Shown here in pieces: positions 1 through 43,076 of a DNA stretch of 43,076 bases. Position 1 is the stretch's first letter, and every line of letters begins with the position of its first letter. Position numbers and translations under genes: made by a program. The stretch is from Candidatus Aegiribacteria sp. (GTDB taxonomy: Bacteria; Fermentibacterota; Fermentibacteria; Fermentibacterales; JCC-6), in the NCBI GenBank assembly GCA_030613065.1, contig JAUWMQ010000008.1, positions 1-43,076 of the forward strand, given 5' to 3'. The notes below the pieces were generated by a model that searched no databases, was not told where the DNA came from, and saw nothing but the letters and a program-made list of their open reading frames with translations.

Positions 1-1
1 G

Positions 2-436
2 ATAGTTTATAACGGCACCTCCGCACCAAGCAGCTACGATATGGCACTCACACAGGATTCAGGCGACTCTGATCCCACCAACGCAACAGCTGTTTGGAGC
101 GAAAGCTCGATGGCTACTACCCTGGTCGACACCGGAGATGACCAGTGGGATTTGGACATTTGGGAAGTCACATGTGCTGTTTCACCTACTTTCCCGAGCC
201 TTGTTTCCGGACAGCGCTACTGGCTTGAATGTCATTTCCAAGATACTACCGTCAATGATTTTATCCTTATGCAAAACCCGGTCTTTGGTAGTGCCTTCTA
301 TTTGAGCACTGACGCAGCTGCCTGGACCCGTATCGATGGCTATGGTCAACCTTTATCTGATGTATTCTTCGAACTCTACAACACTTCGGTCGCTCTTCAG
401 CGTGAAACATGGGGAAGCATCAAGGCCATATTCTAG
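2..436 (+). CDS. Secreted protein C-terminal part (5' truncated by window edge), ending LQRETWGSIKAIF
   Basis: Frame of ORF 41..436 stays open upstream to base 2 (IVYNGTSAPSSYDMALTQ...); an intrinsic terminator follows. Confidence 0.7.
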   Translation: MVYNGTSAPSSYDMALTQDSGDSDPTNATAVWSESSMATTLVDTGDDQWDLDIWEVTCAVSPTFPSLVSGQRYWLECHFQDTTVNDFILMQNPVFGSAFYLSTDAAAWTRIDGYGQPLSDVFFELYNTSVALQRETWGSIKAIF

Positions 437-458
437 CCGTGACAGGCGCATGAATGAG

Positions 459-486
459 GGGAAGGCATTTCGCCTTCCCTTTTTTT
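459..486 (+). terminator. Intrinsic terminator
   Basis: GGGAAGGC-atttc-GCCTTCCC 8-bp stem followed by TTTTTTT. Confidence 0.85.
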
Positions 487-488
487 GA

Positions 489-870
489 GTGCGCCGGGCA
501 TGGCGCGCAGCACCAGTAACCGGTGCTGTTAACCGGCAAGCGAAAGTGAACCGGGATGTGACTTGGAGGGTGTAAGTCCCTCTGGAGGTCGTGATGACCG
601 GAACTCCTAGCTGAACACCAAGGATACAGGCATCGCGAGGTGCCGTCTGAAGGAAGGTGAAGGCAAACTCTTGGCCTGAGGAACACGAACCGTATATGAG
701 GCGACAGCCGGTGGGCAAGCAGACTCGAGTATGCAAGCCCGATGTCATCCGGAATCGAGTTGTCGTAGATGTGGCAGGTATGTGAGAGGAAAGTCACGCG
801 TTTTACCCCGGGAGGTCTGCGGATCTGCCTAGTGCTAGGAGCCTGCCCTGAAGAACATGCAGGAAACACC
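489..870 (+). mobile_element. Truncated group II intron (class C-like) RNA, 5' domains only
   Basis: Starts GTGCG; carries motifs resembling bacterial IIC introns (tctgaaggaaggtgaaggcaaactcttggcctgaggaacacgaaccgtatatgaggc; gagaggaaagtcacgcgttttaccccgggaggtctg). No RT ORF or domain V found downstream. Confidence 0.75.
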
Positions 871-885
871 GGCACATTACCCTCA

Positions 886-993
886 AAGCTGAGTACTGAT
901 AATGGTTATATGTCAGGTGATAATCTTGAGGCTATAGAAGTAGCGGATCTTGACGCATATGTTGCAACCAATAAAGTGTTTCAATCGGTTTGA
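886..993 (+). pseudogene. IS1182-like transposase fragment
   Basis: Peptide LSTDNGYMSGDNLEAIEVADLDAYVATNK resembles the DDE-transposase segment ADxGYxSxxNLxALxxxxIDAYI. Confidence 0.5.
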
Positions 994-1050
994 GTAATAT
1001 CCCATGGGGCAGTCTCTGGGGCGGTGCCGGACTCGGATTCTAAATTACAG

Positions 1051-3261
1051 TTATTTCATATATTCATTTACCCAGAGTGGTCTTTCCGGTGTGGAGTCGC
1101 CCGACCGCATTTCCCTCCAGGCCTCATCGGTGAGTCTGTTCGACATGGGCCATGCGAATTCGTAGTAGCTGAGTACGGGTCCCACAGCCGCCTCGATATT
1201 ACCGTCGGGTCTTCTATAGATAACTATGCAGTAATCAAGGTCTCCCGATGCGACTTCAAGCACCGAGCTGCTGTTCTGATCCGTATGAACATCGGCGATC
1301 AGTGATGTTTCCAGGCCTTCCGTTGTTTCACCGTCCCAGCAGATAGCCGATTCCAGATTGCTGGCGAAACCCTTGAGAAAATCCGCGTCTTCAGAAGTGA
1401 TTACGGAGCCCGCGAGTTCTCTTTCAGCTATATCCTGAAGCTGTGTCATGATGGAGCAGGCATTCCGGAATCTGCCTTCTATGCTGCCGTCAAGAACTCC
1501 ATATTCACGAAGACCCCTCTGTGCCATCTGAAGAGTCGCATTAAGTTCAGCGTAGACTTCCGGTACGGGTTCAACAAATCCGGCGGAGGGTTCGGGCTCC
1601 TCAAAGGGTCCGGGCGCGCACCCGCATTCCATGGTGTAACTCTGTTTTGCGTAAAGTATTGTGTCATGTCTGAGCATTGCCCAGGATGCCAGGAAATTTG
1701 AAAGGGTATGACGTCCCCATGCCTCTGTCCGCATGAAATCAGGATAACCCTCACCCTTTTCCTTCTGAAGAAGATAAAGAGAGTGAAGCCATGACATGTA
1801 AAGCGTAGCATGCCAGTCAGAGGGGCTGTACTCCTCTATCATCCGATTCAGCGATTCCAGTGAGTCCGCATAGTATGCAAACTCGAAGTCTCCCTGTTCC
1901 TCAAGGATAGAGATGGCGGCCTCGCTGCCGAATACAGCAGCAACGTCAAGGCCAGTGGGCATGAATCTCTGATTGCCTGATGGGTTCAGTCCAGTTGCCG
2001 GGAAGACAAGTTTCCCCAGAATTTCACTGTCAGGAGTGTATCTCTGCCCGAGGAACCTGAAACCGGTGCTCTTCTGGAATGCTCCCTGAAGATCACCCGG
2101 ATCGAATTCCCCCTGTTCGTCCGGCATTGATATAAGCTCCCCGGTACCGCTGTATATGGAGGGACCCGCAAAATTGGAGTTTACATAATCTCTGAACAGC
2201 CTGTAGAAATCCATACTCCAGATCAGCTGGCTGTCTGCTGATTCTCCTGCGATTTCCCGCGCGGCTTCTGTGTACTGCGGTACGGATAGATCATCTGCAA
2301 AACCGGCGAAGAAAGCGGTTATTTCATAAATTTTCCGCCACTTATCAAGAAGTAGCTCTCCTTCATATTCAATTTCCGACAGATCTGAAACGATACAGAG
2401 AGCACTTGCTGTCATAACGCGGGCATCTTCTTCGGAAACGATATATGCAGCCATCTGCCCGTTGGGTGCTCCTCCGTTCAGAATGAACGTGAGCCTGCCC
2501 AGCCACATCATAGCCTTGAAGTACCGCTCAAGTCCGGGGCTTGATGTGTAGTGTCCCCTCGGGACATACTGGGAGTAATCCTCCCGGTATCCCATTACTG
2601 GACTGTCATCAAATCCGACGTGACTTTCTATCAGCGCAATCTCGGTCTCTACAGCTTCAGCAATTGATTGATCGGCAATAAATTCGGGATCGAGGAACGC
2701 TAGAGGCACAGCAAAGAATGCTGCGTTCAGACTGGCGCCTCGCCCGAGATTTTTTTCGTAAAGACTTCTGCAGACTATTTCAAGATCACCGTAAAGGTAA
2801 TTCTCTTCAATATCCTGGAGAATCTGATCGAAGAAGATATGAAGCATATGAAGAGGAATACCGGCAGATACGTACACCGGTTGATCCCATGCTTCCATCA
2901 TTGCATATGCTCTGATTGGATTGTTCGTGACATTGAACGGTTTGTATACGACAAAACCATTCTCAAGCAGGGATTCAGGAATCCGATCAATACCTGATTT
3001 ATTCATGATATCATTTAAATTGAATACATTCTCTGCATTAACCGGCAGTTCCAGTGAAGCCATATCCGGAAAAGTACTTGATGAAACCGGTTCGAAGAAA
3101 CGGTCAGCGAATGTTTCGGCAACATTCACTTCCTCCGGGAACAGCAGTTCTTCGGGGGTAATTTCATTATTCGAACCAATCATGTTTTCACCTCCGCTGC
3201 TGCAGCATGGAGTATTAAGAAGAATCAGAAGAATCACCGGAAAAGCAAATTCATATTTCAT
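1051..3261 (-). CDS. DUF3160-family lipoprotein/secreted protein
   Basis: Long ORF; signal peptide MKYEFAFPVILLILLNTPCC; VYVSAGIPLHMLHIFFDQILQDIEE segment typical of DUF3160. Confidence 0.75.
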   Translation of the reverse strand: MKYEFAFPVILLILLNTPCCSSGGENMIGSNNEITPEELLFPEEVNVAETFADRFFEPVSSSTFPDMASLELPVNAENVFNLNDIMNKSGIDRIPESLLENGFVVYKPFNVTNNPIRAYAMMEAWDQPVYVSAGIPLHMLHIFFDQILQDIEENYLYGDLEIVCRSLYEKNLGRGASLNAAFFAVPLAFLDPEFIADQSIAEAVETEIALIESHVGFDDSPVMGYREDYSQYVPRGHYTSSPGLERYFKAMMWLGRLTFILNGGAPNGQMAAYIVSEEDARVMTASALCIVSDLSEIEYEGELLLDKWRKIYEITAFFAGFADDLSVPQYTEAAREIAGESADSQLIWSMDFYRLFRDYVNSNFAGPSIYSGTGELISMPDEQGEFDPGDLQGAFQKSTGFRFLGQRYTPDSEILGKLVFPATGLNPSGNQRFMPTGLDVAAVFGSEAAISILEEQGDFEFAYYADSLESLNRMIEEYSPSDWHATLYMSWLHSLYLLQKEKGEGYPDFMRTEAWGRHTLSNFLASWAMLRHDTILYAKQSYTMECGCAPGPFEEPEPSAGFVEPVPEVYAELNATLQMAQRGLREYGVLDGSIEGRFRNACSIMTQLQDIAERELAGSVITSEDADFLKGFASNLESAICWDGETTEGLETSLIADVHTDQNSSSVLEVASGDLDYCIVIYRRPDGNIEAAVGPVLSYYEFAWPMSNRLTDEAWREMRSGDSTPERPLWVNEYMK

Positions 3262-3359
3262 GTCGAGCATCTCCCTTTCAGTTATCTCTGTCATATACAT
3301 ATATTAACAATTATCTGTTCCATGGCAATGAAATGGTAAATGATGAAAGCGGGTGTTCC

Positions 3360-3488
3360 ATGAGTAAGACTCTTCTGATTCTTGCTGTCGCCACGGCAGC
3401 AGCAGTCGCAGGCAATGTATATGTATGTGACTATGAGTACCAGGCCGGCTGGGACGGAGCCAGTAAATGGCAGATGAGGCTTCATTAA
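3360..3488 (+). CDS. Small secreted peptide, 42 aa (MSKTLLILAVATAAAVAGNVYVCDYEYQAGWDGASKWQMRLH)
   Basis: Manual translation; signal-peptide-like N-terminus; too short for the ORF track. Confidence 0.4.
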   Translation: MSKTLLILAVATAAAVAGNVYVCDYEYQAGWDGASKWQMRLH

Positions 3489-3649
3489 ATCAATACTTCG
3501 TTAACAGTGTAATTCACTTAAGATGAGCCTTGCCATTTCCCTGACCTGTTAATTATCAGGCGATCAGGGAAGCAATCCATTATATTTCTTACATATGACA
3601 GGGCAGAGCTATTTCAAGCTTTGTCCCTTTCTTTTGCTGCCAGCAGGAG

Positions 3650-4597
3650 GTGATGAGAGTGAGCATCAGGAATGAACTTCAGGATTACGCCGGTATTTTC
3701 GCAGGGTCGATACTCTTTGGAATAGCCTACGCATGGTTTCTGTTTCCTTTCCGGGTATCGCCCGGCGGCGTAGCCGGTCTGGCCCAGGTTCTGTACCACT
3801 GGACAGGTATCTCGGAAAGCATATGGATGTTCGGCTTCAACGTCCCTCTCTTCTTCTTAGGTTACCTTGTCATTGGGAAGCAGTTCGGGATAAGAAGCCT
3901 TGTGGGAATGCTCATGTCTAATACAATGTGCTGGCTTCTTCAGCCTTCCCATCTATCATTTCTTTCAGATTACGGGAATCTTGTACATAACGTAGCAGAA
4001 GAGGGACAGCTGCCCCGTCTGGCGGTCTTTTTTGCCGGTAATTCCGAAATGGACATACTATTAGCTTGCATCGCGGGTTCCGCTCTGCTTGGACTGGGTC
4101 TTGGACTGATCTTTAAATTCCGGGGTTCCACCGGCGGAACCGATATCCCTGTGGCAATACTGAAAAAGTATACAGGAGTGTCGATAAGCACAGGTTACTG
4201 GCTGGTCGAGTCATTGATCATTCTCGCGGTTGGTATGGTATTCAAAAACCCGGTCATTGTTATCTGGGCCTATCTTAACCTGTTCCTCACAAGCAGGATG
4301 ACTGATTTTGCGGCTGAGGGCATGCCTTATGTTAAATCGGTGATGATAGTAACGGATAAACCGGACGAAGTAAGGGACGCCATTTTCCAAAAACTCAACC
4401 GGGGAGTGACTTTTCTCAAAGCTGAAGGAGGCTATAGACGGGAAAAGAAGGATGTCATATACGTCTGTATTCACCGCAGGCAGGTTATGCTCTTGAGGAG
4501 AATATTGAAGGGTATTGACCCGGATGCTTTCATGGTGCTGCATGACGCCTATGATGTTATGGGATACGGGTTCAGGCAGAGAACGCTTACTTACTGA
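3650..4597 (+). CDS. YitT family membrane protein (DUF161/DUF2179)
   Basis: Multiple TM helices, FPFRVSPGGVAGLAQVLYHWTG and GSTGGTDIPVAIL motifs, C-terminal DUF2179-like domain; RBS aggagg. Confidence 0.85.
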   Translation: MMRVSIRNELQDYAGIFAGSILFGIAYAWFLFPFRVSPGGVAGLAQVLYHWTGISESIWMFGFNVPLFFLGYLVIGKQFGIRSLVGMLMSNTMCWLLQPSHLSFLSDYGNLVHNVAEEGQLPRLAVFFAGNSEMDILLACIAGSALLGLGLGLIFKFRGSTGGTDIPVAILKKYTGVSISTGYWLVESLIILAVGMVFKNPVIVIWAYLNLFLTSRMTDFAAEGMPYVKSVMIVTDKPDEVRDAIFQKLNRGVTFLKAEGGYRREKKDVIYVCIHRRQVMLLRRILKGIDPDAFMVLHDAYDVMGYGFRQRTLTY

Positions 4598-4690
4598 AGC
4601 AGGGGGCTGGACATATCGGACCGGTCTATGCAGAATATGTACAATGATAAATGCAGTCTTGTAATAATGCAGATCTGGAGGAACATTTTT

Positions 4691-5362
4691 ATGAAGAAGA
4701 TTTATTCAGTTGTTATTTTTCTTGTTGCGGTCACAGTATCTTCCTGTGGCAGCAGTGATCCCATCGGACCTTCCTCCGGCGGTGATTCGGAATATTATCC
4801 TCTTTCTGTAGGTAATGTCTGGATGTATGACCGTTCCGGTTCCATAGCCTCTGGTGGAGTCCAGGTCGGTACCGTTTCCGGAGAGATCAAACTCGAGATC
4901 ACCGGAACCGCGACTCATTCCGAGGGCTTCGATGTTTACGTTCAGGAATACTCCATCAGTGATACTACAGTGATAAACAGTCAAACCTTTATTTCAGATT
5001 CCACTTACACGGAATACATGAGAATAACGGACGATGGTATGTACGGGTATAGCAACCTCACGGATACAGATTCCTCCTTCACTGTTCCGTTCCCGCTTCA
5101 GGCTGGCGCTACATGGACATTCTCTGAAGAACCCCCTACAACGGGAGAAATCCTTTCAATGTCAGTTGCCGTAACCGTAATGGCAGGTTCTTTTGACAAT
5201 TGTATGGAAATGAGGACCGTATGGACCGATTCGGGCATGGTACTTACAAACACAGCGGACTTTGCGAAGAACGTGGGTAATGTGAGGAATGAATTTGTTC
5301 TGACGACGGCGACAATGATCATGACTATAACCAACAGCTTGGAGACATACTATCTGAACTAG
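4691..5362 (+). CDS. Putative lipoprotein
   Basis: MKKIYSVVIFLVAVTVSSC lipobox; SEYYPLSVGNVWMYDRSG. Confidence 0.75.
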   Translation: MKKIYSVVIFLVAVTVSSCGSSDPIGPSSGGDSEYYPLSVGNVWMYDRSGSIASGGVQVGTVSGEIKLEITGTATHSEGFDVYVQEYSISDTTVINSQTFISDSTYTEYMRITDDGMYGYSNLTDTDSSFTVPFPLQAGATWTFSEEPPTTGEILSMSVAVTVMAGSFDNCMEMRTVWTDSGMVLTNTADFAKNVGNVRNEFVLTTATMIMTITNSLETYYLN

Positions 5363-5380
5363 GTTGGCAGTTTAATCGTT

Positions 5381-6148
5381 ATGCTGATAGACACACACTG
5401 CCACCTGTTCATGAAACCCCTTTGCGAAGATATTGAAGGTGTTTTGAAAAGGGCTGCTCTGAAAGGTATTTCAGCGATTATCGTTCCTGCTGTTGAAACC
5501 CGCTCCTGGAAAAGTATTGCTGAATTATCAGAATATCCATCCGTTTATACTGCGCTTGGTCTTCATCCGTGGTGCGCCGACGAGGCACTTGATACGGCTA
5601 TGCTTGGAAAGCTTCTTGTCGGAACAGGCTCAGTTGCCGTGGGTGAAATTGGCCTTGATTTCAAAATAGAGACCCCCGGCAGAATTACTCAGATAACAGT
5701 ATTCCGGACACAGCTTGATCTTGCCGCAGAACTTGGCTTGCCTGTCATTCTGCACTGCCGGGGAGCTTTCGATGAAATGCTGTCCATTCTTTCTGAAAAA
5801 AAATACAATGGAAATGTAAGAGGAGTAGTTCATGCTTTTACAAGAGGGATTCAACTGGCCGAGCGTTTCCTTGATCTCGGTTTTTACCTTGCATTCGGAG
5901 GAGCCGTGACCAGGCCTCGCGCAAAAAGAGCAAGAAGTTCAGCAGCAGCTGTACCCCTTCGGAAAATCGTTCTTGAAACCGACGCTCCTTCAATCGGGAT
6001 GGATGGCGTTGAACCCGGGATGATGGAGCCGGCACATGTTGCCCGAATCGCTGAATCATTAGCGATGCTCCGCGGAATCAGTTTCGATGAAATAACCCGT
6101 GAAACTTCCAGAAATGCTGTAGATCTTTTTGGTATCAGAGATGGCTGA
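5381..6148 (+). CDS. TatD family hydrolase/DNase
   Basis: MLIDTHCHL, GLHPW, VGEIGLDF, ILHCRGAFDEML, LETDAPSI motifs. Confidence 0.9.
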   Translation: MLIDTHCHLFMKPLCEDIEGVLKRAALKGISAIIVPAVETRSWKSIAELSEYPSVYTALGLHPWCADEALDTAMLGKLLVGTGSVAVGEIGLDFKIETPGRITQITVFRTQLDLAAELGLPVILHCRGAFDEMLSILSEKKYNGNVRGVVHAFTRGIQLAERFLDLGFYLAFGGAVTRPRAKRARSSAAAVPLRKIVLETDAPSIGMDGVEPGMMEPAHVARIAESLAMLRGISFDEITRETSRNAVDLFGIRDG

Positions 6149-6875
6149 AAGAAGATTCGACAGGGTTGTTGAATTCCTTGGCAGGGAACCATTTCTTGCG
6201 GTACGCAGAGCGGATGTTGCAGTCATAGGCCTTGGCGGAGTTGGCTGCCATGCAGCAGTTGCACTTGCAAGAAGCGGTATCGGGAACATACGCCTTGTCG
6301 ATTTTGATTACCTTACAGAAACATCTCTGAACAGGAATCCTATTGCCGGACCACGTGATTGTGGCGGATACAAAGTTGATATTGTAGCCGATCAGCTTCG
6401 TAGTACCTGCCCCGATACGCATGTCAAAACCGTTACCGAGTTTTTTCATTCGGACAACGCCGATTCGATTCTGAAACCGGTACCCGATGCTGTTGTCGAT
6501 GCCATAGACAGCCTTAATCCCAAAGCTGCTCTGCTTGAATACTGCATTGAACAGAGGATACCTGTTTTCAGCAGTATGGGGGCTTCGGGAAGGAGAGATC
6601 CGTCACTTGTCAGAACGGGTGACATATCCCGGACAAGATGCTGCCCTCTGGCAAAACAACTCAGAAAGTATCTTCGCAGGCGCGGCATTACCCATGGTAT
6701 ATCCTGCGTATATTCAACTGAGCCAGCCGGTGATCATTCGCTTCCTCCCGATATGGACGACCTGACCCTTCACAGAGGGAGGATCAGAAACAGGATACCC
6801 AGCCTGATAATAATGCCCGGGATCTTCGGGTATACACTCGCGGGAATGGTGCTGGATCATATTTCAGAAGAATAG
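6141..6875 (+). CDS. tcdA: ThiF/TcdA-family tRNA threonylcarbamoyladenosine dehydratase-like
   Basis: ADVAVIGLGGVGCHAAVALARSGIGNIRLVDFDYLTETSLNR. Confidence 0.85.
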   Translation: MAERRFDRVVEFLGREPFLAVRRADVAVIGLGGVGCHAAVALARSGIGNIRLVDFDYLTETSLNRNPIAGPRDCGGYKVDIVADQLRSTCPDTHVKTVTEFFHSDNADSILKPVPDAVVDAIDSLNPKAALLEYCIEQRIPVFSSMGASGRRDPSLVRTGDISRTRCCPLAKQLRKYLRRRGITHGISCVYSTEPAGDHSLPPDMDDLTLHRGRIRNRIPSLIIMPGIFGYTLAGMVLDHISEE

Positions 6876-6879
6876 AGAA

Positions 6880-6976
6880 TGGCGGGAACGTGTGGGAATC
6901 GAACCCACCCAGGGTGGTTCTAGCACCCAGCACCGGATTTGAAGTCCGGGAGGGACACCAGTCCCCATGCGCTCCC
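6880..6976 (-). tRNA. selC: tRNA-Sec (anticodon UCA)
   Basis: Reverse complement GGGAGCGCATGGGGACTGGTGTCCCTCCCGGACTTCAAATCCGG...GTGGGTTCGATTCCCACACGTTCCCGCCA: CGGACTTCAAATCCG anticodon arm, 6-bp D stem, long variable arm, encoded CCA, 97 nt. Confidence 0.93.
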
Positions 6977-7055
6977 GCATTTAGATGTAACAATTGCAAT
7001 TCCAGTCATGCTTTGTCAAGGGCTGTTTTAAAAAGAGCAGTAGAAATATTGGAGC

Positions 7056-7084
7056 AAAAAAAGGGAGCCGGCAAGCCGGCTCCC
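7056..7084 (-). terminator. Intrinsic terminator (minus strand)
   Basis: GGGAGCCGGC-aa-GCCGGCTCCC 10-bp stem, followed on the minus strand by a T run. Confidence 0.8.
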
Positions 7085-7106
7085 GAGGGTACTGATATAG
7101 AACGAA

Positions 7107-7781
7107 CTACTGCATGACAGTCTTGATGTTTCCCCATGTTGTCTGTTGAAGAGATCCACCAGCTGTCAGTTCACAGTTATCCCAGAAGATCGTACTTCCG
7201 CCGTTGGAGAAGAGATCAAGAGCTGCAATTTCATTTACTCCGGTCGACTGCCATGCGTTTGAAGCCAGGAAAGTGTTGTTGTAGTAAATATCGTAAGCGT
7301 TGACATCAAGGTGGATTTCCGCCCTGACTTCTACCCATGTATCAAAGATCATGGCTGCGACTGCTGAGCTGTAATAATCAGTTACAAGTAAGCCATCTGC
7401 ATCAAACTCAAGCTGAACTGACCAGTCAAAGACGGAGACCCCATCGTATGTGTTCAGCATGATGAAATACTGCTTGCCTGTTGAACCTGTTGGGATGTAG
7501 CACCATGCTGTCATGATCCAGTCGCCGCTGGTTTCTGAGAATTGCTGCACGATATCGGATGTTGGTGTCATGCGTACCGAATGGGGTGCGGAAACATATT
7601 GAGAATCGGTAACGAAGGCATCCGCGGCAGCGCTGCCTGCCCATCCGCTCCAGCCGCCCTGGCCGATTAATCCGCTGCCAAGAGCGTACGAATCGAAATT
7701 ATCGGACCAGTCAGCGCTGGCTGCCGGTACGATGACCAGTAATGCCGCGCAAACGGTCAAGAAACGGTGAAAATTGTTCAT
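7107..7781 (-). CDS. Secreted protein ending LQQTTWGNIKTVMQ
   Basis: Signal peptide MNNFHRFLTVCAALLVIVPAASA; beta-rich LamG/concanavalin-like body. Confidence 0.75.
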   Translation of the reverse strand: MNNFHRFLTVCAALLVIVPAASADWSDNFDSYALGSGLIGQGGWSGWAGSAAADAFVTDSQYVSAPHSVRMTPTSDIVQQFSETSGDWIMTAWCYIPTGSTGKQYFIMLNTYDGVSVFDWSVQLEFDADGLLVTDYYSSAVAAMIFDTWVEVRAEIHLDVNAYDIYYNNTFLASNAWQSTGVNEIAALDLFSNGGSTIFWDNCELTAGGSLQQTTWGNIKTVMQ

Positions 7782-7886
7782 ATTTACCCCCTCAGGTAAG
7801 TTAGTTAAAGAATAACAACACTACTTTCACTAGTATTGAGAATATCCTACTTCTGCAGTCAGGTCAAGTCCCGTTTTGTGTTCCGT

Positions 7887-10439
7887 TTACTCCCACCAGC
7901 AGACGAGACCAGGTTCAATAATACGCCCGAATTCAATATGGCAGGGGAGTATTCTCACCGTGAATCCCTGATTTCCCGAGTGGCTGCTTTCGAAAGAACC
8001 TCTGAAAATAAGCATTCCATCCTCATCCCGCTCGAACTGCAGCCGAACCGATTCCCTCTCCGTCAGCCATCCGTCGTGTTTAATCCTGCCGTGCTGAATT
8101 TCAACGAGAAGGTCAGAAGGCTTAAGACCCTCCGCGCGAAGAGCAACTTTGACAGGGATTGGATCGCCTACTTCACAGGTACCGTTATCAATTTCGGATT
8201 CAACCGATTCTATCCTGACGGAATGCCAGTTCTCCCGTACCTTCTCCATCCATGCAGCCAGTTCTCTGGCACCTGAATAATCATTCTCCGACAGCTTCAC
8301 CGTTCCTTTGTATGCGGGCACATAGAATCTCGATGTGTATTCCGTAAGCATCCTGTTGCTGCTGAAAACAGGACATATGTTCTTCATCGATTCCTTGACG
8401 ATCCTGAGCCAGTTCACCGGTATGTCGTTCTTGTCCCGATCGTAGAAAATGGGCACTATCTGGTTCTCAATTATGTTGTATAGAGCCTTAGCCTCCAGTC
8501 TGTCCTGCAGTTCCGGGTCATCATACTCCTCTCCCAGGCCGATGGACCAACCCGCGCCCGGTCTGTATGCTTCGGCCCACCAGCCGTCAGGAACGCTGCA
8601 ATGGACAGCGCCGTTGAAACATGCTTTCATCCCGCTGGTTCCGCACGCCTCCATTGGCAGTTTCGGAGTGTTAAGCCATACGTCAACACCCTGAACCATC
8701 TGTCTGGCCATATCCATGTCGTAATCCTCCAGATAGATGACTTTCCCATAGAATTCCTCTTTCATGCAGAGATGAACGATCTCCCTTATCAGTTCTTTGC
8801 CGGACGAATCGTGAGGGTGCGCCTTGCCTGCAAAAATGAATTGCACAGGGTACTCCGGATTATTGACAATGGCAGCCAGGCGTTTTTCATCTCTGAGCAG
8901 CAGGGTAGCCCTTTTATAAGTTGCAAACCTTCTTGAAAAACCGATTGTGACCGTCTCAGGATCAAGAACGGGTATATCTTCGAGGTGGGGTTTGAGCAGT
9001 CCCATGCGTTCAATCTGTTTTTCCCACCGGTCCCTGGCCCAGGAGATAAGTCTTTCCCTCATCCTGACATGGGCAGGCCAGAGTTCTGAGTCGGGGATCT
9101 TATCCACTTTTTCCCATTCAGCAGTGTCAGTCTTATTGCTCGACCATCTTGGACCTACATACCTGCTGTACAGTTTCTCCATCTCGTCAGAGACCCATGT
9201 TTCGGGATGTATTCCGTTCGTTACATGCGTAAGTGGTGTGTCTGCGGATGGGAGAGCGGGCCATACATCCTTCCATATTTCTCTCGAGATTATCCCATGA
9301 AGCTCGCTTACTCCGTTTCTGAATTTTGAAAAGCGAAGTCCGAAAACCGTCATTGAAAAATTTGGATTGTCATCGTAATGACCGAATCGAAGAAACTCCT
9401 CATCGGTAAGACCTATGGATTTTATCATGGGGCTCAGGTATTTGAGCACAAGATCCGTTGAGAATTCCTCGTTACCTGCGGGTACAGGTGTGTGGGTTGT
9501 GAATACGTTGCCTGCGGACACGATTTCGCGGGCTTCCGGGAAGGAAAGTCCTTCCTGCATAAGCTGTCTTATGCGTTCTACAATAAGGAAAGCTGAATGT
9601 CCCTCGTTGATATGACGAACGGTTGGTGTAAGGCTCATTTCGTCAAGGGCTTTGAGACCTCCGATTCCCAGGATTATTTCCTGCTTGAGCCTTAATTCAC
9701 GGTCTCCCCCGTAGAGCTGACCTGTTATGCCCCTGTCACTTTTCTCATTTTCCGGAAGATTTGTGTCCAGAAGGTACAGTGTAGCTCTGCCTACCTTAAC
9801 CTGCCAGACGGCTGCCCGTGCGATTCTATCGGCCATCGGAACTTCTACTGAGACCTGGGATCCGTCTTCACGGTAGACCGGTTCAACAGGCAAATTGGAG
9901 TAATCATTGATGAAATACTTCTCCTGCTGCCAGCCATCACTGTTCAGATACTGGCTGAAGTATCCCTGCCTGTAAAGAAGTGAAACTCCAACGGCTGTGA
10001 GACCGAGCTCACTGCAGCTCTTGATCGTATCTCCGGCCAGCACTCCAAGGCCTCCGGAATAGATTGGTATGCTCTCGTGGAGTCCGAATTCAGCTGAAAA
10101 AGTGGCGACAAGGAAGTTATCGCCCGTTATTTCCTGCTGCTTCTTAAGATCATCAAACCATGTATTTCTTTCAAGATAATCCGCAAGCCTTTCGACTGTC
10201 TTTTCAAGGTGTGAAAGATATACTGCATCTGCAGAAAGTTCCTCGAGCCTTTCCTGGCTTACATGCCCCAGCAGGCGTACGGGGTTGTGATAGGTACTTT
10301 CCCAGAGGTCGGAATCGATCCATCGGAATAACTCTATGGCCTGTGTATTCCATGTCCACCATGTGTTGTAAGCTATTGTTTTTAGAGCGGTAAGCTCTTC
10401 CGGTATTCTGGGTATTACCCTGAAATTCTTAGTTTTCAA
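7887..10439 (-). CDS. glgP: Alpha-glucan (glycogen/starch) phosphorylase, GT35
   Basis: FSAEFGLHESIPIYSGGLGVLAGD, NEGHSAF, TTHTPVPAGNE, VWLNTPKLPMEACGTSGMKACFNG motifs. Confidence 0.95.
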   Translation of the reverse strand: MKTKNFRVIPRIPEELTALKTIAYNTWWTWNTQAIELFRWIDSDLWESTYHNPVRLLGHVSQERLEELSADAVYLSHLEKTVERLADYLERNTWFDDLKKQQEITGDNFLVATFSAEFGLHESIPIYSGGLGVLAGDTIKSCSELGLTAVGVSLLYRQGYFSQYLNSDGWQQEKYFINDYSNLPVEPVYREDGSQVSVEVPMADRIARAAVWQVKVGRATLYLLDTNLPENEKSDRGITGQLYGGDRELRLKQEIILGIGGLKALDEMSLTPTVRHINEGHSAFLIVERIRQLMQEGLSFPEAREIVSAGNVFTTHTPVPAGNEEFSTDLVLKYLSPMIKSIGLTDEEFLRFGHYDDNPNFSMTVFGLRFSKFRNGVSELHGIISREIWKDVWPALPSADTPLTHVTNGIHPETWVSDEMEKLYSRYVGPRWSSNKTDTAEWEKVDKIPDSELWPAHVRMRERLISWARDRWEKQIERMGLLKPHLEDIPVLDPETVTIGFSRRFATYKRATLLLRDEKRLAAIVNNPEYPVQFIFAGKAHPHDSSGKELIREIVHLCMKEEFYGKVIYLEDYDMDMARQMVQGVDVWLNTPKLPMEACGTSGMKACFNGAVHCSVPDGWWAEAYRPGAGWSIGLGEEYDDPELQDRLEAKALYNIIENQIVPIFYDRDKNDIPVNWLRIVKESMKNICPVFSSNRMLTEYTSRFYVPAYKGTVKLSENDYSGARELAAWMEKVRENWHSVRIESVESEIDNGTCEVGDPIPVKVALRAEGLKPSDLLVEIQHGRIKHDGWLTERESVRLQFERDEDGMLIFRGSFESSHSGNQGFTVRILPCHIEFGRIIEPGLVCWWE

Positions 10440-10519
10440 TATCTGCGCCTTCCGTAAACCCCGTGTTCTGTACGGGAACGATTATCTGAGTTATGTAATA
10501 TATTCATAGTAATTCGAAT

Positions 10520-12586
10520 GTGATGGAGGAAATGGATTTGAAATTGATTTGTTTTTCGCAAATACTTCTTGTACTGAGTTTTCAGGCGGCAGGTGGTTCC
10601 ATTTCCAGAACCCTCCATTTCAATCCGGCTGATGTTGAACTGCTGATGTATGATTGCTGGACAGTAGCTGAAATGCCGGAATTCGAACAGAGGGGTATCC
10701 CTGGAACCCCGCTTCTTCCGGCTGTTCCTGAAGTTTTCATACTCCCTGATGGGGCGGTGAACGTTACTTTCAGCGCGGTCCCTCTTGAAGAGACTGAAAT
10801 CGGCCTTCCGGGAATAGTCATTATACCCGCAACGGAACTCAGGCCGTTCAGTTCACAGAATTCAGCTTCCGTGCGCCTGCCTGATCCGGCTGTTTACTCA
10901 TCCGATTCTCCGTGGCCACGGAATCCGGTCATCAGCACACACACCGGCACCCTTGCAGGGATCAGGATAGCTTCCTGTCTTATTCAGCCATGGGTTTACA
11001 TTCCGGCAACAGGTTCGCTCAGCATCATAAATGAAATAGAAGTAACCGTAACATGGGAAGAGGGTTTCGATTACAATCTGAATCTGACTGCCGAACAGAT
11101 GAATGTTGCCCGAAGCAGGGTAAATACTCTTGAAGGGACTATTCACCAGGCTTCTCCATGGGATACTCCCCCTGTTCCCCAGGGTGACGCTCAGTACCTT
11201 CTGATCTGCGACAGTTCATTTACAAAAACTATGGAGCCGCTCGCGTCTTTTCATGAGGGCAGGGGGTACTCAGTTGAAACGGCTTCCGTTCAGGAAATAC
11301 TATCCTCCTTCCCCGGCATTGACGACGCCGAGAAGCTGCGAAACTTCATAAAGAACAGGTTCCTTGAACATGGTACAATTTTTGTACTCCTTGCAGGAGA
11401 TGAAACACTAGTTCCCGTGAGGATGGTTTACACCTATTGCGAGGGGGAGGTTGATACTGCCGCGGTGGATCTGTATTTTGCCGATCTTGACGGCACATGG
11501 GATGGCAGCGGAGACGGTGAATACGGCCAGCCGGATGATAACCTTGATTTGTATGCGGATGTACTGCTTGGACGGGCACTCTTTTCAACAGATGACGAAG
11601 CGGAACTATTCGTTCAGAAGAACCTTACATATCAGGACACTCCGCCTGCAGGTGACTGGCAGACAAGGGCTGTTCTGTGCGGTGCGGTCCTCTTTGGGGA
11701 TATAGGCTATACTGCGGACAAGGGATGCGACTCAATCGCTGTTGAATTCCCTCCGTACTGGGAAGTGAATAAATTCTACGAAGAACTGCCCGGTGGAGGT
11801 TTCACGGAACATATTCCGATTATCAGCAGCGGCTCAGCGTGGAATCACTACGCAGGGCATGGGAATGAGAGGGGAATCTACTGGCGATTCCCTCCTCAGG
11901 GAATGATGACGAACTGGATAGCTTCCGACAGCATTCATAACGGCGATAAAGCAGGCATACATACCAGTATTGCATGTCATCCTGCCGAGTACATCGGTCA
12001 GGAGAGCTGTGCGGAGGTACTTCTTAACAATCCTGACGGTGGCGGAGTTGCCGTGCTTTTCAACACAAGCTACGGCTGGGAGGGTCACTGGCCTTCCCTG
12101 GGGGCCAGTGAATATATGTGCATAGATCTATCCAGGCAGGTTTTCGGTTCGCAGGCATCCAGCCTGGGCCTTGCTTTCGCCATAGCGAAGGATCTCAGGA
12201 TCCCTTATATGGATGGAGGTTACGACCGTACATTCCAGAGCCTCCTGTCCTGGAGCGCTTTTATGGACCCTGCTCTCGCAGTCTTGCAGACCGAAGGAGG
12301 AGGATATGTACCTCCCGTAATACTCAATATCACTTCCCCGTATCCAAACCCGTCGCAGAGGGATGCTCCGCTTTCCTTTTACGTGAACTTCGATGCGGGA
12401 TCTGCGAAAGTATCGGTACACGATCTTTCCGGAAGGCTTATCTGGAAAACGGATATCTCCTCATCACAGAGGGTAAGCTGGGAGGGAACGGATTCAGCGG
12501 GCAGAAGAGTGCCTGCCGGGGTCTACATTATCTCCGCAAGAATGGGTGATTCTATTTCCAGTCGGCTTGTCACACTACTGGATTGA
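10520..12586 (+). CDS. Gingipain-like C25 cysteine peptidase with FlgD/Por-type C-terminal domain
   Basis: LLAGDETLVPVR, ADVLLGR, HYAGHGNERG (His) and SIACHPAEY (Cys); C-terminus SPYPNPSQ...LSGRLIW...GTDSAGRRVPAGVY. Confidence 0.88.
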   Translation: MMEEMDLKLICFSQILLVLSFQAAGGSISRTLHFNPADVELLMYDCWTVAEMPEFEQRGIPGTPLLPAVPEVFILPDGAVNVTFSAVPLEETEIGLPGIVIIPATELRPFSSQNSASVRLPDPAVYSSDSPWPRNPVISTHTGTLAGIRIASCLIQPWVYIPATGSLSIINEIEVTVTWEEGFDYNLNLTAEQMNVARSRVNTLEGTIHQASPWDTPPVPQGDAQYLLICDSSFTKTMEPLASFHEGRGYSVETASVQEILSSFPGIDDAEKLRNFIKNRFLEHGTIFVLLAGDETLVPVRMVYTYCEGEVDTAAVDLYFADLDGTWDGSGDGEYGQPDDNLDLYADVLLGRALFSTDDEAELFVQKNLTYQDTPPAGDWQTRAVLCGAVLFGDIGYTADKGCDSIAVEFPPYWEVNKFYEELPGGGFTEHIPIISSGSAWNHYAGHGNERGIYWRFPPQGMMTNWIASDSIHNGDKAGIHTSIACHPAEYIGQESCAEVLLNNPDGGGVAVLFNTSYGWEGHWPSLGASEYMCIDLSRQVFGSQASSLGLAFAIAKDLRIPYMDGGYDRTFQSLLSWSAFMDPALAVLQTEGGGYVPPVILNITSPYPNPSQRDAPLSFYVNFDAGSAKVSVHDLSGRLIWKTDISSSQRVSWEGTDSAGRRVPAGVYIISARMGDSISSRLVTLLD

Positions 12587-12711
12587 TCCAATAGAAAATA
12601 TCTGAGTTACTCGGACTGAGTGCAAGTTAACTGTGCGGGATGGAATACTCCGCCTGACTTCAATGTATCAGAACCGGAACAGGAAAACATTCAACATGGA
12701 GGTTTGGAATA

Positions 12712-15147
12712 ATGAGACACCTGATAATCGCAGTTATGATCCTTACAGCTGCGGCCTTTGCCACGGAACAGTCCGCTCCTGAAACCGGTAGCGGCAGAAT
12801 GCAGGTTCTCAGCGAAGAAGGGATCGTGGGAGATCTTCCTCTTATGTACACCACGGTCGTTATCGACATCAGCGGAAATCTGCAGAGAGCCACTGTACAA
12901 CAGGTCTATGGTAATCCCTACGATGAGGTTATCGAAGCCATTTACACATTTCCCCTTCCCCAGAGCGCGGCCGTTGACAGGATGAACATGTGGATAGGGG
13001 ACAAGCTTATCGAGGGAAAGATCCATGAGCGCTATCTTGCTCAGCAGATATACAATGAAGCAATTGAAGCCGGTCAGACCGCAAGCCTTCTTGAACAGGA
13101 GCGACCCAACATATTCACCCAGAGCGTTGGTAATATCCTGCCCGGTGACAGCATCGTTATTGAAATCAGCTACGTTGCACCGGTTGAATACGATGATGGT
13201 GAGTATGAAATAGTATTCCCTATGGTCGTTGGTCCGAGATTCGTTCCAGCGGGGGATTTCGTGAGAAACATCTTCGGGATATATGAAGTCTCCACTTCCG
13301 TTGAAGACGCTGACAGGATAACACCGCAGATTGTCCCGGAGGGTACAAGAACCGGCTACGATATTGAACTCTCCGTCAACCTGAACCCGGGTGTGGCGAT
13401 CCAGGACTTCGAATCGCTGAATCATGAAGTGGATATACAGCTCAACTGGAACGGTACCGTAACCATTACTCTCGAGAACGATGATGAGATTCCCAACAGG
13501 GATTTCGTTCTCAGGTACACGACCGCCTCCGACAGGATTCAGAGCGGTGTAATCGCTCACAACGGAGAAATGGGCGGCCATTTCATGCTTATCCTTCAAC
13601 CCGACGCTGACATCGATATTGATGAAATCACACCGAAGGAGATGTTCTTTGTTGTTGACTGTTCAGGTTCCATGAGCGGGCAGCCCATGGAAGTTGCCAA
13701 AGAAACTGTAAGGCAGTTCGTCCGGGGTATGAACCCGAATGACACTTTCCAGATAATGAGATTCAGCGAGACGGCAAGCAGCATGTCCAGAGCTCCCCTT
13801 AGCAACACTGAAGGGAATGTGGAACAGGGGATACAGTACATCAACAACATGAGCGGTACCGGTGGAACCATGATGATAGAGGGTATCAGGGCCGCGATAG
13901 GCTACCCGGAAGACTCTGAGCGGATGCGCTTCGTCATCTTCCTTACCGATGGTTTCATAGGCAACGAAGCGGAGATACTTGGTGAGCTTCAGAGCACACT
14001 CGGTGACAATACCCGTCTGTTCAGTATAGGCGTCGGCTCCAGCCCGAACAGGTACATCATTGAGGGTCTTGCTGAAGAGGGCAGGGGACATGCGTATTAC
14101 GTTGGACTCAGCGAAGATCCCGACGAATCTGTCGCCGCCATTTACGATAAGATAAACGACCCCTATCTGGTCGGAATAGATATTGACTGGGGCGATCTTG
14201 ATGTCCATGACATCTACCCCTCGAGAATCCCCGATCTCTACGCTGGAGAACCCCTTGTGATAGTTGGCCAGTACAACGGTTCCGGAACCGAGACAGTCCG
14301 TCTTTCAGGCGCGGTAGCAGGCGAACGATGGGGACAGGAACTGAGTGTAACACTTCCGTCCCGTGAAGAGGGTAACGATGTAATCGCCACTCTCTGGGCC
14401 AGGAATAAGATCCATGACCTTACGCGAGATATGTACGCCAGTTACGGCTATCTGAGCAATGATCAGGAGATCATCGATGAAATAACCGACACAGCTCTTG
14501 ATTACCAGATAATGTGTGAGTACACAGCATTCGTAGCTGTTTCCGAAGAAGTCCGTATCGACCCGGACAGCGGTGAACCGGTAACGATCCAGGTTCCTGT
14601 CAATATGCCCGATGGAGTTTCCTACGATGGTATCTTTGGTTCTGATAATGATCCCTCCGTATCACAGCACTACAGATCCTCCAACAGGACAGTGGCCCCA
14701 TCATCGGGCTATGGTCTTGGAGGTGTCAGCGGAGGAAACATGCAGGCTTTTGAAGAATGTGAGGTTGACGGAGATTACTTTTACGGCGGTGAGTTCGAGG
14801 ATTATGGGTTCGCCGAGGTAAGCCACATTTCGGTTTCACCTACTCTTGGGCTTCTGCCCTCCGTTGTACGTTCAGCAGCACGGGAGTTTGTTACTGATAT
14901 TACCGAGGTGTACCAGAATTTCGTCGATGGTATGGATGACGATGACGAATGGCCCACAGGTACGGTCACGTTCAATGTAACCGTTGACAGCGCGGGTAAT
15001 GTTACCTCTGTTTCAATTGCGGGCAGCGGTCTGGACAGAGAACTTGATGATGACCTGTGCGAAGTTCTGGAAGGATTCAGTATACCTGCGCCGCCGGATG
15101 GGGCAGGAATAATTCAGATCCAGTACAGTTTTCAGAAGATCTGGTAG
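12712..15147 (+). CDS. VIT and von Willebrand A domain protein with TonB/AgmX-like C-terminus
   Basis: VIT-like N-terminus (QVYGNPYDEVIEAIYTFPLPQSAAVDRM); MIDAS DCSGSMSG; C-terminal TGTVTFNVTVDSAGNVTSVSIAGS. Confidence 0.85.
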   Translation: MRHLIIAVMILTAAAFATEQSAPETGSGRMQVLSEEGIVGDLPLMYTTVVIDISGNLQRATVQQVYGNPYDEVIEAIYTFPLPQSAAVDRMNMWIGDKLIEGKIHERYLAQQIYNEAIEAGQTASLLEQERPNIFTQSVGNILPGDSIVIEISYVAPVEYDDGEYEIVFPMVVGPRFVPAGDFVRNIFGIYEVSTSVEDADRITPQIVPEGTRTGYDIELSVNLNPGVAIQDFESLNHEVDIQLNWNGTVTITLENDDEIPNRDFVLRYTTASDRIQSGVIAHNGEMGGHFMLILQPDADIDIDEITPKEMFFVVDCSGSMSGQPMEVAKETVRQFVRGMNPNDTFQIMRFSETASSMSRAPLSNTEGNVEQGIQYINNMSGTGGTMMIEGIRAAIGYPEDSERMRFVIFLTDGFIGNEAEILGELQSTLGDNTRLFSIGVGSSPNRYIIEGLAEEGRGHAYYVGLSEDPDESVAAIYDKINDPYLVGIDIDWGDLDVHDIYPSRIPDLYAGEPLVIVGQYNGSGTETVRLSGAVAGERWGQELSVTLPSREEGNDVIATLWARNKIHDLTRDMYASYGYLSNDQEIIDEITDTALDYQIMCEYTAFVAVSEEVRIDPDSGEPVTIQVPVNMPDGVSYDGIFGSDNDPSVSQHYRSSNRTVAPSSGYGLGGVSGGNMQAFEECEVDGDYFYGGEFEDYGFAEVSHISVSPTLGLLPSVVRSAAREFVTDITEVYQNFVDGMDDDDEWPTGTVTFNVTVDSAGNVTSVSIAGSGLDRELDDDLCEVLEGFSIPAPPDGAGIIQIQYSFQKIW

Positions 15148-15167
15148 TACCAGGCTCTGAAGAGAAC

Positions 15168-15195
15168 ATGGGGGCGGGAGGAATCCCGCCCCCAT
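15168..15195. terminator. Strong GC hairpin downstream of the VIT/VWA gene
   Basis: ATGGGGGCGGGA-ggaa-TCCCGCCCCCAT, 12-bp stem; no T tract. Confidence 0.5.
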
Positions 15196-15216
15196 TACGC
15201 TTCAAATCAGCAGGCT

Positions 15217-15273
15217 GCGAACATAACCTTGCTATGAAGCGCATAAGCGGCTCTGCTGCATTTTGTTGTTCGC
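15217..15273 (-). repeat. attC-like site after the toxin gene
   Basis: Minus strand GCGAACAAC...GGTTATGTTCGC, imperfect inverted termini, immediately after the toxin stop codon. Confidence 0.4.
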
Positions 15274-15277
15274 TAAA

Positions 15278-15565
15278 TCATTTCATATTCCTGAAGTATT
15301 TCTCAAGATCTCTATAGTAATTCTCATGGGGTCCGATCATTATTAGTTCAAGTGTTTTGGAATCTCTAAGCCGATAAGAAAGAAGAAATTGTGTTGTATG
15401 AATCTTAAACTTGCGGATAAATACCCCCTTTAACTCTCCTCGCTTTTCTTGACCTATGCTCGGATCATTTAAAATCGCGCGAACTTGTTGATCAAGAATT
15501 ATTTTCTCTTGCTTTCGGAATTTCCGGATGCTTCTAGCAAATGATCTGGATTGTAGAACCTTCAT
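15278..15565 (-). CDS. RelE/ParE-superfamily toxin
   Basis: FARSIRKFRKQEK...GELKGVFIRKFKI...YRLRDSKTLELIMIGPHENYYRDLEKY. Confidence 0.75.
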   Translation of the reverse strand: MKVLQSRSFARSIRKFRKQEKIILDQQVRAILNDPSIGQEKRGELKGVFIRKFKIHTTQFLLSYRLRDSKTLELIMIGPHENYYRDLEKYFRNMK

Positions 15566-15571
15566 TTTCCG

Positions 15572-15790
15572 TTACCCAAATTGGTACTCAGTTGATTCAC
15601 CCTGGTTCAACTCTTCAATCCCAATCAATATTTCCTTAATCAGGTTGTAAGTTAAACTGGGATTTTCTTCGGCACACTTGCCTATCTTTGCCCAGTGTTC
15701 AATCTGTCCAGTCACCGATCGATTATCGACAGAACTCATCAGCTTTGCTTCTCGAACCAGGTTTTCAGAAATTCGTACTGCAGTTGCCAT
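15572..15790 (-). CDS. ParD-like antitoxin
   Basis: MATAVRISENLVREAKLMSSVDNRSVTGQIEHWAKIGK, matches the ParD-like antitoxin pattern; directly upstream of the toxin. Confidence 0.75.
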   Translation of the reverse strand: MATAVRISENLVREAKLMSSVDNRSVTGQIEHWAKIGKCAEENPSLTYNLIKEILIGIEELNQGESTEYQFG

Positions 15791-15832
15791 AATGCTACCT
15801 CCGTATCATGCGTTGCATATATAATACAATAC

Positions 15833-15847
15833 ATTGCAATATGCAAT
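15833..15847. promoter_or_regulatory. Palindrome upstream of the antitoxin, candidate TA operator
   Basis: ATTGC-aatat-GCAAT perfect 5-bp arms about 45 bp upstream of the antitoxin start. Confidence 0.45.
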
Positions 15848-15891
15848 ATTTGATTTGGTTTGTTTGTATTTGTTCCTCAAGCGAACGCTTT

Positions 15892-15956
15892 GCATAACCA
15901 GAACAGTACTCACAAACCAGGAAAGCAGTAGCTGTTTCTGATTGATGCAGTTATGT
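15892..15956 (-). repeat. attC-like site after the NIF3 gene
   Basis: Minus strand ACATAAC...CAGAAACAG...CTGTTCTG-GTTATGC: outer arms complementary, inner arms complementary with one extra base. Confidence 0.45.
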
Positions 15957-15959
15957 GTT

Positions 15960-16811
15960 TCATATATCCTCTATTACTGGTTCATCTACAATGAATTTAG
16001 AGGGCACCCCTATCTCGCTAAAATATTTAACCATCGATATGCAGGCAAACTTTTCAGTTGAATAATGAGTCCCACCAAGAATGCTTACGCCATGTTTTTC
16101 GGCATATTCATGTGCCTTTTCAGAAAATTCATTCTTCACAGCAATACCAGTTATTAGAGTATTAACTCCGGCATTGGAAATTTCCTTCAACATTTCAATA
16201 TTATTACCACCGCCTGCTATCACAGCAACGGTTGCATCTTTAATTACATAATCTCCGTAATCGTAGAGGCTAACATCATGATCTACTGCTTTCTGAAAGT
16301 GACTTTTTAGATTTTGAACCGTTACACAATCGGCCATCCCAAATACTCCAGCCATTGCACCAAAATACGGTGCAAAGGGTTTTATTGGCTTAATAGATAA
16401 TGCCTTTGCCAAAGTTACGCTCGTTGAGTGTTTACCCCAATTATCTAAAGGCACATGGAGATTATAAATTGAGATTCTTTTGTCTTTAAATTGCTGTAAC
16501 AAATTGCTATTCATTTGCTGAAAAACATCCGGAGCCTTTCGAATATCCCAAATCGATGGATGATGAACAAAAAGCATTGCGTCTTGAGTTCCGTCACTCA
16601 AGATTTTTTTCATAACATCGATTGATGGAAACACAGCGGTATAAACCATATTTATCTCCGTGGCGAAGTCACAAACCAATCCCATTGACCGTTTCTCAAA
16701 GTTTTCACAAAGAAAATCAGCGACAGAATGCATATATCGTGCCCATTCATCACTCATTTCTGAAGTGATAAAGTCCTTTTCAAGTTGTTTGTATATTTGG
16801 ATTGCTTTCAC
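15960..16811 (-). CDS. NIF3-like dinuclear metal centre protein
   Basis: LFVHHPSIWD, NLHVPLDNWGKHSTSVTLA, GGGNNIEMLKEISNAGVNTLITG, LGGTHYSTEKFA. Confidence 0.85.
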   Translation of the reverse strand: MKAIQIYKQLEKDFITSEMSDEWARYMHSVADFLCENFEKRSMGLVCDFATEINMVYTAVFPSIDVMKKILSDGTQDAMLFVHHPSIWDIRKAPDVFQQMNSNLLQQFKDKRISIYNLHVPLDNWGKHSTSVTLAKALSIKPIKPFAPYFGAMAGVFGMADCVTVQNLKSHFQKAVDHDVSLYDYGDYVIKDATVAVIAGGGNNIEMLKEISNAGVNTLITGIAVKNEFSEKAHEYAEKHGVSILGGTHYSTEKFACISMVKYFSEIGVPSKFIVDEPVIEDI

Positions 16812-16918
16812 ATAAGCCTCTATTCTTCATTCTTTCTACACATAACAAGAGTCTATCTGCACGTGATGAAGGGTTTCAGGCAGACAGTTCAGAGTCCTCT
16901 GGATCTGCTTTCTTAATT

Positions 16919-17410
16919 TCATTCTCTGAACCGGAGAATTCTAGCAGGATTGCCTGCTACTACTGCTCCCGGAGGAACATCCTTTGTAACGACAGCGCCT
17001 GCGCCGATTATGGCTCCCTTCCCGATTCTCACCGGCAGTATAGTAGCGTTGGATCCTATACTTACTCCATCTTCTATAATTGTACCCTTCCAGTCCGCAG
17101 GATCAGGTTGGGGGGGGTAGATGTCATTTATGAACATTACTCCGTGGGCTATGAAGCAGTCACTGCCGATCTTAACCATTTCGCAGACGAAACTGTGGCT
17201 CTGAACCCTGGTTCTGTCTCCTATGACAACGCCATTCTGTATCTCCGTAAAACATCCCACCATACAGTCACGGCCTATACTGCACCCGTAAAGGTTGACG
17301 AAATTCCAGATTCTGGTTCCCTCACCAATTTCGCAGTCATTTATCAGCTGAAGTTCGTTCGGTTTATAATCCAATTGCTTTCCTCCTTTTGGAATCATCA
17401 GGTTCCCCAA
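16919..17410 (-). CDS. Hexapeptide-repeat (LbH) acyltransferase
   Basis: Left-handed helix repeats: IGEGTRIWNFVNLYGCSIGRDCMVGCFTEI...IGKGAIIGAGAVVTKDVPPGAVVAGNPARI. Confidence 0.85.
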   Translation of the reverse strand: MGNLMIPKGGKQLDYKPNELQLINDCEIGEGTRIWNFVNLYGCSIGRDCMVGCFTEIQNGVVIGDRTRVQSHSFVCEMVKIGSDCFIAHGVMFINDIYPPQPDPADWKGTIIEDGVSIGSNATILPVRIGKGAIIGAGAVVTKDVPPGAVVAGNPARILRFRE

Positions 17411-17441
17411 TCATATTAGCATCTTACGCGAAGGAGAAGAT

Positions 17442-19238
17442 TTGCTCAAGCACATACGGAATTTCTGTATTATTGCACACATTGATCATGGCAAGTCAAC
17501 ACTTGCCGACAGGCTTCTGCAGGCAACCGGTACAGTATCCAAAAGGGAATTTCATGACCTTATGCTTGATACTATGGATATTGAGCGGGAGAGGGGAATT
17601 ACCATAAAGAGCACCGCTGTAACGATGAATTTTACATCGAAAGACGGCAAAGAATACGAACTGAACCTTATTGATACTCCCGGACATGTTGATTTTGCCT
17701 ACGAAGTATCCAGAGCTCTGGCTTCCTGTGAGGGTGCGCTGCTTGTGATAGATGCCGCCCAGGGGGTTCAAGCCCAGACAGTGGCGAATCTTTACAAGGC
17801 TATGGAGCAGAATCTTACCATAATACCTGTTATCAACAAGATAGACCTTTCCTCCGCGAACATTCTTGAAACGATGGGTGAGATCGAAGGCGAACTTGGT
17901 CTGAACGTTGATGATTCAGTCTGTGTGTCCGCCAAGACGGGAGAGGGAATCGATGAACTTCTCGAGGCTATTGTTGAGAAGATACCACATCCTGAAGGCA
18001 GGGAAGGTACTCCTTTAAGAGCCAGAATTTTCGACAGCATCTTTGACCCATATAGGGGAGTGGTCGTCTATTTCAGGATTGAGGATGGTTCCATAAGAAA
18101 AGGCGAAAATATCCTCATGATGATTTCAGGGAAGGAATACAAAGTTGAAGAACTCGGCCGCTTCGGTATTAAACGGCAGCCATGTTCCGAACTTATTGCC
18201 GGAGAAGTTGGATATCTCATTGCGGGTATTAAAACCGTAGAGGATGTAAAGTCTGGCGATACGGTGACTTCTGCTGAAAACCCTGCCGAAAAACCTTTGG
18301 AAGGATATATCGAGGTAAAACCGGTCGTTTTCTCCTCCATCTATCCGGTCTCGTCCGAAGACTACGAGGACCTTTCGGCCGCCATAGAAAGACTGAAACT
18401 GAACGATGCATCTCTGGTATACGAGAAGGTTTCATCCACTGGTCTTGGTTTCGGTTTCAGGTGCGGTTTCCTTGGGCTCCTTCACCTTGAGGTAGTGCAG
18501 GAAAGGCTTGAGAGGGAATTCGATCTTTCGCTTGTTCTGACCGCTCCGACAGTACAGTACAGGATAACCCTCACCGATGGCAGTGTAGTTAACGTGGACA
18601 ATCCTGTTAACTATCCTGATCCCGCCAGTATTAAACTGACTGAAGAACCTTATATTAAGGCATCCATAATCATGCCTGACAGATATATAGGACCTGTTAC
18701 CAGATTGATTCTGGACAGAAGGGGAGACAACTACAAGAACCTCTATGTAGGTAAGAAAAGGGTTGAGATAACCGCTGATATACCCCTGGGCGAAGTAGTT
18801 TACGATTTCTACGACAAACTGAAATCCGTTACCCAGGGCTACGGCTCCTTCGATTATGAGATAACGGATTATCGTCCTGGAGACCTGGTGAAGGTGGACA
18901 TACTTGTCAATCACGAGAAGGTTGAAGCCCTTTCCATGCTTGTACACCGTGACAGGGCACGCCCATGGGCAGTGAATGCATGTAAAAACCTGAAGGATGA
19001 GATACCAAGGCAGCAGTTCAAAATACCCATCCAGGGTGCTATCGGGGGGCAGGTTATTTCAAGGGAAACCATTACAGCACTGAGAAAGGATGTTACCGCC
19101 AAGTGCTATGGCGGAGACATTACGCGTAAAAGAAAACTCCTTGAAAAACAGAAGGCCGGTAAGAAACGGATGAAAATGGTGGGCAGCGTTGCCATCCCCC
19201 AGAAAGCCTTCCTGGCAGTCCTCCGTCGCGAAGACTGA
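17442..19238 (+). CDS. lepA: Elongation factor 4 (LepA), TTG start
   Basis: IRNFCIIAHIDHGKSTLADRLL, DTPGHVDF, LepA-specific C-terminus; RBS aaggag. Confidence 0.97.
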   Translation: MLKHIRNFCIIAHIDHGKSTLADRLLQATGTVSKREFHDLMLDTMDIERERGITIKSTAVTMNFTSKDGKEYELNLIDTPGHVDFAYEVSRALASCEGALLVIDAAQGVQAQTVANLYKAMEQNLTIIPVINKIDLSSANILETMGEIEGELGLNVDDSVCVSAKTGEGIDELLEAIVEKIPHPEGREGTPLRARIFDSIFDPYRGVVVYFRIEDGSIRKGENILMMISGKEYKVEELGRFGIKRQPCSELIAGEVGYLIAGIKTVEDVKSGDTVTSAENPAEKPLEGYIEVKPVVFSSIYPVSSEDYEDLSAAIERLKLNDASLVYEKVSSTGLGFGFRCGFLGLLHLEVVQERLEREFDLSLVLTAPTVQYRITLTDGSVVNVDNPVNYPDPASIKLTEEPYIKASIIMPDRYIGPVTRLILDRRGDNYKNLYVGKKRVEITADIPLGEVVYDFYDKLKSVTQGYGSFDYEITDYRPGDLVKVDILVNHEKVEALSMLVHRDRARPWAVNACKNLKDEIPRQQFKIPIQGAIGGQVISRETITALRKDVTAKCYGGDITRKRKLLEKQKAGKKRMKMVGSVAIPQKAFLAVLRRED

Positions 19239-19252
19239 ACTCAGGAGTCCGG

Positions 19253-20050
19253 ATGAGTGAAAATGTCTCATCAGCGGGAAACGTAACCATACGTGTGTAC
19301 GCAGAATTGAATGATTTTCTGCCGAAGCACCTGAGATTCAGGAGTTTCAGCTATCCACTGAATGGCGGCAACTCCCTTAAACACCTTGTAGAATCGGCAG
19401 GCATTCCACATACGGAGATTGAGCTGATAATTGTTAACGGCAGCTCAGTTGCCCTGGAAGCAACTGTCATTGCGGAAGACAGGATAAGTGTATATCCCGT
19501 CTTCGAGAGTATTGATATAACTCCATTAATCGCTCTACGCCCTGAACCACTCAGGAAAACACGTTTCATACTGGATGTTCACCTTGGCAAGCTTGCTCTG
19601 ATACTTCGACTTCTCGGATTTGATGCGAAGTTTCCGGGGGACATACCTGATGAAGATCTTGCACAGATGTCCGCAGATGAGAATAGAATACTCCTGACGA
19701 GGGATACCATGCTTCTCAAGCGGAATATTGTAACTCACGGATGCTGGCTGCACAGTCAGGACCCTGAAGAACAGGCAGCCGAAATAATTCAGCGGCTTGA
19801 CCTGAGAGATTCAGCGAAACCCTTCACAAGATGTCCTGATTGTGGTGCTTTTCTTGAGCCTGTCAGCAAAGAAAAGATAGAACACAGACTGGAACCGCTA
19901 ACAAAAAAGTACTACAGTGACTTCAGCATATGTATAGAATGTGATAAGATCTATTGGAAAGGGAGTCATTACCAGTCTCTGACCGAACTGCTTAAGAGAT
20001 TGAAAATACATGTTCCTGAAAACGGAGGTAGTAATGATGAATGCATTTGA
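19253..20050 (+). CDS. Ubiquitin-like + Mut7-C RNase domain protein
   Basis: FILDVHLGKLALILRLLGFDAKF...LLTRDTMLLKR; zinc-ribbon CPDCGAFLEP...CIECDKIYWKGSHY. Confidence 0.88.
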   Translation: MSENVSSAGNVTIRVYAELNDFLPKHLRFRSFSYPLNGGNSLKHLVESAGIPHTEIELIIVNGSSVALEATVIAEDRISVYPVFESIDITPLIALRPEPLRKTRFILDVHLGKLALILRLLGFDAKFPGDIPDEDLAQMSADENRILLTRDTMLLKRNIVTHGCWLHSQDPEEQAAEIIQRLDLRDSAKPFTRCPDCGAFLEPVSKEKIEHRLEPLTKKYYSDFSICIECDKIYWKGSHYQSLTELLKRLKIHVPENGGSNDECI

Positions 20051-20068
20051 GGACCCGCGCTGGAAATC

Positions 20069-21193
20069 CTGAAACCCTCCGGACTGTACGTTCATGTTCC
20101 ATTCTGCATCAGGAAATGCAGCTACTGCTCCTTCTATTCAGAAAGCAGAGATCAAAAAACCCGGGACGATTTCGGAAAAGCTCTTCTAACAGAGCTTGAG
20201 AGAAGTGTAAGGGATAAATGCATAGGTACGGTTTATGCCGGAGGTGGAACACCCACACTTCTTTCACCTGAATACTGGAGCAGGTTCCGTGCAACAATAG
20301 ATGATATTGCTGACACTTCTGGAGCGATCGAGTACACAATTGAAACAAATCCCAATACCGTTACTGAAAAAGAGCTGCTCGCACTCCGGCAGGCAGGATT
20401 TAACAGGCTTAGCATTGGCGTTCAGTCCTTCAGAGATTCCGCGCTTCTATCGCTCGGAAGAATTCATACCGCACAGCAGGCAATCGAAGTATTCAGGAGT
20501 GCCAGGAGTGCAGGATTCGATAATATCTCAATTGACCTGATGTACGGTATCCCGGGACAGACCTTCAGCGACTGGGCGGGAGAACTGGAGCGTGTTGAGG
20601 CACTCTCTCCCGAACATCTTTCATGCTACGAGCTTTCTGTGACCGAAGGAACTCCTTTATTCGATTCAATAAACAGCGGATTAATCTCAAAACCAGATGA
20701 GGTCACCTGCCGTAATATGTATTTCGCTGCAGATGAGATACTGACTGCAAATGGCTATATCCACTACGAAGTCTCGAATTACGCCAGAGATAACTATTTC
20801 ATTTCAAGACATAACAGCTCGTACTGGAACAGATCTCCATACATAGGGCTTGGCCCTTCTGCGCACAGTTTCGATGGAGAATCAACCAGGAAATGGAATG
20901 TATCATCCATTGATGAATACCTGAAAAAGATAAAAACCGGACAGTCACCAACAGCCGGCAGCGAAGTCGTTTCAAAAGATCAGGCAGCCCTTGAAATGGT
21001 GATGCTCGGCCTTCGCTGCAGTCATGGTATTGATCTGCAAGCGATAGAATCCCAGACCGGCATTTGTATCAATACAGATCATCTGAACAGGATGATAAAA
21101 AACAATTTGGTAACCGTCTCAGATACAAGAATCGTTCCCACTGCGGAAGGGATGCTTTACGCTGATGGGGATTCAGTAGAACTCATCTGTTAA
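20069..21193 (+). CDS. hemW: HemW-like radical SAM protein, non-canonical start
   Basis: Manual translation upstream of ORF 20540: LKPSGLYVHVPFCIRKCSYCSFYS...GGGTPTLLS...IETNPNTV...RLSIGVQSF, then MYGIPGQT. Confidence 0.82.
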   Translation: MKPSGLYVHVPFCIRKCSYCSFYSESRDQKTRDDFGKALLTELERSVRDKCIGTVYAGGGTPTLLSPEYWSRFRATIDDIADTSGAIEYTIETNPNTVTEKELLALRQAGFNRLSIGVQSFRDSALLSLGRIHTAQQAIEVFRSARSAGFDNISIDLMYGIPGQTFSDWAGELERVEALSPEHLSCYELSVTEGTPLFDSINSGLISKPDEVTCRNMYFAADEILTANGYIHYEVSNYARDNYFISRHNSSYWNRSPYIGLGPSAHSFDGESTRKWNVSSIDEYLKKIKTGQSPTAGSEVVSKDQAALEMVMLGLRCSHGIDLQAIESQTGICINTDHLNRMIKNNLVTVSDTRIVPTAEGMLYADGDSVELIC

Positions 21194-21247
21194 AAGCGTA
21201 ATGAGTTTGACTAACCCCCGATGAAATTGCATAATTGCCTCTCCGGT

Positions 21248-21324
21248 GCCCCCGTAGCTCAGTAGGATAGAGCGACGGTTTCCTAAACCGTAGGCCACAC
21301 GTTCGAGCCGTGTCGGGGGCACCA
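21248..21324 (+). tRNA. tRNA-Arg (anticodon CCU)
   Basis: GCCCCCG/CGGGGGC acceptor, ACGGT-TTCCTAA-ACCGT anticodon arm, TTCGAG T loop, encoded CCA. Confidence 0.93.
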
Positions 21325-21408
21325 TTTTTTTATACCCGCCGGCTTGGCTCTACCGATTCTGGGCTATGCTTCATAGCCCTTGAAGTGTTATTAGTTCGAA
21401 TCCCGTTA

Positions 21409-21443
21409 GGGGTACCAGATTTCAGAATTTAGAACTCATTCTC
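21409..21443 (+). repeat. 35-bp direct repeat, copy 1
   Basis: ggggtaccagatttcagaatttagaactcattctc, identical to 23245..23279; preceded by tRNA-3'-like ttcgaatcccgtta. Confidence 0.92.
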
Positions 21444-21489
21444 AGCTATGGCAGCAGTTCGAAATGCCTCCATCAGGGGGTGGTAGATC

Positions 21490-22749
21490 TTAGCTAGAAA
21501 ATTTTAACACTACCTCAAGATCCTCATGTTCAAAGGCTGTCGCCATTCGATCCATCTCTTGCTTTGACAACCCAAATCGTCTTGCTTCATTTCTCCAAGT
21601 AGCAACAACATGCCCAATCTTAATAGCAGTTTCCCTAGCTTGATTCAAGGTAATACCGAAGTATTCACAGACTTCATATGCTAATTCAATAGACGCTGAG
21701 GGATCATCTAGCCCGATGGTTGTAGATAAAGTACGAGGACTGATATCAACAGGAGTAGGATTAAGATCATATGCTGGAGAAAGATGCCAGCCTTCATATC
21801 CTGAGTAAAGAAATCCGTGATTTCGCATATGATCATCAACATTTGAAATTAGCACTGTAAATACTATTCGGGACCACAGTTCATGGAGATCTCGAGAAGT
21901 ATTAGCTCCATATTTTCTGAGAGCATCGACAAGTTCGAGATAACTTCGAACATCGTTGTCATTTGAACCTATCATGCTCATACCTGATAGGAAAGGTATA
22001 CGACGTGATCCTCTGCGATCAAAACGTCTCAGTATTAACACATTTCTTCCGGCAATAGTCTCTAGATGCATATCTGGAACGGTAATACCAGCTTTCTTTG
22101 CAAGAGCTAGTGCAACAGCTTCCCAAGTTACACGGTCATATTCATCGTTCTTGTTCGGGAATTTCGCAATCGTCAGGTTATTATCTGTGTCACGCACTGA
22201 TGCCTTGGGTTGTGCTCCACCTAGAGATGAACCGGGTGCAAGAAGTATTCGAAGATCTTCTCTAGTATCGTCATCATCAACAACATGATCAGATGCAGCA
22301 AGTAATCTAGGTAGATCGATCAATGGTGGGATTCGAACACCTTCGTAAGTTGCGAGAAAAGGTCCGTCAGACTCCGTTGCGAACCTTAGTGCTCCTTGCC
22401 TTGCTTCATCGTCAACTTGGAGAAGGTAGTCTCGTTCAAAAAGTGTTCTCGGTTGACGACTCTCAGCACTGCATTGTTTTCTGGTTGCACGGCGCATTAG
22501 TATCCTGCCCCACCTATCAGGTGCAGAATCTCCAATAGCACCAAACAATACTTTTTGTTCCGTTGATTGAAAGGGTCCAGGAGTAAGTGTAAGTGCTGGC
22601 TCTAAGGAAAATCTGACTGGTGATTTCAGCCACGTGGAATCGTATTCAAATGTGGCACTCTCCCTTCTACCACGGATATTAGACCAGAGACGTCCTACAA
22701 ACATCTGTTCGCCATCAAGATCTATGTAAGTGAGAATTGGATCACTCAT
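21490..22749 (-). CDS. hipA: HipA family toxin kinase
   Basis: LAPGSSLGGAQPKASV, ILRRFDRRG, LISNVDDHMRNHGFLY, WHLSPAYDLNP. Confidence 0.93.
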   Translation of the reverse strand: MSDPILTYIDLDGEQMFVGRLWSNIRGRRESATFEYDSTWLKSPVRFSLEPALTLTPGPFQSTEQKVLFGAIGDSAPDRWGRILMRRATRKQCSAESRQPRTLFERDYLLQVDDEARQGALRFATESDGPFLATYEGVRIPPLIDLPRLLAASDHVVDDDDTREDLRILLAPGSSLGGAQPKASVRDTDNNLTIAKFPNKNDEYDRVTWEAVALALAKKAGITVPDMHLETIAGRNVLILRRFDRRGSRRIPFLSGMSMIGSNDNDVRSYLELVDALRKYGANTSRDLHELWSRIVFTVLISNVDDHMRNHGFLYSGYEGWHLSPAYDLNPTPVDISPRTLSTTIGLDDPSASIELAYEVCEYFGITLNQARETAIKIGHVVATWRNEARRFGLSKQEMDRMATAFEHEDLEVVLKFSS

Positions 22750-23093
22750 TCTTCATTCTCTCCCTGTGAATTTGACGTTGTACGTCGAATCCTTTTGGGT
22801 AAATTTTCTTCCTCAAATAAGCGCCCCATCGAATCATGCTTAGCATCAGCAATTTCCTCAAATTGTTTTAGCAGACCAATAGCGAATAGTACTGATGCAC
22901 AAATACCCACAGAAACGCTGGGATCACCCTTTTCTACTTTCATGAGGGTAACCCGGCTTATTGCAGCTCTTTCGGCCAAAATTGACATTGGCAGTCTGCG
23001 GCGTTTCCTTGCATCACGTACATCTTGCCCAAATTTGCGCAGTGCTCTTTGCACTGGAATCGGTAGTCCGAATTGTGATTTTCTTGAGTGCAT
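22746..23093 (-). CDS. hipB: HipB-like XRE antitoxin
   Basis: HTH VRDARKRRRLPMSILAERAAISRVTLMKVEKGDPSVSVG; 4-bp overlap with hipA. Confidence 0.88.
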   Translation of the reverse strand: MHSRKSQFGLPIPVQRALRKFGQDVRDARKRRRLPMSILAERAAISRVTLMKVEKGDPSVSVGICASVLFAIGLLKQFEEIADAKHDSMGRLFEEENLPKRIRRTTSNSQGENEE

Positions 23094-23112
23094 TTCTTGT
23101 CCCCCTATTCTT

Positions 23113-23165
23113 AATGTAAACTATAGTGTACACTAACAGGGTTAATGTACATCATAGTTAACATT
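23113..23165. promoter_or_regulatory. Inverted repeat upstream of hipB, candidate operator
   Basis: aatgtaaactatagtgtaca and tgtacatcatagttaacatt (17/20 complementary). Confidence 0.65.
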
Positions 23166-23244
23166 ATGGCAAGTACTATACATGCTAGCTATTGCATACT
23201 GTAAAGAAGCTGGACAAATTCGCAGTTCGAAATACGTCCACCAG

Positions 23245-23279
23245 GGGGTACCAGATTTCAGAATTTAGAACTCATTCTC
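23245..23279 (+). repeat. 35-bp direct repeat, copy 2
   Basis: Perfect copy of 21409..21443. Confidence 0.92.
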
Positions 23280-23573
23280 CATCACTGAAAACTTCCGAAA
23301 AGCATATACTGGAGAGTGCCATGTTCATCACAGCATCGCTCATCTTTGCCGAGTGCTGCATGAGTACTGTTCTTTCTGGATTAGCGAGACGCGAACTTTT
23401 TGTATTTGATTGCCATCTCCAATAAGGATATTAAAGAAATACCCACCGGTAACATTCAATCATGTTAACACTGTTCGGACTTTCAGTCTTTGGTTCTGAT
23501 GCTCATCTGTCACGACCGGTGCATCTTGATTATATCTATAATAGCATCAGAATATTCTTGTTCAGAAGGGGGG

Positions 23574-23867
23574 ATGAACATGGCTTTTTACAGACGTGGT
23601 AAGATATCATGCCCTGCAGGCAGGTGGACGACTCTGATATCGAATTTCGGGACCGGGATGCCTAAGACATTTACGGTAGCTTTTCATACGGAATCCCGGA
23701 GAGATATATCCGGAGAGTTCCTCGAGAAGAAATACACCTGGATATTTCCCAAGAAACCTGTTCGAGGAGCATTGGTACCTTTGATGGAGTTCAACCGGGA
23801 ATGGATTAACGGAATCTATACAGTGAAAGTAAGACCTGATATTGATCTGATGGCAGAGTTCAAGTAA
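23574..23867 (+). CDS. Hypothetical protein
   Basis: RBS-like aggggggatg; MNMAFYRRGKISCPAGRWTTLISNFGTGMPKTF. Confidence 0.55.
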   Translation: MNMAFYRRGKISCPAGRWTTLISNFGTGMPKTFTVAFHTESRRDISGEFLEKKYTWIFPKKPVRGALVPLMEFNREWINGIYTVKVRPDIDLMAEFK

Positions 23868-23987
23868 CCTGTTTTAGGGATGGATATAATCAGTACGGGC
23901 ATATGACATCTGATCCCTAGAGTGATTACCTGAATTAAGTACGTTAACTGCACGTTTACAAACTCGGATTTGTCGGTAGTATTCAGA

Positions 23988-24308
23988 ATGAATGAAAGGA
24001 ATGCAATGAACGAACAGGATGAGAGATACAGGGAAGCGCGAAGCCGTGTGAACGAGCTCAGATCGTTTTACAGGAATCTGCTTACGTACCTGATGATCAA
24101 CGTAGTGATCGTAATAATAAATCTGGTTACCAGCCCGGATCGTCTCTGGTTTTACTGGGTTACCATCTTCTGGGGTATAGGTCTGCTTTTTCACGCCATG
24201 ACGGTTTTTCTTGGCAAAGGTCGTCTGCTGGGCAGGGAATGGGAAGAGAAGCAGATTAATAAGATCATGGCAAGGCAGGACTCAGGTACAGAAGATAAAA
24301 CTGACTGA
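23988..24308 (+). CDS. 2TM domain-containing protein
   Basis: AMNEQDERYREARSRVNELRSFYRNLLTYLMINVVIVIINL...FYWVTIFWGIGLLFHAM. Confidence 0.75.
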   Translation: MNERNAMNEQDERYREARSRVNELRSFYRNLLTYLMINVVIVIINLVTSPDRLWFYWVTIFWGIGLLFHAMTVFLGKGRLLGREWEEKQINKIMARQDSGTEDKTD

Positions 24309-24344
24309 TTCAGCAAAACTGTATTTCGAATGTGAGAGTACATT

Positions 24345-25376
24345 TTGAAAGCAATGATCCTTAACGACTTATGTGACATAAGGGAGAATCCCAAACCCCT
24401 GATACTTGAGCAGTTGCCAGTACCCGAACCTGGTCCGGACGATATCCTGCTTCGGATTCTGGCATGCGGAGTCTGCCATACGGAGCTGGATGAGATCGAA
24501 GGTCGTACTGCGCCACCAGCTCTACCGGTTATTCCCGGTCATGAGGTCGTCGGCCTTATTGTGAAGAGCGGTGATAACGTTGAGTCCGGTAGAGTTGGCG
24601 AGAGAGTTGGAGTGGGCTGGCTCTACTCATCCTGCGGCAGCTGCAGATACTGTCTGGAGGGGAACGAGAACCTCTGCAGCGAATTCATGGCAACGGGAAG
24701 AGATGCCAACGGTGGTTACGCTGAGTACATGACTGTTCCCGGAGGTTCAGCGTTCACAATACCGGAATACCTGAGTGACTCTCATGCGGCTCCTCTTCTC
24801 TGCGCGGGAGCCATCGGATTCCGGTCGCTCAGGCTCTCCGGGATTGAGAACGGGGACAGCCTTGGTCTTACCGGTTTCGGAGGTTCCGCCCACCTTGTTC
24901 TGAAAATGGTAAGGTTCAGATATCCTGATTCTGAAATTTTCGTATTTGCCCGGAATCCTGCTGAGAGAGAATTTGCCAGAGAGCTTGGTGCAGTATGGGC
25001 AGGCGATACAGCTGATGAATCCCCGGTCAGGCTTCGCAGTATCATCGATACGACACCGGTCTGGAAGCCTGTTGTGGAAGCGTTGAAAAACCTGGCCCCC
25101 GAAGGCAGGCTTGTCATCAACGCGATCCGCAAGGAGGACGTTGACAGGGATTATCTTCTTCGAATTAACTACCCTTTGCACCTGTGGATGGAGAAAGAAA
25201 TCAAAAGTGTGGCTAATGTAAGCAGGAGGGATATTGCTGAATTTCTGGAACTGGCCTGTGAAATGAAAATTCAGCCTCAAATTGAGGAGTATCCTCTCGA
25301 GGATGCCAATCGTGCTCTCAATGATCTTCGAATGGGGAATGTCAGGGGCGCAAAGGTTCTCAGGATAGTTGAATGA
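24345..25376 (+). CDS. Zinc-dependent alcohol dehydrogenase
   Basis: CGVCHTELDEIEG, PVIPGHEVVG, CGSCRYCLEGNENLC structural zinc motif. Confidence 0.9.
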   Translation: MKAMILNDLCDIRENPKPLILEQLPVPEPGPDDILLRILACGVCHTELDEIEGRTAPPALPVIPGHEVVGLIVKSGDNVESGRVGERVGVGWLYSSCGSCRYCLEGNENLCSEFMATGRDANGGYAEYMTVPGGSAFTIPEYLSDSHAAPLLCAGAIGFRSLRLSGIENGDSLGLTGFGGSAHLVLKMVRFRYPDSEIFVFARNPAEREFARELGAVWAGDTADESPVRLRSIIDTTPVWKPVVEALKNLAPEGRLVINAIRKEDVDRDYLLRINYPLHLWMEKEIKSVANVSRRDIAEFLELACEMKIQPQIEEYPLEDANRALNDLRMGNVRGAKVLRIVE

Positions 25377-25515
25377 ATTCTGTATAGAGGTCTAGAACCT
25401 GTTACAGCTTGTAATTCGGGAACCGAATCACGTCGTTGCCCCTTAAAAATTCCTAGTACTTGACACGGGATTATATTTACGTCTGGCTCTGACTTGACCG
25501 GAGGTATTAAAACAG

Positions 25516-27402
25516 GTGTGCGGTATAAGTGGCATTATTTCCAGGCGTCTTAACTCCAGTGAGATTCGACAGCGACTTGAAAAAATGGGTTACATCCAGC
25601 GGCATCGTGGCCCCGATGATGCAGGCGAACAGGTATTTTCCTGTGACGATACGTTAGTCGGGCTGGGTTTTGTCAGACTTGCGATACTCGATCTGGAGAC
25701 CGGTATGCAGCCTGTGGTCTCAAAAGATGATGGCTGCGCAATCGTATGCAACGGGCAGATATACAACTATGTTGAGCTGAAGGAAGAAGTTTCTTCGGAA
25801 GATTTTTCAACCCAAGGTGATATCGAAGTAGCCCTGCACCTTTACAGGAAAAAGGGAATTGAGTTTCTGGATCATCTAAACGGAATGTATGCCGGAGCTG
25901 TTTTCGACCCGGAACGTAGAACGGTACTTCTTTTCAGAGACAGGTTTGGCATCAAACCTCTTTACTATACTGTTACTGAGGAAGGTCTCTTCTTCTCATC
26001 CGAGATCAAGCCCCTTCTTGAGGGCAGCCTTACAAAATCTGAACTGGATCATGAATCCCTGCCGGTATACTTCTCCTACCGATATGTACCGGGAGAAAAA
26101 ACCATGTTCAGGAATATCCGGCGTCTTCCGCCGGGGTCCTTTTTAGATTACAACCTTGAAAACGGATCTTTCCATATCGAACGGTACTGGGAATATCTTC
26201 CCGGCGTGGATGGTGTTACCTCCAGCGGCAGGGAGGCTGAGGACCGGTTTATCGAGCTTCTTGAAGATGCTGTCAGAATAAGAATGAGATCCGATGTTGA
26301 AGTTGCCAGCCTTTTAAGCGGGGGCATTGATTCTTCTTCCGTTGCTTCAATTGCAGCTTCCAGACAACCGCACATTAAGCTGTTTACCGTTTCTTTCAAT
26401 GATCCCCTTTACAATGAGCTTGATGATGTCAGGGCACTGATGAAAGCAGGTCATCAGATATTCAGCAACGCGAAACTGATTCACAGCTCCTGCGAACCCG
26501 GATCACTTGAGAATCTCCCCCAGCTTATCAGAGCAGTCGAGGACTGCATCTCTCTTGGCACTATCATTCCCACCGACCAGGTGTGCAGGCTTGCCTCCCA
26601 GCATGTGAAGGTAGTCCTGACCGGAGAGGGGGCTGACGAAGTATTCGCCGGTTACAGGAAATTCCTTCTTGAGATGGCAGCCGAAGAGATCGGTTTCATG
26701 TCTGAAAAAGAGAAAGGACTGCTTCTGAAAGATTTTCCTGAGCTGCTGAAATACCTGCCTGTCAGGGCTTCTGACCCCCGCAGACGTTTTATTCAGAGCG
26801 AACTCCTCTTCAATCAGTCCGAATTATCCAGACTTCTGGGAACAGAAACTGGAGAAGTGGCATTTCCAGAGGATGCAATGCCTTCTGTTGACACCGGAAT
26901 GCATCCGCTTAACCAGCTCCTGGCAATGGAATGCAGATCAAGACTCCCTGATTACGTGGTCTTGAGGCTGGATAAGCTATCCATGCGTCATTCACTTGAA
27001 ACCAGGACCCCCTACCTTGATTACAGGCTGGCTGAGTTCGCAGCAGGGCTTCCTGTGAATATGAAAGTTAATCTGGCGGAAAGAATGGGAAAATATATCT
27101 GCAGGAAATCACTTCGAAAGCACCGTGTGGTGGATCCCACCACCGCATTGAGGGAGAAAAAACCCTTCACGATACCTCTGGCTGCCTGGCTTCTCCAGAG
27201 GGATAATCTCCCTGACTATGTGAGTGAGATATTCCAGGGGGGTGAAATAGAACGTACCGGTATTCTAGATCCAGAGATGACAAAGCAGATGTGGAGCAGT
27301 GTTACAACTGATGGGATCGGCCCTGATACCCTGGTATCGGAAGCGGACAGAATATTTGCAGTGCTGACGTTCAGCTTATGGATGAAGGAGTTTACAGCAT
27401 GA
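25516..27402 (+). CDS. asnB: Asparagine synthase (glutamine-hydrolysing), GTG start
   Basis: N-terminal MCGISGI; RHRGPDDAG; SGGIDSSSVASIA; GEGADEVFAGY. Confidence 0.93.
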   Translation: MCGISGIISRRLNSSEIRQRLEKMGYIQRHRGPDDAGEQVFSCDDTLVGLGFVRLAILDLETGMQPVVSKDDGCAIVCNGQIYNYVELKEEVSSEDFSTQGDIEVALHLYRKKGIEFLDHLNGMYAGAVFDPERRTVLLFRDRFGIKPLYYTVTEEGLFFSSEIKPLLEGSLTKSELDHESLPVYFSYRYVPGEKTMFRNIRRLPPGSFLDYNLENGSFHIERYWEYLPGVDGVTSSGREAEDRFIELLEDAVRIRMRSDVEVASLLSGGIDSSSVASIAASRQPHIKLFTVSFNDPLYNELDDVRALMKAGHQIFSNAKLIHSSCEPGSLENLPQLIRAVEDCISLGTIIPTDQVCRLASQHVKVVLTGEGADEVFAGYRKFLLEMAAEEIGFMSEKEKGLLLKDFPELLKYLPVRASDPRRRFIQSELLFNQSELSRLLGTETGEVAFPEDAMPSVDTGMHPLNQLLAMECRSRLPDYVVLRLDKLSMRHSLETRTPYLDYRLAEFAAGLPVNMKVNLAERMGKYICRKSLRKHRVVDPTTALREKKPFTIPLAAWLLQRDNLPDYVSEIFQGGEIERTGILDPEMTKQMWSSVTTDGIGPDTLVSEADRIFAVLTFSLWMKEFTA

Positions 27403-28322
27403 GTCTCAGAGTATCCCATGGAGAAGCTGATGGCGTATCAGGAGCATATGCCGAAAAGCTCCTTGATATTATTCTGGGCAAACAGAACTCACTCCCCAGA
27501 ACTTACGGGTTCGAGTACGAGTTCCTGCCCGACCGAATTCTCAATCATGAAGATATGTCCCGGTTATCCGATTTTCTGCTCAACAAAGGATATATGCAGG
27601 ATAATGGTATTCATTTGAAAGGTGACAGAATAATTGCCTTTGAACCCGGTGGACAGATCGAATACCTGAGTCCTCCATTGAAAGCTTCGGACAGAAGAGG
27701 GTTCAATGAAACTCTTGAATGGATTCGGGGCATGAACGCCATAATTAATAGTGAAACAGGTATCAGGTACATAGGGACCGATTTTATACCCGGAAGGTAT
27801 ACCGCCCCGCTTCTGCTTACTTCGAAAAGGTATTCCCGCATGCATGAAAGATTCATGATGGTTGACAGCAGGGGCCCGGATATGATGAAGGGCACCGCTG
27901 CCATTCATCTTCATGCAGCAATTACTTCCGGAGAGGATCTTTGTGCACTTTATTCACTATTCTGCGAAATGGCTTCAAGCGTGGAATTTGGAATGTCCGG
28001 CGCCAGACGGGAAATATGGAACAGAACGGACAGCTGTCGCTGCGGTCTTCCGGATTTAGTCATGGAGAACGGAGCCCGGTCAATACTGGAAGGTATTGTC
28101 GAGTTTGCGCTTGAAGCGGTTGAGCTACAGAGCGGAAAGCGTTTTCGAAGTATTGAGGGAAAGAACTTCACTGATTTTCTTGATCATCTGACGACCATAT
28201 TCACCGATATTCGGGTTAACTGTAAAGTAGCCACACTGGAACTGAGAACTCCCGACAGCAGACCTCTTGAAGCATTTCCGAGTATTTGGGAAAAATTCGT
28301 TGAAAAATGCGAAAACCTGTGA
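27399..28322 (+). CDS. Glutamate-cysteine ligase-like (GCS2-type) carboxylate-amine ligase
   Basis: YGFEYEFLPD, IIAFEPGGQIEYLSPP, MKGTAAIHLHAAITS; ATGA overlap with asnB. Confidence 0.75.
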   Translation: MSLRVSHGEADGVSGAYAEKLLDIILGKQNSLPRTYGFEYEFLPDRILNHEDMSRLSDFLLNKGYMQDNGIHLKGDRIIAFEPGGQIEYLSPPLKASDRRGFNETLEWIRGMNAIINSETGIRYIGTDFIPGRYTAPLLLTSKRYSRMHERFMMVDSRGPDMMKGTAAIHLHAAITSGEDLCALYSLFCEMASSVEFGMSGARREIWNRTDSCRCGLPDLVMENGARSILEGIVEFALEAVELQSGKRFRSIEGKNFTDFLDHLTTIFTDIRVNCKVATLELRTPDSRPLEAFPSIWEKFVEKCENL

Positions 28323-28333
28323 TCCCAGTTTAA

Positions 28334-28984
28334 CTACCCTCTTCCTGTGATCTGAGTTTTCAGCCCCCTCCAGAAAGGAGCTGCCACAGCCCCCAGAAAA
28401 AAGCCGGCTATGAGAAAACCAATAATGCCGCCCATGTTTCTTACGGCAACTACTCCGATCAAAGCTCCTCCGATGCCGCCTGTGGCTCCCCATTTAAGTG
28501 CTCTGACAAGACACCCCGGTTCATCCTCCCTCTCTTCCCTCAGATCTATAACAGTTTGTATTTCCGGTCTCTGCATTGCTATCGACTGGGCTATTTCTAT
28601 CCCTTTTCCGCTGTTTCCTTTAAACAATGGCATGGGCTGGAACTGTACATGAAAGACCTTCTCACCAGGTTTTTTAATCATTATTGAAGTTGAAATCTTA
28701 TTCATGACTGCCGAGTGGATATTGATTTTTGCCCAGCCCGGCATGCTGGATTCACCTTGCCGGCCTTCAATCGCCTCAATGCTGTCGTACATGATGTATT
28801 CAAGCTCTTTTGTTTTGAATGAAATTGTAACCTTTTCGAGAATGAGCCTCATGTTGGTAGCTGCCACGAGAATCGTTCTGGTGCCGATCACTCCCATCCC
28901 AAAGGCAAGAATAACCTCACCCGGTTCCAGATGTGATTCCATTCTGCCCCTGAGTTCATCGTTGTTTCTAATCCCGCTGCTCAT
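28334..28984 (-). CDS. PH-like (YokE-type) domain protein with glycine-rich TM C-terminus
   Basis: LEPGEVILAFGMGVIGTRTILVAATNMRLILEK; ATGGIGGALIGVVAVRNMGGIIGFLIAGFFLGAVAAPF. Confidence 0.55.
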   Translation of the reverse strand: MSSGIRNNDELRGRMESHLEPGEVILAFGMGVIGTRTILVAATNMRLILEKVTISFKTKELEYIMYDSIEAIEGRQGESSMPGWAKINIHSAVMNKISTSIMIKKPGEKVFHVQFQPMPLFKGNSGKGIEIAQSIAMQRPEIQTVIDLREEREDEPGCLVRALKWGATGGIGGALIGVVAVRNMGGIIGFLIAGFFLGAVAAPFWRGLKTQITGRG

Positions 28985-29367
28985 AACATTTCTCCAATTC
29001 CATCAGTTACAGGATTACCTTCAGTAACTCCGTTCTGCCGGTATTGACTTGTTCTGTTGCCGCAGATGTCATACGTTTGTATCATAATATTCTATGATAT
29101 TCTTCAGCAATTAAAAGGGGTGCGATGTTTGTATCATTAGTTGTAACAGTAAAATCCATGTCTCCGGGAGTGAGTTCTTTGTTTTCCAGTTCTTTCATGT
29201 ATTCTCAACTGCCTGATGGAAGTGAATGTACTCTTATCTGTCTTGATTCAATAGATGTTTTTTACCAGACCTGATTCGTCTTCATCGTTCATGATCAGGC
29301 TTGCCCCACGTAATCAGGTAATAATATCCGGCAGGACCGTTGATGGCTGGCTGGGATTCGATCCCGC

Positions 29368-29913
29368 TTATTGAATAATACCCAGCTCAATTATCAATGC
29401 GGATGCAATTACCCTGTACGACGGTGAATATGCATTTCTGTATACTGATGAATGATGAGCGGCTTGATAACCTGACTCAGACATCTCATCAAGATATTGG
29501 CTGATATCCTGAAGATCGACGCTCAGCAGACTTTCCTCCTGCATCGATGTAAGCCAGCTGCAGTACAGCTCAAGTACTTCAGTGGAACCGGTGAATTCCT
29601 TTCCGGTTCTGATGAAGGCCGCGGCAAGGTTTTCAGGATCGTATCCGGACTCCAGATACGGCCGAAGATTTATCCTTGAAATACATCCGTCATGAGAAAT
29701 GATATCCACCACCGGCTCCAAAGGACCGCATCCCATACTGTTCAACTCATCAGACAAATACTCCATGGCGGCATCAAAGCTGTTTATTATGTGGGCGCTG
29801 CCCATGGCAGCCTGGTAGATGAGTTTATAAATATCGGGGCATTCCATGAGGGGGTATCTGGCTGTATGAGACCTGATAATCCTTCTGAACCTGGATTCAT
29901 GGTCATGACTCAT
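29368..29913 (-). CDS. Hypothetical protein
   Basis: ORF from MSHDHESRFRRIIRSH; no recognised family. Confidence 0.55.
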   Translation of the reverse strand: MSHDHESRFRRIIRSHTARYPLMECPDIYKLIYQAAMGSAHIINSFDAAMEYLSDELNSMGCGPLEPVVDIISHDGCISRINLRPYLESGYDPENLAAAFIRTGKEFTGSTEVLELYCSWLTSMQEESLLSVDLQDISQYLDEMSESGYQAAHHSSVYRNAYSPSYRVIASALIIELGIIQ

Positions 29914-30110
29914 GGTATGCTTCCTTCCCCGGATTTCCGTCACCGAAATATACTTCATCCAAAGATCAGATGTCAGAATGACTTCGAGATTCCCGAAGAA
30001 AGAACTCAAGTGCATCAGAATTGTTCTTGGATACATGTTGATGGTTCGGTAAAATTGTCACGTAAATGGATGGTAAAAAATAAATTAACGTGGTGATTGG
30101 ATTCAAATAC

Positions 30111-30145
30111 TTGACATCTACCTACCAGTAAGTAGAATATCTACT
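30111..30145 (+). promoter_or_regulatory. Sigma70-like promoter with overlapping TetR-type operator
   Basis: TTGACA-16 nt-TAGAAT; CTACCTAC-CA-GTAAGTAG (7/8 complementary arms) between the boxes; AGTAG-AATAT-CTACT adjacent. Confidence 0.7.
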
Positions 30146-30165
30146 CATTCCTCATTCCTCATTCA

Positions 30166-30783
30166 GTGGATTGTATATGGAGGTTGAATTTGGGCATCAG
30201 CAACAGGGATAAACTTCTTCAGGCAGGGGTTGAACTTCTGTCCGAAAAGACATTCTCGCAGATATCCATGGATCAGGTCGCGGAATCATCCGGTGTTTCA
30301 AAACCGATGATCTACTATTACTTCAACAACAAAGAGGGGTACTACAAGGCCCTTGCGGGGCACCTTCTGAAGATTGCACGATCAGTAACAATGAAACTCT
30401 TCCAGCCCGAATTGAGCCTGAGGGAGAACCTGATTAATTACGTTCGCTTCCGGATTGAATACGTCCAGAATAACCAGGGTTTCTCAAGAGCCTTCATGTC
30501 AATGATCACGGACCCCAACATAGGTCTGCTAATCGAAGAAATGCAGGAAGAATTCAACATTATGCGCATGGAGTATATCGATCCGATGTTCGATAATGCC
30601 GTGAGTAAAGGTGAAATCCTGCCTGACACGAACAGGATAATGGTAATTATGATGATCAACTCAGTTCTTGTTTCTTTTACCATGAAGATCCTTAATGAAT
30701 TACCGTGCCATAATGAGATTAATCCGGAAGAAATTGTAGATATAATATTCAACGGAATATCAGTACGCGGAGAGGATAAATAA
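30166..30783 (+). CDS. TetR/AcrR family transcriptional regulator
   Basis: RDKLLQAGVELLSEKTFSQISMDQVAESSGVSKPMIYYYFNNKEGYYKAL. Confidence 0.92.
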   Translation: MDCIWRLNLGISNRDKLLQAGVELLSEKTFSQISMDQVAESSGVSKPMIYYYFNNKEGYYKALAGHLLKIARSVTMKLFQPELSLRENLINYVRFRIEYVQNNQGFSRAFMSMITDPNIGLLIEEMQEEFNIMRMEYIDPMFDNAVSKGEILPDTNRIMVIMMINSVLVSFTMKILNELPCHNEINPEEIVDIIFNGISVRGEDK

Positions 30784-30787
30784 TCAA

Positions 30788-32086
30788 ATGAAGTATTTGG
30801 CAGCGATAGCTCTGTTGATAAGCCTTAATGCGGAGGCAGTCTCCCTTGAAGAGGCTGTTGGAATAGCGCTTCAGAACAGGGGTGATGTACAGTCAGCCCT
30901 GATGTCTTACGAAAGCGCGGTATGGAAAAGCAGGAATGCCGATCTCTGGTTTCTGCCGAATGTGAACGGTCAGCTTGCTTTTTCAAAAAACTTTGATGTT
31001 CAGGAAATGACAATTCCAGGTATGGGTTCGATTCCAATGGGAACCGAATACTCATCAATTGCCGGAGTTTCAGTAACTGTTCCTCTCTTCGTGCCACAAG
31101 GGCCTGCGGGATCGCGCATGGCATCGAGGGCAGAGGAGCTTTCTCTGCAGCAGTCCAGGGCTGCTGAGATGGATGCGGTTGTACAGGTTGTTAGGGCTTT
31201 CTACGGTGTTCTTCTGGCGCAGGAAATGATGGATGTTTCAATTGAAGCAATTGATATCGCTGAAGCCGGTTACGAACTTGCGGCTCTAAAATATGATGCA
31301 GGTACAATTTCCCGATTTGAACTGCTTCAAAGCCGCGTTGCCTGGGAGAACAGGAAACCTGACCTGATCTCGGCTGAAAACGCCCTTGATAATGCCTTTG
31401 CCGGTTTTGCGGTAGCTCTCGGGCAGGATAACGATGCTCATTTCCAGATAGAGGGCAGTCTTGATGATAAACCCGGTTTCAAGATGCCCGAAACCCTTGA
31501 GGAAGCGCGTGAAAACATGTACCTTAACAATCCCGATCTACAGGCGGCTGAGTACATTGAACTTGTTGGTGATGCGGGAGTGGATATGGCCAGGGCTTCG
31601 TTCCTGCCTCAGCTGGTTTTCCAGACAGACCTTAATTACCTTGCGGCAAGAAATGATGCGCATTTTGAGATAGATGATTATGACAGGAATCTGGTGGCTT
31701 CAGTGGCTCTTCAGATTCCTCTTTTCAACGGCTTTTCCGATATTTCAGGCTACAATGCAGCCAGGGCCGAAAGGGTTTCATCAGCTGCTTCAGCTAGAAG
31801 TATCAGGCAGGTCACAGATCTTTCGCTGGTGTCAGCCTGGAATAATCTCCAGGCAGCCAGAGAGGGCGTCAATGCAACATCTTCAACTGTTGCACTGGCT
31901 TCTGAGGGGGCCTCTATCGCCAGCATCTCTTATGAAGCCGGCATGATAACACGTCTTGAAATGGATCAATCCTTTCTGGCTCTTACAACCGCCAGAACCA
32001 ATCACGCCCGGGCACAATACAACTTGCGAACCGCGGAAGCTGAGCTGATGAGAGCTTCAGGCTTAATGGAAGGATACATCAGATGA
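30788..32086 (+). CDS. TolC family outer membrane efflux protein
   Basis: Signal peptide; SLEEAVGIALQNRGDVQSALMSYE; OEP repeats. Confidence 0.9.
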   Translation: MKYLAAIALLISLNAEAVSLEEAVGIALQNRGDVQSALMSYESAVWKSRNADLWFLPNVNGQLAFSKNFDVQEMTIPGMGSIPMGTEYSSIAGVSVTVPLFVPQGPAGSRMASRAEELSLQQSRAAEMDAVVQVVRAFYGVLLAQEMMDVSIEAIDIAEAGYELAALKYDAGTISRFELLQSRVAWENRKPDLISAENALDNAFAGFAVALGQDNDAHFQIEGSLDDKPGFKMPETLEEARENMYLNNPDLQAAEYIELVGDAGVDMARASFLPQLVFQTDLNYLAARNDAHFEIDDYDRNLVASVALQIPLFNGFSDISGYNAARAERVSSAASARSIRQVTDLSLVSAWNNLQAAREGVNATSSTVALASEGASIASISYEAGMITRLEMDQSFLALTTARTNHARAQYNLRTAEAELMRASGLMEGYIR

Positions 32087-33162
32087 GAAATTACAGATTC
32101 GGTATACTGATAACGACAATTCTAACAGGTGTATTTCTGTCTATTGGCTGCGGTCCCGGCCAGGCAGATGAAGAGGAACCTCCAGTACGGGTATCCATTG
32201 AAGTTGTGGAACCCTTTGATATTTCAAGCATCGCTTATGCCAGCGTAAGGGTTGAAGGACTTGAAGAAGCTCTCATATATGCTCTTACACCTGGAAAAGT
32301 GGAGGAGGTGCTTGTTTCCGAGGGTGACAGTGTTGTCGCAGGACAGCAGCTTGTAAGACTGAATACCGATCAGCAGGCCAGCGCTGGAACAGCGAGTGCT
32401 GTGGCCGGAATCAGCGCCGCTCAGGCCAACGTTGACAACGCGTCAAGTAATTACAGAAGGATGCAGTCACTTCATGAAGCTGGAGGCGTCAGCGAGCAGC
32501 AGCTTGAAGGTGCTCTTGCATCTGTTCAAGCAGCTGAGGCCCAGCTGAGTCAGGCAAGAGCCGGCTATTCTCAGGCAAGGACCAATCGAGACAATTCATG
32601 GATAACGGCACCTTTTGATGGTGAGATTGGCAGAATATGGGCGCGAGAAGGCAATTCATCCGCCGGCTCTCCACTGATATCAATCTCCAACAACTCCGTA
32701 ATAGTAGCCAGAATACTTCTTCCGGAAGAGAATCTCCTCGACCTGAAGCCAGGTCTCCCGGCATTTATTACCATCAGCTCGCTGGATAATGAATCTTTCC
32801 CCGGGATGGTCACATCAGCATCATCAACAGTTGATCAGATCAGCGGACTGGTTCCCGTTGAGGTCAGGTTTGATGATACCGGCGGAAGACTCAGGCCCGG
32901 GATGGCTGGCAGGGTGGCCGTTCTTACTGAAACGATCGAGAACTCGATCGCTGTTCGTGAAAGTACTCTCAGGAGAACCCATTCAGGTTTTCAGGTTGTG
33001 GTTATTGAGAACGGTAAAGCTGTGATAAGGGACGTTCAGGTTGGTATTTTCAGTGAAGGAATGGTTCAGATAACAGAAGGGCTGAATTTCGGAGAATCTC
33101 TTGTTGTAGCAGGCCAGACAATGATTCAGGACGGATCCGATGTGGAAGTAGTGAGCCAATGA
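32083..33162 (+). CDS. RND efflux periplasmic adaptor (HlyD/MFP)
   Basis: Lipoprotein N-terminus; TPGKVEEVLVSEGDSVVAGQQLVRL; ITAPFDGEIGRIWAREGNSSAGSPLISI; ATGA overlaps. Confidence 0.92.
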   Translation: MRNYRFGILITTILTGVFLSIGCGPGQADEEEPPVRVSIEVVEPFDISSIAYASVRVEGLEEALIYALTPGKVEEVLVSEGDSVVAGQQLVRLNTDQQASAGTASAVAGISAAQANVDNASSNYRRMQSLHEAGGVSEQQLEGALASVQAAEAQLSQARAGYSQARTNRDNSWITAPFDGEIGRIWAREGNSSAGSPLISISNNSVIVARILLPEENLLDLKPGLPAFITISSLDNESFPGMVTSASSTVDQISGLVPVEVRFDDTGGRLRPGMAGRVAVLTETIENSIAVRESTLRRTHSGFQVVVIENGKAVIRDVQVGIFSEGMVQITEGLNFGESLVVAGQTMIQDGSDVEVVSQ

Positions 33163-36100
33163 GACTGCCGGAATTATCAGTTAAAAGACGTGTAGCTTTC
33201 CTGATGGTCTTCATTGCGATACTGGGTACGGGAATATTCGGTCTTACCCAGCTTGGTGTTGATATGTATCCCGATATGGAATTCCCGATGATAATGGTGA
33301 TGAGTACCCTGGAAGGCGCCGGACCCGAGGAAGTGGAGAATCTTGTTACTAATCCCCTTGAGCAGGCTCTTGCGAGGGTATCCAACGTCAAGAAAGTTTC
33401 ATCTACTTCGCGGGCGGGGATCAGTATTGTAACAGCCGAATTCAATTGGGGACATAGTCTCGATCAGGCTGAAACTGATGTCAGAAGGCAGCTCGATATG
33501 TTCGATGCGATGCTGCCCGAAGATGCCAGCGATCCTCTGGTATTCGCACTTGATCCAAGCATGCAGCCTGTCCTGTATGTTGGTTTCAGCAGCGAGATGC
33601 TTAACGATTTTGATCTCCGAACACTTATCATGGAGGAGATTGAACCGCTGTTCAGCAGGCTGGATGGTGTGGGATCGGCCGTAACAGCAGGTGGTCGCGA
33701 GAGACAGATAAATGTTGAAGTGAACCCCTCAGCCCTTATGGATGCGGGGATTACCATATCTCAGGTTGTTGGAGCCTTGAGTTCTGTCCGTAACAATACT
33801 CCGGCGGGAAGAATCGATGCCGGCGGGATGAACATGAGCATCAGGGTTGAATCCGCTTTCCACAGTATCGCTGAGATAGAACAACTTGTTGTAGGTATAA
33901 ATGCCGGATCTCCCGTTCTGCTCCGTGATGTGGCATCAGTCCAGGATGGTCAGGCGGATGAGCTGCAGTACGTCAGATTCAACGGACGGCCATCGGTATC
34001 GATGTATCTGAACAAGAGATCGGATGCTAATACCGTCAACGTGTGTGCAAGAATACGTGATCAACTCGATGAAATATCGGCTGACTACGGGAGTATTCTC
34101 ATACCGGTTGTTCTATTTGACCAGTCGGAATTCATAGAGCAGTCCATCAACAATCTGGGAACAACAGCCATTCAGGCATGCTTTCTGGCTTTTCTGGTGC
34201 TGCTTTTCTTCCTCAGATCATGGAAGAGCTCATCCATTGCTGGAATATCAATACCCATCTCCGTTTTTGTGACCTTTGCCGTAATGCACTTCACCGATGT
34301 GCAGCTGAACATGATATCTCTGGCTGGCCTTGCTCTGGCCATAGGTTTGCTTGTGGACAATGCTATCGTAGTGCTTGAGAACATCTTCAGACACAGGGAG
34401 AAGGGTGAGTCTCCGAGGGATTCAGCTGTCAACGGAGCGTTGGAAGTATCCAATGCGATAACAGCTTCGACGCTCACAACCCTTGCCGTCTTTATTCCCA
34501 TTCTTTTTGTTCCAGGCATAGCTGGTGAACTTTTCAAGGAAATGGTTCTTACGATCACATTCAGTCTCACCATATCTCTCTTTGTGGCACTGAGCCTTGT
34601 TCCGTTGATCGCTTCATGGACAAAGAACCTTGTGCCTGTATTCAAACCACGCAGCATTTCCGGCAGAATAGGCGGGGTGATCGATGCATTTGAAAAGAAA
34701 TACAACAGGCTGGTTTCCTGGGCCGTTAATCACAAAAAGGTCGTTCTGATCTCAACCGCGGCGGCTTTCATTCTGGCAATAGTGATGGTCGGCAGGCTTC
34801 CGTCCGATTTCTTTCCCGAATCCGATGATGGATTTATGATGATGGATGTGGAGGAGCCGATAGGTACCAGTCTCGAAACGACCGATGCAGCAGTAAGAGC
34901 GCTGGAGGATTCCATCAAGGCTATTGTTGCTCCCGAAGATCTGCTTGCGCTGTTCACCACCGTTGGAGAAGCCGAAGGTATAATGGCAATATTCGGTGGC
35001 AGCAGCTCAAATGCTGCCATGCTGAGGGTGAGATTAACGCCATCCAGTCAGCGAAGCACTACCATGTTCGAGTATCAGGACAGGATAGGGGAAGTGTTGA
35101 AAGACATGCCCGGAATTGAGTATTCAACGGAAGCAGGTATGTCACTTTTGTCATCCTCACCAATAGAGATCACGTTGTATGGCGACGATCTGGACCTGTT
35201 GTTCGAGAAGGCCGATGAGATAAAAGAAGCCATGTCGCAGATAGAGGGCGTCAGGGATGCCAGAACATCCATGCAGGAACTTATTCCTGAGTACTCTTTC
35301 ATTCCTGATCCTGTTAGGCTTTCTCTTCTGGGCATGACGCAATCCCAGCTGGCCATGGATGTCAGGTACGGTTTTCAGGGATCACGGGCCAGCATATATC
35401 GCGAAGGTGATGACGAGTACAATATTTTTGTCAGGTATCCCGAGAATCTGAGGGATTCCAGAGAGGACCTGGAATACGCATCTGTTCTGGGAAGACCTTT
35501 AATATCCATGGGTTCCCTTGATCAGAGGGTAGTATCGAATACGATTACAAGAAAGAACCAGGCAAGAATGGTTACAATTTCCTGTGATGTATCCGGAAGA
35601 TCTTTAGGTGAAGTGTCAGCGGATGTCGTTGCAATGATGAAGGAGATCGACACTAACGGTTTCAGATATGAAATGGGCGGCGAGATGAAGGATCAGATGG
35701 AAACCTTCATGTACCTTGGAATCGCTATCATGGTTGCCGCTGCTCTTGTCTATATGGTTATGGCCGGGCAGTTCGAATCATTCCTTGAACCCTTCATAAT
35801 AATCTTCACATTGCCACTTGCCTTCATTGGAGTAGTTCTGGGATTGTTCGTTACCTCAACATCACTGTCGGTCATGGCGATCATAGGAATGCTGATGCTT
35901 GCCGGAATAGTGGTTAACAATGGTATCGTAATGGTGGATTACGCAAATCAGCTGCGGAGATCAGGAATGGAGATAAAGACTGCGATTGTTGAAGCTTCCA
36001 CTACCAGAATGAGACCTATTATCATGACCGCTGCAACAACCGTACTGGCAATGTTCCCGCTTGCGCTTGGAATCGGTGAGGGGGCAGAGACATGGGCGCC

Positions 36101-36194
36101 GATGGCAGTAACGGTTATTGGTGGACTGTTCGTAGCCACTGTGCTGACGCTGGTTGTAGAACCCTGCATTTATGTAATATTCAACCGCAAATAG
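33159..36194 (+). CDS. RND efflux permease (AcrB/MexB family)
   Basis: MYPDMEFPMIMVMSTLEGAGPEEVENLVTNPLEQAL; GLLVDNAIVVLENIFRH; GIVVNNGIVMVDYANQLR. Confidence 0.96.
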   Translation: MRLPELSVKRRVAFLMVFIAILGTGIFGLTQLGVDMYPDMEFPMIMVMSTLEGAGPEEVENLVTNPLEQALARVSNVKKVSSTSRAGISIVTAEFNWGHSLDQAETDVRRQLDMFDAMLPEDASDPLVFALDPSMQPVLYVGFSSEMLNDFDLRTLIMEEIEPLFSRLDGVGSAVTAGGRERQINVEVNPSALMDAGITISQVVGALSSVRNNTPAGRIDAGGMNMSIRVESAFHSIAEIEQLVVGINAGSPVLLRDVASVQDGQADELQYVRFNGRPSVSMYLNKRSDANTVNVCARIRDQLDEISADYGSILIPVVLFDQSEFIEQSINNLGTTAIQACFLAFLVLLFFLRSWKSSSIAGISIPISVFVTFAVMHFTDVQLNMISLAGLALAIGLLVDNAIVVLENIFRHREKGESPRDSAVNGALEVSNAITASTLTTLAVFIPILFVPGIAGELFKEMVLTITFSLTISLFVALSLVPLIASWTKNLVPVFKPRSISGRIGGVIDAFEKKYNRLVSWAVNHKKVVLISTAAAFILAIVMVGRLPSDFFPESDDGFMMMDVEEPIGTSLETTDAAVRALEDSIKAIVAPEDLLALFTTVGEAEGIMAIFGGSSSNAAMLRVRLTPSSQRSTTMFEYQDRIGEVLKDMPGIEYSTEAGMSLLSSSPIEITLYGDDLDLLFEKADEIKEAMSQIEGVRDARTSMQELIPEYSFIPDPVRLSLLGMTQSQLAMDVRYGFQGSRASIYREGDDEYNIFVRYPENLRDSREDLEYASVLGRPLISMGSLDQRVVSNTITRKNQARMVTISCDVSGRSLGEVSADVVAMMKEIDTNGFRYEMGGEMKDQMETFMYLGIAIMVAAALVYMVMAGQFESFLEPFIIIFTLPLAFIGVVLGLFVTSTSLSVMAIIGMLMLAGIVVNNGIVMVDYANQLRRSGMEIKTAIVEASTTRMRPIIMTAATTVLAMFPLALGIGEGAETWAPMAVTVIGGLFVATVLTLVVEPCIYVIFNRK

Positions 36195-36482
36195 CAAATA
36201 GGGTCAGGTCTTGCATTTGAGCATTTATGACCGAATTGAATATAAATTATAAGATAAAATAATTCTTGAAGTTCAAAAGGCTAACCGTTTTGTTCAATAC
36301 AGTGCTCAGATTATTACCATTGCCCTTGTTACCCCAGGCCTCCGCCCGAACCCTTGGAGCTGGTCTGCGAACCGTGTACAGACTACGTTCCGCGGAAATA
36401 GCACAATACATGTAAATTATCTGCAACCAATAAGATAACGCTATTCCTTGACAATGCCCCTTTGAAATCGTGATATATCATT

Positions 36483-36674
36483 TTGATATGTAAGATTTCG
36501 AGACACAGAGATGAACATGGTGTTTTCACTGCCGCGCTGCCATATGCCGGTACCGAAGGAAGATACTGGCGGTTCACAATCGAACCGGACTTCATACTGG
36601 CATGTCCTGAAAATCCTGAAGCCGGATATCAGAAAATCTTCATCATCTCTCTGCCGCAGTTACGATTGGAGTAA
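36483..36674 (+). CDS. Small hypothetical ORF immediately upstream of the GT/MBL gene
   Basis: ORF ...DEHGVFTAALPYAGTEGRYWRFTIEPDFILACPENPEAGYQKIFIISLPQLRLE ends 2 bp before ATG 36677. Confidence 0.4.
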   Translation: MICKISRHRDEHGVFTAALPYAGTEGRYWRFTIEPDFILACPENPEAGYQKIFIISLPQLRLE

Positions 36675-36676
36675 TT

Positions 36677-38692
36677 ATGGATCCCGTTGTAATCGTTCTG
36701 TATGTGTCACACTCAATCACTGTGAGAAACGCCGCTCTGTTCATAAAGAGCATCCGAAGATTCGGTGGGTACATGAAGAATACGCCGATTCTGGTCATGA
36801 ACGATCAGGCGGCAAAGCTTGATCTGTCCCTGCTTGATCTCACCGGAGTGACAGTGTATGACATTGAGATAAATCCGGTTCACAGACACTTCCTGTTTTC
36901 AAAGAAGGTGCACGCATGCGCCACTGCTGAAAGGCTGCTTGAGGGAAAAGCAGAAATGCTTTTGTATTTCGATACGGAGATGCTGGCATTTTCGGATTTC
37001 AGCCCTATTCTGCTGAAGAAAGATTTTGATGCTTCACTGCGCCCTGTGATGCTGCTCAACACAGTCGGACAGAGTCCTGATAAAGCGCTGGACGGCTACT
37101 GGAAAAGAATATATCAGGAATCGGGGATTGATGAATCGACCGTTCCTGTGCTTCGCGCATATGTGGATGAACAGGATATGCGGTTTTACATCAATTGCGA
37201 GGTTATGGCAATACGACCCGAGCTTGGGATACTAAGGGAGTGGCGGAAAGCATTCCTGAAAATAATAGACGACAAAGCCTTTACAGAAAGCTTCTGCAGT
37301 GAGCAACTTCACTATATTTTCCTGCATCAGGCGGTGCTGAGTGCAGTGATCCTGTCTAAAACAGAGCCATCGCGTATCCAGTGGATACCGGACAGTACAG
37401 TCTATTCAGTACTGCTCCATGAACAGATGCCAAAGCATAAAAAAGTGTCCGACGCGGATGCCATTCCGATAATCGGATATGATCTTCAGTTCTCGGGGGA
37501 TCCGGCAATGATACTGACTTTCACCGTCAACGAACCCCATCGCACATGGGTCATTGATAATTACTGCGGGTTCCTTCAGGAATCACCGAAAATTTACCGC
37601 GAAGAAGGCGACTGCAACACTGTGGTTGTTCTCACGGAGAAAGGTTACATACTTGTTGATCCTTCACGGCCGCAGGGCATGGATTCCTGGCTTGCGCTGA
37701 AATTCAGACACATGACACCTGAAGCGGTGCTTTTCACACATGCGCATCAGGACCACTGGAACGGCCTGGCTTACTGGAATATTCCGGAAAAAACACCGAT
37801 GATCATCCAGCGCAACTGGATGGAAACTGTTGAATATCTGGAAAGATTTGAAGCATTTCAGGAACGCAGGAACAGAGCATTCACTGCTGGGAAATGGATG
37901 CCTCAAAAGCAACTTAAAATGATCACGCCGACCGAGGTTTTTCCGGATGAAACAAGCATGACTCTGTCTGGTCTGGAAGTTCGTATGTTGCACACACCTG
38001 CGGAAACCACGGATACCTCGGTGATCTGGTTTCCCGGACTGAAGCTGGCTTGCACCGGTGATACGGTATCTTCCGGATTTCCAATGCTGGGTACGCCCAG
38101 GGGGTCAATGCCGCGATTTGCAGATAACTACATCCGTGCTATTGATATCCTGCTCTCATTGAATCTGGAGCTTTGCATTGCAGGGCATGGCGAGCCGATC
38201 AGGGAAAATACCGCAATTACATCATGCCTGAAAAACCGTCGGGATGCCGTGGAATATGTTAACAATGCGGTAATACGGGGAATAAACAATGGGATAAGCG
38301 TGCATGAGCTTGTTTCTGAAATATCTCTGCCGATGGAATTGCAGTTGCCTGAAACCTTCAGCAGAATAGCCTGGTCTGTACGGGGACTTTATCAAAACTA
38401 TACCGGCTGGTACGACGGAAACATAACAAGCCTTCTGGATACCCCGATATCGTCTGTGTTCACCGACATTGTAAAGACATGGGGCGCCGGGACACTGATA
38501 ACTCTGGCTGAGGAAAAGCTGTCTGAAAACGATGCGCAGAGTGCGCTGCACATAACCGACCTTCTGCTGAGGGCAGCGCCCCATGATCAAAGAATATCAG
38601 AAATCCGCAGGAGAGCTTGCGAAATTCTTTTTAAAGGATGTCGGAACTGGGGAGAATCGAATCTTATCAAGGACGAACTGCTCAGATACTGA
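36677..38692 (+). CDS. GT-A-like N-terminus fused to alkyl-sulfatase-type metallo-beta-lactamase
   Basis: N-terminus AEMLLYFDTEMLAF / FYINCEVMAIRPELGILREW / HQAVLSAVI; MBL FTHAHQDHWNGL, TGDTVSSG, AGHGEPI; VRGLYQNYTGWYDGN. Confidence 0.75.
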   Translation: MDPVVIVLYVSHSITVRNAALFIKSIRRFGGYMKNTPILVMNDQAAKLDLSLLDLTGVTVYDIEINPVHRHFLFSKKVHACATAERLLEGKAEMLLYFDTEMLAFSDFSPILLKKDFDASLRPVMLLNTVGQSPDKALDGYWKRIYQESGIDESTVPVLRAYVDEQDMRFYINCEVMAIRPELGILREWRKAFLKIIDDKAFTESFCSEQLHYIFLHQAVLSAVILSKTEPSRIQWIPDSTVYSVLLHEQMPKHKKVSDADAIPIIGYDLQFSGDPAMILTFTVNEPHRTWVIDNYCGFLQESPKIYREEGDCNTVVVLTEKGYILVDPSRPQGMDSWLALKFRHMTPEAVLFTHAHQDHWNGLAYWNIPEKTPMIIQRNWMETVEYLERFEAFQERRNRAFTAGKWMPQKQLKMITPTEVFPDETSMTLSGLEVRMLHTPAETTDTSVIWFPGLKLACTGDTVSSGFPMLGTPRGSMPRFADNYIRAIDILLSLNLELCIAGHGEPIRENTAITSCLKNRRDAVEYVNNAVIRGINNGISVHELVSEISLPMELQLPETFSRIAWSVRGLYQNYTGWYDGNITSLLDTPISSVFTDIVKTWGAGTLITLAEEKLSENDAQSALHITDLLLRAAPHDQRISEIRRRACEILFKGCRNWGESNLIKDELLRY

Positions 38693-39070
38693 CCACCCGC
38701 AATGGAAGTAATTTTCACGGTTAGCAAACCCAATGGTGGTGGGGTTATAGAATTACTGCAAATTGCTTCTGGAATCACCGTGACTTTATCGCAAAGAAGG
38801 CTATTGCAACGATGACTACCTGCCCTGGCGGGATGATGACCCCGGAACCGGTACGGCACTCGAGATGGCGAGTACGGCCAGATGGGTAAGCTGGCAAGAA
38901 TTATCATCGGAGCAGCCACTCTCTCCGAGGGTAACTTGAGCGGTGCGCTCAATAAGATTCTGCCTAAGAACCTCCGGTGAAACATCCATAGCTTATGATA
39001 AATGCGCACTGGAAATGTGAGCCGTTGTGATTGAGGCCGCCACAGCGACCTCAATTTCTTTCAGGGTCTG

Positions 39071-41029
39071 TTATCTCAGGATAGTGAAGCGGAGAGTGGA
39101 GGAAGTTCCTGCTGTGCTGGTGGCAAGGGTATAGACTCCGACTGGAAGATCTTTCAGATTGATGCCGGTTGAGATATCATTTATCATTCCCTCTGATACC
39201 CTGCGTCCGGTGATGTCGAAAATGTTGTAAGAGGTCCCGGGGGAGGCGTTGATAAGATTTACTGTTTCAGCCGCAGGGTTCGGATGAACCTGTAATGGGC
39301 TCTGCTCTTCCTGGGAAGTCCCCTGAGAAGCATCCTCTATTTCCAGAAGGTAAACATCATAATCTCCGTCATCTGTCTCTCTCTGGCCTGCAATCATGTA
39401 TGAGCCTGTTCCAGTTGGAGTAATTGCAGTACCCCATTCATCTGTTGATTCCTGTCCAAATTCCTCCGTCCATACCTCTTCACCATTCTCGTTCAGCTTT
39501 ACCACAAAGAGATTATTGTCGCAGGAGTACCTGTCTTTCGTCGCGCCCACGATCAGGAAACCACCGTCTGGGGTCTCAATGATATCGTTCGAATAATCAT
39601 AGAAAGTGTTGCCGTGGAATGTTTCTGTAATCTTCTGGCCATTTCCGTCTGTGAGTATGAAATACATGCCGCAGTTGTCGGGATCATTGGAATCTCCGGT
39701 AATCGCTATGTTGCCGTCTGAGGTTTCAACAGCTGCATTTGCACGGTCATAACCTCCTTCGCCGCCCTGAGCTCCGTAGTAATATTCCCAGATGATGTTT
39801 CCATCCATGTCTGTTAATATTGAATAGGCATCACAATTAGCTGTAAATGATCCGGTAGAACCGGTTATCAGAATGTTTCCGTCTGATGTAATCTGAACAT
39901 GGTCTGCCGTTTCGGGTCCCGGGCCACCGTATCTCTTCTCCCAGAGAATATTGCCTGAGTTGTCCGCCATTATCATAAGAACATCGCTTTCTCCTGCAGT
40001 ATTTTCAGTGGTGTAGCCGCAAAGTAGAATGTTGCCTGCAGAAGTTTCAGTAACCGACATCGCGATATCAAGGCTGTCACCGCCGAATGTTGTTTCCAGG
40101 ATAATGATGCCACCAGTATTTGTTCTTACAAGGTAGAAATCCTCATTGCCGGCTGATGTGCTGTAACCGCAGGCAATGTAGTCTCCATTTGAAGCTTCAA
40201 TTACAGAGTTTCCATACTCAAATCCTTCTGAACCGAAGGACTTTATCCAGATTGTATTCCCCAGCGAGTCTATTTTTTGAAGAAGGAGATCGCTTTTGCA
40301 TCCTGGATTACTGAAGTCGTAACCGGTCAGGATGAAGCAGTTATCAGCAGTCATAGTTACATCCCGCGCTCCCTGGGAGAAGTCTCCGGCCCGGCAATTT
40401 GAACGGGAGGTTGTTCCGGCTAATGCAGCTGCTGAGATTACGGCTTGACAGCTCTCCCGCTGGTAGTACTGCCCTCTGGTGGTGGTGATGATGTTCTGGT
40501 CAATGACAGGAAGTAGACCCCATCCAATGTAATTTGCCCCTGCTGCTTCATAGATCACCACATAACTGCTGTCAGGTCCGCTGCGGCCCTGAATTGTTAC
40601 CCCCGAGAGAACATCTGCTGCGGCCAGTACCAGAGGACCGGCGCATGTTGCCCAGACAGGTATGGAACTGGTAGCTGCTTCTGATATCAGGGAGATTGCC
40701 TCGGGGCTTGTTATCAGATCGTTATAGGGCTCTGTTACGCCCTGCCATCTGGAAGGCATGACGGCAACTGCATCAAACATGCCAATGTCCTGAATTTCGC
40801 TTATCAGAGTGTCCACCGTCAGAATTGGAAGACCTGAGTTGCACGGGGTAACAGTTTCGTTGATTCCGGCAGTGGTTGTTATGAATCCCATTTCCTGAAA
40901 ATGGTCGATGTTGAAATTGTAATTGGCACCGTAGAGATGCGGGACAAGAAGAAGGATATGCTGATCTTCTGCTTCTGCGAGGGAAAAGAAAAGAAGAAGG
41001 CCACAGATAAGAGTTAGGTACTTTTTCAT
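39071..41029 (-). CDS. Secreted DJ-1/PfpI-like domain + propeller-like repeats + Por-type C-terminal sorting domain
   Basis: Signal peptide MKKYLTLICGLLLFFSLAEA; IPVWATCAGPLVLAAADVLSGVTI; repeated GNILITGSTGSFTANCDAYSILTDMDGNIIWEYYYG-type units; HPNPAAETVNL...DITGRRV...LPVGVYTL. Confidence 0.75.
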   Translation of the reverse strand: MKKYLTLICGLLLFFSLAEAEDQHILLLVPHLYGANYNFNIDHFQEMGFITTTAGINETVTPCNSGLPILTVDTLISEIQDIGMFDAVAVMPSRWQGVTEPYNDLITSPEAISLISEAATSSIPVWATCAGPLVLAAADVLSGVTIQGRSGPDSSYVVIYEAAGANYIGWGLLPVIDQNIITTTRGQYYQRESCQAVISAAALAGTTSRSNCRAGDFSQGARDVTMTADNCFILTGYDFSNPGCKSDLLLQKIDSLGNTIWIKSFGSEGFEYGNSVIEASNGDYIACGYSTSAGNEDFYLVRTNTGGIIILETTFGGDSLDIAMSVTETSAGNILLCGYTTENTAGESDVLMIMADNSGNILWEKRYGGPGPETADHVQITSDGNILITGSTGSFTANCDAYSILTDMDGNIIWEYYYGAQGGEGGYDRANAAVETSDGNIAITGDSNDPDNCGMYFILTDGNGQKITETFHGNTFYDYSNDIIETPDGGFLIVGATKDRYSCDNNLFVVKLNENGEEVWTEEFGQESTDEWGTAITPTGTGSYMIAGQRETDDGDYDVYLLEIEDASQGTSQEEQSPLQVHPNPAAETVNLINASPGTSYNIFDITGRRVSEGMINDISTGINLKDLPVGVYTLATSTAGTSSTLRFTILR

Positions 41030-41220
41030 TTTGCTCCTTTCATCAGGGCAGAAGTATAATATATCAAAATGATACATCAGTCAATCTTTGTCCGATTTCA
41101 ACTCGTGAATCTCTCTCGGTGAATATCCAGAAAGCCATGAAATTAAATGATATAAGTATTTCAGGGAAGGGAGTAATTGTAACTGATTCGAGTGGGTTGT
41201 TTCAGCAACCTATTGGATCA

Positions 41221-41811
41221 TCAGTCTTTTTTGATGTGTATCTCGTCTTTTCGGGGGCGGTTATCCAGCCTTTGAAGGCAGGACATGCTCCATTCTATCA
41301 TCATTCTCGTGTATCGATACCAGAAGTCCATTGTCATTCTTCTGGTTTCAAGCTGAAGAGACGGTTCCAGCCCGTCAATATGCTGAAGACCTTCATAGAG
41401 TTCAGGCAGAAGGTCTTTCTGGTGATCAAGGTGTGCTCTGAGCAACTTTTCAAGGGCATCTTTCCCCATTGGATACCCGAAACGAAGCTTTAGAAGTAGT
41501 TCGATCTTTACCGGGCGCTGTTCCGCAGGAAGTTTCAGCCAGTGTCCGACCAGCTCGCGTCCCTTATCTGTAAGCCCATAAGCGATTCGTTTGCGGCCGG
41601 TTTTTTCGGAGAGTGTTTTAGTGGTAAGGCCAAGTTGAGTCAGATGACTCAGGTTGGGGTAGATGCTTCCGAAAGAATCGCGCCAGAAGACCATTTCCCT
41701 TGAATCAATCAGTTTTTTTATCTCATAACCGGTCATCGGTCTTTCACTGAGAATGGCCATAAGAGCCAGAGCGGATACTCTCAGCTCTGGTGCTGTATTG
41801 ATGTTTGTCAT
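41221..41811 (-). CDS. PadR family transcriptional regulator
   Basis: ALALMAILSERPMTGYEIKKLI...SFGSIYPNLSHLTQLGLTTKT...RIAYGLTDKGRELVGHWL. Confidence 0.9.
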   Translation of the reverse strand: MTNINTAPELRVSALALMAILSERPMTGYEIKKLIDSREMVFWRDSFGSIYPNLSHLTQLGLTTKTLSEKTGRKRIAYGLTDKGRELVGHWLKLPAEQRPVKIELLLKLRFGYPMGKDALEKLLRAHLDHQKDLLPELYEGLQHIDGLEPSLQLETRRMTMDFWYRYTRMMIEWSMSCLQRLDNRPRKDEIHIKKD

Positions 41812-42489
41812 TCAATAGACCCCGGGAGAAGGATTGCGAATGAGCATCTGTCTCCGCCGGAGCATACAGTATCAAGTATTTCCACACTGACAGGTCTTTC
41901 AAGAATAGTTTCCCATATCCACCGATAGAATCCGGCACCGCAATGGCAGTACTCGACCGGAATCAGAACATTCGCAGCCACAGCACTACTGACTTGTGAA
42001 CAATGGCAGTAAAGTTCTCTCTGCCTTCCATGATCGCTCTCACTCATGTATTGTCTCAGGTTTCCGCTTTTCGGGATCTTTGTGACAAGAATCCGGTTGC
42101 CTTGCCTTTTTCCGGCAACACCCCATCCTTGATCCAGAATCCAGTCAACGATCTCCTGTTCAAAGAGCATACCTTCCCGAAGAGAATCCTCAAGTTGCAA
42201 ACTGAGTTCAGAGATGGCATCATCAATACTTCCATTTTTCAGGTAGGCTTTTCTTGCCTGAAAAAGCTTGCCCGTTGGGTATCGGCAGGCGCAGCTGGAA
42301 AGGATCTCAGCTGTCTGAGCAGAAGTCAGATGTATTTCCATTCGCTTGAGTACTTCACGAATCCACGAGGCCTCTTCACCGGTCTCAGAAGATTCAAACC
42401 TATCCATATCCGACAATATCACCCCAAGGATATCTTTCCCACAAACCCTCTCAAGATTGCAAGAGAGCTTGTCTCTCCAGTTGTTGTTC
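41808..42489 (-). CDS. Cys-rich protein with V4R/DUF6144-like C-terminus
   Basis: SSCACRYPTGKL, YCHCSQV, EYCHCGAGFYRWIWETILERPVSVEILDTVCSGGDRCSFAILLP; ATGA overlap with padR. Confidence 0.6.
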
Positions 42490-42599
42490 ATCTGGGCCTC
42501 CTTCCGGGTACCTGCTTCAGCGAATACCTGCAAATCAGTTGGCTGAACTGGTTTCCTCACCAGAGTCTTTAATTGATATCGAAGTGGGTAAACAATAAC

Positions 42600-42935
42600 C
42601 CTGGTTAACTGGCAGGTCAAAAGCCTCTGAATCATCGGCCTTTGAACAGCCTTCCATCGGGACTGCAAGACCGGCAAAGATGAATATCATTCCTGCGATT
42701 GCACTCCACTCCAGGCTTTCTCCAAGCACCAGCACACCGAGGAGAACTGCGTTAAGTGGAATAAGAAAAGTAACCAGCAGAAGATTTGTAGGACCTGTGA
42801 GAACCAGAGTCTGAAAGTAGAAGACATAAGTCAGTACTGAGGAGGGTTAATCCTGTTAAAGCTGCGAGTGTCACACCTCCGGGCTGGAGTGAGAAAGGAT
42901 CCTCAAGCAGGAAGACGAATGGGCTGCTTTGCGAG
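42600..42935 (-). pseudogene. EamA/DMT transporter C-terminal remnant with frameshift
   Basis: SPFVFLLEDPFSLQPGGVTLAALTGLTLL continues in another frame as VLTYVFYFQTLVLTGPTNLLLVTFLIPLNAVLLGVLVLGESLEWSAIAGMIFIFAGLAV. Confidence 0.7.
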
Positions 42936-42959
42936 CAGGTCACGGGATTGTGGAAAATC

Positions 42960-43076
42960 CACTGTCCTTGCGCGCCCTGGAAAAGCGCGGCGTATCTTTC
43001 GGGGTGAAAGTCCCCGCCGGGTAAGGGTTGGCCACCCGCCCGTATCGAGTCTTGCGTCCATGGCGGAGTTATCAAA
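42960..43076 (+). mobile_element. Possible group II intron 5' region, continuing beyond the window
   Basis: ttgcgcgccctggaaaagcgcggcgtatctttcggggtgaaagtccccgccgggtaagg resembles group II intron domain I; interrupts the EamA remnant. Confidence 0.4.

Follow-up and report, generated by a model that had tools for sequence, protein, structure and literature searches.

The gene at 39071-41029 of the window, by which we mean the whole 43,076-nucleotide stretch of Candidatus Aegiribacteria DNA analyzed here, encodes a predicted surface protein in which a DJ-1/PfpI-like domain with an invariant nucleophile-elbow cysteine precedes a seven-bladed beta-propeller and a type IX secretion (T9SS) sorting tail. 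We give even chances to the reading, drawn from sequence comparison and structure models, that this is a surface module in which a reactive or redox-active cysteine on the DJ-1-like domain, served by partner groups other than those of DJ-1, works with the propeller. The gene is real. Its frame is open over exactly the positions given in the initial annotation, whose description of the protein proved right in every part, with Pfam and NCBIfam in agreement; only the strand, which is minus, had been left unstated. From the N-terminus, the order is signal peptide, DJ-1/PfpI domain, propeller and T9SS tail, with the following features:

39071..41029, minus strand: whole coding sequence, 652 amino acids plus stop, with ATG at 41029 and an AAAGGAG ribosome-binding site just 5' of it
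41056..41084, minus strand: promoter-like site TTGACT-17-TATTAT, a consensus match only, at 10 of 12 positions
40970..41029, minus strand: predicted signal peptide, residues 1-20, with putative cleavage after AEA (hydrophobic core score 2.77, AxA-like site)
40409..40966, minus strand: DJ-1/PfpI-like domain, residues 22-207, from PF01965, AlphaFold2 (AF2) and Foldseek
40922..40924, minus strand: YGxN-motif Asn36, which falls on the DJ-1 Glu18 position or one residue away, Asn in 26 of 27 sequences
40841..40843, minus strand: Cys63, second invariant cysteine (27 of 27), at the DJ-1 Cys46 position
40643..40645, minus strand: Cys129, nucleophile-elbow cysteine equivalent to DJ-1 Cys106 (27 of 27)
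39338..40375, minus strand: seven-bladed beta-propeller, about residues 219-564, from AF2 strands, Foldseek and the delta-60, DUF5122 and ASST models
39089..39289, minus strand: Por-type (T9SS type A) C-terminal sorting domain, residues 581-647, from PF18962 and TIGR04183

The assignment of the N-terminal domain rests on both profile and fold. The Pfam DJ-1_PfpI model matched residues 38-184 (E 1.5e-8) with 35.1 bits against a gathering score of 26.6, and the segment that had been read as a DJ-1/PfpI nucleophile elbow, VWATCAGPLVLAAADVLSG, lies at residues 125-143 and contains Cys129. The AF2 model of this domain, built from 27 aligned sequences, reached a pLDDT of 94.5 and a pTM of 0.91, and its top solved match in Foldseek was the E17N mutant of Staphylococcus aureus SAV1875 (E 2.3e-13, TM 0.82), with PfpI of Pyrococcus and Thermococcus and human DJ-1 among the further matches; across SAV1875, PfpI and DJ-1, TM was about 0.75-0.83. 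By both measures, the predicted fold is a flavodoxin-like alpha/beta sandwich of the class-I-GATase/DJ-1 kind, as the initial annotation had supposed. PF01965 was matched by all 27 family domains at E<=1 (best 1.5e-19), and a profile of the family retrieved AtDJ-1D at 6e-23. A chance match of the elbow motif was rejected, given the curated Pfam cut-off passed, the high-confidence model and the 26 intact relatives. Fold and profile thus place the domain in the DJ-1/PfpI superfamily, but it fits the catalytic definition of none of the known types.

The propeller and the two export signals were likewise recovered. In the full-length AF2 model (pLDDT 86.4, pTM 0.80), 27 propeller strands fall into seven repeats, so that the seven repeats counted by eye correspond to seven blades, and a beta-rich tail follows. 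Among propeller-repeat models in Pfam, ASST matched at 1.3e-6 and DUF5122 at 2.8e-5, the latter below its cut-off; the NCBIfam delta-60 repeats matched at 4e-14, below the whole-protein cut-off. The best Foldseek match of the propeller was the propeller of CylK (E 2.9e-20), which was also its top PDB match by sequence (phmmer, E 3.7e-11). At the N-terminus, inspection bore out the signal peptide MKKYLTLICGLLLFFSLAEA, and at the C-terminus the Por-type domain scored above both curated cut-offs (Por_Secre_tail, PF18962, E 6.3e-9; TIGR04183, 2.6e-9). A protein with the T9SS core domain SprA_N is encoded in the same genome, which provides a plausible secretion machine for the sorting tail; with signal peptide, sorting domain and a T9SS protein in the genome, the product is predicted to be secreted as type A cargo.

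When 146 genomes were searched, relatives turned up in a single genome of the same genus and in two distant genomes, one of them with four copies; a contig scan with the seed alignment yielded 27 relatives (L019-L045) together with four canonical DJ-1 proteins (L046-L049). The window sequence was aligned with the 26 intact relatives, leaving out L045 (5770-6550), a Chloroflexi copy broken by stops that lies amid several lipoprotein genes with propeller-type repeats. By record title, the bacterial members come from Aegiribacteria, Zixibacteria, Bacteroidales, Neomarinimicrobiota, Cloacimonadota, a Gemmatimonadota bin, CSSED10-310, WOR-3 and Chloroflexi, and the archaeal ones from Thermoplasmatales and the Asgard bins Heimdallarchaeota and Thorarchaeota; nearly all are metagenome bins, so some may be assigned to the wrong organism through misbinning. 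The same architecture appears in independent assemblies, and an assembly chimera or a lone oddity was rejected on this ground. In a tree, the family forms one side of a fully supported branch (100/100) against the four canonical proteins, a small canonical sample. Distribution is patchy: in its own phylum, 2 of 42 genomes carry a member, and the closest relative of the window protein is 52-55% identical across the domain. Transfer between phyla is plausible, not proven by the tree. Spread via plasmids or phages was set aside, as tblastn against plasmid and phage collections gave no match in either. A distant exported relative, L062 (G151:C79; 710-aa minus-strand frame, E 5e-19), has both cysteines in similar places and appears fused to a putative alpha/beta-hydrolase-like region. 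We found no paper in the open-licence literature on an exported DJ-1 plus propeller family, which is apparently undescribed.

Export signals are seen across the family. Every family member has a hydrophobic N-terminal stretch, and lipobox-like sites occur in L033, L040, L042, L043 and L044, signal peptides and lipoboxes being called by simple criteria rather than by a trained predictor. Many fused relatives end in a Por-type tail, and the archaeal L037 and L041 have a hydrophobic segment at the C-terminal end, as seen in the sequence. Export of DJ-1/PfpI proteins occurs without a propeller as well: in L061 (G146:C36), a 218-aa minus-strand frame, an exported PfpI keeps both the canonical Glu and a CHGP motif. 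The initial annotation had called a surface-exported DJ-1-like enzyme unusual. Export and the sorting domain stood, and the architecture is a recurring family rather than a single oddity, with exported canonical PfpI existing alongside it; an enzyme in the usual sense was not supported, with E15, E18, G74 and P158 absent in all 27 sequences.

In five relatives (L020, L025, L028, L035 and L036), the DJ-1-like domain is encoded on its own as an exported protein, and the gene that follows specifies a propeller protein that likewise has a signal peptide. The split genes overlap by 4 nt (ATGA/GTGA) in L020, L028, L035 and L036 and lie about 10 bases apart in L025. The sorting tail is borne by the propeller partner in L020, L035 and L036, with a score just under the curated cut-off in L035. 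In L038 the domain is fused instead to FG-GAP repeats, which form propellers too. Because the two parts are fused in some species and encoded by coupled genes in others, their arrangement indicates that the DJ-1-like domain and the propeller work jointly. Across 21 loci, distances between domains correlated with distances between propellers (Mantel r 0.48; 1 in 20,000 permutations as high), which, with shared ancestry contributing, supports co-inheritance over contact. Three Asgard members have no propeller within the protein or in the adjoining available DNA, one contig ending there.

Beyond the propeller gene, comparison of the family loci revealed no neighborhood shared across phyla. Directly upstream of the window gene lies:

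41221..41811, minus strand: PadR-family regulator (PF03551, E 2.6e-14)

L019, the only close relative, has the same gene order, with a neighbor 69% identical to this one. Other neighbors are clade-local, namely PadR with DUF6144 in Aegiribacteria, TetR in two Cloacimonadota and a LytTR pair in Bacteroidota/Marinimicrobia, and with members scattered so thinly (in 2 of 42 genomes for the phylum), distribution offers no clue to a pathway. The DUF6144 gene (41808-42677, minus strand) overlaps the PadR gene, a pair that is also conserved in L019. In L033, a distantly similar DUF6144-like gene (25% identity) is located close to the family member. On the other side, 36677-38692 (plus strand) encodes a 671-aa protein in which a stretch of about 300 residues that no Pfam model matched precedes a metallo-beta-lactamase domain and an alkyl-sulfatase dimerisation domain; in L019, too, a fragment of a similar gene follows the DJ-1 gene. 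Further away, a run of genes for a TetR regulator, an outer-membrane efflux protein, an HlyD-type adaptor and an AcrB-family pump (30166-36194, plus strand) is an ordinary efflux operon. PADLOC gave no match, and a role as an anti-phage defence component was discarded on that basis.

We then compared the active-site positions in the window sequence and the 26 intact relatives by alignment to human DJ-1. The elbow cysteine, whose conservation the initial annotation had left to be checked, is present in all 27 sequences, and its surroundings are strongly conserved across the family (C-A/S-G-V/P-R-V-L-A-A-A). Cys63 is equally invariant, its position being occupied by G, C, A and G in the four canonical relatives. 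Asn36 is nearly invariant while neighboring residues vary; it aligns one residue before Glu18 in two sequence alignments and, judged by spacing to the helix end, would occupy the place of Glu18. The scan patterns contained neither Cys63 nor Asn36, and the cysteine pattern played no part in reaching 16 of the 27 sequences, of which seven were seeds and nine were loci that matched only the other pattern, so this conservation is more than a search artefact. Equivalents of the structural Asp149 and Thr154 of DJ-1 are present. The other catalytic residues of DJ-1 are lost: the Glu15 position is Gly in 27 of 27, no Glu stands at or next to the Glu18 position in any of them, the G74 position is never Gly (Pro in 17, Ser in 8; n=27), G75 is Gly in 6 of 27, P158 is never Pro (n=27), and R28 is kept in two of the 27. 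The residue after the elbow cysteine is A, S, T, K, R or P, with no His (n=27). In DJ-1, E15, E18, G74 and P158 are essential, and E15A, E18A, E18Q and G74S abolish cPGA hydrolysis (PMC12135873). The Glu near the cysteine, Glu18 in DJ-1, has been called absolutely conserved across the superfamily, and the YhbO/Hsp triad includes a His directly after the cysteine (PMC5691139). With the other DJ-1 catalytic residues lost, a classical DJ-1 enzyme is unlikely.

We propose that the gene product is a cell-surface protein of a distinct exported DJ-1/PfpI subfamily, in which the DJ-1-like domain would sit on its own propeller, or on a separately encoded one in other species, the pair forming one functional unit outside the cytoplasm. 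A small molecule or peptide outside the cell would react with the cysteine or modify it reversibly, while the propeller would bind a ligand and the tail would anchor the protein at the surface. The glyoxalase/cPGA-hydrolase mechanism of DJ-1 would not be used, given that E15, E18, G74 and P158 are all missing and that few members retain R28; catalytic or binding groups would probably come from elsewhere, plausibly from the propeller interface, by analogy with CylK. A bolder version, which we hold to be possible and regard with some doubt, is an undescribed extracellular two-part enzyme of bacteria and archaea. In it, a DJ-1 domain re-tooled to have Cys and Asn but neither Glu nor Gly-Gly would make a new cysteine-dependent active site together with a seven-bladed propeller, the two being one protein or a translationally coupled pair. 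Equally, the disappearance of Glu18, Pro158 and the Gly-Gly loop could reflect a loss of catalysis. The main rival, to which we assign a minor though substantial share of likelihood, is a non-catalytic scaffold, a degenerate pseudoenzyme serving binding or structure whose exported fold would be stabilised by a Cys63-Cys129 disulfide or a metal site. The joint invariance of the two cysteines (27 of 27) is consistent with this, Cys63 not being conserved in the four canonical relatives, as are the missing canonical residues and the adhesive or structural nature of several partner domains in relatives (PKD, laminin-G, FG-GAP, dockerin). However, such a disulfide would use a strained elbow cysteine, which is unusual, and a scaffold accounts poorly for the strong conservation around that cysteine and for a nearly invariant Asn36 amid varying neighbors.

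Two further explanations are improbable. Clear superfamily membership, a conserved nucleophile and the existence of exported canonical PfpI proteins such as L061 would suit a classical exported glyoxalase III, deglycase or peptidase, acting at the cell surface in carbonyl detoxification or peptide cleavage; the residue counts argue against it, since the positions whose substitution abolishes cPGA hydrolysis (PMC12135873) are altered throughout the family and the YhbO/Hsp triad (PMC5691139) is missing its His. A redox or stress sensor, in which the cysteine would detect extracellular oxidants or sulfide species and the propeller would pass the signal on or retain a partner, is similarly hard to favor. 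It would fit with Cys106 of DJ-1 being an oxidation sensor whose oxidation shifts with changes at Glu18, E18N being reported to enhance it (reviewed in PMC8270312), with SAV1875-E17N as the closest solved match, and with the regulators that adjoin several loci (PadR, TetR, TrmB, LytTR). The proteins have no signalling domain, however, and the regulator types vary by clade, so that the association may be chance.

Work on DJ-1 proteins, the group of the Parkinson protein, has treated them as stress proteins and enzymes of the cytoplasm that need the Cys, the Glu and the Gly-Gly loop to be active. An exported family that keeps the cysteine and discards the rest offers an independent test of what the cysteine alone can do, and the coexistence of split pairs and fused proteins makes the partner interaction directly testable. 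For Asgard archaea and uncultured phyla, the family also provides a way into their surface proteins that is tied to function.

Compared with known systems, the window domain shares its fold, elbow cysteine and Asp149/Thr154 equivalents with SAV1875, PH1704 PfpI and human DJ-1 (PF01965). Unlike YhbO/PfpI- and DJ-1-type proteins, the window family is exported, has lost E15, E18, G74 and P158, mostly replaces R28 and has no His after the cysteine, and it adds an invariant Cys63, a YGxN motif and a fused or co-encoded propeller. CylK (7ron/7fh6), a cyanobacterial Friedel-Crafts alkylating enzyme, has the same repeat-type seven-bladed propeller placed C-terminal to another domain, but that N-terminal domain is a Ca2+-binding beta-roll, unrelated in fold to that of the window protein and with no DJ-1 domain. 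Its active site lies between the two parts, with Arg105 contributed by one and Tyr473 by the other (PMC8916777). CylK could thus serve as a precedent for a possible working mode, not as evidence for the window protein. T9SS cargo proteins with propellers and a Por_Secre_tail share with it the sorting tail, surface export and repeat propeller, but the matches of those encoded in its own genome are confined to the propeller and do not extend into the DJ-1 domain of the query. The DJ-1 fusions in Ava_4496 and in catalases have other partner domains and are not known to carry a propeller or a T9SS tail. In Ava_4496 (3fse), which combines DJ-1 with a ferritin-like domain, and in large catalases, which carry DJ-1-like C-terminal domain fusions (PMC9137513), the DJ-1-like domain is one module of a larger protein, as it is in the window protein.
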